Below, in pieces: positions 1 through 61,115 of a DNA stretch of 61,115 nt; position 1 is the first letter of the stretch, and the number at the start of each line of letters is the position of its first letter. Position numbers and translations under genes: made by a program. The notes under the pieces were generated by a model. That model made no database searches. It worked only from the letters and a program-made list of their open reading frames with translations, and had not been told where the DNA came from. Source of the stretch: Deltaproteobacteria bacterium HGW-Deltaproteobacteria-2. GTDB lineage: Bacteria; Desulfobacterota; Syntrophia; Syntrophales; Smithellaceae. The DNA is taken from NCBI GenBank assembly GCA_002840505.1, contig PHBC01000002.1, forward strand, positions 456,429 to 517,543. Direction: 5' to 3'.

Positions 1-74
1 GTGAGTGAAGGGGTTCGAACCCTCGACCTCCGGGGCCACAACCCGGCACTCTAACCAGCTGAGCTACACCCACC
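1..74 (-). tRNA. tRNA-His (anticodon GUG)
   Basis: Read on the minus strand the cloverleaf is complete: acceptor GTGGGTG pairs with CACTCAC, and the anticodon stem CCGGG/CCCGG encloses the loop TTGTGGC with anticodon GTG. The extra G at position -1 typical of tRNA-His is base 74. The discriminator and any CCA lie beyond the left edge of the window. It is separated by 11 bases from the tRNA-Arg gene upstream and is probably co-transcribed with it. Confidence 0.95.
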
Positions 75-85
75 ATTTTTCGCTT

Positions 86-162
86 TGGTGCGCCTGGAGG
101 GATTCGAACTCTCGGCCCACGGATTAGAAGTCCGTTGCTCTATCCAACTGAGCTACAGGCGC
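86..162 (-). tRNA. tRNA-Arg (anticodon UCU)
   Basis: Minus-strand cloverleaf with acceptor GCGCCTG/CAGGCGC, anticodon stem ACGGA/TCCGT around loop CTTCTAA (anticodon TCT, reads AGA/AGG), a standard T-loop GTTCGAATC, discriminator A and an encoded CCA end (86-88). Length including CCA is 77 bases. Confidence 0.96.
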
Positions 163-194
163 ATTTTTTTAACCATGTGCCAAAAAGATTTAGC

Positions 195-223
195 GTCTTA
201 TCGTCTTAGCCTTCTTTTGTCAA
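195..223 (-). promoter_or_regulatory. Sigma70-type promoter of the tRNA-Arg/tRNA-His pair
   Basis: On the minus strand TTGACA (223-218) is followed after 17 bases by TAAGAC (200-195). The predicted start is near 188, about 25 bases before the tRNA-Arg 5' end. The remaining stretch up to 424 shows no gene. Confidence 0.6.
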
Positions 224-424
224 GACATAATACTGATGAAATTTAAACAATCTTAAACTTGTATTTACTACCGGACACTATATCACGGACATAATACCCT
301 ACGCTTTGTCCCCACCGCTTCGGGATTCAACTTACCAATATGCTGCGCCTAAAGTGACCTTCAGGTTATTCGCTTTCGGATTTGGAGTTTCGCGAATAAT
401 AAAATCCTGTTAAAAAATCATCGG

Positions 425-2161
425 TTATTTAACATAACCTGCTATGCCGTCAAATTTATATATTCTTTTATTAATTTTTCCTCCTTGAAGATCCGTCGAA
501 TAAAAATAGTGACCCGTTTTTGCATTATACCAGCGATAAAGCTCTCTGGTATTGGTAAGTTTTGATGTCGCAATGTTACCTATCATGCCTTCATATATAT
601 ATCCCCGCAGGTCTTTTCCCCCGCCAGTATAATTATAATGGTAGAAATGACTTTTTTTCTGCGGATTATACCAGCGATAGAAAGAGACTGTTCCAGGATT
701 GTCCGGCTTAAATAACCGGAAAGCTATTCCCTCTTTCACATATCTATTTTGAATCAATCTTTTTGTTTCCGCCTGAGGATCAGCCGTAAACAGATAATCA
801 GTCCCGTTGTAATATCTGTAAATATCCACAACCTTCAATATATTTTCTGGAAGCACTTCTGCAAAAATCTCAACTAAAGCTTCACCCCTGTTTGTATCAA
901 ATACAATATCATCAACGTAATTGCCCGGATCGATTTGCCCCGCATTGAAAGAAACGTTGAGATAATTTGTTTGTCTGGTCGTCGCACCGGAATTGGGCAC
1001 AATTTTTATACTTCCTTCGGGGAAATAAGCCGTACGTCCTCCCAGTATTTTCACTCCTTCAAATACCAAACGGCTGTTTTTACTGACTATAGTAAAAACA
1101 TGTGGACCATCGGCAAGTCCTTCCGCCACCAATAGTTCTCCTTTATTTTCTTCCATGTCTTCAAACAACTCAATATTCTCAATCGAATTTTTATCAATGG
1201 ACATGGATATATTGACTTCATCTTCCTGATAAGTTGCTAAATACAGAATTATTCCTGTTCCATTGAAATTAACCTTGATAAAGTTTTCACCTTCCGCACC
1301 AGAAGGATAGCCATTGCTTTCCTTCCACTGGCCCATTATTTCAATTTTATCTTTTAAATTAACTGGAACATTATATACACCGTGTCCCCGCACTTCTTCA
1401 TTGATAAATGATATATATTTGCCCTGATGAAAATCATCAGGAAAATCTTCTTTCGCATGTTTTCTTGCCGCTACCGACCATTTCAACATTTCTTTACCGC
1501 TGTTGCTTACCATTATTTTTTTGGAAACTGTTTTCCCCTGCAGGATGCTTCCCATATCGAGTCGTAAAGGATTTAGATTAATTGAAGGATTTTTCTGAGT
1601 ATAACCTATTGTAAACATGGCAAAGATTGTTTTCTGACCATCTGAAGAATTAATTTCTATCGCTGTTTTATGCGCGCCTGCCTGAAATTCTTTTCGGCAG
1701 ATAAGCTTTTCACTTCCTGATTCAAGTTTCATTTCCACATAACTGGATGTACTTTTTTGTTCGTCCTCTGATTCTTTAGGCAGCAACCGAATTCCCACTT
1801 GCAGGGAACCGGAATTATTTTTTATTACGCCTGATAATTTACGGTTTTCTAATTTTTTCCACCCACCAGGACCATCTGTTGACCAATCAACAAAATCAGA
1901 ACTTATACTCTTTAATGTAAATACTCCTTCGCTTGACTTATCTGCACTAATAGTTCCTAAATTAATTTCCTGCGGTTTTACCGTCAATATTTGCTGTGTG
2001 GACTGTTTTTCATCCTTATCCAATGGTTTCTGAATGTTTTGCTTTATAACCGGATGACTCTTTTTCTGACTTAAACTGTCTTGGGCAAAGACAGTCATAG
2101 GATAAACAATCATTACTAAAGTTATAATGATAAAATAATTTTTTATCTTCAATATAAACAC
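425..2161 (-). CDS. Exported protein with C-terminal DUF5648 repeats
   Basis: A 578-residue protein with a signal peptide: basic start, hydrophobic run, and a likely cleavage after VFA at about residue 26. The middle (about residues 58-440) is a series of beta-rich stretches, two of which start with a Pro-x-x-(I/L)-(N/D)-(L/M)-G pattern like DUF1573/Ig-like domains of surface proteins. The last ~135 residues hold three copies of a Tyr-Arg-(W/Y)-Tyr-Asn unit (IYRYYNGTDY, FYRWYNPQKKSHFY, LYRWYNAKTGHYFY), which is the signature of DUF5648, a short repeat found at the C-terminus of secreted proteins and often near lectin or hydrolase domains. No catalytic motif was seen. The protein is probably periplasmic or on the cell surface. 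It is transcribed away from dprA, from which it is separated by 290 bases of promoter region. Confidence 0.8.
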   Translation of the reverse strand: MFILKIKNYFIIITLVMIVYPMTVFAQDSLSQKKSHPVIKQNIQKPLDKDEKQSTQQILTVKPQEINLGTISADKSSEGVFTLKSISSDFVDWSTDGPGGWKKLENRKLSGVIKNNSGSLQVGIRLLPKESEDEQKSTSSYVEMKLESGSEKLICRKEFQAGAHKTAIEINSSDGQKTIFAMFTIGYTQKNPSINLNPLRLDMGSILQGKTVSKKIMVSNSGKEMLKWSVAARKHAKEDFPDDFHQGKYISFINEEVRGHGVYNVPVNLKDKIEIMGQWKESNGYPSGAEGENFIKVNFNGTGIILYLATYQEDEVNISMSIDKNSIENIELFEDMEENKGELLVAEGLADGPHVFTIVSKNSRLVFEGVKILGGRTAYFPEGSIKIVPNSGATTRQTNYLNVSFNAGQIDPGNYVDDIVFDTNRGEALVEIFAEVLPENILKVVDIYRYYNGTDYLFTADPQAETKRLIQNRYVKEGIAFRLFKPDNPGTVSFYRWYNPQKKSHFYHYNYTGGGKDLRGYIYEGMIGNIATSKLTNTRELYRWYNAKTGHYFYSTDLQGGKINKRIYKFDGIAGYVK

Positions 2162-2317
2162 TCCTTAAAAACACTGTTGTGTTCCTAACTCAAAGCTCTG
2201 AATTGCGCAACTATTTTAAAACTTTTGGCAGGAAAAATCATCAGGTTTAAATTTTAAGATTATATTATCCTATGTCCATAGTTTTATAATTAAAGTGTAA
2301 TATCATTTTTAAAAGAC

Positions 2318-2345
2318 TTGACATACATGGCAAACAAGATATAGC
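2318..2345 (+). promoter_or_regulatory. Promoter candidate for dprA
   Basis: TTGACA (2318-2323), 16-base spacer, TATAGC (2340-2345). It lies about 105 bases before the dprA ATG in the divergent intergenic region 2162-2451. Confidence 0.5.
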
Positions 2346-2451
2346 TTTCTCCCAATTTTTCGTTTATCCCGTCAGAAGTGCAAAGTTCTTCAAACGGGGT
2401 AAAAAACTAAATCCACAAAACAAAATTTCTGATTTAAAAGATCAGGTAATT

Positions 2452-3576
2452 ATGAATTACAGTATTCTAAAATACTGGATCGCACTAAAATCTATCTCCG
2501 GCGTCGGCAATATTACTTTTCTGGCACTAATGGATAAGTTTGACTCTATATCAGATATTTTTACCGCACCCCTTTCAGAATTAAGAGTAATTCCCGGAAT
2601 TTCCCAAAATACCGCTACAGCTATTGCCGGTTTCAAAAACTGGGACAAGGTTAAAGAAGAACTTGAACTTTTGGATAAAAACAAAATCAATGTAATTACT
2701 TGCCAGGACAAACTTTATCCAGCGAAACTATTGAATATTTATGATCGTCCTCCTTTAATATATGTTCGCGGCAATTTAAAGAACGAAGATATAAATATCG
2801 CTATAGTCGGCTCACGAATGGCCAGCACATATGGCAAATACACAACAGAAAAAATCAGCCGCGAACTCGCTCTTAAAGGTTTAACAATAGTCAGCGGTAT
2901 GGCCCGGGGTATTGATTCCACAGCCCACCGTGGAGCTTTAACAGCACACGGCAGAACTATTGCTGTTCTGGGCAGCGGACTGGACGTTATTTATCCGCCG
3001 GAAAACAAAAAATTGTTTGATGATATTATTCAAAATGGTGCGGTTATTTCTGAATTTCCGCCAGGAACACCGCCACTTTCAGCCAATTTCCCGACACGTA
3101 ATCGTATAATCAGCGGCATGTCCTACGGCGTTGTAATTGTAGAAGCCGGAGAAAAAAGCGGCTCCCTTATTACGGCAAGACTCGCACTGGAACAGGGACG
3201 GGAAGTCTTTGCTGTTCCCGGAAGTATCGATTCCGCAGGTTCGCGCGGAACAAATAAATTGATTAAACAGGGTGCAATATTAATTGAAAATATCGATGAT
3301 ATCCTGGATGAAATCATGCCGCAGCTTGAATTTACGACAGCATTGAAAATACCCAAGGCTTCCGGCGCTGAAATAATTGAGAAAAAAAGCCATGAAATAC
3401 TGGATGAAGTTGATCAGAAGATATTTGATTTTGTTTCCCAAGGCCGCATTCATATTGATGATTTGATTTCTTCTACAGGCTTGCCATCCGCCGGTATCTT
3501 GAGCGCATTGACAAAGATGGAATTGCGAGGAATTGTTGAGCAGCATCCGGGTAAATTTTTCTCTCTAAAAAAATAA
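2452..3576 (+). CDS. dprA: DNA-processing protein DprA (Smf)
   Basis: A 374-residue member of the DprA/Smf family, which loads RecA onto incoming single-stranded DNA during transformation and recombination. An N-terminal helix-hairpin-helix/SAM-like region (residues about 10-65) precedes the Rossmann-fold DNA-binding domain (about 85-290). That domain carries the family motifs VGSRMAS, SGMARGIDSTAH, VLGSGLDVIYPPEN, SEFPPGTPP, FPTRNRIISGM and GSLITARLALEQGREVFAVPG. A C-terminal winged-helix region (about 310-374) completes the long form of the family. The arrangement dprA-topA is a widely conserved gene order. Whether the cell is naturally competent cannot be judged from this gene, because dprA is kept in many non-competent bacteria. 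Confidence 0.95.
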   Translation: MNYSILKYWIALKSISGVGNITFLALMDKFDSISDIFTAPLSELRVIPGISQNTATAIAGFKNWDKVKEELELLDKNKINVITCQDKLYPAKLLNIYDRPPLIYVRGNLKNEDINIAIVGSRMASTYGKYTTEKISRELALKGLTIVSGMARGIDSTAHRGALTAHGRTIAVLGSGLDVIYPPENKKLFDDIIQNGAVISEFPPGTPPLSANFPTRNRIISGMSYGVVIVEAGEKSGSLITARLALEQGREVFAVPGSIDSAGSRGTNKLIKQGAILIENIDDILDEIMPQLEFTTALKIPKASGAEIIEKKSHEILDEVDQKIFDFVSQGRIHIDDLISSTGLPSAGILSALTKMELRGIVEQHPGKFFSLKK

Positions 3577-3842
3577 TTATTTATATTTATATCGTCATTG
3601 AAATGATAAAATTTATCTTTACAAAACATTTTCTTCCATTTATAGGGGCACTTTATTTGTGAGAATCAAACTTTAAAAGCGAAGGGCATGACCTAAATGT
3701 CACACGTTAAAGTTTGTGAGTCGTAACGAGACTAGCCGAAACGAATCCCGACGAGTCGGGATGAAGTTTGGAGTTATAGTCGAATTATTCCGCTAAAAGC
3801 GGAGGGTTTCATACCCGTTTTTTTCAAATTGAAAGGGTGTTT
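3577..3842 (+). other. dprA-topA intergenic region with three hairpins
   Basis: No gene is seen here. There is a 10-bp inverted repeat CAAACTTTAA/TTAAAGTTTG (3667-3676, 3707-3716), a perfect hairpin ATCCCGAC-GA-GTCGGGAT (about 3746-3763), and a small hairpin CCGCT-AAA-AGCGG (about 3790-3802) just before the topA ribosome-binding site. None is followed by a T-run, so they are not plain terminators. They may be remains of a small repeat or act on topA mRNA. Confidence 0.4.
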
Positions 3843-6173
3843 ATGGCGAATTCTTTAGTTATTGTGGAATCTCCCACTAAAGTTAAAACTATAAAAAAGT
3901 TTCTCGGAGCCGATTTTAATGCTGTGGCTTCTATGGGACATGTGAAAGATTTACCGAAAAGCACTCTGGGCATTGATCTGGAAAAAGACTTCGAACCGAC
4001 ATACAATGTAATCGAAACAAAAAAGAAAACCATCGATGATCTGAAAAAAGCTGCGAAGAGCGCGGAAAATATTTACCTCGCCCCCGATCCTGACCGGGAA
4101 GGAGAAGCAATCGCCTGGCATATAGCGGAAATCATCAACGCTAAGAATAAAAATATTTATCGCGTTCTGTTCAACGATTTAACCAAAAACACCGTTATCG
4201 AAGCCATCAAAAATCCACTGCAACTTGATTTTAATAAATATGAAGCTCAGCAGACAAGACGTATTCTCGATCGTCTGGTTGGTTATCAGATCAGCCCTGT
4301 TTTGTGGGACAAGGTCAAAAGGGGCCTGAGCGCGGGACGCGTGCAATCAGTCGCCGTGCGCATGATTTGCGACCGTGAAGAAGAGATCAACAAGTTTGTT
4401 CCCGAAGAATACTGGAATCTGGTAGCGCAATTCGAAGGCAATAATCCGCCGCCCTTTGAAGCGAAGCTTCTTAAAGTTGACGGCAAAAAAGCCAAAGTAA
4501 CTACAGGCGAACAGGCCGCAAATCTGGCCGCGAAACTCAAGGAAGCGGATTTCAGTGTCGAAAAACTGGAAAAAAAAGAAGTCAAACGTTCCGTACCGCC
4601 GCCTTTTACAACAAGCAAACTCCAGCAGGAAGCTTCCCGCTGGCTGCGTTTTTCAGCAAAAAAAACCATGATGGTTGCTCAGAAATTATACGAAGGAATA
4701 GAACTGGGTAAAGAAGGTTCCGTCGGTCTGATCACTTATATGAGAACAGATTCTTTCCGGATAGCTGAAGAGGCTATTAAAGACGTGCGCGATTATATCA
4801 GAGAAAATTATTCTTCAGATTATCTGCCGCACAAACCTCATTTTTATAAAAACTCGCAAAAAGCTCAGGATGCCCATGAAGCGATTCGTCCCTCTAAAAT
4901 GACGTACAAACCAAAAGATATAAAAAACTATCTGTCTGCAGATCAATTTAAACTTTATCAGCTCATCTGGAACCGCTTTGTTGCCAGCCAGATGAACCCG
5001 GCAATTCTTGATCAGACTACCATTGACATAGCGGGCGCCGGTTGCATCTTCCGCGCTCAGGGACAGATCATGAAATTCCCCGGCTTTACCATTGTCTATA
5101 CCGAAGGCAAGGACGATAAAGAAGAAAATGGTAACGGCAACGATAAACTTCTGCCGGAAGTCAGCGAAAAAGAAAAACTCAAGCTACTTAAGCTGAATAC
5201 GGAACAGAAATTCACGCAGCCGCCGCCGCGTTTTTCGGAAGCATCGCTTGTGCGCGAGTTGGAGGAAAAAGGAATCGGACGTCCCAGCACTTATGCGACC
5301 ATTATCTCCACCATTCAGGATCGCGAATATGTCAGTCTGGAAAAAGGGAAATTCCACCCTTCTGAATTGGGAATGACGGTCACTCAACTTCTGGTAAAAA
5401 GTTTCCCGACGGTTCTGGATCTGGCCTTCACCGCGGATATGGAAAACAAACTCGACGCCATCGAAAGCGGCGAAAGCAAACGCGTGGAAACACTCAAAGA
5501 GTTTTATACTCTTTTTGCCGACGAACTGAAGAAAGCCAAAACGGAAATGAAAAACCTCAAACAAGAGGAGACTCCAACCGATCTGGTTTGCGAAAAATGC
5601 AACTCTCCGATGGTGATTAAATGGGGGAAAAACGGAAGATTCCTCTGCTGTTCCAATTATCCCAAATGCAAGAACACTATGAATTTCACCCATGACGAAA
5701 ACGGAAAGGTAACGCACGTGGAAACAAAAACAACGGAAATCAAATGCAATAAATGCGGTAAAAATATGATTGTCAAAGAGGGACGTTTCGGACAGTTTCT
5801 GGCCTGCTCGAATTATCCGGAATGTAAAAACACAATGACTGCAACAAAAAACGAAAATGGCGAAATCGTCGCTCAGGAAGCGCCGACAACCGATGAGGTT
5901 TGCGAAAAGTGCGGCAAACCCATGGCCATCAAACGTGGACGTTACGGTCAGTTCCTCGGCTGCACAGGTTATCCCGAATGTAAAAATATCAAAAAAATGG
6001 GCAAGGACGGCAAAGTAACAAATCAGGAACCCGTATTGTCGGACGAAAACTGCGAACTGTGCGGCAAACCCATGGCCGTTAAGCGCGGACGTTTTGGACA
6101 GTTCCTGGGTTGCACCGGTTACCCCGAATGCAAAAACATCAAGAAAATACCAAAGAACAAACCCAGTGAGTAA
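3843..6173 (+). CDS. topA: DNA topoisomerase I (type IA) with four C-terminal zinc fingers
   Basis: Relaxes negatively supercoiled DNA by cutting one strand through a tyrosine. The TOPRIM domain is at the start (LVIVESPTK; acidic motif DPDREGEAIAWH), followed by the type IA core with active-site Tyr299 in GLITYMRTDS. From Cys583 on, four zinc-ribbon units follow, each Cys-x2-Cys...Cys-x5-(Y)P-x-C with a central GRFGQFL/GRYGQFL core. Start: a GTG 6 bases upstream is in frame, but AAAGGG at 3832-3837 sits 5 bases before the ATG at 3843, giving 776 residues beginning MANSLVIVES. The stop codon overlaps the trmFO start by 8 bases, so the two genes are translationally coupled. Confidence 0.96.
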   Translation: MANSLVIVESPTKVKTIKKFLGADFNAVASMGHVKDLPKSTLGIDLEKDFEPTYNVIETKKKTIDDLKKAAKSAENIYLAPDPDREGEAIAWHIAEIINAKNKNIYRVLFNDLTKNTVIEAIKNPLQLDFNKYEAQQTRRILDRLVGYQISPVLWDKVKRGLSAGRVQSVAVRMICDREEEINKFVPEEYWNLVAQFEGNNPPPFEAKLLKVDGKKAKVTTGEQAANLAAKLKEADFSVEKLEKKEVKRSVPPPFTTSKLQQEASRWLRFSAKKTMMVAQKLYEGIELGKEGSVGLITYMRTDSFRIAEEAIKDVRDYIRENYSSDYLPHKPHFYKNSQKAQDAHEAIRPSKMTYKPKDIKNYLSADQFKLYQLIWNRFVASQMNPAILDQTTIDIAGAGCIFRAQGQIMKFPGFTIVYTEGKDDKEENGNGNDKLLPEVSEKEKLKLLKLNTEQKFTQPPPRFSEASLVRELEEKGIGRPSTYATIISTIQDREYVSLEKGKFHPSELGMTVTQLLVKSFPTVLDLAFTADMENKLDAIESGESKRVETLKEFYTLFADELKKAKTEMKNLKQEETPTDLVCEKCNSPMVIKWGKNGRFLCCSNYPKCKNTMNFTHDENGKVTHVETKTTEIKCNKCGKNMIVKEGRFGQFLACSNYPECKNTMTATKNENGEIVAQEAPTTDEVCEKCGKPMAIKRGRYGQFLGCTGYPECKNIKKMGKDGKVTNQEPVLSDENCELCGKPMAVKRGRFGQFLGCTGYPECKNIKKIPKNKPSE

Positions 6174-7491
6174 ATCTGATCAGGTCATAATCATCGGCGG
6201 AGGATTGGCCGGCTGCGAAGCTGCCTGGCAACTGCTGCGGCGGGGTCATACGGTTCATCTGTATGAAATGAAGCCGCAAAAATTTTCGCCAGCCCATAAG
6301 ATGGAAAATCTGGCGGAACTGGTTTGCAGTAACTCTCTTAAATCCAACTCTCTGGACAACGCACACGGCCTGCTCAAGGAAGAAATGCGCCGTCTCCATT
6401 CCTTAATAATATCTGCGGCAGACAGCACCGCCGTTGCCGCGGGTTCCGCTCTGGCAGTAGACCGATTTTTGTTCGCCCGGGAAGTGGAAACGCAACTAAA
6501 TCAACAAAAAAACTTTTCACTTCACAGAACTGAAATTACGGAAATTCCGGAAGAAGTGTTAACGATAATTGCTACCGGCCCGCTTACTTCCGACGCGCTG
6601 GCGCAGGAAATATCCCGTATACTAAAGAGCTCTTATTTATATTTTTACGATGCCATTGCTCCAATAGTCGAAGCCGATTCAATTAATATGAACAAGGTCT
6701 TCCTGGCTTCGCGCTATGATAAGGGCACGCCGGATTATTTAAATTGCCCTTTATCCGAAGAAGAATACAAACGCTTTCATCAGGAGCTGCTGTCCGGAGA
6801 AAAAGTTCTTGCCAAAGCATTTGAAGATGTCAAACATTTTGAAGGATGCCTGCCTGTAGAAGTGCTGGCCGCTCGCGGTGAAAACACACTCGCCTTCGGT
6901 TCGATGAAGCCGGTGGGATTGATCGATCCGCACACGGGTGTAATGCCTTATGCCGTTGTTCAACTACGCAGGGAAAATTCATCCGGCACTCTTTTTAACA
7001 TGGTCGGATTTCAAACAAAACTGACCTGGCCTGAGCAACAACGTATTTTTCGCCTGATTCCCGGCCTGGAAAACGCCGAGTTTGCCCGGTACGGTAGTAT
7101 TCACCGCAATACTTATGTCAACTCACCTTCTCTTCTCGCGCCTTCCCTGCAACTAAAGAACAATGAAAATATTTTTCTTGCCGGTCAGATTACCGGCGTG
7201 GAAGGATATACTGAATCAACAGCCATGGGACTTTTGGCCGGACTGAATGCCGCCTTCATTGTTGAAGGGAAAAAACTCCAGCCACCACCAGCTCAAACAG
7301 CCATCGGAGCATTGCTCCGTTATATAACTTCTGCCGAATCTGCCGATCACTTTCAGCCCATGAATATTAATTTTGGTCTATTGGATACATTACGTGGTAA
7401 AAAATTAAGAAAAAGAGACAAAAATATTCTTTATGTAAGTCAGGCATTACGGTCTTTGAATGATTGGACGACCGCTCAATTTTTAAATTAA
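6166..7491 (+). CDS. trmFO: tRNA (uracil-54-C5)-methyltransferase, folate/FAD dependent
   Basis: TrmFO makes ribothymidine-54 in the T-loop of tRNA with methylene-tetrahydrofolate as carbon donor and FAD as reductant. The FAD dinucleotide-binding motif IIGGGLAGCEAA is at residues about 7-18. It is followed by the TrmFO-specific LVCSNSLKSNSLDNAHGLLK, GFQTKLTWPEQQRIF, and the closing FLAGQITGVEGYTESTAMG. An in-frame ATG at 6094 would add 24 residues that lie wholly inside topA. The GTG at 6166 gives 441 residues, the usual family length, and starts with the beta-strand leading into the FAD motif. The topA-trmFO pair is common in Firmicutes and Deltaproteobacteria. Confidence 0.94.
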   Translation: MSKSDQVIIIGGGLAGCEAAWQLLRRGHTVHLYEMKPQKFSPAHKMENLAELVCSNSLKSNSLDNAHGLLKEEMRRLHSLIISAADSTAVAAGSALAVDRFLFAREVETQLNQQKNFSLHRTEITEIPEEVLTIIATGPLTSDALAQEISRILKSSYLYFYDAIAPIVEADSINMNKVFLASRYDKGTPDYLNCPLSEEEYKRFHQELLSGEKVLAKAFEDVKHFEGCLPVEVLAARGENTLAFGSMKPVGLIDPHTGVMPYAVVQLRRENSSGTLFNMVGFQTKLTWPEQQRIFRLIPGLENAEFARYGSIHRNTYVNSPSLLAPSLQLKNNENIFLAGQITGVEGYTESTAMGLLAGLNAAFIVEGKKLQPPPAQTAIGALLRYITSAESADHFQPMNINFGLLDTLRGKKLRKRDKNILYVSQALRSLNDWTTAQFLN

Positions 7492-7502
7492 TACATATTC
7501 TA

Positions 7503-7531
7503 TTGACATACAAAACGATTTCCTTTATATT
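7503..7531 (+). promoter_or_regulatory. Promoter of the NDK-like gene
   Basis: TTGACA (7503-7508), 17-base spacer, TATATT (7526-7531). The predicted start near 7538 leaves a 73-base leader before the ATG at 7611, with AAGGAG about 8 bases before the start codon. Confidence 0.65.
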
Positions 7532-7610
7532 ATACAGATCCAACAACAAGTTTTTATCTAATAACAACTTTGTTAAACTACCATATACTTCAATATCAAG
7601 GAGAACTTAA

Positions 7611-8351
7611 ATGCCAATGCAAATCTTTCGCAGCTCGCTTGTGCTTATAAAGCCAGATGCTCTTAAAAACTCATTAACCGGATACATACTTTCACAATTT
7701 TCTCATTTTCATGCCGGATTGCGTTTTGCAGCCTTAAAGGTTGTCTCCGTAAACCATACCTTGGCCGAAGAGCACTATGCAGAACATAAAGGCAAATTTT
7801 TCTACGCTTCGCTCCTGCAATATATCCGAGGTTTTATCCATTTTCCTGATGATCCGGGGAAACGCAGGGTTATCGCGATTTTATATCAGGGACCAAATGC
7901 CATCAAGACTATAAGAACTATCTGCGGGCCAACAAATCCCCACGAAGCAAGGCAGAAAAATCCGGGCTGTATTCGCGCACTCGGAACTGTCGTTCCTCTA
8001 AACGATGAAAAAGGTAAATTCATCGGGAACAGAACGGATAACCTCATTCATGCCTCAGCAAACCCGGAAGATGCGGAGCGAGAAATCAAACTCTGGTTCC
8101 TACCCACAGATATACCACCGATTATGCGCAGCTTTCCCACAGAAATTAACGAAGACTATTATTATTATAAGGACTCTGTGATAACTACAATCCCCAAAAG
8201 GGGTAGTTTCTGTTTCCTCTCGCCCGGAGATATAGTCTGGAAATCCGATTTAAAAGTGCTGCGACAGCTAAAAGAAGGCAGAAAGCTGGATTATTCGGTT
8301 AATGCCGTTATTGCCAAATACTTAATTAACAGAGAGAACGAAACTATTTAA
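7611..8351 (+). CDS. Nucleoside-diphosphate-kinase-like protein with C-terminal extension
   Basis: The first ~165 of 246 residues follow the nucleoside diphosphate kinase fold: LVLIKPDAL at the start, a Kpn-loop-like region, IRTICGPTNPHEA, and the active-site segment NLIHASANPEDAEREI with the phosphorylated histidine at His147 (usual form N-x-x-H-x-S-D). Housekeeping NDKs are ~140 residues, end soon after this motif, and have GxTNP...RGDF; here the second half of that motif is altered. An insertion (YIRGFIHFPDDPGKRR) replaces the usual nucleotide-contact loop, and ~80 extra residues follow with no domain I recognise. It could be a kinase of altered specificity or a regulatory relative. It is transcribed from its own promoter. 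Confidence 0.8.
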   Translation: MPMQIFRSSLVLIKPDALKNSLTGYILSQFSHFHAGLRFAALKVVSVNHTLAEEHYAEHKGKFFYASLLQYIRGFIHFPDDPGKRRVIAILYQGPNAIKTIRTICGPTNPHEARQKNPGCIRALGTVVPLNDEKGKFIGNRTDNLIHASANPEDAEREIKLWFLPTDIPPIMRSFPTEINEDYYYYKDSVITTIPKRGSFCFLSPGDIVWKSDLKVLRQLKEGRKLDYSVNAVIAKYLINRENETI

Positions 8352-8732
8352 ATCTTTTATTGGAAACTAACTAATCTATCACCGGATGCTGATAATTACA
8401 TATACTTCCGCTACTATAAACATAACTCAGAGAAATATCCTGCGGGCGAACATGTGTTGCCGTCCACAATGATTTTTTTTATCAAGCAGAAAGCTATTTA
8501 AAGCTAGCTATACTTCTGGCTTAATCATTATGAACAGAATGTTTTTTACAAGCCATATACGATTATTAAAAAACTCTTATCCAAAAATGCGAAAAACCAT
8601 TCTTCCATCAAGAAAAAGTAACCTGTTCACCCCTTTATTCAACCCTTTAGCGAAGCGATAAAGAACTATTTTTGTTGAAAATTAAGCTCTTCAATGATAG
8701 AGGCTCGTTTTGTTGGAGCATAAGAAAATATC
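8352..8732. other. Intergenic region, nothing clear
   Basis: No convincing gene, RNA or terminator. One short reading frame (8530-8661, 43 codons, basic) has no ribosome-binding site and is not called. Confidence 0.5.
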
Positions 8733-9125
8733 ATGCAAATATCGCAGAAAAGAAAAAACGACCAACAAGATAATTTACTGGAAGAATTACTGCGGGAGAA
8801 GGCGGCCGTATTGAGTCGTGCCGGCATGGCTGTAGATGATGCCATCGGGCAATTGACGTGTGTGAATCGGGAAATCGAAGGAAAGATTTCACTTTTAAAA
8901 GCTTTGAGCGGAAATGAGCACACCGCGGAGATATTGCAAAAAAAACAATTGATCCATGAAGAAATTAATTTGAGCATTGATCGATTCAATACTATCCGCC
9001 AAAAAGCTCAACTGCAATATTATTATCTGATTGTTACTCGTGAAGCACTGGGTTTGCGGCGGCATGAAATGATTCAGGAAATTTACCGGATTCCGGAAAA
9101 AAAAGAAAAAATAAAGGCAATTTAA
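8733..9125 (+). CDS. Small coiled-coil protein of unknown function
   Basis: 130 residues, mostly helical and charged, with heptad-like leucines and no cysteine-rich or membrane segment. The stop overlaps the pcm start (TTTAATGG), so the two are co-transcribed. The all-helical make-up recalls small chaperones such as FlgN, but I see no specific motif and do not name it. The start ATG lacks a strong ribosome-binding site. Confidence 0.7.
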   Translation: MQISQKRKNDQQDNLLEELLREKAAVLSRAGMAVDDAIGQLTCVNREIEGKISLLKALSGNEHTAEILQKKQLIHEEINLSIDRFNTIRQKAQLQYYYLIVTREALGLRRHEMIQEIYRIPEKKEKIKAI

Positions 9126-9778
9126 TGGATAGATACAAGAAGCAGCGGACGCGGATGGTTGAAACGCAATTAAAAGCGCGCGATATAATTGATGTTCGAG
9201 TATTGAAAGCCATGAGCACTATTCCACGTCATCTTTTTATTGATGAAGGGTTGATTGATCAGGCTTATAATGACAGTCCTCTGCCAATTGATGGACATCA
9301 GACCATCTCTCAACCATACATAGTCGCACTCATGACGCAGGCATTGGAGTTAAAAGGAAAAGAAAGGGTCTTGGAAATAGGCACCGGATCCGGTTATCAA
9401 ACGGCTGTGTTGGCATCTATTGCCGATCGTGTTTTTTCTATCGAACGCATTGCTTCTCTGTCTACAAACGCGCGGAAGATTCTTGATAAGCTTAATTTTT
9501 ACAATGTAGCCTTAAGAGTCGGCGACGGTTCTTACGGCTGGAGAGATGAAGCTCCTTTCGACGCGATCATCATCACAGCTGCAGCACCGGAAATTCCACA
9601 GTATTTAGTCGAACAGCTTGCCGCCGGTGGAAAGATGGTTTTTCCCGTCGGCGGTCGCGATGTGCAAACTTTGTATAAACTTACTCGTTCTTTAGAAAAT
9701 CCTCAAGAAATCATCAAAGAAGATCTGGGCGGATGCCGATTTGTCAGCCTGATTGGGGAGAGCGGATGGGAAAAATAA
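9125..9778 (+). CDS. pcm: Protein-L-isoaspartate O-methyltransferase
   Basis: 217 residues. Repairs isoaspartyl residues that build up in ageing proteins by methylating them with S-adenosylmethionine. Family features in order: the N-terminal RTRMVETQLKARDI...AMSTIPRHLFI segment, substrate loop PLPIDGHQTISQPYIVA, SAM motif I VLEIGTGSGYQTAVLA (about residues 78-93), and APFDAIIITAAAPEIPQ with the C-terminal GGKMVFPVG. It overlaps the next gene, an NlpD-like lipoprotein, by 13 bases. The order pcm-nlpD is the same as in the surE-pcm-nlpD-rpoS locus of enterobacteria. Confidence 0.95.
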   Translation: MDRYKKQRTRMVETQLKARDIIDVRVLKAMSTIPRHLFIDEGLIDQAYNDSPLPIDGHQTISQPYIVALMTQALELKGKERVLEIGTGSGYQTAVLASIADRVFSIERIASLSTNARKILDKLNFYNVALRVGDGSYGWRDEAPFDAIIITAAAPEIPQYLVEQLAAGGKMVFPVGGRDVQTLYKLTRSLENPQEIIKEDLGGCRFVSLIGESGWEK

Positions 9779-10722
9779 AACCATCCACCCTGATATTAAT
9801 TTTTTTTATTTTATCTGAACTACCTATCATTCTTTCTTGTTTCAGTCCGCAAATGCAAAAAGAACAAACAATGGGCGTTTACCACCGGGTTAAAAAAAAT
9901 GAAACAGCCCAGATGATCGCCAACGCTTATCAAGTCCGTTTACAGAAATTAGCCCAGATGAATAATGCAACTAATCTCAATTCCATTAAGGAAGGTGATG
10001 TTCTATTTATACCTGAAGCAAACCGGATAATAGACAATATCAATACAAATGTAAAAGCTACGGCTACGAAATCAGATGTGGAAATAAAGAAAGCTCTACC
10101 CAAAAAATTTAAAAATCCTGTTATAAATCAAGATGCAAAAAAAGAGGTAAGTCCCTCAAAAGAGGCGCCTGCTGCAATATATAAAGAAAACTCTTTGCCG
10201 GATACAAAATCTTCTGCAAAGCAACAGTCGAAAGCAGTTGTTTCTGCAAACACTGCGCCGCTAAAAACCCCTTCGAAGAAAAATATTCCCGAAGAAAGAG
10301 TGGAACCAAAATCCGAACTGAAAAAATCAGAGCAATATTTTAAAATAGATAAAAACAGATTTATTTGGCCGGTAAGAGGTAAAGTAAAGACTCGTTTTGG
10401 TCTCCAGCCTAACAAGACTTACAATAATTGGATTAAAATTGTTTCCAATACAGGATCAAAAGTAAAAGCGGCGGCATCAGGAACCGTTATCTTCTCTTCT
10501 GAGTTAAAAAATTACGGAGAAACAATTATTATTCGACATAAGAACAGTTTTGCCACAGTTTATACACATCTGAAAAAAAGATACGTCAGGATAGACCAAA
10601 GTGTCAAAAAAGGAGAAATAATTGCCCTGATGGCGGAAACAAACGATACCGGTGAAGCATATGTAAATTTTGAAATACGCCTGCAGGGCAAAGCGTGCAA
10701 TCCGCTATTGTTTCTTCCTTAA
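9766..10722 (+). CDS. nlpD: NlpD-like lipoprotein: LysM plus degenerate M23 domain
   Basis: The start at ATG 9766 follows GGGGAG by 5 bases and gives a lipoprotein signal (hydrophobic run ending in lipobox I-L-S-C at about residue 25). Then comes a LysM peptidoglycan-binding domain (YHRVKKNETAQMIANAYQ..., about 38-85), a Lys/Pro/Ser-rich linker, and an M23 peptidase fold (about 200-318). The M23 zinc ligands are not intact: the usual H-x-G-(I/V)-D is replaced by NNWIKI and the H-x-H pair by YVNFEIR, although TH in VYTHLKK remains. This is the pattern of NlpD/EnvC, which do not cut peptidoglycan but activate cell-division amidases. The position directly after pcm supports NlpD. Confidence 0.85.
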   Translation: MGKIKPSTLILIFFILSELPIILSCFSPQMQKEQTMGVYHRVKKNETAQMIANAYQVRLQKLAQMNNATNLNSIKEGDVLFIPEANRIIDNINTNVKATATKSDVEIKKALPKKFKNPVINQDAKKEVSPSKEAPAAIYKENSLPDTKSSAKQQSKAVVSANTAPLKTPSKKNIPEERVEPKSELKKSEQYFKIDKNRFIWPVRGKVKTRFGLQPNKTYNNWIKIVSNTGSKVKAAASGTVIFSSELKNYGETIIIRHKNSFATVYTHLKKRYVRIDQSVKKGEIIALMAETNDTGEAYVNFEIRLQGKACNPLLFLP

Positions 10723-10996
10723 TTAATCTTTTCTGCACTCTTGATAAAAAATAAGTAATAGGTGCATTAAATCTCCGTCTTGTTTCAAGAGATAAAGACG
10801 TGTTGAAGAAGTTAAAAAAATATTAAAATAATAAATAATTACATTTAAACCATCAAAAAATAACACTAAAGATGAATATATTGTCCTCCCCCGTTGTTCA
10901 TTTTTCACATCAGTAATTTTATACTCCGGCAATTATTTGATTATAAATATTTCTTGACATCAACGTTATATGAAGGTAGGAAATCGTTAATAGATT

Positions 10997-11028
10997 TGAC
11001 CTGTGGTCATGTAATGACCTATGTTCAT
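10997..11028 (+). promoter_or_regulatory. Tandem palindromic operator upstream of thiolase
   Basis: TGAC-CTGTG-GTCA (10997-11009) is followed at once by the imperfect palindrome ATGACC-TAT-GTTCAT (11014-11028). The first has the same TGAC-N5-GTCA form as the sites at both acyl-CoA dehydrogenase promoters. A TTGACA at 10954-10959 has no good -10 partner, so the promoter is not assigned. The rest of the gap 10723-11146 is AT-rich without a gene. Confidence 0.5.
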
Positions 11029-11146
11029 CTAATATCAATGTTATTAATGTAAATATTTGATTTATCAAATTGAGTAGTCTAAATTAATACTTTATCATTG
11101 TAACAATTGATAAAATTTAAAACATTAAATTAGAGGAGGCTATACA

Positions 11147-12319
11147 ATGCGTGAGTGTGTAATTATCGACGGTGTAAGATCAGCCAATTCCCGAGCGCAC
11201 AACGAAAAGGGATGGTTTCGTATGTTGAGACCGGATGAGGTCTTGACAAAAGTTTATGATGGGTTGTTTGCCCGTAACCCCAAAGTAAAACCTGAAGATA
11301 TCGAATCAGTATTTGTAGGTTGTGCCAATATTACCGGCATGCAGAATGATATCGGTCGCCTTTCCTGGCTGGCCGGCGGATTTCCGGAATCGGTTCCTAC
11401 CAATACCCTGACCATGCAATGTCCTTCCGGTATGGCAGCCGTTCAGCATGCCGCCCGCGCTATTATGTGTGGTGAAGGCGATACCTACATTGCTTCCGGT
11501 GTGGAAGATATGCAGAAGGTCTTCATGGCCATGCATATGGATTTTTCGCCACGTCTGATGGAGCGATATAACATTGCGGACATCCCTATGGGTTCTACTG
11601 CTGAAAAAGTGGCCGAACAGTGGAAAATCACCCGTGACGATATGGAAAACATGGCTTTCTGGAGCCATAAGAAAGCCGATGCAGCCACCAAAGCCGGCAA
11701 ATTCAAAAAAGAGATCATCCCGATCGAAGGCCTTAAAGATGACGGCACGTCCTTTGTGGTTGATATCGACCAGTGGATCCGTGGTGACATCTCCAGAGAA
11801 TCGATGGCTACAATGAAACCCGGTTTCAAACCCGATGGACTTTTGACTGCAGCGACATCCTCGCCACTTACAATCGGCGCGGCTGCTGTTCTTTTAATGG
11901 AACGTTCCAAGGCCGATAAGCTGGGACTTTCTTATCACCTCAAATATGAAGCCGGTGCTTTAGCCGGTTGCGATCCGACAATCATGGGCATCGGTCCCGT
12001 TCCCGCTGTTAAGAGACTTCTGGCTCGCACAGGTAAAAAAATAAGTGATATCGCCATTTGGGAATTCAACGAAGCATTCGCCAGCCAGTCCTTAGCCTGC
12101 GTCAGAGATCTGGGAATCGCCCAGAACGCGCCTTTTGAAAACGTCAACGTATGGGGCGGCGCTTTGGCGCTTGGTCATCCATTGGGCGAAAGCGGCTGCC
12201 GTCTGGTGGTCACCCTGAATACCATCATGAAGACCGACTATCCCGACGCTAAATACTGTGTTGGTACACTTTGCGGCGCTTTCGGCAATGCCGGTGCTAT
12301 CATGCTCAGTAAAGCGTAA
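11147..12319 (+). CDS. Thiolase (acetyl-CoA acyltransferase family)
   Basis: 390 residues. Cleaves 3-ketoacyl-CoA with CoA to give acetyl-CoA and a shortened acyl-CoA, or runs the reverse condensation. The nucleophilic cysteine is Cys92 in MQCPSGMAA. The second-half motifs are WEFNEAFASQ (an Asn replaces the more common His in HEAFA-like forms), GGALALGHPLGESGCR with His344, and the final Cys-containing CGAFGNAGA. AGAGGAGG precedes the ATG. Given the two acyl-CoA dehydrogenases downstream and the shared operator, a role in fatty-acid or aromatic-derived acyl-CoA oxidation is likely. The chain-length preference cannot be read from the sequence. Confidence 0.93.
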   Translation: MRECVIIDGVRSANSRAHNEKGWFRMLRPDEVLTKVYDGLFARNPKVKPEDIESVFVGCANITGMQNDIGRLSWLAGGFPESVPTNTLTMQCPSGMAAVQHAARAIMCGEGDTYIASGVEDMQKVFMAMHMDFSPRLMERYNIADIPMGSTAEKVAEQWKITRDDMENMAFWSHKKADAATKAGKFKKEIIPIEGLKDDGTSFVVDIDQWIRGDISRESMATMKPGFKPDGLLTAATSSPLTIGAAAVLLMERSKADKLGLSYHLKYEAGALAGCDPTIMGIGPVPAVKRLLARTGKKISDIAIWEFNEAFASQSLACVRDLGIAQNAPFENVNVWGGALALGHPLGESGCRLVVTLNTIMKTDYPDAKYCVGTLCGAFGNAGAIMLSKA

Positions 12320-12360
12320 GAACTATAATTGTTATAGCTTTTATTAACAATTTTTTTTAC

Positions 12361-12400
12361 AAGGGGGGGCTTTTCTATTGAATAGCCCCCCCCTTTTTTT
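12361..12400 (+). terminator. Rho-independent terminator of thiolase
   Basis: Stem GGGGGGGCT (12363-12371) pairs with AGCCCCCCC (12384-12392), followed by a run of seven T. Confidence 0.9.
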
Positions 12401-12415
12401 GAATACTCTGAAAGT

Positions 12416-12469
12416 AAAATGCATTGAGTCCGGCATCGGAATTTCCTGAGCCGGACTCAATGCATTTTT
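12416..12469. terminator. Bidirectional terminator, 19-bp perfect stem
   Basis: AAAATGCATTGAGTCCGGC (12416-12434) is the exact reverse complement of 12450-12468. An A-run on the left and a T-run on the right let it work on both strands. It lies between the thiolase and the convergent hydrolase gene, right behind the thiolase's own terminator. Confidence 0.75.
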
Positions 12470-12506
12470 ATATATTATTGTTTATTTTAATTGTCAGGTA
12501 TTGACG

Positions 12507-13484
12507 CTAATTTTTATTTGAAAGGAATAAATCGGCGTCACGTGCTGTTATATCAGGTATCTCCTCCATAGGAGTATGTCCTGCACCTTCATATTGAATA
12601 AATTTTGCCGTGGGTAATTCCCTCTTCCAGTTTTCAAAGGATGGATTAAAAGGAGTCCACACATCCTTGGTGCCCCACATAACCAAAGTTGGGGGTTTGA
12701 GATCTTTTATTCCCTCGGAAATGCTTTTATCACTGTTCAGTTTTTTAAATATGGTAAACACATCAACAGTACTGCCTTTATTGCCTTCTCTCATCATAAG
12801 CTCGAAATAGCGGTCTTTGATCTCTTTGGTAATTTTTGATTTATCTCCCCACGCCTCGGTTGCGGCCATATTAACTAAAAATCGAGGCATGATGTACCGT
12901 GCAAATGGACGTATAACGGGATTGCTCGCGAAGGACATTATGAAAGGCATTCCTTGCGGAAATCCCAACGAGTCTATTAGTATAAGTTTCTCTACTTTAT
13001 CTGAATTTTTCACAGTATAGTTCCAAGCGATATAGCCGCCCAAAGAATTCCCCGCTATAGAAAACTTTTCCAAGTTCAACCTGTCTACAAATTCTCCAAA
13101 CACTCTGTTAAAATACTTAACAGCTTCATCTTTTTTGTAAAAAGATGGATCGGAGAGAGAAGGATTGGAAGGCGGTCCTGTTAATCCAAATCCAGGAAGA
13201 TCCAGCCGGATAATACGGTAATGTCCTTTAAGCCGTTCAGCCCATCCGTCCCATGTATGAAGTGATGCGCATACACCATGCAACAAAATTAATGTCGGCC
13301 CTTGACCTTCATCCTTGTAATGAATATTCATACCGTCAATTTCAATGATCTTCGAGTTAACATCCGCGTATTTCGCTTTCAGCTTATCAAGAGGTATGGT
13401 GGTCATTCCCAACGAAGTGCAACCCATTGTTGAGACGATCATACAGGCCACAAAGATTAAAACGAAATGTTTGACATTCATCAT
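12507..13484 (-). CDS. Alpha/beta-hydrolase lipoprotein
   Basis: 325 residues. The signal sequence ends in lipobox S-T-M-G-C (Cys22), so the mature protein is lipid-anchored in the cell envelope. The fold carries the oxyanion HGVCAS (about 69), nucleophile elbow GNSLGG with Ser147, acid Asp in GTKDVWTPF (about 269) and His in GAGHTPMEE (about 308). LPGFGLTGPP resembles epoxide hydrolase/haloalkane dehalogenase relatives, but the substrate is unknown. It is a single-gene unit on the minus strand, convergent with thiolase. Confidence 0.88.
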   Translation of the reverse strand: MMNVKHFVLIFVACMIVSTMGCTSLGMTTIPLDKLKAKYADVNSKIIEIDGMNIHYKDEGQGPTLILLHGVCASLHTWDGWAERLKGHYRIIRLDLPGFGLTGPPSNPSLSDPSFYKKDEAVKYFNRVFGEFVDRLNLEKFSIAGNSLGGYIAWNYTVKNSDKVEKLILIDSLGFPQGMPFIMSFASNPVIRPFARYIMPRFLVNMAATEAWGDKSKITKEIKDRYFELMMREGNKGSTVDVFTIFKKLNSDKSISEGIKDLKPPTLVMWGTKDVWTPFNPSFENWKRELPTAKFIQYEGAGHTPMEEIPDITARDADLFLSNKN

Positions 13485-13715
13485 TTCAGTCCTTTCCTCA
13501 AGATTTTTTTCCTAATACCGGCAAAACATTACCTTTCCGATGGCGGGACTATAAGAATTTAGCTTTTCCATGTCAAGGAAATCTTGGCGATAAAATGCAA
13601 GGCAAGATATGCATCTAGTGTACTGATGCTGTACGCCTTTTTTATGTATTATTATTGCCTGTGGCTACATTCTTTTGATGGCATATTTTTTTAACGAATA
13701 ATTGCTAAAAATATA

Positions 13716-13744
13716 TTGTCAATTCCAGCGTCATGCTTTATATT
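13716..13744 (+). promoter_or_regulatory. Promoter of the RsbRD_N-like gene pair
   Basis: TTGTCA (13716-13721), 17-base spacer, TATATT (13739-13744). The first gene starts 45 bases later behind AAAGGAG. No gene is seen in the rest of 13485-13788. Confidence 0.55.
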
Positions 13745-13788
13745 AGTATCAAACATTCGAGCTAATTTATTCTGGAAAGGAGATTATA

Positions 13789-14241
13789 ATGAAAACGTAC
13801 GCAATTAAATATTTAGAACTAGCTGAAAATCACGCGGAGAAAATAGCCAAGGCTTGGGCAAAGGATGTTCAAAAAAATGCTAAAACACCAACATATAAAA
13901 GCTTGGATGAAGAAGCAATCATCTATCAATGCGTTCGATTTTATCAAAATTTCAGCAAGATGTTTCTTGATGAAAAAATCACAGACGATGTATTAAGATA
14001 TTTTCGAAGTTATGCTCAGGAAAGTTATGCTATGGGTATCCCGGCGAAAGAGACCATTTACGCATTGATACTTATGAGACGGCATATTTGGTTGTATGCA
14101 GATTTTCAGGCGATATTTAGCTCCGGTATTGATCAACGGCAGGCGCTTGATACACTAAGCCGGACAATACTATTGTTCGACTACGCAGCTTATGAGGTGA
14201 CTAAAGAGTATCAGGAACTCATGAAGAAAAGTAAAAAATAA
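13789..14241 (+). CDS. RsbRD N-terminal-domain-like protein, copy 1
   Basis: 150 residues, all-alpha. The pattern (HAEKIAKAWAKDV at the start, then a long helix ending GIPAKETIYALILMRRHIWLYADFQAIF) resembles the RsbRD_N fold, the globin-like sensor half of the stressosome RsbR proteins and of some phosphatases and kinases. No STAS or kinase domain is attached, so it would be a stand-alone sensor. The neighbouring gene at 14309 is a paralogue. The family call is by eye and moderate. Confidence 0.6.
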   Translation: MKTYAIKYLELAENHAEKIAKAWAKDVQKNAKTPTYKSLDEEAIIYQCVRFYQNFSKMFLDEKITDDVLRYFRSYAQESYAMGIPAKETIYALILMRRHIWLYADFQAIFSSGIDQRQALDTLSRTILLFDYAAYEVTKEYQELMKKSKK

Positions 14242-14308
14242 AATTTAATCAATTAATACATCTGTATTTTTATATCAGATTTGAACTTAGAGAAAGGAGA
14301 ATATTCTT

Positions 14309-14743
14309 ATGGTAGATTCTATTAGGCTTCTTGATGTAACCGAACAAAACGCCGAGGAAATTGCCGAGCATTGGGCAATGGAGGTTCAAAAAAATAAAAG
14401 GACTACACATTATCAAAACATAAAGAAAGAAAAATTGGTAGTTTATGCAATCGATTTTTACCGCAATTTAAAAAAATTGCTGGTTCCCGATGATCGTATT
14501 GAATTTACCCAGAAATATTTTCTGAAATACGCTAAAAAATGTCATGATATCGGGATTCCATTACATGAAGCCATTTATGGATTAAATCTGATGCGACGCC
14601 ACATGTGGCTCTATGCAGATTTTCAGGCAATTTTTATTGACGCATTGGAACACAATCAAGCCATCGACAGTATCATGCGGATTATGCTCATGATGGACTA
14701 CGCAGTATATGAGATCACGCAGTATTATCTTGATAAGCAGTAA
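14309..14743 (+). CDS. RsbRD N-terminal-domain-like protein, copy 2
   Basis: 144 residues, clearly paralogous to the gene just before it. Shared blocks are NAEEIAEHWAMEVQKNKRT, a middle YFLKYAKKCHDIGIP, and MRRHMWLYADFQAIF at the same spacing, with MMDYAVYEIT matching LFDYAAYEVT near the end. AGAAAGGAGAA lies before the ATG. The pair is co-transcribed (67-base gap) and ends at the terminator at 14797. Confidence 0.6.
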   Translation: MVDSIRLLDVTEQNAEEIAEHWAMEVQKNKRTTHYQNIKKEKLVVYAIDFYRNLKKLLVPDDRIEFTQKYFLKYAKKCHDIGIPLHEAIYGLNLMRRHMWLYADFQAIFIDALEHNQAIDSIMRIMLMMDYAVYEITQYYLDKQ

Positions 14744-14796
14744 GAATCTAAAATCTTAAGCAGAGATAAAAGTTCACAAAATATAATATGACCTGA

Positions 14797-14828
14797 AAGC
14801 CTATGCCCTGTGTGCATAGGCTTTTTTT
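14797..14828 (+). terminator. Rho-independent terminator of the RsbRD_N-like pair
   Basis: AAGCCTATGC (14797-14806) pairs with GCATAGGCTT (14813-14822), followed by T-rich sequence. Confidence 0.9.
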
Positions 14829-14919
14829 CATTCATTTTCCTTAAGAAAAATGAAATTTTTCATCTTTGTATTATAAATAATTTTAATAACAATAATTTAG
14901 AGCATCATACAGAAATTTG

Positions 14920-14972
14920 AAGTGAAAGTCACTTTGGAAGATGAATTGCCAAGTAAATGACTTTCAGTCATT
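14920..14972 (+). promoter_or_regulatory. Two perfect palindromes far upstream of the first acyl-CoA dehydrogenase
   Basis: AAGTGA-AAG-TCACTT (14920-14934) and AATGACT-TTC-AGTCATT (14956-14972). The second contains TGAC-N5-GTCA. They lie ~120 bases upstream of the promoter at 15079 and may be distal operators allowing looping, or belong to another start. Confidence 0.5.
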
Positions 14973-15078
14973 AAATTCTTAGTATTATTCAATAATCATA
15001 AATAATTGATTTTATTAATTATCATAGAATTTTAGTGCAATAACAAGTAAATAAATCTTTTAAAATTTATATAATATA

Positions 15079-15132
15079 TTGACAGAGTTGATTTTGAGAT
15101 GTATAAAAGTCAAAAAATGACCTTCAGTCACT
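15079..15132 (+). promoter_or_regulatory. Strong promoter with operator over the start site, acyl-CoA dehydrogenase 1
   Basis: Consensus TTGACA (15079-15084), 17-base spacer, TATAAA (15102-15107). The operator AATGACC-TTC-AGTCACT (15116-15132) covers the expected start site, the classic position for a repressor. The leader to the ATG is ~200 bases. It contains GCTC-N10-GAGC (15259-15276), which is shared with the leader of the second dehydrogenase. Confidence 0.7.
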
Positions 15133-15312
15133 ACGTTTAGTTTCGAGTTAAAAGCTCTCAATAAATATGTGGCCATTGGAACAATTTTCAAATGAATATT
15201 TAAATCACCTAATTTACATATATTTAAAAGTGTAATTGCATAAATATTCAAGATAAACGCTCATTAATGAACGAGCAAGAAATATAACAAATAGAAAAGT
15301 AAGGAGGATTTT

Positions 15313-17154
15313 ATGGCAAGTTTGTGGGTTGATTTACGGGATATTAAATTCCAAGTGTTTGAAGTCTTAAAGATAGGCGAGACATTGCTGGGCAAAGGCC
15401 GTTATAAGGATTATGATGCTGATACATGCAACATGGTTCTTGACCAGGCGGCAAAGTTTGCAGAGCTGGAACTTGCTCCTACCTATCCTGATGAGGTTCA
15501 TCGTAAACCAGTCGAAGCAACATTTAAAGATGGAAAAGTAACGACACCTGAAGCTTATAAAAGGCTTTGGAAACTTTATTGTGAAGCTGGATATATGGCT
15601 ACGGCCGATCAGCCGGAAGTAGGTGGTCAGGGCTTCCCCGCAGTAATCGCTGCTTCTGCCGCAAATATGTTTCTGGCCTGCAACCAGGCCTTTGTTATGT
15701 ATCCCGGTCTTTCCCATGGCGCTGCAAGATTGATGGAAGATTTCTTCCAGCATCCGCTGCGTGATATCCTTCTGGAAAAAATGTATACAGGCGAATGGGC
15801 GGGAACCATGTGTTTGACTGAACCGGGTGCCGGTTCCGATGTCGGTGCTTTGAAGTCAACCGCCAAAAAGAACGCTGACGGTACCTACTCAATTGTCGGC
15901 ACCAAGAGCTTCATCTCCGCCGGTGATCATGACCTGACCCCGAACATTATTCACCCTGTTCTGGCCAGAATCGAAGGCGACCCCAAAGGAACAAAAGGCA
16001 TTTCCATTTTCATGGTTCCCAAGGTCAGATTCAATGAGAAGGGCGAACTCGGAGAAGCCAACGATGTTACCTGCGGCAACATTGAAAGCAAAATGGGCAT
16101 TCACGGCAATGCAACCTGTACTCTGAATTTCGGTTCTGACAACAAATGCATCGGTTATCTGATGGGCGAAGAACGTCAGGGTATGCCGATCATGTTCCAC
16201 ATGATGAACGAAGAGCGTCAGGGCGTCGGCATGATGGGCGCTTCTCTGTCAATGGCCGCTTACCTGCATGCTCTGGATTATGCCAAGCAGAGATTTCAGG
16301 GACAAGATGTCATCATGATGGCTATGAAGGTTGAAGACTCGCCGCAAGTGACTATCATTAAGCATCCTGATGTTCGCAGAATGCTGCTCAGACAGAAATC
16401 CATTTCGGAAGGTCTTCGTATGATGTGTTTCTTCTGCTATTTCTGCATGGACAATCAATTCAGCGCTATGGTTGATGGTAACGAGGAACAAGTGGAATAC
16501 TGGAAGGGCTTGATCGAAGTGCTGACACCGGTAGTAAAAGCCTACTGCACAGACAAGGGCCAGGAAAGCATTGAACTTGCAGTACAGTGTTACGGTGGTT
16601 ATGGTTTCTGCCGTGAATACCCGGTCGAACAGATGATGAGAGATAACAAGATCAACCAGATATATGAAGGAACCAACGGAATTCAGGCCCTTGACTTGCT
16701 GGGACGCAAGCTGGGCATGAAGAAAGGTAAATACTTCATTGATTTGCTCAACTTAACCAAAGAAGCAATTGACGAAGCCGATGGACTCGATCTTCTCAAG
16801 GGAGAAGCGGCTGTTGTCAAAGATGCTTTGACGGCCTGCGGATTAACGGCAAAGGATTTCTCCAAGATGATTGGCTCGACGCCTTACGTACCACTGATTG
16901 GAGCATGCGATTATTTGAACGCTTTGGGAGACGCTCTTGTAGGATGGCTGCACCTCAAAATGGCCAATGTTGCCGCCAAGAAATATTTCGAGGTAACAGG
17001 CGAACAGGATAAAAATTTCTATATGGGCAAGATCCGAGGTGCCAAATTCTTCATTAATCGTATCACCGGGCTTGTTCCTGCTCATCTGGAAAACATCAAG
17101 AAAAATGAGCAGAGTGCGATGGATATTACTGACGACCAATTTGTTGTCGATTAA
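15313..17154 (+). CDS. Acyl-CoA dehydrogenase, long (~610 residue) type, copy 1
   Basis: 613 residues. FAD enzyme introducing the alpha-beta double bond into an acyl-CoA. The order is an N-terminal cap, the helical domain with PEVGGQGFPA, the beta domain with MCLTEPGAGSDVGALKSTA (FAD/substrate loop) and GTKSFISAGDHDL, then the helical domain with NQIYEGTNGIQALDLLGRKL, in which the catalytic base is Glu452. The ~130 C-terminal residues form the extra domain of the long acyl-CoA dehydrogenase subfamily. AAGGAGGA precedes the ATG. It is closely similar to copy 2 over its whole length. It ends at its own terminator (17180), so the two genes are separately transcribed units. Confidence 0.95.
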   Translation: MASLWVDLRDIKFQVFEVLKIGETLLGKGRYKDYDADTCNMVLDQAAKFAELELAPTYPDEVHRKPVEATFKDGKVTTPEAYKRLWKLYCEAGYMATADQPEVGGQGFPAVIAASAANMFLACNQAFVMYPGLSHGAARLMEDFFQHPLRDILLEKMYTGEWAGTMCLTEPGAGSDVGALKSTAKKNADGTYSIVGTKSFISAGDHDLTPNIIHPVLARIEGDPKGTKGISIFMVPKVRFNEKGELGEANDVTCGNIESKMGIHGNATCTLNFGSDNKCIGYLMGEERQGMPIMFHMMNEERQGVGMMGASLSMAAYLHALDYAKQRFQGQDVIMMAMKVEDSPQVTIIKHPDVRRMLLRQKSISEGLRMMCFFCYFCMDNQFSAMVDGNEEQVEYWKGLIEVLTPVVKAYCTDKGQESIELAVQCYGGYGFCREYPVEQMMRDNKINQIYEGTNGIQALDLLGRKLGMKKGKYFIDLLNLTKEAIDEADGLDLLKGEAAVVKDALTACGLTAKDFSKMIGSTPYVPLIGACDYLNALGDALVGWLHLKMANVAAKKYFEVTGEQDKNFYMGKIRGAKFFINRITGLVPAHLENIKKNEQSAMDITDDQFVVD

Positions 17155-17179
17155 ATATTCTTGGTAAAATAAACTTTGG

Positions 17180-17212
17180 GCGGGGAGGTAATATTACCTC
17201 CCCGCTTTTTTT
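17180..17212 (+). terminator. Rho-independent terminator of acyl-CoA dehydrogenase 1
   Basis: Perfect palindromic stem GCGGGGAGGTAA/TTACCTCCCCGC (17180-17205) followed by a T-run. Confidence 0.95.
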
Positions 17213-17381
17213 ATTTATACCATTTTGATGTCAAAGGGTAACACTACGATGGCGTATTATATACTTATAAACTCTTTTGATACCCAGTGATTTTTGATTA
17301 TTTATGGTATTAAGTTCTACTTTAAGAAAAACCGACAATGATACCATTGTAAAATACTTTTGCAATCCTATAGCAAATATA

Positions 17382-17434
17382 TTGACAGGGGTAATATATT
17401 ATGTATAAAAACTGACGCTCGGTCATAAACGAGC
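17382..17434 (+). promoter_or_regulatory. Promoter with operator, acyl-CoA dehydrogenase 2
   Basis: TTGACA (17382-17387), 16-base spacer, TATAAA (17404-17409). The operator TGAC-GCTCG-GTCA (17413-17425) lies over the start site. It overlaps GCTC-N10-GAGC (17417-17434), the element also found in the first copy's leader. From there to the ribosome-binding site the two leaders are almost identical. Confidence 0.7.
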
Positions 17435-17471
17435 AAATAATATAACGAATAGAAATAGTAAGGAGGATTGT

Positions 17472-19346
17472 ATGGCGGGTCTTTGGTTTGATTTAAGAGA
17501 TATTAATTTCCAACTGTTTGAAGTATTCAAGATAAAAGAAACCTTACTGGGTAAGGGACGTTATGTGGACTTTGATGCTGATACGTGCAAGATGGCGCTT
17601 GACCAGGCTGCAAAATTTGCCGAGCTTGAGATTGCCCCTACTTATCCTGACGAAGTTCATCGTAAACCGATCGAAGCAACATATAAGGACGGCAAGGTAA
17701 CAACACCGGAAGCATACAAGAGACTGTGGAAACTTTATTGTGAAGCAGGTTACGTGGCTATGGCCGATCAGCCGGAAGTAGGCGGTCAGGGATTCCCGGC
17801 AATTATAGCAGCGTCCTGTGGCCATATGATGTTGTCCTGTAATCCGGCATTTATGATGTACCCCGGCGTTACTCACGGCGCGGCAAGACTGATGGAGGAT
17901 TATTTCCAACATCCTCTGCGTGATGTCGTTCTGCAAAAAATGTACAGTGGTGAATGGGCCGGCACAATGTGTCTGACCGAACCTGGCGCGGGCACCGATG
18001 TCGGTGCTTTAAAAACAACCGCCAAGAAAAATGCTGACGGCACTTACTCCATCGTGGGCACCAAGAGTTTTATTTCAGGCGGCGATCAGGATCTGTCTCC
18101 GAACATCATTCATCCGGTTCTGGCCAGAATCGAAGGTGATCCGAAAGGAACGCGAGGTATTTCCATTTTCATGGTTCCCAAAATCAGATTCAATGAAAAA
18201 GGCGAGTTGGGTGAATCAAATGATGTATACTGCAGCGGCATTGAAAGCAAAATGGGTATTCACGGCAGCGCCACCTGTACCCTTAATTTCGGCGACAACG
18301 GCAAATGTATCGGTCATATGATGGGTGAACAAGGCCAGGGTATGCCGATTATGTTCCACATGATGAACGAAGAGCGTCAGAACGTCGGCTTGATTGGCGC
18401 GGCGCTTGCCGGTGCGTCTTACCTTCATGCGCTCGATTATTGCAAACAAAGAATTCAGGGACAAAACGTCATCGCCATGGCCTTAAAGGATGAAAACGCT
18501 CCTGCCGTTCCCATCATTGATCATCCCGATATCCGCAGAATGCTGATCAAAATGAAGTCAATTTCAGAAGGTCTTCGCGCTTTGTGTCTGCTCTGCTATT
18601 TCTGCATGGATAATATGTTCAGCGCGATGTTCTCCGCTGTTTTAGACCCCAATGCCAATAAAGAAGAATTGGCAAAAGAGCAAGAGTACTGGGCAGGCTT
18701 GCTCGAAATTCTCACTCCCATAGTCAAATCCTACGCTACGGATATGGGCATGGTAGGTTGCGATCTGGCCGTGCAGAGTTACGGCGGTTACGGTTACTGC
18801 CGTGAGTATCCTGTTGAACAGATGATGAGGGATCAGAAAATCAACGCTATCTATGAAGGTACTAACGGTATTCAGGCTCTCGACCTTCTGGGACGCAAGC
18901 TGGGCATGAAAAAAGGTGCTTATTTCATCAGCCTGCTCAACTATACCAAAGATGCTATTGACGAAGCCGAGAAGATCGACGCTCTCAAGGGAGAAGCAGC
19001 CATCGTCAAAGATGCTTTGACTGCCTGCGGATTAACAGCCAAGGATTTTTCCAAGATGATTGGCACGACGCCTTTCGTTCCATTGATTGGAGCTTGCGAT
19101 TATCTTAACTGTCTGGGTGATGCTCTTGTTGGCTGGCTGCATCTCAGAATGGCAACTGAAGCCCTTAAGAAGTTCTTTGATGCGTCAACGAACGAAAAAG
19201 AAAAAGCTTTCTATCGTGGTAAGATCGAAGGAGCCAGGTTCTTCATTAATCGTATTACAGGACTTGTACCTGCCAAACTGGAAAATCTGAAAAAAGATGA
19301 ACAAAGTGCAATGAACATTCCAATAGAATCTTTCGTTGGTGAATAA
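17472..19346 (+). CDS. Acyl-CoA dehydrogenase, long type, copy 2
   Basis: 624 residues, a full-length paralogue of the gene before it with the same motifs: MCLTEPGAGTDVGALKTTA, GTKSFISGGDQDL, and NAIYEGTNGIQALDLLGRKL with catalytic Glu462. The length difference comes mainly from an 11-residue insertion around DPNANKEELAKEQEYW. Differences are spread over the whole gene, so the duplication is not recent. Two enzymes of this kind side by side suggest different chain lengths or different directions of the reaction (oxidation in syntrophic growth, reduction in synthesis). It is followed by a terminator much like that of copy 1. Confidence 0.95.
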   Translation: MAGLWFDLRDINFQLFEVFKIKETLLGKGRYVDFDADTCKMALDQAAKFAELEIAPTYPDEVHRKPIEATYKDGKVTTPEAYKRLWKLYCEAGYVAMADQPEVGGQGFPAIIAASCGHMMLSCNPAFMMYPGVTHGAARLMEDYFQHPLRDVVLQKMYSGEWAGTMCLTEPGAGTDVGALKTTAKKNADGTYSIVGTKSFISGGDQDLSPNIIHPVLARIEGDPKGTRGISIFMVPKIRFNEKGELGESNDVYCSGIESKMGIHGSATCTLNFGDNGKCIGHMMGEQGQGMPIMFHMMNEERQNVGLIGAALAGASYLHALDYCKQRIQGQNVIAMALKDENAPAVPIIDHPDIRRMLIKMKSISEGLRALCLLCYFCMDNMFSAMFSAVLDPNANKEELAKEQEYWAGLLEILTPIVKSYATDMGMVGCDLAVQSYGGYGYCREYPVEQMMRDQKINAIYEGTNGIQALDLLGRKLGMKKGAYFISLLNYTKDAIDEAEKIDALKGEAAIVKDALTACGLTAKDFSKMIGTTPFVPLIGACDYLNCLGDALVGWLHLRMATEALKKFFDASTNEKEKAFYRGKIEGARFFINRITGLVPAKLENLKKDEQSAMNIPIESFVGE

Positions 19347-19371
19347 AAACTCGTAAAAAGAGTAATTCTGT

Positions 19372-19403
19372 GCGGGGAGGTCTTAAAGCCTCCCCGCTTT
19401 TTT
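19372..19403 (+). terminator. Rho-independent terminator of acyl-CoA dehydrogenase 2
   Basis: Stem GCGGGGAGG (19372-19380) with CCTCCCCGC (19389-19397) and a T-run. The stem core equals that of the terminator at 17180, so the terminator was duplicated together with the gene. Confidence 0.95.
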
Positions 19404-19406
19404 ATT

Positions 19407-19530
19407 CCAATTTTAAAGGAATTTCCACCATATTGGCGAAAATTGTCAGCAATGTAAGATTCTATTTATTATGCGCTCTCCTTACGGAAATGCGCATCCG
19501 ATCAAAGCGCTATCTTTGATTTAGAACTGG
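19407..19530 (-). repeat. Small dispersed repeat, copy E (inverted, internally shortened)
   Basis: Matches the reverse complement of the element at 34058-34215. It begins CCAATTTTAAAGGAA, contains TTGGCGAAAATT, TTCTATTTATTATGCGC and ATGCGCATCCGATCAAA, and ends AGCGCT...TTTGATTTAGAACTGG. The middle ~40 bases of the fuller copy are missing. It sits between the dehydrogenase terminator and dciA. Confidence 0.65.
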
Positions 19531-19596
19531 ATTTTGATTTATGAATATTTATTTCAGTTTCTTGACCAATTATCTTATTTGTGCCAAAAGAAAAAA

Positions 19597-20097
19597 ATGC
19601 GAAGAAGAAAACAACAAACTCAGTTGCAATCAATAGGCGAAGTTTTATTTTCTGCCTTGAAGAAAAAGGGCCTGACCTTAAAAATCGAAGAAAATGCCCT
19701 GCTGAAACTTTGGCCTAAAGCTGTGGGACCGCAAATTGCTTCGAAAACACATCCAGATTGTTTACGAGGTGGTATCTTATTTGTTAAAACAGTTTCCTCA
19801 GTTTGGGTGCAACAACTTCATTTCATGAAAGAAGAAATTCGGGATAAATTAAACAAACTTGCCGGAAAAAATGTCATAAAAGAAATCCGCTTTTTGGTTG
19901 GCCACACACCCGTACAGGTAAAATCCGGAGAAAATATCTCTTCAACAAAAAAAATAGTATTGAAAGAAAGAGACAAAAAAATGATTGCTGACTGCACAGC
20001 GGCTTTAGCTGACCATGAATTGGCATCCATATTAAAGCGTATTATGCAAATAGAAATCAGTCGCCGCCGTCAGCTGGAAAAAGAGAAAGTTCGGTGA
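19597..20097 (+). CDS. dciA: DciA-family (DUF721) helicase-loading protein
   Basis: About 166 residues from the ATG at 19597. The DUF721/DciA pattern is visible: SIGEVLFSALKKKGL, LWPKAVGPQIASKTHP, GGILFVKTVSSVWVQQLHFMKEEIRDKLN and IKEIRFLVG. DciA is the ancestral bacterial loader of the DnaB replicative helicase. An in-frame TTG at 19534 would add 21 residues unlike the family, so the ATG is preferred although its ribosome-binding site is weak. Its 3' end overlaps the convergent methyltransferase by 41 bases. Confidence 0.8.
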   Translation: MRRRKQQTQLQSIGEVLFSALKKKGLTLKIEENALLKLWPKAVGPQIASKTHPDCLRGGILFVKTVSSVWVQQLHFMKEEIRDKLNKLAGKNVIKEIRFLVGHTPVQVKSGENISSTKKIVLKERDKKMIADCTAALADHELASILKRIMQIEISRRRQLEKEKVR

Positions 20098-20809
20098 AGA
20101 TACCTTCCATCTCCTGAGTATATTTTTTGTTTTGATCATAAATAAAAAGTGGTGATTCAATTTTTAGTTCTTCATGACCGCCGCTTTTCCCTTCCACCAA
20201 AACAAATTCCGCTTTAGAAAAATTATCAGAAAAAACCAACTTCATTTTTTTTGGTTCAATATCACTATCCCGGAAAAGACAAATAAGTTCAACTAATCGT
20301 TTTGCCGGATAAATAGTAAAAACGGTACCGGCAGGTTTAAGTAAATATTTTGCCGCGGTTAAGAAACATTTTAAAGAACCTTTTATTTCATGGCGGGCGA
20401 TGGCTTTTTCAGGATGTGGATTTATTCTGCCTGAATTCAATTTTCGATAAGGAGGGTTAAAGATTACTGTATCAAAGGAACGCGCCGGGAAGACGTTTTT
20501 TATATCACGTGCATCTCCGGAAAATATTTTAACACGGCTTTCCAATTCATTTATTCTTGTACTTTTTTCGGCGAGAGCCGCAATATTTTTCTGAATTTCC
20601 AAACCGGCGAAATTACTTTGAGGAAAACGCTTTGCCAGAATAAGGAGAATAATGCCGCTGCCACATCCTATATCAATAGCGCGGGCGCGCGGTTTTAAGG
20701 ATACAAAATGAGCAAGTAGAATTGAGTCCAGAGAAAATCTGTATCCTCGTTTGGTTTGAAAAACCCTTAAACGTCCTTCAAGAATTTCATCCAGGGTTTC
20801 TTCTTCCAT
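20057..20809 (-). CDS. tRNA1(Val) A37 N6-methyltransferase-like protein (TrmN6/YfiC family)
   Basis: 250 residues, class I SAM-dependent methyltransferase. It starts LDEILEGRLRVFQTKRGYRFSLDS, the typical beginning of the TrmN6/YfiC family. SAM motif I IDIGCGSGIILLILAKRFP follows, and the catalytic NPPY motif is in FDTVIFNPPYRK (about residue 120), which marks base-amino methylation. The ATG at 20809 is used; a TTG three codons upstream lies inside the repeat that abuts the gene. The last 41 bases overlap dciA tail to tail. Confidence 0.88.
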   Translation of the reverse strand: MEEETLDEILEGRLRVFQTKRGYRFSLDSILLAHFVSLKPRARAIDIGCGSGIILLILAKRFPQSNFAGLEIQKNIAALAEKSTRINELESRVKIFSGDARDIKNVFPARSFDTVIFNPPYRKLNSGRINPHPEKAIARHEIKGSLKCFLTAAKYLLKPAGTVFTIYPAKRLVELICLFRDSDIEPKKMKLVFSDNFSKAEFVLVEGKSGGHEELKIESPLFIYDQNKKYTQEMEGIFTELSLFPADGGD

Positions 20810-20812
20810 AAT

Positions 20813-20935
20813 TACCAAGTCGCCCTCATTCGCCTACCTTTGTTGGCATCGTCATCGGCTCCTCGACGTATGATAGTATACGACTGCGTCGCCTCTTCCT
20901 CGCCGCCGCGGTATACTTCTGACTGCAACTTGGTA
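20813..20935 (+). repeat. Small dispersed repeat, copy A
   Basis: Bounded by an 8-bp perfect inverted repeat, TACCAAGT (20813-20820) and ACTTGGTA (20928-20935). The interior (TTGTTGGC...CCTCGACGTATGATAGTATACG...CTTCCTCGCCGCCGCGGTATAC) matches the reverse complement of 35950-36040 and part of 48347-48415. It lies three bases before the start codon of the methyltransferase and so forms its 5' leader. Confidence 0.7.
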
Positions 20936-20959
20936 TCGAATTATAAATACAATTATTTT

Positions 20960-22201
20960 TCAATCCAGTTTATGAATAAAAATACCGCTACGCAGTTTCG
21001 GTTCAAACCACGTTGACTTCGGCGGCATTATTGCTCCGGCATCGGCAACTTTTATTATTTGTTCCATACTCGTGGGATAGAGAGAAAATGCAACGGCAAA
21101 GCCATCTTTGTTAACCAGCTTTTCCAGTTCATCCATCCCCCTTATGCCGCCGATAAATTTAATGCGGTCGTCTACGCGCGGATCTTTAATTCCTAAAACA
21201 GGAAACAGTAGATGATCCTGCAATATGGCTGCATCCAGACTGGCTACTGGATCGTTTTCGTTATAAACACCTTTTTTAATTGTTATTTTGTACCACTCAC
21301 CCCCCAAAAACATGCCGAAATCATGAAGTTTTTCGGGCGATCGGGCCGTGAAATTTTTACTAACCGTGAAGCAGGCACTGATTTTTTCGATAAATTCCCC
21401 TGGAGTCAGACCGTTCAAGTCCTTAACTGCGCGGTTATAATCCATAACTTTAAGTTGAGTGTGAGGGAAAAATACCGCCAGCACGGATTCATATTCTTTT
21501 CCAGAATCATTGGATTCATCCTGAGAACGTCTGTTTCTGGCAATTGTGGCGGCTGCGGCAGCGCGATGATGTCCATCGGCAATATAAAGAGATGCAACCT
21601 CAAAAAATTCTTTTCTGATTTTATCGATTCGTTTTGCGTCGTCTACAACCCAGGCTGTGTGTTTAACCCCGTCTTCCGCGGTGAAATCATATTCCGGAGA
21701 GGCTACCGTTATTTCATCTACAATCTTATTCAAATTCTTACGTTCCCGATAACTTATAAATACCGGGCCGGTTTGTGCATTGACTGTATCAACATGCCGG
21801 ATGCGATCTTCTTCCTTATCCTTTCTTGTCAATTCATGTTTTTTAATTTTTCCCGCATCATATTCGGATGCGCTCATCAATCCTACTATTCCTGTTTGCA
21901 CTTGAGAACCCATTTTCTGTCTGTAAATATAAAAACAGGGCGATTTGTCCTGTATCAGCACACCCTTTTCCAGCATTTGAATAAAGTTGCGTTTCGCTGT
22001 CTGATAAATAAGGTCGTCATTGCTTTTCGTATTATCGGGAACATCAATTTCTGATTTTTCCACATGCATGAAGCTCAAAGCGTTGCCCCAAACAGCTTTT
22101 TGTCCCTCTTCCCTGGTCATAACGTCATAAGGAAGCGCCGCGACCTGAGAAACGAATTTTTGTTGTGGTCGCACCGCTTTAAAAGGTAAAACTAATGCCA
22201 T
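20960..22201 (-). CDS. DUF1015 family protein
   Basis: 413 residues from the ATG at 22201, which has AGGAG 9 bases upstream. An earlier in-frame start would add 18 residues with no family likeness. It starts MALVLPFKAVRPQQKFVSQVAALPYDVM, the hallmark DUF1015 opening (P-F-x-A-x-R...A-x-P-Y-D-V). It also has LYIADGHHRAAAAATIARNR (conserved G-H-H-R) and ASLDAAILQDHLLFPVLGI towards the end. The family is soluble, widespread in anaerobes, and has no agreed function. The GHHR segment suggests phosphoryl-transfer or ParB-like chemistry (inference). Confidence 0.88.
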   Translation of the reverse strand: MALVLPFKAVRPQQKFVSQVAALPYDVMTREEGQKAVWGNALSFMHVEKSEIDVPDNTKSNDDLIYQTAKRNFIQMLEKGVLIQDKSPCFYIYRQKMGSQVQTGIVGLMSASEYDAGKIKKHELTRKDKEEDRIRHVDTVNAQTGPVFISYRERKNLNKIVDEITVASPEYDFTAEDGVKHTAWVVDDAKRIDKIRKEFFEVASLYIADGHHRAAAAATIARNRRSQDESNDSGKEYESVLAVFFPHTQLKVMDYNRAVKDLNGLTPGEFIEKISACFTVSKNFTARSPEKLHDFGMFLGGEWYKITIKKGVYNENDPVASLDAAILQDHLLFPVLGIKDPRVDDRIKFIGGIRGMDELEKLVNKDGFAVAFSLYPTSMEQIIKVADAGAIMPPKSTWFEPKLRSGIFIHKLD

Positions 22202-22293
22202 AATTAATAAACTCCTGTGTTTACTTTTCTTGCGAAATTGATAACATACTGTCATAATCTACACAATATAAAATTGAAAAGAAGGAAGAATAT

Positions 22294-22776
22294 ATGAAAA
22301 ATACTCTGGTTTTTATCCATGGTCTGGAAAGTACGGCTCAGGGCGCCAAAGGACAATTTTTTTCTCAATATTTCCCGGAAATGATTATTGAAGATTATAC
22401 GGGAGATTTTAACACACGTATGAAAAAACTAAATGGAATCCTTGCCGGAAAAACTGAACTGATAATTGTAGGGTCAAGTTACGGAGGTTTAATGGCAGTT
22501 CGCTATGCCATGGAAAATGAAAGCAAGGTGAAAAAATTGATATTACTTGCACCGGCTTTAAACCTTCCCGAATTCAAGTCCGGTACCTGTAAACAATTAA
22601 TAATTCCCGTTATCATATATCACGGAACCGGCGATGATGTTGTTAATCCCCAAATTGTGAAACAAATCGCAACAGAATATTTCAGCAATCTTGAACATCA
22701 TCTGGTTGATGATGACCATCCCCTGCATAAGACTTTTCCGCTGCTGGATTGGAAAAAACTTCTTACGTCCGTCTGA
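22294..22776 (+). CDS. Small alpha/beta-hydrolase (YqiA-like esterase)
   Basis: 160 residues, a minimal alpha/beta-hydrolase without lid: FIHGLESTAQGAKGQFF (oxyanion loop), nucleophile GSSYGGL (Ser about 63), acid HGTGDDVVNP, His in DDDHPLHK. Length and motif spacing recall the UPF0227/YqiA esterases. It is transcribed away from the DUF1015 gene (92-base gap). Confidence 0.8.
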   Translation: MKNTLVFIHGLESTAQGAKGQFFSQYFPEMIIEDYTGDFNTRMKKLNGILAGKTELIIVGSSYGGLMAVRYAMENESKVKKLILLAPALNLPEFKSGTCKQLIIPVIIYHGTGDDVVNPQIVKQIATEYFSNLEHHLVDDDHPLHKTFPLLDWKKLLTSV

Positions 22777-22883
22777 TAATTAAAATATTCTATAATAATG
22801 ACAGCCGCTTGCTTTAAATTACCTTGACAATCTTTTTCCGATATTTTAGTCTCTTACGCAAATTCTATCAGATTGATAATATT

Positions 22884-23294
22884 ATGTATTCGAAAAAAAT
22901 AGTAATCCGCTATACTCCGGACATAGTTCAACAGCCTGTAATTTATCAGCTTGTTAAACAATATGATCTTGTATTCAATATTTTGAAAGCAAGGATTTTC
23001 CCGCGCCGCGAGGGCGTCATAGTGCTGGAATTAAGCGGGTTAAAAGACAATTTCGATCAGGGAATTCGTTTCTTGAAGGAAATGGGTCTTAAAGTAGAAC
23101 CCCTGTCCAAAAGCGTAAGTCAAAACGCTGATAAGTGTGTTCACTGCGGTGCCTGTACCGCTTTTTGCCCCACAGGAGCGCTGGCTTTTGAAAAAGTATC
23201 CCTCAAGGTATTATTTGACGCCGAAAAATGCAACGGTTGTGAGCTCTGTGTCTCCGCCTGCCCGGTCCGCGCCATGGAAATCAATCTTCTTTAA
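22884..23294 (+). CDS. NIL-domain ferredoxin, 2[4Fe-4S]
   Basis: 136 residues from ATG 22884. Residues about 5-75 form an NIL domain (ferredoxin-like fold also found in methionine-transport ATPases). The C-terminal half has two Cys-x2-Cys-x2-Cys-x3-Cys clusters: CVHCGACTAFCPTGA and CNGCELCVSACPVRA. Such proteins occur in anaerobes and archaea near sulfur and methionine metabolism genes; no such gene is near here. It is convergent with the Fe-S protein downstream. Confidence 0.88.
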   Translation: MYSKKIVIRYTPDIVQQPVIYQLVKQYDLVFNILKARIFPRREGVIVLELSGLKDNFDQGIRFLKEMGLKVEPLSKSVSQNADKCVHCGACTAFCPTGALAFEKVSLKVLFDAEKCNGCELCVSACPVRAMEINLL

Positions 23295-23356
23295 TCGCTG
23301 CGAATACTCTTACCCTCACAATTGTGAATTAAGAATCTTCTATTAAGAATTGAAAT

Positions 23357-24568
23357 TTACAGAAGAGCGCTTTTGGAAACGCGTAGAAGATTCCATGCCA
23401 TATGGGGATGAACGAGTCGCCTGTAAAAAATGGAAAATGGTTTTGTCACATTATCGCCCAAGGCCAGTAGCACATTTTCGAGCAAGTAATGTGATTTGTA
23501 TCCGGGCTGGAAATAATAGTTCACTAAATGGCATCCAGGGCAATAGCTAATGATGTGTTTTTTTCCGCTGGCGGCTATGTCTTTCCGCTTGATTGAAGCC
23601 GCTCTCACGACGTTGGCGATTTTGCCGTCCGTATGTAATCCGCCATATCCGCAACAAAGGGCTTTTTCGCGATTATGCGGCATTTCGGAAATGCGCATGC
23701 CTATGGCGGTTGCAAGACGACGTACAGCATTCAAATAATCATCTCCGTTCTCGTATCCGAAACACGGATCTGATATGGCCGCGTCCATATTGACAGGTTT
23801 TGTAATACGGATGGAGCCTGTTTCTATCATATCCAGGAAATAGTCGTATATACTTATGACAGGGAACGGCACTTTCACGCCTAAAGTTTTGGGCATAATA
23901 CTGGTCAGTACTTTCTGACAATGTCCGCACCCCACGATGAGGCGCTCGAACCGGTTTTCCATAATACGATTCACGAACCTTTTCGCAATCCGGTAGCCTT
24001 CATCAAAGAGCCCCGCTTGTATAGCCCATACGCCACAACAATCGTCAGGGCCTCCGAATTTCGCTGCATTTCGAAGGGCATGGGATTCCTCTACTGCACG
24101 TGGCATCATTCGATCAGTACAACCTATCCAAAGAATGTCTTTACTCTTCTTGGGAGTCGCCCAATTGTGGAGGATTCTCTTATCCACTGTGCCAAGACCT
24201 TTGTATGCATCCCTAAAGAAATTTGCATTCCAACCTTCGACTCCCAAACCATTAATACTATACGCCATGGAAGAAGGAATTTTAATCTCTGCTCGCCGTT
24301 TATGTTCCAGACACTCACGCATTAGATAACTGGGATTGGCACCCACTGGACAGCGGTGGTCACATTTGCCACACCTGATACAGAAGCTAAGTTCCTGATA
24401 CCACTGGAGCTTTACCCTGATTTTTTTAACTATTTCCTTGGCCTGCACTGATGTAAAGTTTCCATATTTACATCCGACAAGGCATTTCCCGCATTGGTTG
24501 CATTTTTCAGCGGAGAATCCACGCCTAAACATCGCGCTTTCTTTTGTGAAAGAAGTTTCATTTTTCAT
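23357..24568 (-). CDS. (Fe-S)-binding CCG-domain protein, HdrD/GlpC-like
   Basis: 403 residues from the ATG at 24568. Two [4Fe-4S] clusters at the N-terminus (CNQCGKCLVGCKYG; CIRCGKCDHRCPVG) are followed by two cysteine-rich CCG regions: DDCCGVWAIQAG...VGCGHCQKVL and CCGYGGLHTDGK...SYCPGCHLVNYYF. This build is that of heterodisulfide-reductase subunit D, the GlpC/LutA-type electron carriers and relatives. No flavoprotein or membrane partner sits beside it. A role as an electron-transfer partner of acyl-CoA dehydrogenases is possible but not shown by context. Confidence 0.85.
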   Translation of the reverse strand: MKNETSFTKESAMFRRGFSAEKCNQCGKCLVGCKYGNFTSVQAKEIVKKIRVKLQWYQELSFCIRCGKCDHRCPVGANPSYLMRECLEHKRRAEIKIPSSMAYSINGLGVEGWNANFFRDAYKGLGTVDKRILHNWATPKKSKDILWIGCTDRMMPRAVEESHALRNAAKFGGPDDCCGVWAIQAGLFDEGYRIAKRFVNRIMENRFERLIVGCGHCQKVLTSIMPKTLGVKVPFPVISIYDYFLDMIETGSIRITKPVNMDAAISDPCFGYENGDDYLNAVRRLATAIGMRISEMPHNREKALCCGYGGLHTDGKIANVVRAASIKRKDIAASGKKHIISYCPGCHLVNYYFQPGYKSHYLLENVLLALGDNVTKPFSIFYRRLVHPHMAWNLLRVSKSALL

Positions 24569-24674
24569 GGTGGCGAGTATACGAAGAAGCTTTTTTCTTG
24601 TCAATGAATAATAACATCAAAATATGATGAACGGATTGTGTTTATATTGATTGATAAATAATTATTTCTTCCAG

Positions 24675-25589
24675 CTAATAACTCTTGCAACGCTCCTTGA
24701 GAGCAGCGATATCATCCGCTGTAAGTTCCAGCGAATCAGATTGAATTATAGGATACATTATAGATTCTTTATTTTTACTGTGATTTAAAGCGAGAGCGTG
24801 ACCAAATTCATGAGCAAGAACACGCACAAGCCTAAACTCGTTGTCATACTGATAAATAGTAATTGACCGCTTGCCGTTTTTGTATTCATAAAAACCTTCA
24901 CAAAACTCACGGCCTAATGTGTTTCCTATATTTTGCTGATCAAACAAATCCAGATTATTATTTGAAGCTATTTCATTGATTACAACTACCAAACTATTTA
25001 TTGTTTCCATCAATGCTTTTATTTCTTCCTGACGTGCATTCAGATTTTCGTGCGAAGAAGCTAATTCATCTTTTTCTTTCATCAGCCGTACATAAGTACT
25101 TTGCGGAGCCCCACCACGCCGGTTCCACGACTCAATCTCATTATTCAAGTCATTAGTTTTTCTATTATAATCATTAAGAATGCTATCAAACTCTACTCTT
25201 TTGGTCTCATATTCAGCGTTTAAACTTTTCAGACGTAATTTTAATTCTTCGTATGAGTTTCTGGAACGGTCCATTTTGTAATGGAGGTTCTTCAATCTGT
25301 CGGTAGCTTCCTGCCGATAATCGTAAATAATATTTACCTCTATCTCGCCATCAACATCCTCAAGGAATAAATCGCGATTAAACGGTTTTCCCCACATTGC
25401 CGTCGCCATTTTTACGGCTGCATTGAATTCTTCACGGCTTAGATTAAACCTTTCATCAATCTTGCCTAAACGGTAGGTTATTGGCACATTACAGGGATTA
25501 GAATTGTGAATAGAAATGAGAATCAGAACAATAAAGATAGCCAGTAATAATAAAAATACCCAGCTTATCGTTTTTGATGAAGTTGACAT
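24675..25589 (-). CDS. Membrane-anchored matrixin-like metalloprotease
   Basis: 304 residues. One transmembrane segment near the N-terminus (about 9-29), then a substrate-like region (ITYRLGKID...FNLSREEF), a long coiled coil (about 85-190), and the zinc site HEFGHALALNH (about 260) with a Met-turn in KESIMYPI. The H-E-x-x-H-x5-H plus downstream Met is the metzincin (matrixin, M10) signature. The coiled coil inserted between the first strands and the zinc helix is unusual. It is probably periplasmic, facing the envelope. The gene follows the small membrane protein by 27 bases and they form an operon. Confidence 0.85.
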   Translation of the reverse strand: MSTSSKTISWVFLLLLAIFIVLILISIHNSNPCNVPITYRLGKIDERFNLSREEFNAAVKMATAMWGKPFNRDLFLEDVDGEIEVNIIYDYRQEATDRLKNLHYKMDRSRNSYEELKLRLKSLNAEYETKRVEFDSILNDYNRKTNDLNNEIESWNRRGGAPQSTYVRLMKEKDELASSHENLNARQEEIKALMETINSLVVVINEIASNNNLDLFDQQNIGNTLGREFCEGFYEYKNGKRSITIYQYDNEFRLVRVLAHEFGHALALNHSKNKESIMYPIIQSDSLELTADDIAALKERCKSY

Positions 25590-25616
25590 ATTAGAGCATT
25601 GAAGAAAACCGGAGTA

Positions 25617-25967
25617 TTATTTCCCTGCTTGCTTGTTGGATTCTTTTAGTAATTTATTGACATCGCCAGGAACTTCCTTACTTTCTTTGTATAGCTCCTT
25701 GGTGTCTTTAAAAAAGCCCTTACTTTTATCCACTATTTCATTGGCACCGGACTTCATCATGTTAATTGATTTATCAATTTTTTCCGGCATTTTATTTGGA
25801 TCTTCCAGATAGTAATAACCGAAAGCCGCTAATAAAATTAGCAATAAGATCAACGCTAATTTAATCAAGCTTTTAAACATAAAATGCAGAATTAATATTA
25901 TAATGAAGACAACGATCATTATAAGTACTCCCGGGTGAGCAGATATATAACCGGTAATTGCATCCAT
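25617..25967 (-). CDS. Small membrane protein of unknown function
   Basis: 116 residues: two hydrophobic segments (about 13-30 and 33-52), then a charged helical tail rich in Lys, Glu and Asp. AAAGGAG precedes the ATG. It is first in the operon with the matrixin-like protease, so it may be its membrane partner (inference). The intergenic region to rnc (25968-26265) contains no gene. Confidence 0.7.
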   Translation of the reverse strand: MDAITGYISAHPGVLIMIVVFIIILILHFMFKSLIKLALILLLILLAAFGYYYLEDPNKMPEKIDKSINMMKSGANEIVDKSKGFFKDTKELYKESKEVPGDVNKLLKESNKQAGK

Positions 25968-26265
25968 TATAAAATCTCCTTTGCATTTGTCTGGTAAGAC
26001 CTAATTTATATTAATTTTATTATGAAATCCATTATTATTTAACCTTCATAATTTATCTGTTGCTTATCTGCGCTTTTTTTCGTATTTTATACAAATACAC
26101 AAAAGGATCATTTGTTTTATGTTTTTTAAATCAAAAGCTTAATGTCCCCTTGAAAAAGCAAAGAATAAAAAACCGGATATAATATAATTATTTTCACAGA
26201 TTTATTTGCCGGTTTTGCCGTGGGAAATATAACTCTTCTGGTTCAAACAAAGGAAAAGATCGTCA

Positions 26266-26979
26266 ATGGATCAAAATAGACTTAATACTTTACACGATTT
26301 AGAAGAAAAGTTTTCTTACTGTTTCCGCGATATTAATCTTCTCTCTACCGCGCTTACTCATCGTTCTTATGTCAATGAAAATAAGCAACTGGCTGTTTCC
26401 GATAATGAAAGATTCGAGTTTTTAGGTGACTCTGTTTTAGGCGTTTGCGTAAGTGACCTGATTATTAAAAAATATGTTACTTTTCCTGAAGGTACACTTA
26501 CTCAAATTCGCGCCGCGCTGGTGAACGAAAAACAGTTAGCCCAGCTCGCCCGCAATTTACAAATTGGCGACTGTCTTTTACTGGGTCGCGGTGAAGAGAG
26601 TTCCGGCAGCCGCACCAAGGATTCTTTTTTAGCTAACGCCTTTGAAGCGGTTATTGCCGCTATATATCTTGATTCTGATTTTGACAACGCAAAAATAATT
26701 ATAACAAAATTAATCGAACCGCTATTGAAAGATGACAATTCATCTTCTGAATATTTCGACTATAAAACCGCTCTGCAGGAACTCTGTCAAAAAAGGTATA
26801 GAACAACGCCTCTATACACGGTTACCGGTTCCACAGGCCCCGATCATGATAAAAATTTTGAAGTAAAAGTAGTTATTGTGAATAAATTAACGGAAACCGG
26901 AACCGGCAAAAGCAAGAAGGAAGCCGAAAAACAAGCTGCGCAAAAAGCTTGGGAAATACTGCACAATGAAGAAGACTAA
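26266..26979 (+). CDS. rnc: Ribonuclease III
   Basis: 237 residues. The endonuclease domain has the signature NERFEFLGDSVLG and the second acidic site NAFEAVIAAIYLD. The C-terminal double-stranded-RNA-binding domain (about 165-235) has FEVKVVIVNKLTETGTGKSKKEAEKQAAQKA. It matures rRNA and controls structured mRNAs. It overlaps the following radical SAM gene by 14 bases and is the first of a four-gene block rnc-(radical SAM)-era-der. Confidence 0.95.
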   Translation: MDQNRLNTLHDLEEKFSYCFRDINLLSTALTHRSYVNENKQLAVSDNERFEFLGDSVLGVCVSDLIIKKYVTFPEGTLTQIRAALVNEKQLAQLARNLQIGDCLLLGRGEESSGSRTKDSFLANAFEAVIAAIYLDSDFDNAKIIITKLIEPLLKDDNSSSEYFDYKTALQELCQKRYRTTPLYTVTGSTGPDHDKNFEVKVVIVNKLTETGTGKSKKEAEKQAAQKAWEILHNEED

Positions 26980-28057
26980 TCATGAATCTAATAGTAACAA
27001 TAACCCTTTAATTATTCCCATCTTCATCATGAACAGCGGTTGTCCGCATAGTTGTATTTTTTGCAATCAAAAAATTACCGCCGGAAATTTTCCTCGTAAA
27101 ATAACAAAGGAATTCTTCGACGCGGAAGTCAACTCTTATCTGTCCTGGAACAAAGACAAATCCAGAAAGGCGGAAATTGCCTTTTATGGCGGCAGTTTTA
27201 CCGGAATTGATTCGGTTTATCAGGAGGAACTTCTTTCCTGGGCACACTCTTTTATTCAAAGAGGTATTGTTACTTCCATCAGAATTTCGACAAGGCCGGA
27301 TTATATTGAAGAGAATAACTTGCCGGCACTAAATAAATATGGGGTTACCACAGTAGAAATCGGTGCACAGTCGTTTATTGATGAAGTGCTGCGATTTGCT
27401 CAAAGAGGCCATAATGCTGATGCAATAGTCAAGGCATTGACTATTTTAAAGCACAATGGCTTCCGGACCGGGTTGCATCTTATGGCCGGTTTACCTAAAG
27501 ACACAAAAGAAGGCTTTATTTATTCCCTCAATAAGACAATTGAACTCAAACCTGATACCGTAAGGATTCATCCGGTAATTGTCTTAAGCGGCACACTTCT
27601 CGCGGAAGAATTTCAAAAAGGGAAATATAGACCTTTGGAAATTTCCGAAGCCGTTGAATTATGCCGTATAGCCTGGGAAAAACTATCCATAGCGGACATT
27701 CGCGTCATCAGAATGGGCGTGCAGTTGACTCAGGAAATGGAAAAAGACGGCGCGGTACTGGCAGGCCCTGTTCATCCTGCTTTGGGGAATCTTGTTCTCT
27801 CTTCTATTTTCTATGATCACACAATTAATCTATTAGACAAGGTTTATCCGGATACCAAAGAACTTCGCTTCAGCTTATCTGAGCGTGATATTTCTAATTT
27901 TCGTGGTTTGAATAACATGAACATAAGGGCAATAAAAAAGCTTTACCCTCGCACAAATTTAATTGTAGAATCAAACATCGGTCAGAAGCGCGGCGAAATT
28001 TCCGTGACTGCCGATTCGGGGAAATCTTTTAATCTTAAGATTCCGGGAATTATTTAA
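26966..28057 (+). CDS. Radical SAM protein, Elp3/HemN-like
   Basis: 363 residues. Radical SAM cluster CPHSCIFCNQ (Cys-x3-Cys-x2-Cys, about residue 26). Then follow AFYGGSFTGI, the SAM-contact region VEIGAQSFIDEVLRFAQRGHNA, and GLHLMAGLPKDTKEGF, as in the Elp3/oxygen-independent coproporphyrinogen-oxidase-like (YhcC/Elp3) superfamily. No acetyltransferase domain follows, so it is not a full Elp3. The location between rnc and era is commonly seen in clostridia and deltaproteobacteria, which points to RNA modification. Confidence 0.85.
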   Translation: MKKTNHESNSNNNPLIIPIFIMNSGCPHSCIFCNQKITAGNFPRKITKEFFDAEVNSYLSWNKDKSRKAEIAFYGGSFTGIDSVYQEELLSWAHSFIQRGIVTSIRISTRPDYIEENNLPALNKYGVTTVEIGAQSFIDEVLRFAQRGHNADAIVKALTILKHNGFRTGLHLMAGLPKDTKEGFIYSLNKTIELKPDTVRIHPVIVLSGTLLAEEFQKGKYRPLEISEAVELCRIAWEKLSIADIRVIRMGVQLTQEMEKDGAVLAGPVHPALGNLVLSSIFYDHTINLLDKVYPDTKELRFSLSERDISNFRGLNNMNIRAIKKLYPRTNLIVESNIGQKRGEISVTADSGKSFNLKIPGII

Positions 28058-28076
28058 TTCAAGGGAGATAATTTAA

Positions 28077-28967
28077 TTGTTTAAATCAGGATTTATCGGC
28101 ATTATAGGCCGCCCTAACGCGGGAAAATCTACACTTTTCAATGCTATTGTCGGCGACAAAATTTCCATCATCACCGATAAACCGCAAACGACCAGAAATA
28201 AAATAACAGGCATTAGAAATTGCCCTGACGCGCAGCTCATTTTTTTGGATACGCCCGGAATGCATAAACCAAAAACTCCCATGAATCGCGCGATGGTACA
28301 GACGACACGGGAAACAATCAGCAGTGTTGAAGTATTGTTAATGCTTATTGAAGCCAATACTGACGTTCATCCTCATGATCTTTTTTTAATCGAATCATTG
28401 GCGCAGGTCAAAGTGCCTGTTTTTCTGGTTATCAATAAAATTGACCTTATCGAAAAGAAATTTCTTTTACCTCTTATTGATAAATTCCGCACTCTATACA
28501 ACTATCGGGAAATTTTTCCGGTTTCCGCGTTAAAAGGAGACGGCATTGAGTCTTTGCTAAACGCCATTAAAGAAATTCTACCGGAAGGGCCTAAATATTA
28601 TCCTGATGATATTATTACCGATGCAACCGAAAGATTTATCGCTGCCGAATTCATCCGTGAAAAAATAACTCTTTTTACTCAGCAGGAAGTCCCCTACTCC
28701 ACCGCCGTTGAGGTTGATTTGTTTAAAGAAGATGAAGAAAAAAATCTAATTCGTATCAGCGCAACAATCAATGTGGAAAAAGAATCGCAGAAAGCGATTA
28801 TGATCGGCAAAAAAGGAACGATGCTCAAAAAAATCGGCACCCAGGCCAGACTGGAAATGGAAAAATTATTCGGCGCCAAAGTTTATCTGGAATTGTTTGT
28901 TAGAGTGAAAAAGGAATGGACCAGTTCTGATAAAATGCTTGAAGAGTTCGGCTTATTAAAACATTAA
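28077..28967 (+). CDS. era: GTPase Era
   Basis: 296 residues, starting at a TTG (28077) with AAGGGAGA 7 bases upstream. GTPase domain: G1 GRPNAGKST, G3 DTPGMHKP, G4 NKID, G5 VSALKGD. The C-terminal KH domain (about 205-296) has VEKESQKAIMIGKKGTMLKKIG. Era binds the 3' end of 16S rRNA and links 30S assembly to growth. It follows rnc in many bacteria. Confidence 0.96.
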   Translation: MFKSGFIGIIGRPNAGKSTLFNAIVGDKISIITDKPQTTRNKITGIRNCPDAQLIFLDTPGMHKPKTPMNRAMVQTTRETISSVEVLLMLIEANTDVHPHDLFLIESLAQVKVPVFLVINKIDLIEKKFLLPLIDKFRTLYNYREIFPVSALKGDGIESLLNAIKEILPEGPKYYPDDIITDATERFIAAEFIREKITLFTQQEVPYSTAVEVDLFKEDEEKNLIRISATINVEKESQKAIMIGKKGTMLKKIGTQARLEMEKLFGAKVYLELFVRVKKEWTSSDKMLEEFGLLKH

Positions 28968-28976
28968 GAGGAATGG

Positions 28977-30296
28977 ATGAAAGTTAAACCGGTTATAGCC
29001 ATTGTCGGCCGTCCCAACGTCGGCAAATCAACGCTTTTCAACAGAATTGCAGGAAAACAAAAGGCTATCGTAATTGACGAACCCGGAGCCACCCGTGACC
29101 GCAACTACATGGATTGTGTTTTCCGGGATAAAGCTTTTACGCTTATTGATACCGGAGGATTTGAACCGGCATCGGAAGAAAAAATCCTGGTACAAATGCG
29201 CGAACAAAGTAATCTGGCTATTGAAGAAGCAGACGTCATTATTTTTTTAATGGATGGAAAAGACGGGCTTATCCACTCGGATATGGAAATTGCCAAACAA
29301 CTAAGAGGCAAGGGTAAAAAGGTTTTTTATGTTGCTAATAAAGTTGACGGAGACCGCCACAAAGAAATGCTCACCGATTTTTACCGTCTGGGTATTGATG
29401 AAATCTATCCGATTTCCGCGCAGCATGGCGCGGGGGTTGATGAACTATTGAATATCATTGTCCGTGATTTCCCCCAAGCGGTAGACGATAAAGACGAAAA
29501 AGATACACAAATTAAGATAGCCATCGTCGGCAAACCCAATGTGGGCAAGTCATCACTCGTCAACAGAATCCTGGGTAAGGAAAGAAGCATCGCCAACCCA
29601 ACTCCCGGTACAACTCGTGATGCTATTGACATGCCGGTAAAAGTTCAAGGCAAAAATTATTTGCTAATTGATACGGCGGGAATCCGCAGAAAAAGTAAAA
29701 TCAGCCTGACCTTGGAAAAATACAGCGTTGTTCAGGCACTCAAATCAATCAATCGCTGTGATATAGCGCTTGTTTTAATTGATGCCGAAGATGGGCTGAC
29801 CGATCAGGACACAAAGATTATCGGCCTCGCTTATGAGCGGGGAAAAGCCTGCATCATTGTAGTAAATAAGTGGGATAAAATTGAAAAGGATAACTCCACA
29901 GTGGGGAAATTTGTTGAGGATATTAAAGATAAAATCAAATTCATGGATTTTGCTCCCATTATTTTTATCTCGGCAGTCACAGGACAGCGTGCGCCCAAGA
30001 TCTTTGAGGTGATTGATAAAGTTTACGATCAATATACAAAGAGGATCGGCACCTCCCCTTTAAATGATCTGGTGGAAAAGTCCATGCAGAGAAACCCTAT
30101 GGCGCGTTATCAGAACAAACAGATGCATATTTCTTATGCAACCCAGACAGATATAAAACCGCCCACGTTTGTCTTCTTTATCAGCAACACCAAAGGCATC
30201 CATTTTTCTTACGAGCGATACCTTATGAATCAAATCCGCGAAACTTTCGGCTTTGACAGTGTGCCGCTGAAGCTTATTTTCCGGAAAAAACGATAA
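28977..30296 (+). CDS. der: GTPase Der (EngA)
   Basis: 439 residues with two consecutive GTPase domains: G1 GRPNVGKST (about 10) and GKPNVGKSS (about 183), each with DTGGFEP/DTAGIRR and NKVD/NKWD motifs, then a C-terminal KH-like domain. It acts in 50S ribosome assembly. Only nine bases separate it from era. Confidence 0.97.
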   Translation: MKVKPVIAIVGRPNVGKSTLFNRIAGKQKAIVIDEPGATRDRNYMDCVFRDKAFTLIDTGGFEPASEEKILVQMREQSNLAIEEADVIIFLMDGKDGLIHSDMEIAKQLRGKGKKVFYVANKVDGDRHKEMLTDFYRLGIDEIYPISAQHGAGVDELLNIIVRDFPQAVDDKDEKDTQIKIAIVGKPNVGKSSLVNRILGKERSIANPTPGTTRDAIDMPVKVQGKNYLLIDTAGIRRKSKISLTLEKYSVVQALKSINRCDIALVLIDAEDGLTDQDTKIIGLAYERGKACIIVVNKWDKIEKDNSTVGKFVEDIKDKIKFMDFAPIIFISAVTGQRAPKIFEVIDKVYDQYTKRIGTSPLNDLVEKSMQRNPMARYQNKQMHISYATQTDIKPPTFVFFISNTKGIHFSYERYLMNQIRETFGFDSVPLKLIFRKKR

Positions 30297-30349
30297 ATTA
30301 TCGGAAAACACCAAAAGATAAATTGAAATGAAAAGGAGGAACAGATTCT

Positions 30350-31213
30350 ATGGCAAAAATCCTGATTGTTTACTTTTCCCAGGGTGGAACAACAGCTAAA
30401 GTAGCTGAAGCTATTGCCTCCGGTTTGCGCAGCAAAAATCATCAAGTGGATATGCACAACATGAATGATGGGAAACCGCCAGGAATTGATGGTTATGATT
30501 TGCTCGGCGTTGGATTACCGACATATATCTATCGACCGCCATTTAAGGTAATGGATTATATAAAAAGCCTGCCTGAACTCAATGGATTACCGTTTTTTGT
30601 CTTCCTGCTATACGGCACTCTTCCGGGAGATGCCGGTAATATAGTGAGGAGGGGTTTGACTCGTAAAAGAGGAAAAGATACAGGTTATTTCAAAGCACGA
30701 GGCGCAGACTACTATGTGGGATATCTTAAAAAAGGATATCTGTTTTCACCGGACAATCCGATTACCACGGAACTGGATGCTGCCAAGGAGTTTGGAAGAA
30801 TTGTTTCTGACAGAATTGCAGGTGCCCAATACAATAGACAAAAAGATGATGATTCTCCATCGTTTGTATACCGTCTTGAGCGTTTTTTGACAAACAGATG
30901 GTTTATTAAATTCAATTTAAGTTTGTTGTTTTTCGTGAAATCGAAAAAATGTAATTCCTGCGGGCTGTGTATGAAGATATGTCCTGCCGGGAATATAAAA
31001 GAAAATCAGAAAGGACATCTGGTCTGGGGACGCAATTGTTTGTTTTGTCTCTACTGCGAGATGAAATGTCCTAAAGAGGCGATTATTTCACCGGCAAGTT
31101 GGCCTCTTTTCTCCCCGTTCCATTCTTATAATATACGGAAAGCACGTAATAATTCATCAATTAAATGTGCAATGGTTGTTCATGAAAAAGGGCACACCAG
31201 GCGAATAGATTAA
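30350..31213 (+). CDS. EFR1-type flavodoxin-ferredoxin fusion
   Basis: 287 residues. The N-terminal flavodoxin domain (FMN loop YFSQGGTTAKVAEAIA, residues about 8-23; LGVGLPTYIYRPP) is followed by a linker and two [4Fe-4S] sites: CNSCGLCMKICPAGN (about 201) and CLFCLYCEMKCPKEA (about 224). This is the EFR1 family layout. It probably shuttles electrons between flavin and ferredoxin pools in the cytoplasm. AAAAGGAGG precedes the ATG. Confidence 0.9.
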   Translation: MAKILIVYFSQGGTTAKVAEAIASGLRSKNHQVDMHNMNDGKPPGIDGYDLLGVGLPTYIYRPPFKVMDYIKSLPELNGLPFFVFLLYGTLPGDAGNIVRRGLTRKRGKDTGYFKARGADYYVGYLKKGYLFSPDNPITTELDAAKEFGRIVSDRIAGAQYNRQKDDDSPSFVYRLERFLTNRWFIKFNLSLLFFVKSKKCNSCGLCMKICPAGNIKENQKGHLVWGRNCLFCLYCEMKCPKEAIISPASWPLFSPFHSYNIRKARNNSSIKCAMVVHEKGHTRRID

Positions 31214-31243
31214 GAATAGTTTATCTAATGATGGGAGGCAATA

Positions 31244-32038
31244 ATGGAACTGATAACAGTTCGAGATCTTAAAATCTGCTGTGAGTCTGTAGGCAATGGA
31301 TACCCGATAGTTCTTATCATGGGACTCACCGCCAATATGAACTGGTGGGATCCTGAATTGATTACTGCACTCTCCAGGCAATACCGGGTACTGATGTTCG
31401 ACAACCGTGGCTCCGGGCGCACAGTTACTCCTGATGAAGGAAAGTTTACCTGCGAAATGTTAGCCGACGACACAGTCGCATTGATGGACGCCAAGGGAAT
31501 AACGCATGCGAATATATTGGGCATGTCTATGGGCGGATTGATCGCCCAGGAACTGACGATTAAATATCCCGAGAGAGTAAACAACCTTATCCTCGCCTGT
31601 ACTTTTTGCGGTGGACAACACATGGTCCAGGCAAGTGACGAGGTTATGAAAATAATGACGGACCTTAGTGGAGGCCTTGACGGCCTGTTTGACAGAACGC
31701 TTAAGCTGATGTTCACAAAAGACTTCCTTGATGCTAATGAAGATTACGTGAAAAATTTTAAAGAGCGTTATTTAAGGGCACCCATCAGCGATGCAAACAC
31801 TCTGCGTCAATTTATAGCCTGCGCAAAAGCCGACACCTATGATCGTCTGCCTGAAATTAAGAATCACACCCTGATCGCAACCGGTACGGATGATCCTCTC
31901 ATACCACATCAGAATTCCCGGATTCTTGCTGATCGTATACCAGGCGCGAAATTAATAGAATACGAGGGCTGCAGTCATGGCTTTATTAGTCAGGCGCACG
32001 ATGCATTTATTAAAGATTTGTTAGATTTTATTTCCTGA
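31244..32038 (+). CDS. Alpha/beta-hydrolase
   Basis: 264 residues with MGLTANMNWWDPEL (oxyanion loop), DNRGSGRT, nucleophile GMSMGGLIAQE (Ser about 95), acid GTDDPLIPHQN (Asp about 211) and His in EGCSHGFISQ. Enol-lactonase/esterase-like; the substrate is unknown. GGGAGG lies 6 bases before the start. It follows the EFR1 gene by 30 bases, so the two are likely co-transcribed. Confidence 0.88.
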   Translation: MELITVRDLKICCESVGNGYPIVLIMGLTANMNWWDPELITALSRQYRVLMFDNRGSGRTVTPDEGKFTCEMLADDTVALMDAKGITHANILGMSMGGLIAQELTIKYPERVNNLILACTFCGGQHMVQASDEVMKIMTDLSGGLDGLFDRTLKLMFTKDFLDANEDYVKNFKERYLRAPISDANTLRQFIACAKADTYDRLPEIKNHTLIATGTDDPLIPHQNSRILADRIPGAKLIEYEGCSHGFISQAHDAFIKDLLDFIS

Positions 32039-32145
32039 GAAACAATTGCTCGATCTATCTACAAGGATTTTTGTAAAGTCAATCGAGACTGTTACCTTTT
32101 CGCTAATGGATTTTCTTTTGTGTTAACAAAGAAATTACGTTATTG

Positions 32146-32931
32146 TTATTGACCTTTTACATTTGCCTTCGGAACAACTGGTATACTTTGTTTGACATTA
32201 TCGCTTTCAATCATTTTTTTCTGATCGAAAAAAGAACTAAATTGTAGTGTTACCGGAAGCTTGTCTCTCAATATCACGTCTGCATTGACCTTATCTTTAA
32301 TCGGTACAGACATCATTCCGTCAATTGGTACCTTCCCCCGCAACACGAAATCAAGAGGCACATCGAAGACACTATTAATTGGAAAGGGCAGAGCCTCTTG
32401 AGGTTTGACTGCAAGGGTATCTTTAATATGGAAATCATGCTTTAAAGGAATAACCAGGCTCAAAGGAATTACTCCTTTCACAGGCACGTCCGTGTTTATG
32501 CCAAGAATTTTAATGGTAACTTTGGTTTCAAAAGGAAACTCTGTTTTTATATTAAGTTTTTCATCCACATGAAACACATGATCAATGGGAATATTTAAAG
32601 GTTTATCAAAAGTAACATTAAATTTCTGATTTACCGGTAATTTGATGACCGTCTTCACAGGTACAGCATAATCGAATTCATTCTTAATGGGAATATGGAA
32701 CGTGTGATCGATAGAAGCTGAAACCGGGAGGTTGGAATCGACAGTAGCCGTTATGATTCTCTTATAAATATATCTTTGTTCATATAAACTCAGTACAATG
32801 GGACCATATTTAATAAAAAAATAAATCAAAAAAGCAACAAATATAATAAAAACAAAAGAGGCGCTGATAAGGAAATATCTGAATATTCGAGAATTCTTTT
32901 CCTTTTCCAGTTTCTCAACAGAAGACTTCAT
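32146..32931 (-). CDS. Membrane-anchored beta-repeat protein, unknown function
   Basis: 261 residues from the ATG at 32931, or 289 from an in-frame TTG at 33015; neither has a clear ribosome-binding site. One transmembrane helix near the N-terminus (about residues 20-45), then a periplasmic region built from short alternating hydrophobic stretches around a repeated pattern (I/V/L)-x-H-x-F-H-(I/V): IDHTFHI, IDHVFHV, LKHDFHI, and the weaker INSVFDV. The region is low in charge and rich in Pro and Val, likely all-beta. I do not recognise a family. It is convergent with the hydrolase at 31244. Confidence 0.65.
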   Translation of the reverse strand: MKSSVEKLEKEKNSRIFRYFLISASFVFIIFVAFLIYFFIKYGPIVLSLYEQRYIYKRIITATVDSNLPVSASIDHTFHIPIKNEFDYAVPVKTVIKLPVNQKFNVTFDKPLNIPIDHVFHVDEKLNIKTEFPFETKVTIKILGINTDVPVKGVIPLSLVIPLKHDFHIKDTLAVKPQEALPFPINSVFDVPLDFVLRGKVPIDGMMSVPIKDKVNADVILRDKLPVTLQFSSFFDQKKMIESDNVKQSIPVVPKANVKGQ

Positions 32932-33091
32932 TATCTGAATTATCTTGTTGGTAATCAAGTTATCAGTCTCCAGATTATTTAGCGTGAGATTATCACTACA
33001 AATAATTTTTATCAAGTGTTGGATTGGTTATTTTCATAATGCGTATGGTGTTTAAAAGCATCTTATCCCCCATTTTCTGGTAAATATTTTC

Positions 33092-33120
33092 TTGACATAC
33101 AGGGCCATAATTTTTATAAA
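33092..33120 (+). promoter_or_regulatory. Consensus promoter immediately at the hydrolase start codon
   Basis: TTGACA (33092-33097), 17-base spacer, TATAAA (33115-33120). The expected transcription start, 6-8 bases downstream, falls on the ATG at 33127. Confidence 0.7.
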
Positions 33121-33126
33121 TTATAC

Positions 33127-34056
33127 ATGAAGGAACAACGCCCTCTCACAGAGCAAATCAATGGCGATCTCAAGATGGAATCGCTGATGGTACCTGTTAA
33201 TTCTACTGATAATCTTCATCTTAAACACATCTATATCAATCCCGATGGTCCTCCAATATTCATGCTTCACGGTTCTGTAGAAAACGGCCGGATGTTTTAT
33301 TCAAACACCGGCAGCGGCGGACTCGGGCCGTATTTAGCAAAATACGGATACGATGTATATGTGGGAGATTTGCGCGGGAGGGGCGAAAGTAAACCGCACG
33401 TTAGCAGGAATTCAAAATACGGACAAACGGAAGCAATTACCGAAGATATACCGGCTTTTATTGAAATGATTATTTCTCTTCGCGGAAATACGCCGCAGCG
33501 TTGGGTTTGCCATTCATGGGGGGGAGTTTTAACATCTTCGCATCTGCTGCGGTTTCCAAAATATCGTGACCTCGTGAAGTGTATGGTTTACTTCGGATCA
33601 AAACGAAGAGTAAGCGCCATCAATCTAACAAGAATCTTTCAAATCGACATCGTTTATACTTTTCTGGGCAGTTTGTTAGCTCGTAAACACGGGTATTTCC
33701 CTTCATCTCGCTTTATGAGCGAGGACGAGCCGGCACTAACTCGCAAGGGCACAGCGATCTGGATAAGGATGAAAGACTGGGTGGATCCATTTGACGGCTT
33801 TAATTACGGCAAAGCCGCACAGGATGTAGTTCTTCCTCCGACATTATATTTTGCAGCTCTAAATGACCAATGTCTTGGACATCGAAAAGATGTGCTTTTA
33901 ACCATAAATGAATCCGGTAAACACATGTCTAAATATGTATTGCTTGGCAAAAAATGTGGGAATCTTCACAATTATGATCATGTCACCATGCTCACGCATA
34001 AGGATGCGGTAAAAGACCACTTCCCTATGGTGATCGATTGGCTCGCAAAATACTAG
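33127..34056 (+). CDS. Alpha/beta-hydrolase, possibly leaderless mRNA
   Basis: 309 residues. Oxyanion loop FMLHGSVENGRMF, GDLRGRGES, nucleophile in CHSWGGVL (Ser about 120), acid around AALNDQCLGHR, His near HNYDHVTMLTH. The TTGACA/TATAAA promoter at 33092 predicts transcription starting at the ATG itself, with no room for a ribosome-binding site. The alternative start at 33175 (MESLMVPVN) also lacks a good site. The dispersed repeat at 34058 begins right after the stop codon. Confidence 0.82.
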   Translation: MKEQRPLTEQINGDLKMESLMVPVNSTDNLHLKHIYINPDGPPIFMLHGSVENGRMFYSNTGSGGLGPYLAKYGYDVYVGDLRGRGESKPHVSRNSKYGQTEAITEDIPAFIEMIISLRGNTPQRWVCHSWGGVLTSSHLLRFPKYRDLVKCMVYFGSKRRVSAINLTRIFQIDIVYTFLGSLLARKHGYFPSSRFMSEDEPALTRKGTAIWIRMKDWVDPFDGFNYGKAAQDVVLPPTLYFAALNDQCLGHRKDVLLTINESGKHMSKYVLLGKKCGNLHNYDHVTMLTHKDAVKDHFPMVIDWLAKY

Positions 34057-34057
34057 C

Positions 34058-34215
34058 ACCAATTCTAAATCAAAGCGCTATTTTTGCTGGCGTCGCTGTC
34101 AGTTTAATATCATATTTGATCGGGAGCGCATCCCCTTTAGGGGGCGCATATTAAATAGAATATTTAATTACCGAGAATTTTCGCCAGCATGGCGAAAACT
34201 TCCTTTGGAATTGGT
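34058..34215 (+). repeat. Small dispersed repeat, copy D (complete ends)
   Basis: 158 bp bounded by ACCAATTCTAAA (34058-34069) and TTTGGAATTGGT (34204-34215), which are inverted repeats at 11 of 12 positions. The interior has a CCCC-TTTA-GGGG hairpin flanked by GCGCAT and a perfect hairpin TTTTCGCC-AGCAT-GGCGAAAA (34178-34198). The last ~100 bp are nearly identical to 48443-48542. No reading frame. The rest of the gap to 34479 shows nothing clear. Confidence 0.8.
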
Positions 34216-34479
34216 ATAACACACATAATACTTACTAATGAAATTCCTCCGGTTCCTGCCGTATAAAACCCCGCTTATTATTTTTGTGGTTTTTAAATTA
34301 AATCCATTTTTATAACCGCAATTTTTTGGAGGGTCGATTATTAATTTATTTTTAGAAGCGTTAGTCTTACTTTTTTGCTGGAACTTCTTTAAGAAATATG
34401 CATAATTGAACGCGGTAATAATTAACGTATTGTTAAGCCATAAGATAATTTCAGTAATCAATTAAATAAAGGGGTGTAA

Positions 34480-35613
34480 ATGGATATGAAATCATGCCGT
34501 AAGATTGCTCTAACTAGCTTGGTGATAACTGTGTTCATTTTGTTTTATTATACGTTGTCTTTTGCGCAAAACGAAGAGATTAAAGCTACTCAGTTTAAAG
34601 ATGGAAGTACAATATACGGAAAAGTTATAAAAATGAGTGTTGATGAGATCAAAATTCAAACTAAAGATGGCAAAATAATATCCCGTAAATTTGATGACGT
34701 AGAAAATTTCATAATAGCCGATAATTTAGGCGGCATTCAATTAAAAGATGGAAGCATAATATATGGCAAGATCATTGAAATAGATTCTGATCAAGTGATC
34801 ATAGTAACAAAGGATAATAACTCCATTACAAGGAAGTTTAACGATGTTGCTTTTTTCATCAATAAGGCTGACGAAGAAAAAAAGCCACCAAAGCATTTTT
34901 TTGCTTTGGGCACAGAAATATCTTACATCAAATATGAAGAAACCGGTGTGGAAGAAAAGGGTATGATGTACGGTCTAGTAGGTTCATATAATTATCACAA
35001 CAACAAACTAATGATGAAAGCAGAAGGAAAGTTCGCCTATGGAGAGGTAGATTATAACGGCTCCACCTGGGACGACATCCCGTTGACAATATCAGGTATA
35101 CCCGATTACATGTTGGAATTCAGAGGTTTAGTAGGTTATAATTACTTTGTAAAAACCATCACGATTACTCCCCATTTAGGGATTGGATATAGATGGCTAC
35201 AGGACAATTCGCAAAATAAATCTCCCTCTGGCTATAAAAGAGAAGCAAATTATTTCTATATTCCGGCAGGTATAGAAGCTGTTGCCGATCTAGGCAATAA
35301 TTGGTTTTTGGGAGCTAATGTAGAATATGATTGTTTTTTATGGGGAACACAAAAATCTTATCTTAGTGATGTTGATCCTGGTTTTAATGACGTCGAAAAT
35401 AAGCAAACGAGTGGTTATGGTTTCAGGGGCTCAATATCTATTACAAAGAAATATAAAAATGCTGGGTTTGTAGTAGAACCTTATATAAGATACTGGAACA
35501 TTGAAGATTCAGGTATTGAACTTCTTACTTATTACGGAACACCTGTGGTTTATGGTATAGAGCCGAGTAATAACTCTACGGAAATTGGATGTAAATTAGC
35601 AGTAACATTTTAA
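34480..35613 (+). CDS. Exported outer-membrane beta-barrel-like protein with two tandem repeats
   Basis: 377 residues. A signal peptide ends SFA-Q at about residue 30. Two 42-residue repeats follow: FKDGSTIYGKVIKMSVDEI...KFDDVENFI and LKDGSIIYGKIIEIDSDQV...KFNDVAFFI. Each is a small beta unit similar to SH3-like folds in lipoproteins. From ~residue 140 to the end the sequence alternates polar and aromatic residues as in an outer-membrane barrel of about 8-10 strands (for example LEFRGLVGYNYFVKTITI, ITPHLGIGYRW), ending CKLAVTF with a terminal phenylalanine, the usual barrel-assembly signal. Confidence 0.75.
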   Translation: MDMKSCRKIALTSLVITVFILFYYTLSFAQNEEIKATQFKDGSTIYGKVIKMSVDEIKIQTKDGKIISRKFDDVENFIIADNLGGIQLKDGSIIYGKIIEIDSDQVIIVTKDNNSITRKFNDVAFFINKADEEKKPPKHFFALGTEISYIKYEETGVEEKGMMYGLVGSYNYHNNKLMMKAEGKFAYGEVDYNGSTWDDIPLTISGIPDYMLEFRGLVGYNYFVKTITITPHLGIGYRWLQDNSQNKSPSGYKREANYFYIPAGIEAVADLGNNWFLGANVEYDCFLWGTQKSYLSDVDPGFNDVENKQTSGYGFRGSISITKKYKNAGFVVEPYIRYWNIEDSGIELLTYYGTPVVYGIEPSNNSTEIGCKLAVTF

Positions 35614-35934
35614 TTGGTAGCTGTTCCTGACTTTTGCTGTATATTAAGTTTAAGTTAATCTTCCGCGATGTCTCCATAAAGAGGCCCTTATCCTGGAATA
35701 AGGTAATTTAATAAATTGTATGACCTTAAAGTATTGTAATTAATTTTTATCTATTACAAATAATGGGCCCTGATTACTTGGACCTGTTATCTTAAGTTTT
35801 AAGTTTGCATTCATGGTGATGAACTGTAGGTTGAGTCATTACATCTTATACCAGTCACTTATTCTAATCTATCCCCTGTCAATTATTGACCTTGTAGTTT
35901 TAAAATAAATTTGTCAATATAGCCGCCGCACTTT

Positions 35935-36060
35935 ATATCCTTTTGCTTTTAAAAGATACCGAGGCGGCAAGGAGGAGGTTCCGCAGGCGTATATGATAAT
36001 ACGTTGAGGAAGCAGACGACGCAGCCAACAAAGTTCGCCAACGAAAGTAAAAGTATATCA
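35935..36060 (-). repeat. Small dispersed repeat, copy C
   Basis: Reverse complement contains TTTGTTGGCTGCGTCGTC, GCTTCCTCAACGTAT and CCTCCTCCTTGCCGCCTCGG, matching copy A (20840-20915) in the same order. The ends are a loose inverted repeat (TATATCCTTTTGC/GTAAAAGTATATC). It ends where the ABC-F gene begins and supplies that gene's leader. The rest of 35614-35934 has only a weak hairpin near 35686-35705. Confidence 0.65.
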
Positions 36061-36074
36061 TGGAGGATTGGTTT

Positions 36075-38042
36075 TTGATTTATTTCCGCAACGTAAGTTT
36101 GTCTTTTTTAGATAAAAAACTGTTTGACCATATCAACTGGACAATTCATCCCAAAAGCCGCATCGGCCTGGTCGGTGATAACGGCACGGGTAAAACGACT
36201 CTGTTTCGGGCGATACTTGATCAGATACATCTTGATTCCGGCATGATAGAAATTCCCGGCAGAAAACAGAAAGTGTTCGGTTATCTGCCGCAGGATCTGG
36301 TGGAGCTTGAACCTGTACCTTTGATCGAGTTCCTCAAGAAAAAAAGCGGAATAGCCGCTATTGAAGAATCTATCAGGGATTTGGAGCATCGCCTATCGCG
36401 GATAAAACAAAACACAGCTGAGTACGGCGAGGTTTCACAAAAATATTCCGACGCGCTGGCTCATTTCAGCGCCATGGACGGGTATGCTTTTGAAGCCCGG
36501 GCCAAACAACTGCTCAAAGGTTTCGGGTTTAAGGAAAGCGATTTTACTCAAAATTGCGAACTATTCTCCGGCGGCTGGAAAATGCGCATTCTGCTGACAT
36601 CCATTCTCCTGGCCAAGCCGGACATCATGCTTCTGGACGAGCCGACAAATCATCTGGATACGGAAAGCATGGAGTGGCTGGAATCTTATCTGAAGGATTA
36701 CCCCGGGACAATTATCGTTATTTCTCACGATCATTTCTTTCTCGATAAAATAGTTATGCAGATTGCCGAGCTTTCCTCATGCAACATTCATATTTATAAA
36801 GGAAACTATTCCTACTATTTGACTGAAAAAGATAAGCGGCACGCCGCTTTGAAAAAAGAAATGGAACTGCAAAGGGCGCAAATCAAAAAAATCGAAGAAT
36901 TTGTGGAACGATTCCGTTACAAGGCCACAAAAGCCTCTCAAGTGCAAAGCCGCGTTAAAATGCTGGAAAAATTTTCCACCGTAACTCTCGAAGGGAAAAG
37001 CAAAAGCGTCGCCATGAAATTTCCCGAGGGGAAAAAAAGCGCCAGGGAGGTCGTTAAGGCAATTGATTTGGGTCATAGTTACGGCGATTTAAATGTTTTC
37101 AGCAGTCTTAATTTTACTTTATTCCGCGGTGACAAAGTGGCTTTTGTCGGTGTGAACGGTTCCGGTAAATCAACCTTATCACGGCTGCTGAGCCTCTCCG
37201 AACAGCCTTCTCACGGATTAGTAAAATACGGCGACGGCGTCAATATGGCTTTCTTTTCTCAGGAAAGTTCGCAAAACTTAAATTACGAAAACACCATCTG
37301 GGAAGAAATAAATTCCATGCCGACCAAAGCTTCAGATCAGGAAAAACGCAACCTTCTGGGCGCGTTCTTGTTTTCGGGAGATGACATTTTCAAATCAATA
37401 TCCGTGCTCTCCGGCGGAGAAAAATCACGTCTGGCTCTTTTAAAGATCATGCTTCTCGACACCAACTTTCTGATTCTTGATGAACCGACTAATCATCTTG
37501 ATATAAAAACCAAAGATATTTTTCAAAACGCGCTGATCAACTATCACGGCACTGTGGCCATCGTTTCGCATGATCGCTATTTTCTTGATCATCTGGTCAA
37601 TAAAGTTTTCGAGTTGAAGGATGGGGCAATCAACGACTATCACGGCAATTATTCATACTTTATCGAAAAACGCGGCCAGACAATAGCGACGCAAAAAGAT
37701 AATGTAAAAACAAATGAGAAGAACACCAAAGAGACAGTTTTTAAAACTAAAGAGCAAAAGAGACAGGAAGCGGAAGACAGAAACAAGCTGTCGAAAATGA
37801 AGAGTGCCTGCAAAAAAGAATTGACGGCAATAGAACAAAAGATAGAATTGCTGGAAACAAAAAAGAATCAGCACGAAACGGCATTGTGCGATCCGGAAAC
37901 ACACAGGGATTCAGTTAAAATTAAAACCATTAATCTGGAATTGAAAAACATTAACGAGGAACTGGAACGCTCTTATAACATCTGGACGAAACTGAATTCG
38001 GATCTGGAAAAGATAACTCTGTCAAATACTGAAAAACAGTGA
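36075..38042 (+). CDS. ABC-F family ATP-binding protein
   Basis: About 656 residues; two ATPase domains on one chain and no membrane part. Walker A GDNGTGKTT and GVNGSGKST, signatures FSGGWKMR and LSGGEKSR, Walker B LLDEPTNHLD and LILDEPTNHLD. They are joined by the helical linker typical of ABC-F (HAALKKEMELQRAQIKKIEEF), and a C-terminal coiled coil (about 565-655) resembles Uup/YheS. ABC-F proteins act on the ribosome. Start: GGAGG (36062-36066) sits 8 bases before the TTG at 36075 (M-I-Y-F-R-N-V), the normal ABC-F opening. The ATG at 36060 is five codons upstream, inside that GGAGG, and has no site of its own. Confidence 0.92.
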   Translation: MIYFRNVSLSFLDKKLFDHINWTIHPKSRIGLVGDNGTGKTTLFRAILDQIHLDSGMIEIPGRKQKVFGYLPQDLVELEPVPLIEFLKKKSGIAAIEESIRDLEHRLSRIKQNTAEYGEVSQKYSDALAHFSAMDGYAFEARAKQLLKGFGFKESDFTQNCELFSGGWKMRILLTSILLAKPDIMLLDEPTNHLDTESMEWLESYLKDYPGTIIVISHDHFFLDKIVMQIAELSSCNIHIYKGNYSYYLTEKDKRHAALKKEMELQRAQIKKIEEFVERFRYKATKASQVQSRVKMLEKFSTVTLEGKSKSVAMKFPEGKKSAREVVKAIDLGHSYGDLNVFSSLNFTLFRGDKVAFVGVNGSGKSTLSRLLSLSEQPSHGLVKYGDGVNMAFFSQESSQNLNYENTIWEEINSMPTKASDQEKRNLLGAFLFSGDDIFKSISVLSGGEKSRLALLKIMLLDTNFLILDEPTNHLDIKTKDIFQNALINYHGTVAIVSHDRYFLDHLVNKVFELKDGAINDYHGNYSYFIEKRGQTIATQKDNVKTNEKNTKETVFKTKEQKRQEAEDRNKLSKMKSACKKELTAIEQKIELLETKKNQHETALCDPETHRDSVKIKTINLELKNINEELERSYNIWTKLNSDLEKITLSNTEKQ

Positions 38043-38054
38043 GAGGCTATCTTT

Positions 38055-38573
38055 CTAAGCCCCGTCCATCGTTGTTTTTTCCACATTCTGATACCAGGAC
38101 GCCGGATCTGTCAGAAATTCTTCCGTATCGCGCAGAGAAAGAAAATGCTGACGCTCAATGCTGGCTAGCAAATTAAAAAAATCTTTTTCCTTGGGATCGG
38201 TGCTCCCATTTTCCAATTTAGTATAAAGAGCCACACCCCTTGCTTCAAAATCAATTGCCGTGCGAATCGCTTTCAGGTCATCTTCATTGCCTTTGATACG
38301 GGCGGCTTTTTTCTCCGACAGTGATTTTAAAATACTTCCAGCTAATGATTTTTTTACTTTAAGAGGAACAGTTGCCGGCCATTTCTTTTTCTTTTCCCAC
38401 TGATCATGTAATTTTTTTAATACTTCGTAATGTTCTTTTTCTTCATCGGCTATTTGTTTGAACATATTCTTACCGGCCATATTTTTTGTCCGGCGGGCAT
38501 TAGCCAGATAAAAATCCCTTTCTTTCTGTTCATTTTCCAGAGCGAATTTAAGGGCATTCATTCTTTTATTCAT
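38055..38573 (-). CDS. Ferritin-like (rubrerythrin-fold) diiron protein
   Basis: 172 residues, four-helix ferritin-like fold without rubredoxin tail. Metal-ligand pattern E-x2-x-D-F-Y in ENEQKERDFYLANA and DEEKEHYEVLKKL in the first half, then FEARGVALYTKLE and ASIERQHFLSL in the second. Such proteins detoxify peroxide or store iron in anaerobes. Rubrerythrin lies three genes away. AAGGAGG precedes the start. Confidence 0.85.
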   Translation of the reverse strand: MNKRMNALKFALENEQKERDFYLANARRTKNMAGKNMFKQIADEEKEHYEVLKKLHDQWEKKKKWPATVPLKVKKSLAGSILKSLSEKKAARIKGNEDDLKAIRTAIDFEARGVALYTKLENGSTDPKEKDFFNLLASIERQHFLSLRDTEEFLTDPASWYQNVEKTTMDGA

Positions 38574-38737
38574 TTTGATGCCTCCTTACGCGAATGTTCA
38601 AATAAATACATTGGTATTATTATAGAAGATATTAATGATTAGAGCAATACGTATTTATATTATATTGAATGTATAGGTAAGAATGTCATTTAATCCTGCA
38701 ACTCTTGGCGGATGATTCCAAGACATTGCAGTCAGTT

Positions 38738-40342
38738 TTATTCAAATTTTTCCTTAATATCTAAGACATATTCGGCGATGTTGTTACAATGATCGGAAAT
38801 TCGTTCCAGATGAATAAGCATCTCGACAAAAACCAGTCCCGCTTCGGTGCTGCATAGACGATTATGAAATCTCTTGAGATGATTATTACGAGCTTCTTTC
38901 ACTTTATCATCTATTTCTTCTTCCCGTTGAATAATACTAACGATTTTCCCCTTATCGGAAACATCGATCAGAGATATAGCTTCATCAATATTTCGGCTCA
39001 CCAAAGATATGACTTCCTGCAATTCTTTTTTACCGTTTTCAGTAAACTTGATTTTTCTCTCGGCTTTTTGCGTGGCTAATTCGGCTATCCACACCACATG
39101 ATTGCCGATGCTTTCGATATCGCCGGCGATTGCCGTATAAGCAAATATTTTTTTCGAAAGTTGAGTTGATTTATTTTGTGACGATATTTTCCTCAGATAT
39201 CTTACTATTTGCGCACGTAAGTTGTTGACAACCATTTCGATATAGGAAATGTCTCTTTTCCTGCCTTCTTCAACGAAGACAATCATTTTTGTAGCGATTA
39301 AAAACATTTTTTGCGCAAGATTGATTTCTCTATGCAATTCTTTTTCTACATTATCAAGAGCTTTTTCCTCGTTGGATAAATTTCTGCGATCAAGAAATTC
39401 CGGCCAGATAGGCAGCGTTTCATCATCTCCCTTTAATATTCTCTGCATTAAAGCAGCAAAAGGCTTCAGAAAGAAAACAAAGGTGACCATAATAACAAAA
39501 TTAAGTAAAAAGTGCGCCAGAACAATTTGCTGAGCGACGCTGGAAGAAAGGTTTTTCAATATAACCAGTAAATATGGCATCAAAATAAGGCACAGAAAAA
39601 CGCCGATACATTTGAAGATCAAGTGAGATACGGCGGTTCTTTTACCACTTACCGTTGCTACCGTTCCGACCAACAGAGCTGTGACAGTAGTACCGATGTT
39701 TGCTCCCATGACCACGGGCAGGGCATTTTCCAGAGAAACCAGATCCTGCTGTGCTAAAAGCGCCATAATGCCGATAGGTATAGCCGAAGCGTGAATAATG
39801 CCGGTAACGACAATTCCCAAACCAATGCCTAAAAATGGATTTTGGGTCTGTGTAAACAAATTCAAAAAAGCCGGAGAATTTTTTAAGGGCTCTATTGATT
39901 GACTAATCAAGTCTAGGCCAAAGAAGAGCAATCCAAAGTAAAATATTATCTGGCCGGTAATTTGCCATCTACCCCGGGAAATTAACCACAAAAGTCCACC
40001 AACGGAAATAATAAGCGGCGATATTTCTGTGAAATGCCAAACAACAAACTGAACAGTCAAAGTAGTACCGATATCTGTACCTAAGATAATCGCCAGAGAA
40101 TTATAAAAACTGATCAATCCTGCACTTACTAATCCTACGGTCAGCGCTGTCGAAGCAGAGGAGCTTTGAAAAATAATGGTCGATATTATGCCGGTGAGAA
40201 TCCCGTACAGGGGTTTTTCCACGGCATATTTAATGTATTCTTTTATGCGGACATCAATTAATTTTCGAACGGCAGACGAAAGATTAATCATGCCGATCAG
40301 AAATAAAATAATGCCACTGATAACAATAATGATTTCTTTCAT
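38738..40342 (-). CDS. Na+/Pi cotransporter family protein with PhoU-like tail
   Basis: 534 residues. Eight or nine membrane segments with the inverted repeat of the PNaS family: QSSSASTALTVGLVSAGLI in the first half and ANIGTTVTALLVGTVAT in the second (a related GTDIGTTLTVQF is also present). The C-terminal ~190 residues form a PhoU-like helical bundle. Imports or balances phosphate with sodium. It follows rubrerythrin by 29 bases on the same strand. Confidence 0.92.
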   Translation of the reverse strand: MKEIIIVISGIILFLIGMINLSSAVRKLIDVRIKEYIKYAVEKPLYGILTGIISTIIFQSSSASTALTVGLVSAGLISFYNSLAIILGTDIGTTLTVQFVVWHFTEISPLIISVGGLLWLISRGRWQITGQIIFYFGLLFFGLDLISQSIEPLKNSPAFLNLFTQTQNPFLGIGLGIVVTGIIHASAIPIGIMALLAQQDLVSLENALPVVMGANIGTTVTALLVGTVATVSGKRTAVSHLIFKCIGVFLCLILMPYLLVILKNLSSSVAQQIVLAHFLLNFVIMVTFVFFLKPFAALMQRILKGDDETLPIWPEFLDRRNLSNEEKALDNVEKELHREINLAQKMFLIATKMIVFVEEGRKRDISYIEMVVNNLRAQIVRYLRKISSQNKSTQLSKKIFAYTAIAGDIESIGNHVVWIAELATQKAERKIKFTENGKKELQEVISLVSRNIDEAISLIDVSDKGKIVSIIQREEEIDDKVKEARNNHLKRFHNRLCSTEAGLVFVEMLIHLERISDHCNNIAEYVLDIKEKFE

Positions 40343-40371
40343 TAACTAGTTATTCACCAAGCAACTCTATA

Positions 40372-40869
40372 TCAATCAACTTTTTTAAACATTTTCCCCT
40401 TAGCACCGCATACCGGACAAGTTTCTGGAGCTTCCTTTTCTGATGTATAACCGCATACCGGACAAACGTAATAGCTGTATGTTTCTTTCGCGCCATCCAG
40501 ATTATCAAGCATCTGCTGATAGAGTCCGGCATGAATTTTCTCCACTTCATTGGCGAAATGGAAAGTTCGCTCCGCTTCTTTATTTCCTTCGGCCTTGGCT
40601 GTTTCAATCATTGCCGGATACATGCTTTTGAATTCATGAGTTTCTCCGGCTACCGCTTCCTGCAGATTTTCCTTAGTGGATTTAATTCCTTTTAATGCTC
40701 GCAAGTGAGCGTGAGCGTGAACAGTTTCCGCCTCTGCTGCCGCCCTAAACAACCTCGCCGCCTGCGAAAATCCTTCCTGATCGGCTTTGATGGCAAAAGC
40801 CAGATATTTACGGTTTGCCTGCGACTCTCCGGCAAAAGCTTCTTTCAAATTTTCTTCTGATTTAGACAT
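40372..40869 (-). CDS. rbr: Rubrerythrin
   Basis: 165 residues. Ferritin-like diiron domain (GESQANRKYLAFA; AAEAETVHAHAHL; AGETHEF; ANEVEKIHAGLY) and a C-terminal rubredoxin domain with YVCPVCGYTS and CPVCGAKG. Reduces hydrogen peroxide in the cytoplasm of anaerobes. Start has AGGAGG at 8 bases. Preceded by rfbB with a 78-base gap. Confidence 0.96.
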   Translation of the reverse strand: MSKSEENLKEAFAGESQANRKYLAFAIKADQEGFSQAARLFRAAAEAETVHAHAHLRALKGIKSTKENLQEAVAGETHEFKSMYPAMIETAKAEGNKEAERTFHFANEVEKIHAGLYQQMLDNLDGAKETYSYYVCPVCGYTSEKEAPETCPVCGAKGKMFKKVD

Positions 40870-40947
40870 ACAATTTACCTCCTATTTTTTTATAATACAC
40901 AGAGCACTCTGTTTCTGAAGCATGGGTCTCATTAATATCGTGAAACG

Positions 40948-42030
40948 CTATGAACCGTATTGTTCTTTAATCCACGCCTGATAAGCGCCGGTTTTAATAT
41001 TTTTTATCCATTTTTTCTGATGTAAATACCACTCGACAGTTTTTCGTAAACCGGAGTTAAATGATTCCCGCGGAGACCATCCCAGTTCTTTATTTAATTT
41101 GGCAAAGTCAATCGCGTAACGGCGGTCGTGGCCGGGACGGTCATTGACAAAAGTAATCAAATTACGCCGCGGCTTTCCATCCCTGGCGGGTTTGATTTCA
41201 TCGAGAATATCGCAGATCATTTGCACAATTATAATATTTTCCATTTCTGCATTACCGCCGACATTGTATGTTTCGCCATGTTTTCCGGTTGTCATAATTT
41301 TCCAGATTGCTTTGCAATGGTCTTCAACATAAAGCCAGTCGCGGACATTTTTCCCGTCACCATAAACCGGAAGAGATTTTCCCTCAAGAGCGTTGAGAAT
41401 AATCAGCGGAATGAGTTTTTCCGGAAACTGATAGGGTCCGTAATTGTTGGAGCAGTTGGAAATAGTTGCGGGCAAGCTAAATGTTTTATAGTAAGCGCGT
41501 ACGAGATGATCGGAAGACGCTTTGGATGCCGAATATGGACTATTGGGACGATACGGCGTGTCTTCACGGAAAAAGCCTTTGGCTCCAAGACTGCCGTAAA
41601 CCTCATCTGTGCTTACATGGTGGAAGATTTTGAATTTATGGCCACGAGCTTTGGCAGCCTCCAGAAGATTAAAGGTTCCTACTATATTGGTCTGGATAAA
41701 ATCACCGGGAGTTTTTATGGAACGGTCAACGTGTGATTCGGCAGCAAAATGGCAGACAGCGTCTACATCATATTTCGCAAATATTTTTTGAAGTTTTTCG
41801 ACATCGCCTATATTAACTTTTTGAAAAATATATCGCTCTGAATAATCAGCGGCTATATCAGCCAGATTTTCCGGATTGCCGGCATATGTCAAACAATCCA
41901 TGTTAATTATTCTGCCGTAGAAATCTTTTTTGTTAATCAGATAACGGATAAAATTACTGCCGATAAATCCGCTGCCACCCGTTACCAACAAATTCTTGAG
42001 CTCAATTTTACTTCTGTTTTTGATCTTCAT
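40948..42030 (-). CDS. rfbB: dTDP-glucose 4,6-dehydratase
   Basis: 360 residues, extended SDR. NAD motif [11 protein letters not shown] (about 18), [12 protein letters not shown], catalytic triad region [10 protein letters not shown] and [16 protein letters not shown] (Tyr-x3-Lys), then [17 protein letters not shown] and [16 protein letters not shown]. Second step of dTDP-rhamnose and related sugar synthesis for lipopolysaccharide or glycoproteins. The other rml genes are not beside it, so the pathway is split. Confidence 0.95.
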
Positions 42031-42105
42031 CTTTAACTGCTCCTTAGCACTGGTGTCAAATACTAATCTTTAATCATAGCCGGAGTCAACAAAAAGCTTT
42101 GCCAA

Positions 42106-42366
42106 CTATTTTTTATTAGTCATTACGGATTCGATTTGAGCAGCGCTTAATGAATCGGCAATAACTTTATTCTTTTTAAGAATACTAAAAATAATATCCA
42201 TAAAGTTAGCCTTGGACTTATCCTTAACGTTCCGGATAATTGATACAACAGAAGGAATGCCGGCATAGATGAAAGATGTACTGAATCCCGTATAATTCAT
42301 ACCGTGCATCCAATCTTCTGTTAATCTTTTAATACTTTTATTTATGCACTTGCAAGTTTTTTCCAT
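42106..42366 (-). CDS. Small protein of unknown function
   Basis: 86 residues. Starts with a Cys-x-Cys (EKTCKCINKS), then a mildly hydrophobic middle (FSTSFIYAGIPSVVSIIRN) and a charged tail. No family recognised. It stands alone between rfbB and the histone-like gene; the frame is open and the ATG is 88 bases before the upstream gene's terminator. It may be real but is not conserved in any way I can judge. Confidence 0.5.
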   Translation of the reverse strand: MEKTCKCINKSIKRLTEDWMHGMNYTGFSTSFIYAGIPSVVSIIRNVKDKSKANFMDIIFSILKKNKVIADSLSAAQIESVMTNKK

Positions 42367-42453
42367 TCAAATATTATGATGTAATATAAACAATGAAGTA
42401 TTCTTCCGCTGGTGGAGCTTTATTTACAACGTCAGAGAGCCTATTTATAATTA

Positions 42454-42497
42454 GACAAAAAAATGGCGGTAACCGTCTAATGCACAGTTACCGCCAA
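42454..42497 (-). terminator. Rho-independent terminator of the histone-like gene
   Basis: GGCGGTAAC (42465-42473) pairs with GTTACCGCC (42487-42495). On the minus strand the stem is followed by seven T. It begins about 40 bases after the stop codon. Confidence 0.9.
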
Positions 42498-42535
42498 TTG
42501 TCCCGTTTACACTTTAAACAACAATAATTTATTTG

Positions 42536-42679
42536 CTATTTCTTTTTGGGAGCAGCCTTCTTCTTTGCAACTTTCTTAACTACTTTTTTCTTCGGAGCCG
42601 CTTTTTTCTTTACAACTTTCTTAACCGCTTTTTTCTTTGGCGCTGCTTTCTTTACCACTTTTTTCTTTGCCGTTGCCAT
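42536..42679 (-). CDS. Lysine-rich histone H1-like DNA-binding protein, 47 residues
   Basis: 47 residues, very short and nearly all Lys, Ala, Val and Pro. After MATAKKK come repeated units of the type VVKKAAPKKKAVKK, with AAPKKK three times. This is the low-complexity tail of histone H1/AlgP/Hc1-like nucleoid proteins found in bacteria. AAGGAGG lies 9 bases before the ATG, a promoter lies at 42745 and a terminator at 42454, so it is a complete single-gene unit. Codons alternate (AAG/AAA, GCA/GCG/GCT), which argues for coding rather than simple repeat DNA. It probably binds and compacts DNA non-specifically. Confidence 0.85.
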   Translation of the reverse strand: MATAKKKVVKKAAPKKKAVKKVVKKKAAPKKKVVKKVAKKKAAPKKK

Positions 42680-42744
42680 TAGGTGAAGCCTCCTTTATAA
42701 AAATTGTTGGATTAAAAATACTTCCAATTCCATCTCTTGATTAA

Positions 42745-42773
42745 ATTTTACTTTATTTTTTTCACCTCGTCAA
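42745..42773 (-). promoter_or_regulatory. Promoter of the histone-like gene
   Basis: Minus strand TTGACG (42773-42768), 17-base spacer, TAAAAT (42750-42745). The leader would be about 60 bases. Confidence 0.6.
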
Positions 42774-43133
42774 CAAAAAAGACAATAAAATATAAAATAT
42801 TTTTAATTTATTTCTTATGGCATATCGCTGTTTATTTTTACAAAAAAGAATAATCCCGCAACCGTTGGCAAAACATCATGCTTTTTTAATATCGCAACGA
42901 TAGTTGATGAAATCCAGTGCTGGCAATGGTTTCCCGGTGATGATAAAAATTAATACAAAGAATAATATGCATGATTATGCAACGAACAGTGATTATATTT
43001 TATAAATAATTTAAAATGCCGAGTAAAAATATTTTTTATTTTCACTCATAGCAAAAATATTTATTTCAATTTTTTTAATATTCGACACAAAATTACAGAT
43101 ATTATCCTCACGAATGCTTCAGCATTGTTTTAA
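42774..43133. other. AT-rich intergenic region, nothing clear
   Basis: No open frame with a ribosome-binding site, no RNA motif and no strong hairpin. Poly-T and poly-A tracts are frequent, which may suit binding by the histone-like protein encoded next to it (inference). Confidence 0.5.
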
Positions 43134-43913
43134 TCAGAGATAAGTTCTTCCGCCGATATATTGATTCGTAAAATAATTGGAAGAAAGAGAATCAACCTGT
43201 ATTTTTTTGCCCTGAGATGAAGCATGAATAAATTTTCCTTCTCCTATATAAATACCAACATGAGAAACACTGCTTCTTCCTTTCAAAGAAAAAAACACAA
43301 GGTCACCCTTTTGCAGATCATTTTTACCGATGGAAGCGCCGGCATCAAATTGTTTCCTTGAGTTGCGGGGAAGATTAAGACCATTTAATTGATATACCGT
43401 CATTGTCAATCCGCTGCAATCAAATCCGTCATCGAAAGAAGCGCCACCCCAGAGGTAAGGAACCCCGATGAAATCTTTCGCAGTCTTCACTAAAGCGTCT
43501 CTCAGATAATTGGTACCATATTGCTTTTGTCTGGCAACTGAATAATCTTCAGGCTGGACAATATAAAACTCTTCAATTATTTTTGCCTCTTTCAGACTTT
43601 GCGCTCTTTTTCTGGCCAGTTCCTTTGTCGTAAAATTACCGAAGCGAACTTTGAAGAATTTATCGGAGGCAAGGAAGTATGTAGCGTCGAGACCATGATT
43701 GTTTTTTAATCTCTCCGTTAAACGCACCGCATTTTCCACTTTTTTAAACGCTCCAGCCTGAATCGTATACCCCATTAACTCCAGCGCAAGTTTTTGCCGC
43801 ACTGGCGGAGGAGAAGATGGCCGTACCCAACGCGCAGTACGTCGAGCATGAGAACATGACAATATTAGCAAAGTAATGAGAAAAAAGATTATGATCGTTT
43901 TGTAGTTTCTCAT
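43134..43913 (-). CDS. SPOR-NlpC/P60 lipoprotein (peptidoglycan hydrolase)
   Basis: 259 residues from the ATG at 43913, which overlaps the upstream stop as ATGA. Lipoprotein signal with lipobox L-I-L-S-C (about residue 20). SPOR domain (about 45-120; YTIQAGAFKKVENAVRLTERL, FFKVRFGNFTTKELARKRA) binds denuded septal peptidoglycan. NlpC/P60 endopeptidase (about 140-259) has catalytic Cys in DDGFDCSGLT, His in SHVGIYIG and the third residue His in FIHASS. A hydrolase of cell-wall peptides targeted to the division site. Translationally coupled to the CCA-type transferase upstream. Confidence 0.92.
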   Translation of the reverse strand: MRNYKTIIIFFLITLLILSCSHARRTARWVRPSSPPPVRQKLALELMGYTIQAGAFKKVENAVRLTERLKNNHGLDATYFLASDKFFKVRFGNFTTKELARKRAQSLKEAKIIEEFYIVQPEDYSVARQKQYGTNYLRDALVKTAKDFIGVPYLWGGASFDDGFDCSGLTMTVYQLNGLNLPRNSRKQFDAGASIGKNDLQKGDLVFFSLKGRSSVSHVGIYIGEGKFIHASSQGKKIQVDSLSSNYFTNQYIGGRTYL

Positions 43914-45241
43914 TGTTTCATCCATTTTGTGCGGACATAATCCCTGGCTTCTGCAGTTGTAACTATTCTTCCTTCCAGCTGCTCTTCTTCTAAAGCCAGC
44001 AGAATCTTCCCGATAACTTTTCCCGGAGCAAAGCCCATGAGAATTAAATCATCACCGGTTAATAAGCGCGGGGGGTGCAAATCGTTTTGATCCAAAGACT
44101 GAATCTGATCACGGCAGAATTCATAATTGTCCAGCATGCCGTGACTGGCCAGACAATCAAGACGGTGCAGTTCCAAATGTAAATCAAAATCCGGCATGCG
44201 TAAAAATCGTTTGAGACGAGCCGGACGCATTTTTTGAACATTCATAAATACCATGTGATAGTGAATAAGATTAAGCACTTTTTCCTTCTGCGCACGGGAA
44301 AACTTCAGCCTCTGCATTATATCGTCAGCGATTTTCTCTCCCTGCTGAACATGTCCGTAAAAATGCACACCATTTTCATCTTCAGTTCTGGTTACAGCTT
44401 TACCAACATCATGTAAAAGCACACTCCAGGCCAGACAAAGATTTTCATCGGTTTCTCCGCTTTGAGGCAACAGATTCAGCATATTCACTGTATGTCGCCA
44501 GACATCGCCTTCCGGATGAAAACGCGGCGGCTGTTCCACTCCTTTCAATTTATACACTTCGGGAAGAATTTCTTTCAAGATACCCGTGCCGGCCATTAAT
44601 TCAAAGCCGTGGCGTGCGCCGCCACGCGTAAGAATTTTGCCGAGTTCTTCACGCAGGCGTTCGGCGCTGATTTGTTTTATTTTCGCTGCGTTTTTGCTGA
44701 TTGCCTGTTGCGTGGCCGGTTCGATGACGAAATTAAGATTAGCAGCAAAACGAATTGCTCTGAGCATCCGCAGAAAATCTTCATTAAAGCGTTTTTCGGG
44801 ATCGCCGATAGTACGAATTATTTTTTTTTCGATATCAGTCCGGCCGTCTATATAGTCGATTATCTTATCGGAGTCCGGGTCCATCAAAAGCCCGTTGATT
44901 GTGAAATCGCGCCGGAACACATCTTCTCTGGCTGAAGAAAAATGAATTCGGGAAGGATGCCTGCCGTCTTCGTATGCATCATCGCCGCGGAAGGTGGCAA
45001 CTTCGTAAAGATGATTTTCCACAATTATGGCAACTACGCCAAACTGCGCGCCGATGGCTATGGTATTGGGAAACAGGGAAACTATTTCATCGGGACGCGC
45101 CGAAGTAACAATGTCGTAATCACTGGAAACAGAACCAAGAATAAAATCCCGCACGCAACCGCCGACAAAATAAGCCTCATAACCCGATTGTTTCAAAAGA
45201 CGGACGATTGCTTCCGCATTCCAACGATTGTCGTTTCCCAT
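43910..45241 (-). CDS. CCA tRNA nucleotidyltransferase / poly(A) polymerase family, with HD domain
   Basis: 443 residues. Nucleotidyltransferase head with GGCVRDFILG and the two-aspartate motif DYDIVTSARP, AIGAQFGVVAI, RRDFTINGLLMDP, and RMLRAIRFAANLNF. An HD domain in the second half has WRHTVNMLNLLP and LLHDVGKAVT...HFYGHVQQGE. This fits class II CCA-adding or poly(A) polymerase enzymes. Which of the two cannot be decided by eye. Codons end ATGA into the NlpC gene. Confidence 0.9.
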   Translation of the reverse strand: MGNDNRWNAEAIVRLLKQSGYEAYFVGGCVRDFILGSVSSDYDIVTSARPDEIVSLFPNTIAIGAQFGVVAIIVENHLYEVATFRGDDAYEDGRHPSRIHFSSAREDVFRRDFTINGLLMDPDSDKIIDYIDGRTDIEKKIIRTIGDPEKRFNEDFLRMLRAIRFAANLNFVIEPATQQAISKNAAKIKQISAERLREELGKILTRGGARHGFELMAGTGILKEILPEVYKLKGVEQPPRFHPEGDVWRHTVNMLNLLPQSGETDENLCLAWSVLLHDVGKAVTRTEDENGVHFYGHVQQGEKIADDIMQRLKFSRAQKEKVLNLIHYHMVFMNVQKMRPARLKRFLRMPDFDLHLELHRLDCLASHGMLDNYEFCRDQIQSLDQNDLHPPRLLTGDDLILMGFAPGKVIGKILLALEEEQLEGRIVTTAEARDYVRTKWMKQ

Positions 45242-45389
45242 TATTTTTTATCCGCTAAAAATCATTAAACGTTCCTGGATTCCGTCCTCCGACGGAATGA
45301 CTAAAATGAGGTGTCACTGCCCGATTCATTGCCCCTTTTCACTCTTCACCATTCACTATTCATTTCTTTAAATGCGGAAGCATTTATGA

Positions 45390-46661
45390 TTATTTTTTCC
45401 CTAATTTTATAGCACAGAGTTCGCCGCACATGGTGCAGCCTTCATCCCTGGCGCTTTTGCTTTTCTCCAGAAGCGAAACTGTTTTTTCAGGATCGATGGA
45501 TAAATCCACCTGCCCCTGCCAGTCAAAATTTTTTCGGCATTGGGACATTTTTCTGTCTTTTTCGCGCGCCTTATTCACGCCTTTGGCTATGTCTGCAATA
45601 TGAGCGGCGATGCGCGCGGCAATGACTCCGTCGCGAACATCAGCCAGGGTGGGCAGACGTAAATGTTCGGCAGGCGTAACGTAACACAGAAAATCGGCTC
45701 CGGCAGCTCCGGCAATCGCTCCGCCGATAGCCGAAGTAATGTGATCATAGCCCGGCGCAATATCAGTGGGCAGAGGTCCCAGCACATAAAAAGGCGCGCC
45801 CTGACAGATTTCTTTTTGCAACTCGATATTGGCTTCAATCTCGGTTAAAGGAACATGACCGGGGCCTTCAATCATCACCTGAACTCCAGCGGCACGGGCG
45901 CGGGTAGCCAGTTGCCCCAGGATTATCAATTCCTGCAGTTGCGCCTGATCCGTGGCGTCATCTATTGCTCCCGGCCTCAGTCCATCGCCGAGACTCAAGA
46001 CCATATCGTAGCGATGGGCTATTTCCAAAAGCCGGTCATATTCTTCATAAAGAGGATTTTCTTTTTTGTTGCAATTCATCCAATTGGCAAGCATCGCGCC
46101 GCCACGACTGACAATTCCCAAAATTCTTTTCTGCTTTTTCAACGCGGCAACACTAAGGAGGGTCACACCGCAGTGGACGGTAATGAAATCCACTCCGTCT
46201 TTGCCGTTTTCTTCGATGACATCGAATATATCTTCGGCTGTCATCTCCGATATGGCTTTGCCTTTTTCTATAATTTTAACTGCGGCCTGATAAATCGGCA
46301 CAGTTCCGATAGCTACCGTTGATTTTTTCATGATTTTTTTTCTGATTGCGGCCAGATGTCCACCGGTGGAAAGATCCATAATGGCGTCGGCACCGGCATC
46401 AACGGCAACCCGCAGTTTTTTCAGTTCGAGATTTAAATCCATATGATCTTTTGATGTTCCGATATTGGCGTTAACCTTGGTACGCAATCCCTTCCCGATT
46501 GCCAGCGGTTTGATGGTAGTATGTTTTACATTGCGGGTAATAACGATTGTCCCTTTTGCGATTCCCCGGCGTATATATTCGGGCGTCACCCCTTCTTCCC
46601 TGGCCGCTATTTTCATTTCTTTAGTAATTAAGCCTTTGCGGGCTTTCTCTAATTGCGTCAT
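45390..46661 (-). CDS. thiC: Phosphomethylpyrimidine synthase ThiC
   Basis: 423 residues from ATG 46661 (GGAGG 6 bases upstream; the extra MEDI of a TTG start lies in that site). Makes the thiamine pyrimidine from aminoimidazole ribotide by radical SAM chemistry. Motifs: NANIGTS, MDLSTGG, FITVHCGVT, SRGGAML, EGPGHVPL, and the C-terminal cluster CTMCGELCAIK (Cys-x2-Cys-x4-Cys). This is the short form lacking the N-terminal domain of enteric ThiC, as in other anaerobes. Last gene of the thiN-thiD-thiC set; no TPP riboswitch is visible. Confidence 0.96.
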   Translation of the reverse strand: MTQLEKARKGLITKEMKIAAREEGVTPEYIRRGIAKGTIVITRNVKHTTIKPLAIGKGLRTKVNANIGTSKDHMDLNLELKKLRVAVDAGADAIMDLSTGGHLAAIRKKIMKKSTVAIGTVPIYQAAVKIIEKGKAISEMTAEDIFDVIEENGKDGVDFITVHCGVTLLSVAALKKQKRILGIVSRGGAMLANWMNCNKKENPLYEEYDRLLEIAHRYDMVLSLGDGLRPGAIDDATDQAQLQELIILGQLATRARAAGVQVMIEGPGHVPLTEIEANIELQKEICQGAPFYVLGPLPTDIAPGYDHITSAIGGAIAGAAGADFLCYVTPAEHLRLPTLADVRDGVIAARIAAHIADIAKGVNKAREKDRKMSQCRKNFDWQGQVDLSIDPEKTVSLLEKSKSARDEGCTMCGELCAIKLGKK

Positions 46662-46721
46662 GATGTCCTCCAAAACATTAAAGCAACTTCTTAAATCGCG
46701 AAATTCATCCGCGTTTTTTTG

Positions 46722-47522
46722 TTAAAATATTTTTCCAATAATATTGACCGATCCATACCCCTTCCCCAGAGTTAAGCCATTTTCAATAGCGGCAGTAACC
46801 AGATTTTTTGCCTGCCAAGCGGCATCGACAATATTTTTTCCCCGGGCAAGCGCTGAGGCCAAAACCGATGCATAAGTGCAACCGGTACCGTGAGTATCTC
46901 GCGAATTAATCCAGCGAGACGAAAACTTATAATAATGATCGCCGTCAAAGAGAATATCCAAGGCACCTAAGCGCTTGCCTCCCGCAAGGTGCCCTCCTTT
47001 AATCAGCACATTTTTAGCGCCCAGTTTATGAATTTTGACGGCCGCTTTTTCCATTGCGACAGCTGAATTAATTCTGCATTGCGCTAAAATTTCCGCTTCT
47101 GGAATATTCGGCGTCAGAATAAAAGCCTGCGGCAGTAATTTTTTTATAAGCACATTCCTTGCCCGGTCTTGCATCAAAGACCGACCACCCTTGGCAACCA
47201 TCACCGGATCAACTACCAGCTTATTCAGATGATATTCTTTTACCTTCCTGGCAACAGATTCTACAGCCCCCGCTGTCAAAAGCATTCCTGTTTTTACCGC
47301 GTCAGCACCAATATCATTGAGCACTGAATCCAACTGCGCCAAAATAAATTTTTGCGGGACGGGATGAATACACTGTACGCCTTGAGTATTCTGCGCAGTC
47401 ACTGCCGTGATCACACCGAGTCCCCAGCAACCACAGGCGCTCACGGCTTTTAAATCCGCCTGAATTCCCGCGCCGCCGCTGGAATCGGAACCGCCTATAC
47501 ATAATACTTTAACCGGCACCAT
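46722..47522 (-). CDS. thiD: Hydroxymethylpyrimidine (phosphate) kinase ThiD
   Basis: 266 residues, ribokinase-like fold. GGSDSSGGAGIQADLKAVSACG at the N-terminus, TAVTAQNTQGV (substrate contact), DPVMVAKGG, TPNIPEAEIL, KGGHLAGG, and the anion-hole catalytic motif RDTHGTGCTYASVLASALARG. Phosphorylates HMP to HMP-PP for thiamine. Starts three bases after the thiN stop. Confidence 0.95.
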   Translation of the reverse strand: MVPVKVLCIGGSDSSGGAGIQADLKAVSACGCWGLGVITAVTAQNTQGVQCIHPVPQKFILAQLDSVLNDIGADAVKTGMLLTAGAVESVARKVKEYHLNKLVVDPVMVAKGGRSLMQDRARNVLIKKLLPQAFILTPNIPEAEILAQCRINSAVAMEKAAVKIHKLGAKNVLIKGGHLAGGKRLGALDILFDGDHYYKFSSRWINSRDTHGTGCTYASVLASALARGKNIVDAAWQAKNLVTAAIENGLTLGKGYGSVNIIGKIF

Positions 47523-47525
47523 ATA

Positions 47526-48197
47526 TTAAAGCGCCTCCGGGAAAGTATCTTTTTGCCAATATCCAATGACAAGAAGTTTTCCCGACCGTACACTAATGCT
47601 GGCACGATCTTCATTAATAATATTACTTACACCACGGGTTTCACCCATTTTCAAAGTACTTTTTTCCAGAGAATAAAGAAAACCCTTTAGAGTTATTCCT
47701 GTAACACGGGGACTGAGTGCAAGAAGAGAAACTGTTTTCCCTGATTCGTTTATAAAGATAGCTTTTTTATCCAGCACAAAAGCTTCACCGTATTCGTCAA
47801 TCAAATATGTATTAATTCCCTTTTCCTGTCCCTTGCAAAGCAAGAACACATTGGCCAGGGTGTGATCAACCCTGCCGCCCAAAGCACCCCATATAAATAT
47901 TTCTTCCGGATTCAAATTCAACGCGTAATCGAGTGCCAATTCTGTATCGGTAAAATCTTTGTTTGTGGAATATTTTATAATTTTTATTCCCTGGTCAGAG
48001 TAACTTGCCAGTTGAGCAGGATCAATCGAATCCATATCACCGATGATTACATCGGGCTTAATTCCCAAATATTGAAAATTACGCGCACCGCCATCGCAGC
48101 AAATAACCAGGTGATTCTCCATTCCCGCAATCTTCTTCTGAAAAAATACAGGATCAACCAGACGGCCGCCACTAACTATAATTATTTTTTGATACAC
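47526..48197 (-). CDS. thiN: Thiamine pyrophosphokinase
   Basis: 223 residues. CCDGGARNFQYLGIKPDVIIGDMDSID, then STNKDFTDTELALDYAL and WGALGGRVDHTLANVFLL, the core of the bacterial thiamine pyrophosphokinase family. Converts thiamine to the cofactor TPP. The C-terminal part carries the small beta-domain with TGITLKGFLYSLEKSTLKMGETRGVSN. First gene of a three-gene operon with thiD and thiC; thiE and thiG are absent here. Confidence 0.93.
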   Translation of the reverse strand: MYQKIIIVSGGRLVDPVFFQKKIAGMENHLVICCDGGARNFQYLGIKPDVIIGDMDSIDPAQLASYSDQGIKIIKYSTNKDFTDTELALDYALNLNPEEIFIWGALGGRVDHTLANVFLLCKGQEKGINTYLIDEYGEAFVLDKKAIFINESGKTVSLLALSPRVTGITLKGFLYSLEKSTLKMGETRGVSNIINEDRASISVRSGKLLVIGYWQKDTFPEAL

Positions 48198-48320
48198 GGA
48201 ATTTTCCTAAATAAAAGCTGACATAAAGTCTCTTTACTGCACATGGCAGTACTTGGGTCAAGTTTAATTTATTTGGAAAATTTATTACATTAAACGGCAA
48301 AAAGCAAATTGTTTAATAAT

Positions 48321-48542
48321 ACCAATTCTAAATCAAAGCACTATTTTTGTTGGTCCCGATCTATCGGGATTGTCGGCTTCCTCAACGTATGTATAATACG
48401 CCTCGTCGCCTCCGTCTAGCCGTCTCAATATCATCTTTAATCGGGAGCGCATCCCCCCCCCCTTTAGGGGGCGCATATTAAATAAAAAATTTCATTGCCG
48501 AGAATTTTCGCCAGCATGGCGAAAACTTCCTTTAGAAATTGT
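48321..48542 (+). repeat. Small dispersed repeat, copy B (mosaic)
   Basis: 222 bp. It starts ACCAATTCTAAATCAAAGC like copy D and ends in the same ~100 bp (GGGAGCGCAT, CCCCTTTAGGGG, TTTTCGCC-AGCAT-GGCGAAAA at 48505-48525). Between these ends lies a hairpin CCCGATCTATCGGG and a segment (GTCGGCTTCCTCAACGTAT...CGCCTCCGTC) that matches copies A and C. It lies in the gap between the thi operon and the lipoprotein gene, where the rest shows nothing. Confidence 0.75.
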
Positions 48543-48779
48543 ATTGTACAGATTGACTGTAGTACTTTATTGAAAATTAAAGTATTTAAACTGATTTTAC
48601 AAGAACAAGTCGAAACGATTTTTTAACAATTGCGCGATACTCACATCAATCTGAAATAATTATCTGATCATTAACCGTATATCAAAGAACATCATCCAAA
48701 TTAATTCTTGACAAATATACATTTGTTTGTTTTTTTAACACGCACTGATATATAGTATTTTCCGAGGAGTGAAATACCT

Positions 48780-49235
48780 ATGAAAAAAATGCTATATTGT
48801 TTTTTAACTATCGCGATAGTCTTAGCTATTGTCTCCTGTGGTGATAAGGATCTGCCGTCGATAAATCCCGGTCTGTATGAAATTGAGTTCAAACTCGATT
48901 ATGGAGGGCAGTCACTCTCAGCCAAACAAAGAGTACGGTATAACTCCAACGGGACTTTTGAAGCGACAAACTTTAATAATGGCGTGGCCGTCGAAGAAAT
49001 TAAAGGTAAGTTCAAGATAGAGAATAAACAACTGGTATCCTATGATACTTACGCACGCGACATCACCCAAAACGGCGAATGGATAACGAAAGAACCATCA
49101 AAAGTGGAAGTTCGCAAAATCAAGAAAGGAAGTTACCAGTATTATTTTAAATTCCCCAGCGACCAAATGCGCGTGATATATAAGCAAGTTGGCATGAAAG
49201 AAGGGTGGAAAACTTACACTCGCATTAGCGACTAA
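48780..49235 (+). CDS. Small lipoprotein of unknown function
   Basis: 151 residues. Lipobox A-I-V-S-C at about residue 20; the mature part is a ~130-residue beta-rich domain (PGLYEIEFKLDYGG, NGTFEATNFNNG, KGKFKIENKQLVSYD). The last residues end in KTYTRISD. CCGAGGAG precedes the ATG. It is convergent with the giant surface gene. The length and strand order resemble the small DUF-type lipocalin-like lipoproteins, but no family is claimed. Confidence 0.7.
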   Translation: MKKMLYCFLTIAIVLAIVSCGDKDLPSINPGLYEIEFKLDYGGQSLSAKQRVRYNSNGTFEATNFNNGVAVEEIKGKFKIENKQLVSYDTYARDITQNGEWITKEPSKVEVRKIKKGSYQYYFKFPSDQMRVIYKQVGMKEGWKTYTRISD

Positions 49236-49341
49236 CTTTTAAAAGTGTATCCTCACATTTCTCGCGGAAGCTTGAATGATATTATCATCAACCGGCTTTT
49301 TGTTTTCAATGAAGTCAAAATGCAAATCTTTATAGGTGGAA

Positions 49342-52300
49342 TCAGTTTCCGTTAACCCATTTTGCGGCATCCTGAACAGAGTTCTGATCAAACTTGAAGC
49401 GGAAACGGACAAAAGGACCCTGGGCAGTATAATTTGCATCGGAAAAATCTTTATCTTCAAAGCCTGTCAGATTATAACCCAGACTAAGCCAGGCATTTTG
49501 TGCTATGTTATAGCCAATGGAAACACCGGTACAGTAATCAAACACTGATGCGTTCCATGAATGAAGTATGCTTCCCTGTACACCGATATCCCAATTTTTG
49601 CTGATATCGTAGCGTCCTTCCGCTCCGAACAGATCTGTATAGCCGCTGTAGTCACTGTCGTATATTTTTTCCTGCACATACTTGGCGCCATAATGCAGCG
49701 AAGCTTCCATGTCTTTCCTTGGATGATAGTTAACCATCAAATTGTCCACCAGTCTCCAGGTATCGTAATTGGTGCCGGAACCGCTTTGATTATCAATAAT
49801 AAAATCCAGTCGATTCAAAGCAATTAATTTGGTCTGCGGCGGACGGTAAACCAGGCCTTGACGTAAATCGGCTTTGACTGTGTTCATCCCCGTGACAGCG
49901 GAAGTCTGGAAGTACTGGAGACGCGCCGACAAGGCCCAGTTGCTGTTCACCTCTTTCACAAAACCGCTTATTAAACCCCATTTATTCTCACTCTGGGCAA
50001 AACGGAACTCCAGACGGTTGTCCCATGTAAGATTTTTGATCTGATAGGTTGCACCTCCGGAAACAGCGGTAAAATCTTCATGGTTGCCCGACGCTGAAGT
50101 GACATTGCCTGACGCGGGTTGAACATTTGTGTTGAACTGATAGTGCTCGGACTTGGCCACCGTCTGACTTCGTTCCACTCCCGCGTCGACTTTCCAGTTT
50201 TTGTTCACCTGCCAGTTTTGTTTCATTCCGACATTTGCAAAAACACGTTCGTCATTTTCGTTGAACTGCCGTTCAACACTGCTGTTGATGGTGGCGCCGT
50301 TCCAGGGTGAATAACGCATGCCCACTCTGGTGTTCTGTGTATTGGCTCCCGAGCCCCAGGTAAATTCATGAGCAGCCAGCAGGATCAGGTTTTTGGTTGC
50401 AGCAAATTCGGCGCCAACTGTAGTGCGGGTCGGGAAATCGATGTTGTCGTTGCTTCCGATGGATTGAGCGTGATTTGCCGACAAGGTCAGACGGTCATAC
50501 AGGGTCAGCACTTTCCCGCCCAGTGTCAGTTGATTGGATTCTTTCCTGCTGCCGTCTCCTAAACTGTCATTGGCATGCAAAAAGCCCACAGACGCGCCAT
50601 AGTTCTTTTCGGAATAGCCGAACTTGCCTTCGGCCATATCCCGTGTCGCGTCAGTCATTAAGTTATATTGACGATAGACATTCGCGCTGGCATTGATAAT
50701 ATCAGTAAAACGATAAGCTCCCTCAGCGCCTATTTTACGGGTGCCTGCCTCGCTGCCCGGCTGTTGTCCCATCCCAAAGCCTTCCTGCTGTTCACGGATA
50801 TAGGCTTTCGCTTCTATTTTCTTACTGGAATGCGACGCTTCCACCAGATAAGCGTTGCCGCTGCGGCTCGCGGAACCGGCATCATAATCGCTTTTCGCAT
50901 ACTCACCACGTACTTTGGTGTTTTGACCCAGTTTGTACGATGCATCCACTCCATAAAGATTGCTGCTGCGGTCGCCCTGCCCTTCACGAATATAACTTCC
51001 GCCCGCCTTCAGTTTATTGTCCATCAGTTTAACTCCGGCTCTGCCGCCGTAGGTATAATCTTTGCCGCCTTCAGAAATGGTTTCATATTCCGCGACTATC
51101 ATAATCGGGTTGAATTTTTCATCCCTGCTGTAAACCGGTTCCTTGAAGATTATCGTTCCGGCATCGTAATCAATAGAATAATCCGTAAAGCGGGTCATGA
51201 TTCTGGATAATATCAGCACTTCGCTGCGGAAACGATCCCGCACTTCAATGGTGATTTTTTCCGAGTTGGACAAAATGTTGTGACGGGACAGCCGGTAAAT
51301 GCCGGAAGTACCATCGCCGGGAATTTCATCCCGGGCATAGATCTGTTCAGTTTCGCTGGCAAAAGCGTTGATTTCAAAGTTTTTGTTCTGAAATTCTGTT
51401 TTAATACCGGTCATGCGGCGGCTGTAGCGTGAAAGTTCCGTCACGGTAAGCCCTGTGTCATAGTCTCCGAACATGGCATAAAACTGTTCCCTCTCAATCT
51501 TAATATAAAGATTTCTGGAACTGGCCGCGTCGTATTGCTGTTGTGATGTGTCACCGTAGAGCGTGTAATAGGTATCGGGATTGATCGTCTGAAACAATCC
51601 GTTAGTGTCGTTTCCCTTTGTCTTGGCAGAGTCGTAGGCCATGGTCAAAAGCCACTTACCTTTTATACGACCTTTGGCATAAAAAGCTACACGACTATCC
51701 TTATAAAGATTTTCGTCAACCCCGGCGCTTGTCAGGTTTTCCATATTACCCGACACAGTATTATAACCGGCTGTTCCTTCGGCCAAACCAACCAGAATCC
51801 AGTCGCGCATCTGGGGTTGCACATATGTTTCCGCTTCGACTGTGGCATTGTTATAACCGAGAACGACACGATAGGGACCGCTTTGGCTAACCGGCTGAAA
51901 CAGGACCTCTCCTTCCCTGCTTATCTGGACGCGGGGATGACTGCCTACGGCAGGCGGTGCTGCAAAAATGTCCGGTTGTTTTAACGGACTGAGCGTACCT
52001 TCGCGAATTTCCAGTTCCGCTCCGGCAGGGATAATAGTGTTATTGGCATCATAGAGTTCCAAACGCATTTTTACAGGCGTCTTACCGTCAGCGACATTAC
52101 CCTGGGCCGATTTAAACCGGATGGAAACAATCTCTCCACTGCGTGTTACGGATATTGTTTTCTTGAATCGTGTATTGCCAAAAGGATCAATGCCCTGAAT
52201 TTCAACAATATGCTTCCCTGTTTTTCCAAAGTCCACGCCGATATAACTGTATATAGCTTGGCCAGACTTTGCATCTATCATCCTAAAGCCGATTTGCTTT

Positions 52301-55300
52301 GCTGGCACTTCTTTGTCATCCACCAGCAGCCGCGGCGTCAGCTTGGAAGCCAGACAGATTTGGACTACATTTATCTTGTTAACAAGAATTGCTTTGTCTG
52401 CAGGAGAAAGTATCCCCTCCTTCTCCTTGATGGCTTTCTCCGATCCTTTCGCTACGGTAGAAATTCCAACTTCCGGAGATAATGACTGCGGAGGAACTAT
52501 AACCGCGGAAATTTCCGTCCGTTTTTCTCCACTTATTTTTTTAACAACATTCAAACTGGAATGATCAATAATGCGACTGGAGATAATGCTAATTTCCACA
52601 CGCCTGTTGAGCGCTCTTCCTTCCACTGTAAGGTTATCGGCAACCGGATTTTCGCTTCCTTTTCCCTCCATCAAAAGTTTTTCCGGAGGAAGCTGAAGTT
52701 TGTTCATCAGATAATGGCCGACGCTTTTAGCGCGCGCCAGAGATAGATCCTGATTATTAGCGTAATAAATGCGGTTCTGCGGTGCGATAGGCATATTATC
52801 CGTGTATCCTGTCACCTGAATATTTTCTGTACGCAGACTGGACAGCGCTTTGGCGATTTCATCCAGTTTTTTACGGTCTTCAGCATTCAATTCAGCACTG
52901 CGAATCGGGAATCGCGGCCGTAGAGTAAGAGCAATCTTGGGCATCCGGGATACCTCTACATTTTTTTTCAGGTGGATAACTGTTTCAGCCGGAGGCGTCA
53001 GAACTTGCGCTGTGCCATTGCCGTCAGCGGCAAGATAGGCCTGTGTGACAAGCGATCCGGTTTTAATATCGCCAGACGGTGTTACCCGGAAAGTAATTTC
53101 ACTACTCCAGCCGGCCGGCAGATCATTGAGCTTGAAAATCATTCCTGTTTTTCCTACCGGTTGCGGATCGGCAATCGCCGCGCTGTTCATCATAGAACTG
53201 CCCTTTTCATAGAGTACGCCCTCCGGAAGAATTACATTTAATCTTGCCGCTGTAACAGGAACAGTGCTGCTGCGCATGGAAACCGCGTAAGTAATGTTTC
53301 CTTTTTCTATTGTATTGGCAAGCTGAAGAACCAGTTCTCCTTTTGCCTGTTCAGAAACAGCCTGTTTTTTTTCAACTTGTTTTTTACGGATATGAAAGTC
53401 TGTGCGCCACAATGTACCGCCCTGTGTTTCGACAAACTGCGAAAATGCCCGCCCGGCAAAACGGCTGTTCTCGGTACAGGCAAAGGCTTCGTAACCTTCC
53501 GGCAGTGAATCCAGATCCATCTGCACCACATGCAGACCGGAACGCACGCCTTCGAAATGGAACATTCCTCGTTTATCGCTAATAACGAAAGACCCATCTT
53601 CAAGATAAATCCGCACACCTTCAACACCGTCCGGTCCGTCACCGGTTTTTTCATTGCATGCTCCGGTGGAGACGCGTCCCATCAGGATCGATTTGGTCTG
53701 CATAAAATCGTCTTTGATCTTAACTGTGAACCTGGCGGTATTTGATCTTGCTCCGGCAGCGGAACTGGCTATGGCGCTGTTAATCGCATCACCGAGGTGC
53801 GTTCCTGCAGTTACTTCAGTTATATAATCTATTGTAGCTGAAGTACTGGCCGCCAGAGTTCCGATATTAAAAGTAAGGGTTCTACCGTCAGCCGAAATAC
53901 TTGGATCGCCGGTAGCAACACCGTTTAATCTGATCGATCCTTTGCGGAGCCGGAAACCAACCGGCAGAGTATCTGCCACGCGTACGCCACCGACAGCAAC
54001 CTGCGCGTTTGTATTGTTAACAATCAATCGGTAGGGAATGAAATCACCGTGTCCCGCAGAATCCTTACTGGCACTCTTCTGCAGCCATAAAGAGGAAGCG
54101 GTAGACGGATCGAGTGGAATGTCAATGCGCTTTGCTGGACCTGCATTTATGACAAATACTTCACCGCGGGAGCCGTCAAGAATTGTGAACGGCCCGCCGG
54201 GCAGAGCCTGAATCGTTGCGGTCGCTACGGTACTGGGATAACCGTAGCCAACCGGCGGCGTAATCTGGTACCGGTAACTTCCGGGCAGTAAAAAGGGAAA
54301 ACGGTAGTCGCCTGTCGGGAAATGATACACCTTCCCGCTGCTGTCGGTAGCCGATCCGCCGCTGATGATTGTTGCCGGGTAAGTACTGACCCCGTCATCG
54401 CCATAAACCATAGCCGGCAGTCCCGTGGCGTTATTGAGCATGGTAATGGTGGCGCCATTGACCGGCAGACCGGTACTGGTGTCCAACACAATTCCGTAAG
54501 GATCAACCATTATGGTTTTCGCAGGAGGATGGTCGCTGCTGTCCGCTATATCAACATAGTTGAAAGTAAGATTATCTCCCGCTTTGATGGACAGGTTACC
54601 ATTGTATGAGTTAATCGGACCACCGTCGGTGAGCAGATATCCTGTGAATACGCCTTTATCGGGGCCGGTCTCCGTCAGGCGGATGATCTCCACATCGCCG
54701 TTAGCGGAATTTGTAATTGTAACAAATATCGTTTCAGCAACTATTTTATCCAGATTCTGATCACCATCGGTTAAACGGATGAAGACCTGATCTCCCTGAT
54801 GGATCTGGGTGGCTGCTGTAAGCGGCACCGGATGGCTGAAGTCAATAGGATCTGTGCTTCCTACAGGAACCGGATACGAAGTATAATTGACAAACGGACC
54901 AGTGACGCTGCCATTCCGGTACGCCGATTGCGACACATTGACCAGCTCGGCTGCAGGAAGAACCGGCGCATAGGTGAGCAATTCCAGGACAGATGCTGTC
55001 CGGATGACAGTAGTGACTGCCACCGCTGATGTTGCCGGTGTTGTATCCGGTGAAGAAAGTTGTGCGCTGTTGACAATCTTATCCCCCTGTACCGGATTAT
55101 TAACATTAACCTGGTAAAGGACAAGAACCCTTTTGCCGGTGGGAATCGTCCCGCCAGCGACATTTGTCGCTCCCGTACCGACATATATCGTGAGAGTATT
55201 TGGCATTGTTATATTGTAATCGGCCTGGTCTCCATCGGAAACTTTAGTAAGGGTTGTGACAACATTCGTGTCACTCACATACTTAACCTCCTTGCCACTG

Positions 55301-56304
55301 CCATAGGCATTGTCCCGGAGGACAACGAAACTGGCGGGCAGAACATCGGTAACAACAGAAGCCGAGATAGTTCCCGATGTATTGGTGGAAACCAGAATAT
55401 ACTCGAGAATATCGCCCTGTTTTGCTGTGACACCGGCCGGATAGTAGTTAATCGAGTTGTAAGAGTAGACAGTGCCTGTGCCGGCGGCGGATGTCGTGAT
55501 GTTGCGGACATACTTGGCAATCGTCGCCTGACCGCTATAAAAGGTGTTAAGGATAGCGTCTGATGTCTTCGCAGCCCCTGATGAACTGACTGATGTGGCA
55601 GTAATAGCCGCGGAAACTGTCACATCGGTTCCAGCGGTAACGATGGTTCCTGCGGTAACCGCAGCGGTAACAATTTTCTGTTCAGCCACCAGCACACCCG
55701 CAGTAGGTGCAGATGGCAAAGCAGAGGCCAGAACAATGGTTGAAGTTCCCGTGGTATTATCGGTGACACTCTGAACCATTCTTGTTTCACCGTTGATGAC
55801 TACCGTGTCGCCGACCTCTATACCGTTGATACTAGTGTTAGATGCTCCATCTGCAGGAACTACAATGTTCGTAACCGTGCTGCCGGAAGTGGTAACCGAA
55901 GCACCGAGGACAACACTGGAGGCAGGAACACCATTGACATATGTAGTGACTGTGGCGCCGGTGGTGTTGGTAACAGCTGGCGTCGGTACAATAATATTAT
56001 AGGTATCCGGACCATTGGATGATGCTGTGATGGCAAAACTGTCTGTAAGGTTCGTCCCGGCGCCGGCGTACGAGGTGCTTTGAGCCGATCCCGTGACAAT
56101 ATTCGGCGCGGCGGCAACCAGGTCGACGGTGATGGTAACACTGGCAGTGACAGTATAGGTGGCAGTACCGTCAAAGTATGTCACCTGCACCTGATTGGTA
56201 ACCTGCGTATTGGCGGCCGTGTTGGCCCAGACCGGTGCGGATATGAACAGCAATGTCCATAGCAACGCCAGTTGAATCAATATAATGTTTCTAGCCAGTT
56301 TCAT
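49342..56304 (-). CDS. Giant (2320-residue) outer-membrane protein: DUF11-like, OmpA and C-terminal barrel
   Basis: Signal peptide (about 1-27). Residues ~28-430 are a DUF11-like beta region (TVTDNTTGTSTIVL-type segment shared with the gene at 56612). Residues ~440-600 follow with a beta-domain. Residues ~600-700 look like a carboxypeptidase-regulatory/SdrD-like fold (GLPVNGATITMLNN), and ~740-860 are a DUF11 (SLWLQKSASKDSAGHGDF, VADTLPVGF). Residues ~890-970 form a second SdrD-like unit (VEGVRIYLEDG). Residues ~1130-1245 form an OmpA peptidoglycan-binding domain (FPIRSAELN; VTGYTDNMP; DLSLARAKSVGHYLM; RALNRRVEISI). Residues ~1500-2320 alternate polar/aromatic residues as a large barrel, ending GPFVRFRFKFDQ and a short tail. 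No strong ribosome-binding site; a long hairpin lies upstream. Confidence 0.85.
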   Translation of the reverse strand: MKLARNIILIQLALLWTLLFISAPVWANTAANTQVTNQVQVTYFDGTATYTVTASVTITVDLVAAAPNIVTGSAQSTSYAGAGTNLTDSFAITASSNGPDTYNIIVPTPAVTNTTGATVTTYVNGVPASSVVLGASVTTSGSTVTNIVVPADGASNTSINGIEVGDTVVINGETRMVQSVTDNTTGTSTIVLASALPSAPTAGVLVAEQKIVTAAVTAGTIVTAGTDVTVSAAITATSVSSSGAAKTSDAILNTFYSGQATIAKYVRNITTSAAGTGTVYSYNSINYYPAGVTAKQGDILEYILVSTNTSGTISASVVTDVLPASFVVLRDNAYGSGKEVKYVSDTNVVTTLTKVSDGDQADYNITMPNTLTIYVGTGATNVAGGTIPTGKRVLVLYQVNVNNPVQGDKIVNSAQLSSPDTTPATSAVAVTTVIRTASVLELLTYAPVLPAAELVNVSQSAYRNGSVTGPFVNYTSYPVPVGSTDPIDFSHPVPLTAATQIHQGDQVFIRLTDGDQNLDKIVAETIFVTITNSANGDVEIIRLTETGPDKGVFTGYLLTDGGPINSYNGNLSIKAGDNLTFNYVDIADSSDHPPAKTIMVDPYGIVLDTSTGLPVNGATITMLNNATGLPAMVYGDDGVSTYPATIISGGSATDSSGKVYHFPTGDYRFPFLLPGSYRYQITPPVGYGYPSTVATATIQALPGGPFTILDGSRGEVFVINAGPAKRIDIPLDPSTASSLWLQKSASKDSAGHGDFIPYRLIVNNTNAQVAVGGVRVADTLPVGFRLRKGSIRLNGVATGDPSISADGRTLTFNIGTLAASTSATIDYITEVTAGTHLGDAINSAIASSAAGARSNTARFTVKIKDDFMQTKSILMGRVSTGACNEKTGDGPDGVEGVRIYLEDGSFVISDKRGMFHFEGVRSGLHVVQMDLDSLPEGYEAFACTENSRFAGRAFSQFVETQGGTLWRTDFHIRKKQVEKKQAVSEQAKGELVLQLANTIEKGNITYAVSMRSSTVPVTAARLNVILPEGVLYEKGSSMMNSAAIADPQPVGKTGMIFKLNDLPAGWSSEITFRVTPSGDIKTGSLVTQAYLAADGNGTAQVLTPPAETVIHLKKNVEVSRMPKIALTLRPRFPIRSAELNAEDRKKLDEIAKALSSLRTENIQVTGYTDNMPIAPQNRIYYANNQDLSLARAKSVGHYLMNKLQLPPEKLLMEGKGSENPVADNLTVEGRALNRRVEISIISSRIIDHSSLNVVKKISGEKRTEISAVIVPPQSLSPEVGISTVAKGSEKAIKEKEGILSPADKAILVNKINVVQICLASKLTPRLLVDDKEVPAKQIGFRMIDAKSGQAIYSYIGVDFGKTGKHIVEIQGIDPFGNTRFKKTISVTRSGEIVSIRFKSAQGNVADGKTPVKMRLELYDANNTIIPAGAELEIREGTLSPLKQPDIFAAPPAVGSHPRVQISREGEVLFQPVSQSGPYRVVLGYNNATVEAETYVQPQMRDWILVGLAEGTAGYNTVSGNMENLTSAGVDENLYKDSRVAFYAKGRIKGKWLLTMAYDSAKTKGNDTNGLFQTINPDTYYTLYGDTSQQQYDAASSRNLYIKIEREQFYAMFGDYDTGLTVTELSRYSRRMTGIKTEFQNKNFEINAFASETEQIYARDEIPGDGTSGIYRLSRHNILSNSEKITIEVRDRFRSEVLILSRIMTRFTDYSIDYDAGTIIFKEPVYSRDEKFNPIMIVAEYETISEGGKDYTYGGRAGVKLMDNKLKAGGSYIREGQGDRSSNLYGVDASYKLGQNTKVRGEYAKSDYDAGSASRSGNAYLVEASHSSKKIEAKAYIREQQEGFGMGQQPGSEAGTRKIGAEGAYRFTDIINASANVYRQYNLMTDATRDMAEGKFGYSEKNYGASVGFLHANDSLGDGSRKESNQLTLGGKVLTLYDRLTLSANHAQSIGSNDNIDFPTRTTVGAEFAATKNLILLAAHEFTWGSGANTQNTRVGMRYSPWNGATINSSVERQFNENDERVFANVGMKQNWQVNKNWKVDAGVERSQTVAKSEHYQFNTNVQPASGNVTSASGNHEDFTAVSGGATYQIKNLTWDNRLEFRFAQSENKWGLISGFVKEVNSNWALSARLQYFQTSAVTGMNTVKADLRQGLVYRPPQTKLIALNRLDFIIDNQSGSGTNYDTWRLVDNLMVNYHPRKDMEASLHYGAKYVQEKIYDSDYSGYTDLFGAEGRYDISKNWDIGVQGSILHSWNASVFDYCTGVSIGYNIAQNAWLSLGYNLTGFEDKDFSDANYTAQGPFVRFRFKFDQNSVQDAAKWVNGN

Positions 56305-56414
56305 TAAACGCTCAATGGCTTATTCTGTTCAGCCAAGGTTATGGTCAACCTTAGTTGGTTTAAATCTCAAACAAGGATTCTTTTCCGTTCCGCCTATGTT
56401 AATCTACGAAATTA

Positions 56415-56446
56415 GTGCGTAGGCGTACTAAAGTACACCTACGCAC
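56415..56446 (-). other. Perfect hairpin in the operon gap before the giant gene
   Basis: GTGCGTAGG (56415-56423) pairs with CCTACGCAC (56438-56446), with GTAC/GTAC continuing the stem around a short loop. On the minus strand no T-run follows, so it is more likely an mRNA stability or processing element than a terminator. It sits in the 307-base gap between the 389-residue gene and the giant gene; the rest of that gap has no gene or recognised riboswitch. Confidence 0.6.
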
Positions 56447-56611
56447 AATCCATAAATTATCGGCCAAGGAGAAAAAACCTTCTTTCCTAATTACAAACTC
56501 ATCGTGTCTTGTCCGTAGTCTCCGGATAGACACAGTTTAATCCTTACACAATACAAAATCGTGCAGGTTGCGGAACGGCAGGATTACCGGCCGTCCCGCA
56601 TAGGGCCAAGA

Positions 56612-57781
56612 TCAGTTGACCTTGAAAATATAAAACAACTCTACCGACGCGCCCGCAGCAAGGGTGCTGACACTATATGTAACAGTATTGCCGGTTGTAA
56701 TATTGTAATCATAGCCATCGTCGGCCGCGTTTGAGTCAGTAAGAGTTGTCCCTCCGTAACTGTTTCCCGTCCCGGAGGCGGCCAGTCTGGCAGTCCCGGC
56801 CTCGTAGGTGGTGTATGGCGGCTGCGGGTCGGTAATAACCACGGTATTGACAGCACTGCTTCCGCTGTTGGTTACTGTAACGCGATAACAGACATAATCA
56901 TCCTTCTTAAATTTCACAGAAGTCTGGGTGTCCATCCAGGATCCGTTGCATGAGGTCGTCTTGGCGTCATTTACCTTCTTATCTACGGTAATTTTCGCGA
57001 TATATACCGTGGTTATGGTCTCGTCTGTCGCGGAGGCAGGCGTTCCTCCTCCATCGGCTGTGGTTGTAACGTAAATCGTCTGATCGGCGGTTGCACCGGC
57101 GGCGATCGTACCGGGAGTTACCGTCGTGGTGAAGGTCTTCCGCTCAAAGATTCCGTCACCGGCAGAAGCGGTAACAGCAGTCAGTAAAACAATTGTGGAT
57201 GTTCCGGTAGCGTTATCGGTAATAGAATCGACGTGGTATTCAGCACCACCGATGACGACAGTATCTTCGTCCTCTATCCCGTTAATCGATGAGTCGGAAG
57301 TTCCGTCACTGGGCACGGTAATAGTCGTGCTGCTACTTACAGCTGCTGCCACAGTGGTGGCTCCCAGAGTTACGCTGGCCACTGAGGTCGCAGCGGTAGA
57401 ACCGGTCGTATTAGTGCCGTCGGTGGTGACAGCCGCGCTCAGCGCATACGTATCAGGACCATTGGCATTGGAAGTTATGGTGTAATTGTAAACTTCGGCT
57501 GTGTTGGGATCTGTTGTCCCGTCTCCAGGCGCACTCAGCGTCGCCGTAGCGTAAACTAATTCAACCGTAATATCGACGGTGTCGGTTACGGCGGTCATCG
57601 ATGTACCCGCGGTGTCTTTGAAATTGACCGTGACCGTGTTGCGGATCACGGTATTGGCCGCTGTGGCGGCCTGCGCTGCCTGCGGCAGGACAAAGGCCAG
57701 CAATACCAGCAGAGCAAAGCTACCGGCAAGAGACCTCAGAACTGCCATTCTGATGTTGATAAATGTTGTTTTCATTTTCAT
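56612..57781 (-). CDS. Exported DUF11-like repeat protein
   Basis: 389 residues with a signal peptide ending AQA-A at about residue 39. The N-terminal half is paralogous to the start of the 2320-residue protein: TAANTVIRNTVTVNFKD against TAANTQVTNQVQVTYFD, then SINGIEDEDTVVIGG against SINGIEVGDTVVING, and TDNATGTSTIVL against TDNTTGTSTIVL. The C-terminal half is a DUF11 domain (DYVCYRVTVTNSGSSAVNTVVITDPQPPYTTY), ending ELFYIFKVN. Rich in Thr, Ser and Ala, with only two cysteines. Probably secreted and surface-bound. AAAGGAG precedes the start. Confidence 0.85.
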   Translation of the reverse strand: MKMKTTFINIRMAVLRSLAGSFALLVLLAFVLPQAAQAATAANTVIRNTVTVNFKDTAGTSMTAVTDTVDITVELVYATATLSAPGDGTTDPNTAEVYNYTITSNANGPDTYALSAAVTTDGTNTTGSTAATSVASVTLGATTVAAAVSSSTTITVPSDGTSDSSINGIEDEDTVVIGGAEYHVDSITDNATGTSTIVLLTAVTASAGDGIFERKTFTTTVTPGTIAAGATADQTIYVTTTADGGGTPASATDETITTVYIAKITVDKKVNDAKTTSCNGSWMDTQTSVKFKKDDYVCYRVTVTNSGSSAVNTVVITDPQPPYTTYEAGTARLAASGTGNSYGGTTLTDSNAADDGYDYNITTGNTVTYSVSTLAAGASVELFYIFKVN

Positions 57782-57937
57782 TTCTCCTTTGTTAGTTTTG
57801 TTTGTTAATTTCTTTCATTTTTTATTATTATTTAATTACATTTCTTGTTTACTGTAATCTTGCCTGTGATTTATCGGTTCATATATGACCTCCTGTTCTC
57901 TAATGTTTTTTTGTATATTTTTGACAATTAATTACTG

Positions 57938-58417
57938 TCATTTTACCCGTACCTTAAAACCGACCTGACCACTGCCGCGGGTCGGAACCACACTGACCGT
58001 CCAGCGGATGTTGGTGTATTGATCGGAAGAAGCGATTCTTTTTTCCATCTTGCCGTTGGGCAGTTTGACTTCATAGTTCAGCACGGAAGGCTTCTTGAAG
58101 GTTTTACCGCCGTCAATGGAAAAAGTTATATCCGCATCTTTGCCGAAGGCGCTACCGTTAAGATAGACCGTTCCTTTCGGAATCGCATCATCAAGAACCG
58201 CGTTGATTGCCGCTTCGTCGCCGGAATTGACGTAATTTATGGTGAAGAAAATTACTTCTCCCGGATTAACCTTGCTGGCGACAACCATTTTTTTCTCTTT
58301 GTTTACAGTAATCTCTTTTTCCGCTTTCATGCCGACGGAAATAAGCGGCTTGGCAAATACCTCCACCGATAGCGTGAGCATTAACAGCGCAATTAATAAT
58401 GGAATAATTTTTTTCAT
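57938..58417 (-). CDS. Small exported DUF11-like protein
   Basis: 159 residues. Signal peptide ends VFA-K (about residue 22). The rest is one domain with NPGEVIFFTINYVNSGDEAAINAVLDD, then GTVYLNGSAFG, FSIDGGKTFKKP, and a final strand GQVGFKVRVK, the order of a DUF11 fold. AAGGAGGA precedes the ATG. It could be the minor or initiating subunit among the cluster products (inference). Confidence 0.82.
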   Translation of the reverse strand: MKKIIPLLIALLMLTLSVEVFAKPLISVGMKAEKEITVNKEKKMVVASKVNPGEVIFFTINYVNSGDEAAINAVLDDAIPKGTVYLNGSAFGKDADITFSIDGGKTFKKPSVLNYEVKLPNGKMEKRIASSDQYTNIRWTVSVVPTRGSGQVGFKVRVK

Positions 58418-58543
58418 AATATCCTCCTTCTTTTTTATCTTTTTATAAAAGTTTACTTATTTTAGCGTTGACTGACTTATTGACGCTCAATTCATAATGC
58501 ATATCTAAACTCACCTCTCCTGCGTTCGTTCAGGATCCTGCCG

Positions 58544-61115
58544 TTAGTTGACCGTCACCTGAAAAGTTATGGTGGCAACTCCGACACTTCCGCTATGCGG
58601 CGGTAGAATACCGGTCGCTACGGCCCCTGCAGTACGACTGCCGTTGTCGTCAACCAGCAATCCCGTAATCAGCGGCAAAGCGCTACCGTCTCCTGCCACG
58701 GTTATTCCGTTCAATCGGGTGGAGTTGCTCACATAGGTGGTATAGGGCGGCAGGGGATCAGTCGCGATGACGTTGGTGGCTGTTCCGGAACCGGTATTGG
58801 TAATTGTTATACTATAGGTTACGGTATCACCCGTCACTACCGATGATTTGTCTGATGATTTAACGACGGTCAGTGCGGGCGGAAGAAGATCGCCGACGGC
58901 AAAATATGTTGAGCCGGTATAAGATATTCCCGCATTGGAAGTTATCGTCGAACCAATGCTGTTTCCTCCCCGACTAGTATAGTTACCGGATTGAGCCGAC
59001 GAACTGGCCACAAGATTCGTACTCCCCAAACCGCTTTCGGTTATTCTTACCGTCGCGCTTATAAAACTGCCGCTTACTAATTGCGCGTACCAGTTGCGCG
59101 GATCAACCGACGACATGGTGGCATCTACCGTGTTTGCGCCTGTGCTGGACATGGCAACCCTCACAACGGGCGAAGAACAGTTAATGCTATTGAGTTCAAA
59201 CGGACGGTAATTGGAATCGTCGCCTACGGGAAAGAAATATGAGCCGCCAGTTACCAAAGACCATTGTAGAGATCCGTTTACATAGCTCGATGAAGAATAA
59301 CCGGTAACGGCGCTGGAAGAAGTGTTAGTAACCGCAAGGTAATAGCTTGAAGTTGTAGCTACCTTACCGCTGGTTAATGTAAGAATATTACTTACGGTTT
59401 CATTCGCGCCAAGTGTAACGCCAGTTGAATTATTTATCGTAAGATTGTTAAATGTGGTGCTGGATGAACCGCCCAGAGCCTGGGCGGATGAGCCGTTGAA
59501 CGTAACCGTGCTTGAAGCGGGTGTGAATGTCCCGCCAGTGTTTAATGTCCAATTGCCACTGATATTGATCGCGGGTGAATTTGTACATGTATAAGTTCCG
59601 GTGGAAGATATTGTAAGATTGCCAATATTGGAGGTACCTCCGCTTTGAGAGAAAGTCCCTGTTCTGGTTCCGTCTCCAACATATAAGGCATCAGTATTCA
59701 GCGTACCCGAGCTTAAATTAACAGCCCCGTTATTAGCATCAATTCCTGCTGCAAGACCACCGGTTACGGATAAACTGCCCCCATCAATATATATAGTACC
59801 GCCGGCATTTAATAATGCGGCTAGTGCCGTAACATTATATCCATTTGTATGAAATGACACCCCCGTGGAATTGAATCCTGCCCAAAAATTATCGTTTATC
59901 TTGAGCGTTCCACTCGCATTAAAAGTTCCGTTTGTTAAAGTTAAAATGCTGAATGCCGAGGAAGAATTCGCTCCCGTTCTGATCGTTTCAGTTCCGGAGC
60001 TGTTCATTTGAACATGTGATCTGACAGTATAAGCAAATATTCCATCAACGGCAATGCTGCCACTAACAGTCAATTGTTTTCCGTAAGTATCCCAATTAAC
60101 GCTGTGCGTAAGAGTACCGTTGGCGGAAACTATAAGATCGTTTGTAACGGTATAATTCGCGTCGGTAGCCTGCAGAATCAGATTTCCCTGTGTTACAGTC
60201 AAATCATTTCCAACCGAAAATGCCTTTCCTGCACTTGTACTTGTAACTGTAGTGCTTGCGGCCCCTTTATTGATCGTCAAATTATAAAATGATGTCGCAG
60301 CACTGCCGTTGATATTAACCGCATTGCTGCCATTGAACGTGACTGTGCTGGTGCTGGGCGTGAATGTTCCTCCCGTATTTAACGTCCAATCTCCGCTTAC
60401 AGTTAAGCTGTATGCTCCACCCATAGTTAAAGTAGCGCCATTATTTATCGTAATATTACGACATAATCCACCTGCCGAACCGATAGTCGGTTGATATGTA
60501 GTGCCCGAAGAGATAGTGACATCTGTTGTTTCGGTAGGTACGCCGCCGCACCAGTTGCTTGCCGTATTCCAATCCGTGCTCGTGGTACCCAACCAGCTTC
60601 CACCCGTACAGCACCCCGGGCTGACGGTCACAATACCTGTGCCACTAAAAAATGTGTCATTTTTGTAGGTAGCAGCGGAGCTGGAAGATCCGTACGTTCC
60701 GGCAGGATAGCTAACCCCATTAAGTATTAGACAAGCCGCCGTGCTATTAGTACCGGTTGCCAAGCCGGCATTTACTCCGCTGTTTATAGTTAGTGTTCCG
60801 GTAATTGTTTCAGCAGCGGAAAATGTCTTTGTGCCGGAACCGGACAGAGTAAGGTTATTAAACGTACTGGCGCTGCTTCCACCTATTGTCTGCGATCCTC
60901 CGTTTAAATTTACCGTGCCCGAACCTGGCGTAAAGGTACCGCCATTATTAGTCCAATTACCTGCGACATTATGTGTGTATGACCCGGAGGTAAATGTGGT
61001 TCCGCTTCCTAAAATAACAGAGCCGCCGATTGTTAATCCGGTTACGCCTGAAGTAGTTGCTGTCCCGCTCAGAGTCAAATCACCGCCGATCGCGGTGGTA
61101 CCTGTTTGCAATGTT
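58544..61115 (-). CDS. Large exported beta-repeat protein, 5' end outside the window
   Basis: At least 855 C-terminal residues; the frame stays open to the right edge, so the start is missing. Three units of the pattern GNWTLNTGGTFTP...STVTFNGS...FNNLTIN (one is GNWTNNGGTFTPGSGT) spaced irregularly, typical of beta-helix surface proteins. A Trp-rich unit SWLGTTSTDWNTASNWCGG with paired cysteines and GVPTETTDVTIS is also present. The last ~130 residues are DUF11 (TYSITITNTGSGTATNVIATD, LPPYTTYVSNSTRLNG), matching the C-terminus of the gene at 56612. No anchor at the C-terminus: ends TITFQVTVN. A secreted fibre-like or adhesin-like role is likely. Confidence 0.82.
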   Translation of the reverse strand, partial: TLQTGTTAIGGDLTLSGTATTSGVTGLTIGGSVILGSGTTFTSGSYTHNVAGNWTNNGGTFTPGSGTVNLNGGSQTIGGSSASTFNNLTLSGSGTKTFSAAETITGTLTINSGVNAGLATGTNSTAACLILNGVSYPAGTYGSSSSAATYKNDTFFSGTGIVTVSPGCCTGGSWLGTTSTDWNTASNWCGGVPTETTDVTISSGTTYQPTIGSAGGLCRNITINNGATLTMGGAYSLTVSGDWTLNTGGTFTPSTSTVTFNGSNAVNINGSAATSFYNLTINKGAASTTVTSTSAGKAFSVGNDLTVTQGNLILQATDANYTVTNDLIVSANGTLTHSVNWDTYGKQLTVSGSIAVDGIFAYTVRSHVQMNSSGTETIRTGANSSSAFSILTLTNGTFNASGTLKINDNFWAGFNSTGVSFHTNGYNVTALAALLNAGGTIYIDGGSLSVTGGLAAGIDANNGAVNLSSGTLNTDALYVGDGTRTGTFSQSGGTSNIGNLTISSTGTYTCTNSPAINISGNWTLNTGGTFTPASSTVTFNGSSAQALGGSSSTTFNNLTINNSTGVTLGANETVSNILTLTSGKVATTSSYYLAVTNTSSSAVTGYSSSSYVNGSLQWSLVTGGSYFFPVGDDSNYRPFELNSINCSSPVVRVAMSSTGANTVDATMSSVDPRNWYAQLVSGSFISATVRITESGLGSTNLVASSSAQSGNYTSRGGNSIGSTITSNAGISYTGSTYFAVGDLLPPALTVVKSSDKSSVVTGDTVTYSITITNTGSGTATNVIATDPLPPYTTYVSNSTRLNGITVAGDGSALPLITGLLVDDNGSRTAGAVATGILPPHSGSVGVATITFQVTVN

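Follow-up and report, generated by a model that had tools for sequence, protein, structure and literature searches.

Introduction

The subunits of chaperone-usher systems are described as incomplete Ig-like domains in which the N-terminal donor extension of one subunit completes its neighbour (PMC12122975). DUF11 domains, common in the stalks of surface proteins, are described as CnaA-like isopeptide domains named CLIPPER, in which a lysine of the first strand bonds to an asparagine of the penultimate strand with an aspartate as the presumed catalyst, namely Lys715, Asn806 and Asp748 in structure 9IFR (PMC12617251). Isopeptide domains have also been divided so that the two resulting chains react with each other, as in SpyTag/SpyCatcher, DogTag/DogCatcher and the RrgA split (PMC6539128, PMC8878318, PMC5333627). 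The archaeal thread of Saci_0406 is reported to be a donor-strand filament with a proposed inter-subunit bond from the N-terminal amino group to an asparagine two subunits away (PMC9715654), in an article whose text does not contain the term DUF11. DUF11 domains are further reported in the anchor of the clostridial F-ENA, a different setting (PMC11952670), and in methanogen proteins proposed to stabilise aggregates (PMC10787695), and passages of two other articles mention them in passing only (PMC8779699, PMC12282271).

Among the matches listed in the open PMC literature, there was no description of the gene set reported here or of a naturally split DUF11 domain. To our knowledge, self-sealing inter-chain isopeptide joints are known only as laboratory inventions (Spy, Dog), from phage capsids and from an unusual archaeal filament. 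Here we describe a gene cluster that probably encodes an outer-membrane-anchored donor-strand fibre, with joints that may be sealed by intermolecular isopeptide bonds, and whose genes look, from their sequences, like a widespread and so far unnamed bacterial surface-fibre kit.

Results

Organization of the gene cluster

The window analysed is a stretch of 61,115 nucleotides from the Smithellaceae genome of Deltaproteobacteria bacterium HGW-Deltaproteobacteria-2 (G000:C2:456429-517543), the last 12 kb of which are occupied by four minus-strand genes:

58544-61114 (feature drawn to the window end, 61115), minus strand: first gene, putative tip or cargo protein; 856 codons in the window, 5' end open
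57938-58417, minus strand: S, 159 aa, predicted exported single DUF11 domain, truncated like the acceptors; conserved partner
56612-57781, minus strand: D, 389 aa, predicted exported subunit with donor N-terminus and acceptor C-terminus (ORF and class statistics of its relatives)
49342-56304, minus strand: giant barrel protein, 2320 aa (ORF, Pfam/NCBIfam and AF2)

The intergenic gaps of 126-307 bases are too small for another sizeable gene, as proposed in an earlier sequence-only reading of this DNA. Only the 3' two thirds of the first gene fall inside the window, whose edge interrupts it; in the assembly the whole gene encodes 1278 aa (L016:2973-6809), with a variable N-terminal region and one DUF11 domain at the C-terminus. 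TIGR01451 (DUF11-type) scored above cut-off in all four products. PF01345 passed its gathering score in two products only, the first and the 159-aa protein; it fell short of that score in the 389-aa protein and was unlisted for the giant. The earlier observation of the cluster was confirmed, with two corrections given below. The 159-aa product, noted earlier as a lone DUF11-like domain, is a single DUF11 domain above the cut-offs of both families. The stretches said to be shared by three products are real, but each occurs in two only: SINGIE..DTVVI..TGTSTIVL is confined to the 389- and 2320-aa products, and PPYTTY to the first and 389-aa products, where it forms a loop inside the last DUF11 domain and not an end. 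Promoter and terminator scans of the cluster scored near their shuffles.

Three neighbouring features were recorded. A lipoprotein-like ORF of 151 aa lies on the plus strand just past the 3' end of the giant gene (window 48780-49235), with no Pfam match and a weak NCBIfam match, far under cut-off, to an XrtG extension-like protein. At about L016:15647-15790 (G000:C2:527646-527789), 48 codons are 69% identical to the giant C-terminus and are apparently the remnant of a decayed copy. A chaperone-usher operon (L016:7250-13254, G000:C2) encoding two SCPU proteins, a PapD chaperone and an usher is located directly upstream of the cluster on the same strand, starting about 1.7 kb past the right end of the window. 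It was considered as a part of the system and set aside, since none of its proteins had a match in the loci of G016, G021 and G022; the PapD-type chaperone of G000, as sole query, gave no BLAST match in these three loci.

Conservation and co-occurrence

The order first-S-D-giant was found in the family genomes G016, G021, G022 and G019 and in a second cluster of the same genome, on contig C6; in the G016 and G022 clusters it runs across contig breaks. The C6 cluster (L017:7735-17779) is intact and repeats this order with proteins of 394 (start uncertain), 175, 626 and 2093 aa, and its giant has four DUF11 stretches and an SdrD_B match, with no match to an OmpA domain. Within the family sample of 51 genomes, with up to seven candidates scored per genome, at least seven encode a giant beyond OmpA-only matches (G000, G016, G019, G021, G022, G023 and, distantly, G025), that of G023, from the same genus, on a contig of 3434 bases. 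The co-conserved gene set anticipated from the window was recovered, and in the relatives that have the genes these are not scattered but recur in order. The layout of the G025 locus (L056) may be older or of another kind: a 1401-aa OmpA-barrel protein comes immediately behind a DUF11 protein that is at least 1959 aa long and does not end in a truncated DUF11 domain.

In 394 genomes of the phylum, with up to nine candidates scored per genome and S liable to be missed, the giant was found in 23 (E 1e-20) and S in at least 14 (E 1e-12), all 14 being among the 23. The other nine giant-positive genomes have no S at E 1e-12; some of them are fragments or distant matches and others have no such explanation, which counts against the present reading.

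A contig scan with barrel alignment A1 returned 431 candidate stretches, 355 of which encode relatives, and the best 80 of these 355 loci were analysed. About half of the 80 belong to Sphingomonadales, the taxa represented being Geobacteraceae, Desulfosarcina, Desulfuromonadales, Zixibacteria, Nitrospiraceae, Alcanivorax, other Gammaproteobacteria, Burkholderiales, Campylobacteraceae and many Sphingomonadales. The order or a close variant of it extends from Syntrophales to Sphingopyxis, Alcanivorax, Campylobacteraceae and Nitrospiraceae. For 61 of 62 giants, S was located on the same strand no more than 6 kb upstream; this count is restricted to giants with at least 3.5 kb of upstream sequence and leaves out duplicates of family genomes (L057, L058, L059, L077). 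A DUF11 gene is found immediately upstream of the giant in 57 of the 62, and D-S-D-giant is the commonest exact order (35/62), other layouts having additional D genes, no first protein, or a downstream DUF11 protein (Alcanivorax). Across 72 clusters, 180 of 192 gaps measure at most 120 bases. All of these counts are taken on clusters other than that of the window. Barrel relatives are also present on 25 plasmid records, and among 15 of these 25 they carry names such as DUF11, OmpA family, TonB-dependent receptor or hypothetical.

The truncation, donor, residue and completion statistics given below refer to the 72 barrel ORFs that reach 1200 aa and have their 5' end intact (L059 was kept though it duplicates L048); they cover the relatives together with the C6 paralogue, but not the cluster of the window. 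A reduced set was obtained by removing duplicates and 39 loci treated as Sphingomonadales. Signal peptides were called by a simple hydrophobicity rule, and gene starts are first-start guesses.

Most partners end in truncated DUF11 domains

Two truncated C-terminal domains of the window cluster were assigned as putative acceptors:

58547-58882, minus strand: putative acceptor of the first protein (last 112 residues), a DUF11/CLIPPER domain without its last two strands; Lys1174 at 58859-58861, Asp1208 at 58757-58759
56615-56998, minus strand: putative acceptor domain of D (residues 262-389), stopping at the strand before the missing pair; Lys268 at 56978-56980 and Asp318 at 56828-56830, both motif-assigned

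The first protein ends in ..ATITFQVTVN, D in ..ELFYIFKVN and S in ..VGFKVRVK. A complete-domain model was built from the internal DUF11 copies of these loci, with the asparagine at column 105 and the domain reaching about column 126. This model matched 131 of 135 D-class proteins (first proteins included), in 114 of which the last domain lies at most 12 aa from the C-terminus. These C-terminal domains stop at or before column 100 in 107 cases, 92 of them at column 93 or 94, and extend past column 106 in the other seven, against the truncation rule. Internal domains, many of which also trained the model, reach the 110s or beyond in 198 of 235 cases. In 17 of the 131 proteins the last domain stops short of the C-terminus by more than this distance; of the 12 that were listed, 11 end in the same last strand, the exception being the 1959-aa protein of G025. 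Outside Sphingomonadales and with duplicates removed, the last domain ends before the asparagine column in 42 of 51 proteins.

The retained residues differ between the classes. The acceptor aspartate is present in 116 of 118 D and first proteins vs 11 of 57 S proteins, in 45 of which the position is occupied by asparagine. The lysine, located by a motif upstream of the aspartate because a fixed HMM column failed owing to a variable loop, was found in 116 of 117 D and first proteins (shuffle expectation about 33) vs 22 of 57 S proteins (expectation 37). The spacing of lysine and aspartate, 50 residues in the window D and 56 in the D-like domain of the giant, is longer than the 33 residues of 9IFR, so the triad in D-type domains is a motif assignment. 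Most partners' last domains thus have lysine and aspartate and no complete Lys/Asp/Asn domain in one chain, while the internal copies are complete. S appears to keep the acceptor-shaped fold, mostly without the catalytic pair; we infer that S may be a reversible partner of the donor hairpins, acting as a chaperone or cap.

The following protein in most cases carries the missing strands

The candidate donors of the window, and a domain of the giant in which donor and acceptor parts are joined, are the following:

57566-57661, minus strand: putative donor hairpin of D (residues 41-72); Asn48 at 57638-57640
56119-56217, minus strand: putative donor hairpin of the giant (residues 30-62); Asn37 at 56194-56196
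55015-55533, minus strand: D-like DUF11-type domain of the giant, whole in one chain; Lys264, Asp320 and Asn412, motif-assigned

After the signal peptide, D begins ANTVIRNTVTVNFKD.. and the giant ANTQVTNQVQVTYFDG.., both with the pattern of the missing penultimate strand bearing the asparagine and of the strand that follows; the window S has no donor hairpin. Among proteins with a signal-peptide-like stretch, the donor motif was found in 59 of 71 giants, 68 of 71 D proteins (57/60 adjoining the giant and 11/11 others) and 37 of 47 first proteins, as against 65 of 798 control ORFs. S proteins have the motif in 23 of 57 cases but at a different offset, and in 1 of 25 outside Sphingomonadales. 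Without Sphingomonadales and duplicates, the motif was retained in 27 of 37 giants, in 24 of 27 adjoining and 8 of 8 other D proteins, and in 7 of 15 first proteins. Of the 12 giants (of 71) failing the strict motif, those of L075, L090 and L109 show the strand by eye and are misses of the rule. The donor asparagine is replaced by serine in the L060 giant and by aspartate in the L071 giant, and two Alcanivorax giants have no clear donor motif.

Each acceptor C-terminus was then extended in silico with the N-terminus of the protein that follows it in its operon, S proteins being skipped, and the product scored with the complete-domain model. The gain exceeded 5 bits in 75 of 115 operon pairs (median 9.1 bits), compared with 7 of 115 for random secreted N-termini, 3 for S N-termini, 3 for shuffled and 4 for reversed sequences. 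Without Sphingomonadales and duplicate loci, 23 of 48 pairs passed (median 4.7 bits); five control draws gave 0-1 of 48, and S N-termini gave none. Mere reach past the asparagine column did not discriminate (109 of 115 operon pairs, 78 shuffled, 67 reversed).

The joint is found both fused and split among relatives. The window giant runs ..VLVLYQVNVNNPVQGDKIVNSAQLSSPD.. through a whole D-like domain and the G016 giant is fused likewise (..VLVLYQVTVNNPVQGDKIFNSARL..), while in G021 a 424-aa protein ends in ..VLVLYQATVNP and the giant begins, after its signal peptide, APVQADKVVNNAKIN.., and G022 is split there too. That genes are fused exactly where the model predicts the contact is strong evidence that both pieces work together.

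These data also bear on the nature of the joint. The subunits could form a donor-strand fibre with non-covalent joints, in which lysine, aspartate and asparagine are inherited from ordinary DUF11 domains and do not react between chains. The geometry of a reaction in trans is presumed, two giants have serine or aspartate for the donor asparagine, and the lysine-aspartate spacing of D-type domains exceeds that of 9IFR, all of which would suit such joints. Acceptors, however, keep lysine and aspartate almost always, unlike the mostly deprived S of the same fold, and most donors retain the asparagine although it stands on a separate chain. We regard purely non-covalent joints as unlikely.

The first protein is variable upstream of its last domain

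The first protein of the window aligned with its counterparts in G016, G021 and G022 over no more than the last 110 or so residues, with 58-69% identity. A domain scan (E 0.01) of nine first, upstream or downstream proteins from other loci detected binding-type domains in three: an H-type lectin domain in one, a lamin-tail domain with an H-type lectin match just under cut-off in another, and laminin-G-like and glycine-rich domains in the third. The other six have DUF11-type domains only, plus one weak MG2 match. Variable N-termini and binding-type domains are what exchangeable tips would look like.

The giant is predicted to end in a very large outer-membrane barrel

Downstream of its D-like domain, the giant was divided as follows:

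53695-54081, minus strand: complete DUF11 repeat (about residues 742-870)
52603-52911, minus strand: OmpA domain (residues 1132-1234; PF00691, E 5.9e-19)
51823-52407, minus strand: predicted all-beta region preceding the barrel (residues 1300-1494; AF2 secondary structure and pLDDT)
49390-51810, minus strand: predicted outer-membrane beta-barrel (residues 1499-2305)

This layout agrees with the DUF11 repeats (TIGR01451), internal OmpA domain and C-terminal barrel read earlier from the sequence. The AF2 models cover the barrel of the giant; the one built with 57 sequences had a pLDDT of 83.6 and a pTM of 0.75 and predicts the expected barrel, while a run with 8 sequences was poor (pLDDT 52) and was not used. 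Forty strands were counted in residues 1503-2305, leaving out the short strands of 1663-1732, and 32 of the 40 lie from residue 1733 on; we take the modelled barrel to have some 32 to 40 strands. The alternating hydrophobicity of the 32 strands was 2.02, whereas shuffles averaged 0.98 and did not exceed 1.37. Most of the structural matches listed are outer-membrane barrels, FimD ushers coming first (Z 15.3, rmsd 9.8, 328 residues aligned), with porins at Z 13-14 and SprA-type structures 8gl6 and 6h3i at low TM-scores. Given the low global TM-scores and large rmsd, no kinship is claimed for the barrel. Ushers carry a plug within the barrel sequence, and in the model the stretch 1663-1732 falls between strands 8 and 9 of the count, much like such a plug. 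The Usher family PF00577 had no match in the window giant or in 13 diverse giants. Searched against PDB sequences, the barrel alignment had a single weak match, to a glycoside hydrolase, and DUF11 had nothing beyond weak protocadherin matches. The failure of any named secretion type to fit, remarked on in the sequence-only reading, is supported.

The OmpA domain of the window giant was also found in 7 of the 13 diverse giants and not in the other 6, for which reason OmpA was rejected as a defining feature. The earlier view of one chain spanning wall and membrane consequently fails as a general design: with OmpA in 7 of 13 giants and not found in the second giant of the same genome, that function is not the core of the system.

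Two further alternatives start from the giant, and both appear quite improbable. The giant could mainly be a secretion pore for which the truncated C-terminal DUF11 domain is a cargo sorting signal, as in type 9 secretion, with no chain of subunits. Cargo of this kind would account for a variable N-terminal part upon a conserved C-terminal domain, and the very large barrel, with the type 9 translocon and FimD among its many barrel matches, would suit a pore; yet a sorting signal would need no last strands from the next protein, whereas most D proteins and giants bear donor hairpins and the fused giant holds the completed domain. Alternatively, the chain could be a periplasmic scaffold that ties the outer membrane to the wall and stays inside the cell. 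The internal OmpA domain, between repeats and barrel in 7 of 13 giants, argues for this and against a surface fibre, as it implies a periplasmic section in a protein whose N-terminal half must reach the outside; against the scaffold stand the 6 of 13 giants in which OmpA was not found, and the binding-type domains and highly variable first proteins, which fit the surface better.

Discussion

Export signals, truncation, donor motif, residues, gene order and co-occurrence, as read from the sequences, are consistent with a donor-strand fibre assembled as follows. The exported partners would end in a DUF11/CLIPPER domain without its last two strands, with lysine and aspartate kept (acceptor), and D proteins and the giant would start, past the signal peptide, with the missing hairpin bearing the asparagine (donor). 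Pairing in trans, each donor would complete the neighbouring acceptor, the giant's hairpin that of D and the hairpin of D that of the first protein or of another D, giving a chain in gene order from the first protein (tip or cargo) through one or more D proteins to the giant. Since asparagine would stand on a different chain from lysine and aspartate, an inter-chain isopeptide bond would be expected to form by itself. The giant would close the chain by its donor hairpin and hold it by its barrel, in some species also by OmpA at the wall, and the fibre may exit through the giant's own barrel or by another route. The acceptor-shaped S would bind donor hairpins reversibly as a chaperone or cap, and the tips may bind glycans or surfaces, in adhesion.

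The earlier suggestion that the repeat-only partners are filament or coat proteins holds insofar as they look like fibre or coat subunits; it overlooked the incomplete ends that interlock with the next protein. An incomplete last DUF11 domain and a following N-terminus with the missing strands would turn the partners into ordered, interlocking subunits. Independent, ordinary DUF11 adhesins lying side by side by chance, with N-terminal strands serving their own chains, are in keeping with the frequency of DUF11 in surface-protein stalks (PMC12617251) but very hard to reconcile with the conserved order and co-occurrence, the completion test and the split and fused joint.

More tentatively, and with some doubt prevailing, the cluster may encode a natural tag/catcher polymer. 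Each joint would be one isopeptide domain shared by two proteins, with a covalent lock that forms when they touch and needs no sortase. A barrel of up to about 40 strands would serve the base protein as both exporter and anchor, and S, as a catalytically dead copy, would separate the reactive ends until assembly. Such fibres would form a separate, widespread Gram-negative surface-fibre class. If this is true, self-sealing inter-chain isopeptide joints are a natural fibre-building principle in many Gram-negative bacteria, the co-conserved genes now labelled DUF11, OmpA family, TonB-dependent receptor or hypothetical acquire a function, and the loci are a source of new tag/catcher pairs.

Compared with known systems, the proposed fibre resembles chaperone-usher pili (FimA/FimC/FimD) in its incomplete subunits with an N-terminal donor, here recognized by sequence, in its outer-membrane barrel and in its tip-to-base order. 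It differs from them in that the donor would give two strands rather than one, in the DUF11 fold with isopeptide residues, and in a barrel protein that bears its own donor, the giants having no Usher family match. The type 9 secretion protein SprA is likewise a very large outer-membrane barrel and a structural match, but the global TM-scores are low, no shared sequence family was found and the surrounding genes are different. The likeness to the archaeal thread lies in donor strands and an inter-subunit bond, which there involves other residues, in a host that we take to have no outer membrane. With the DUF11/CLIPPER domain the system shares its family and residues: by manual count, the Lys/Asp/Asn spacings in an ordinary internal copy, the first DUF11 domain of the second giant, are 34 and 57-58, matching the 33 and 58 of 9IFR. 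Known DUF11/CLIPPER domains are complete and form the bond within one chain, whereas here the last two strands would sit on another protein; and while the engineered tag/catcher pairs were made in the laboratory, the split in these loci appears to be natural.
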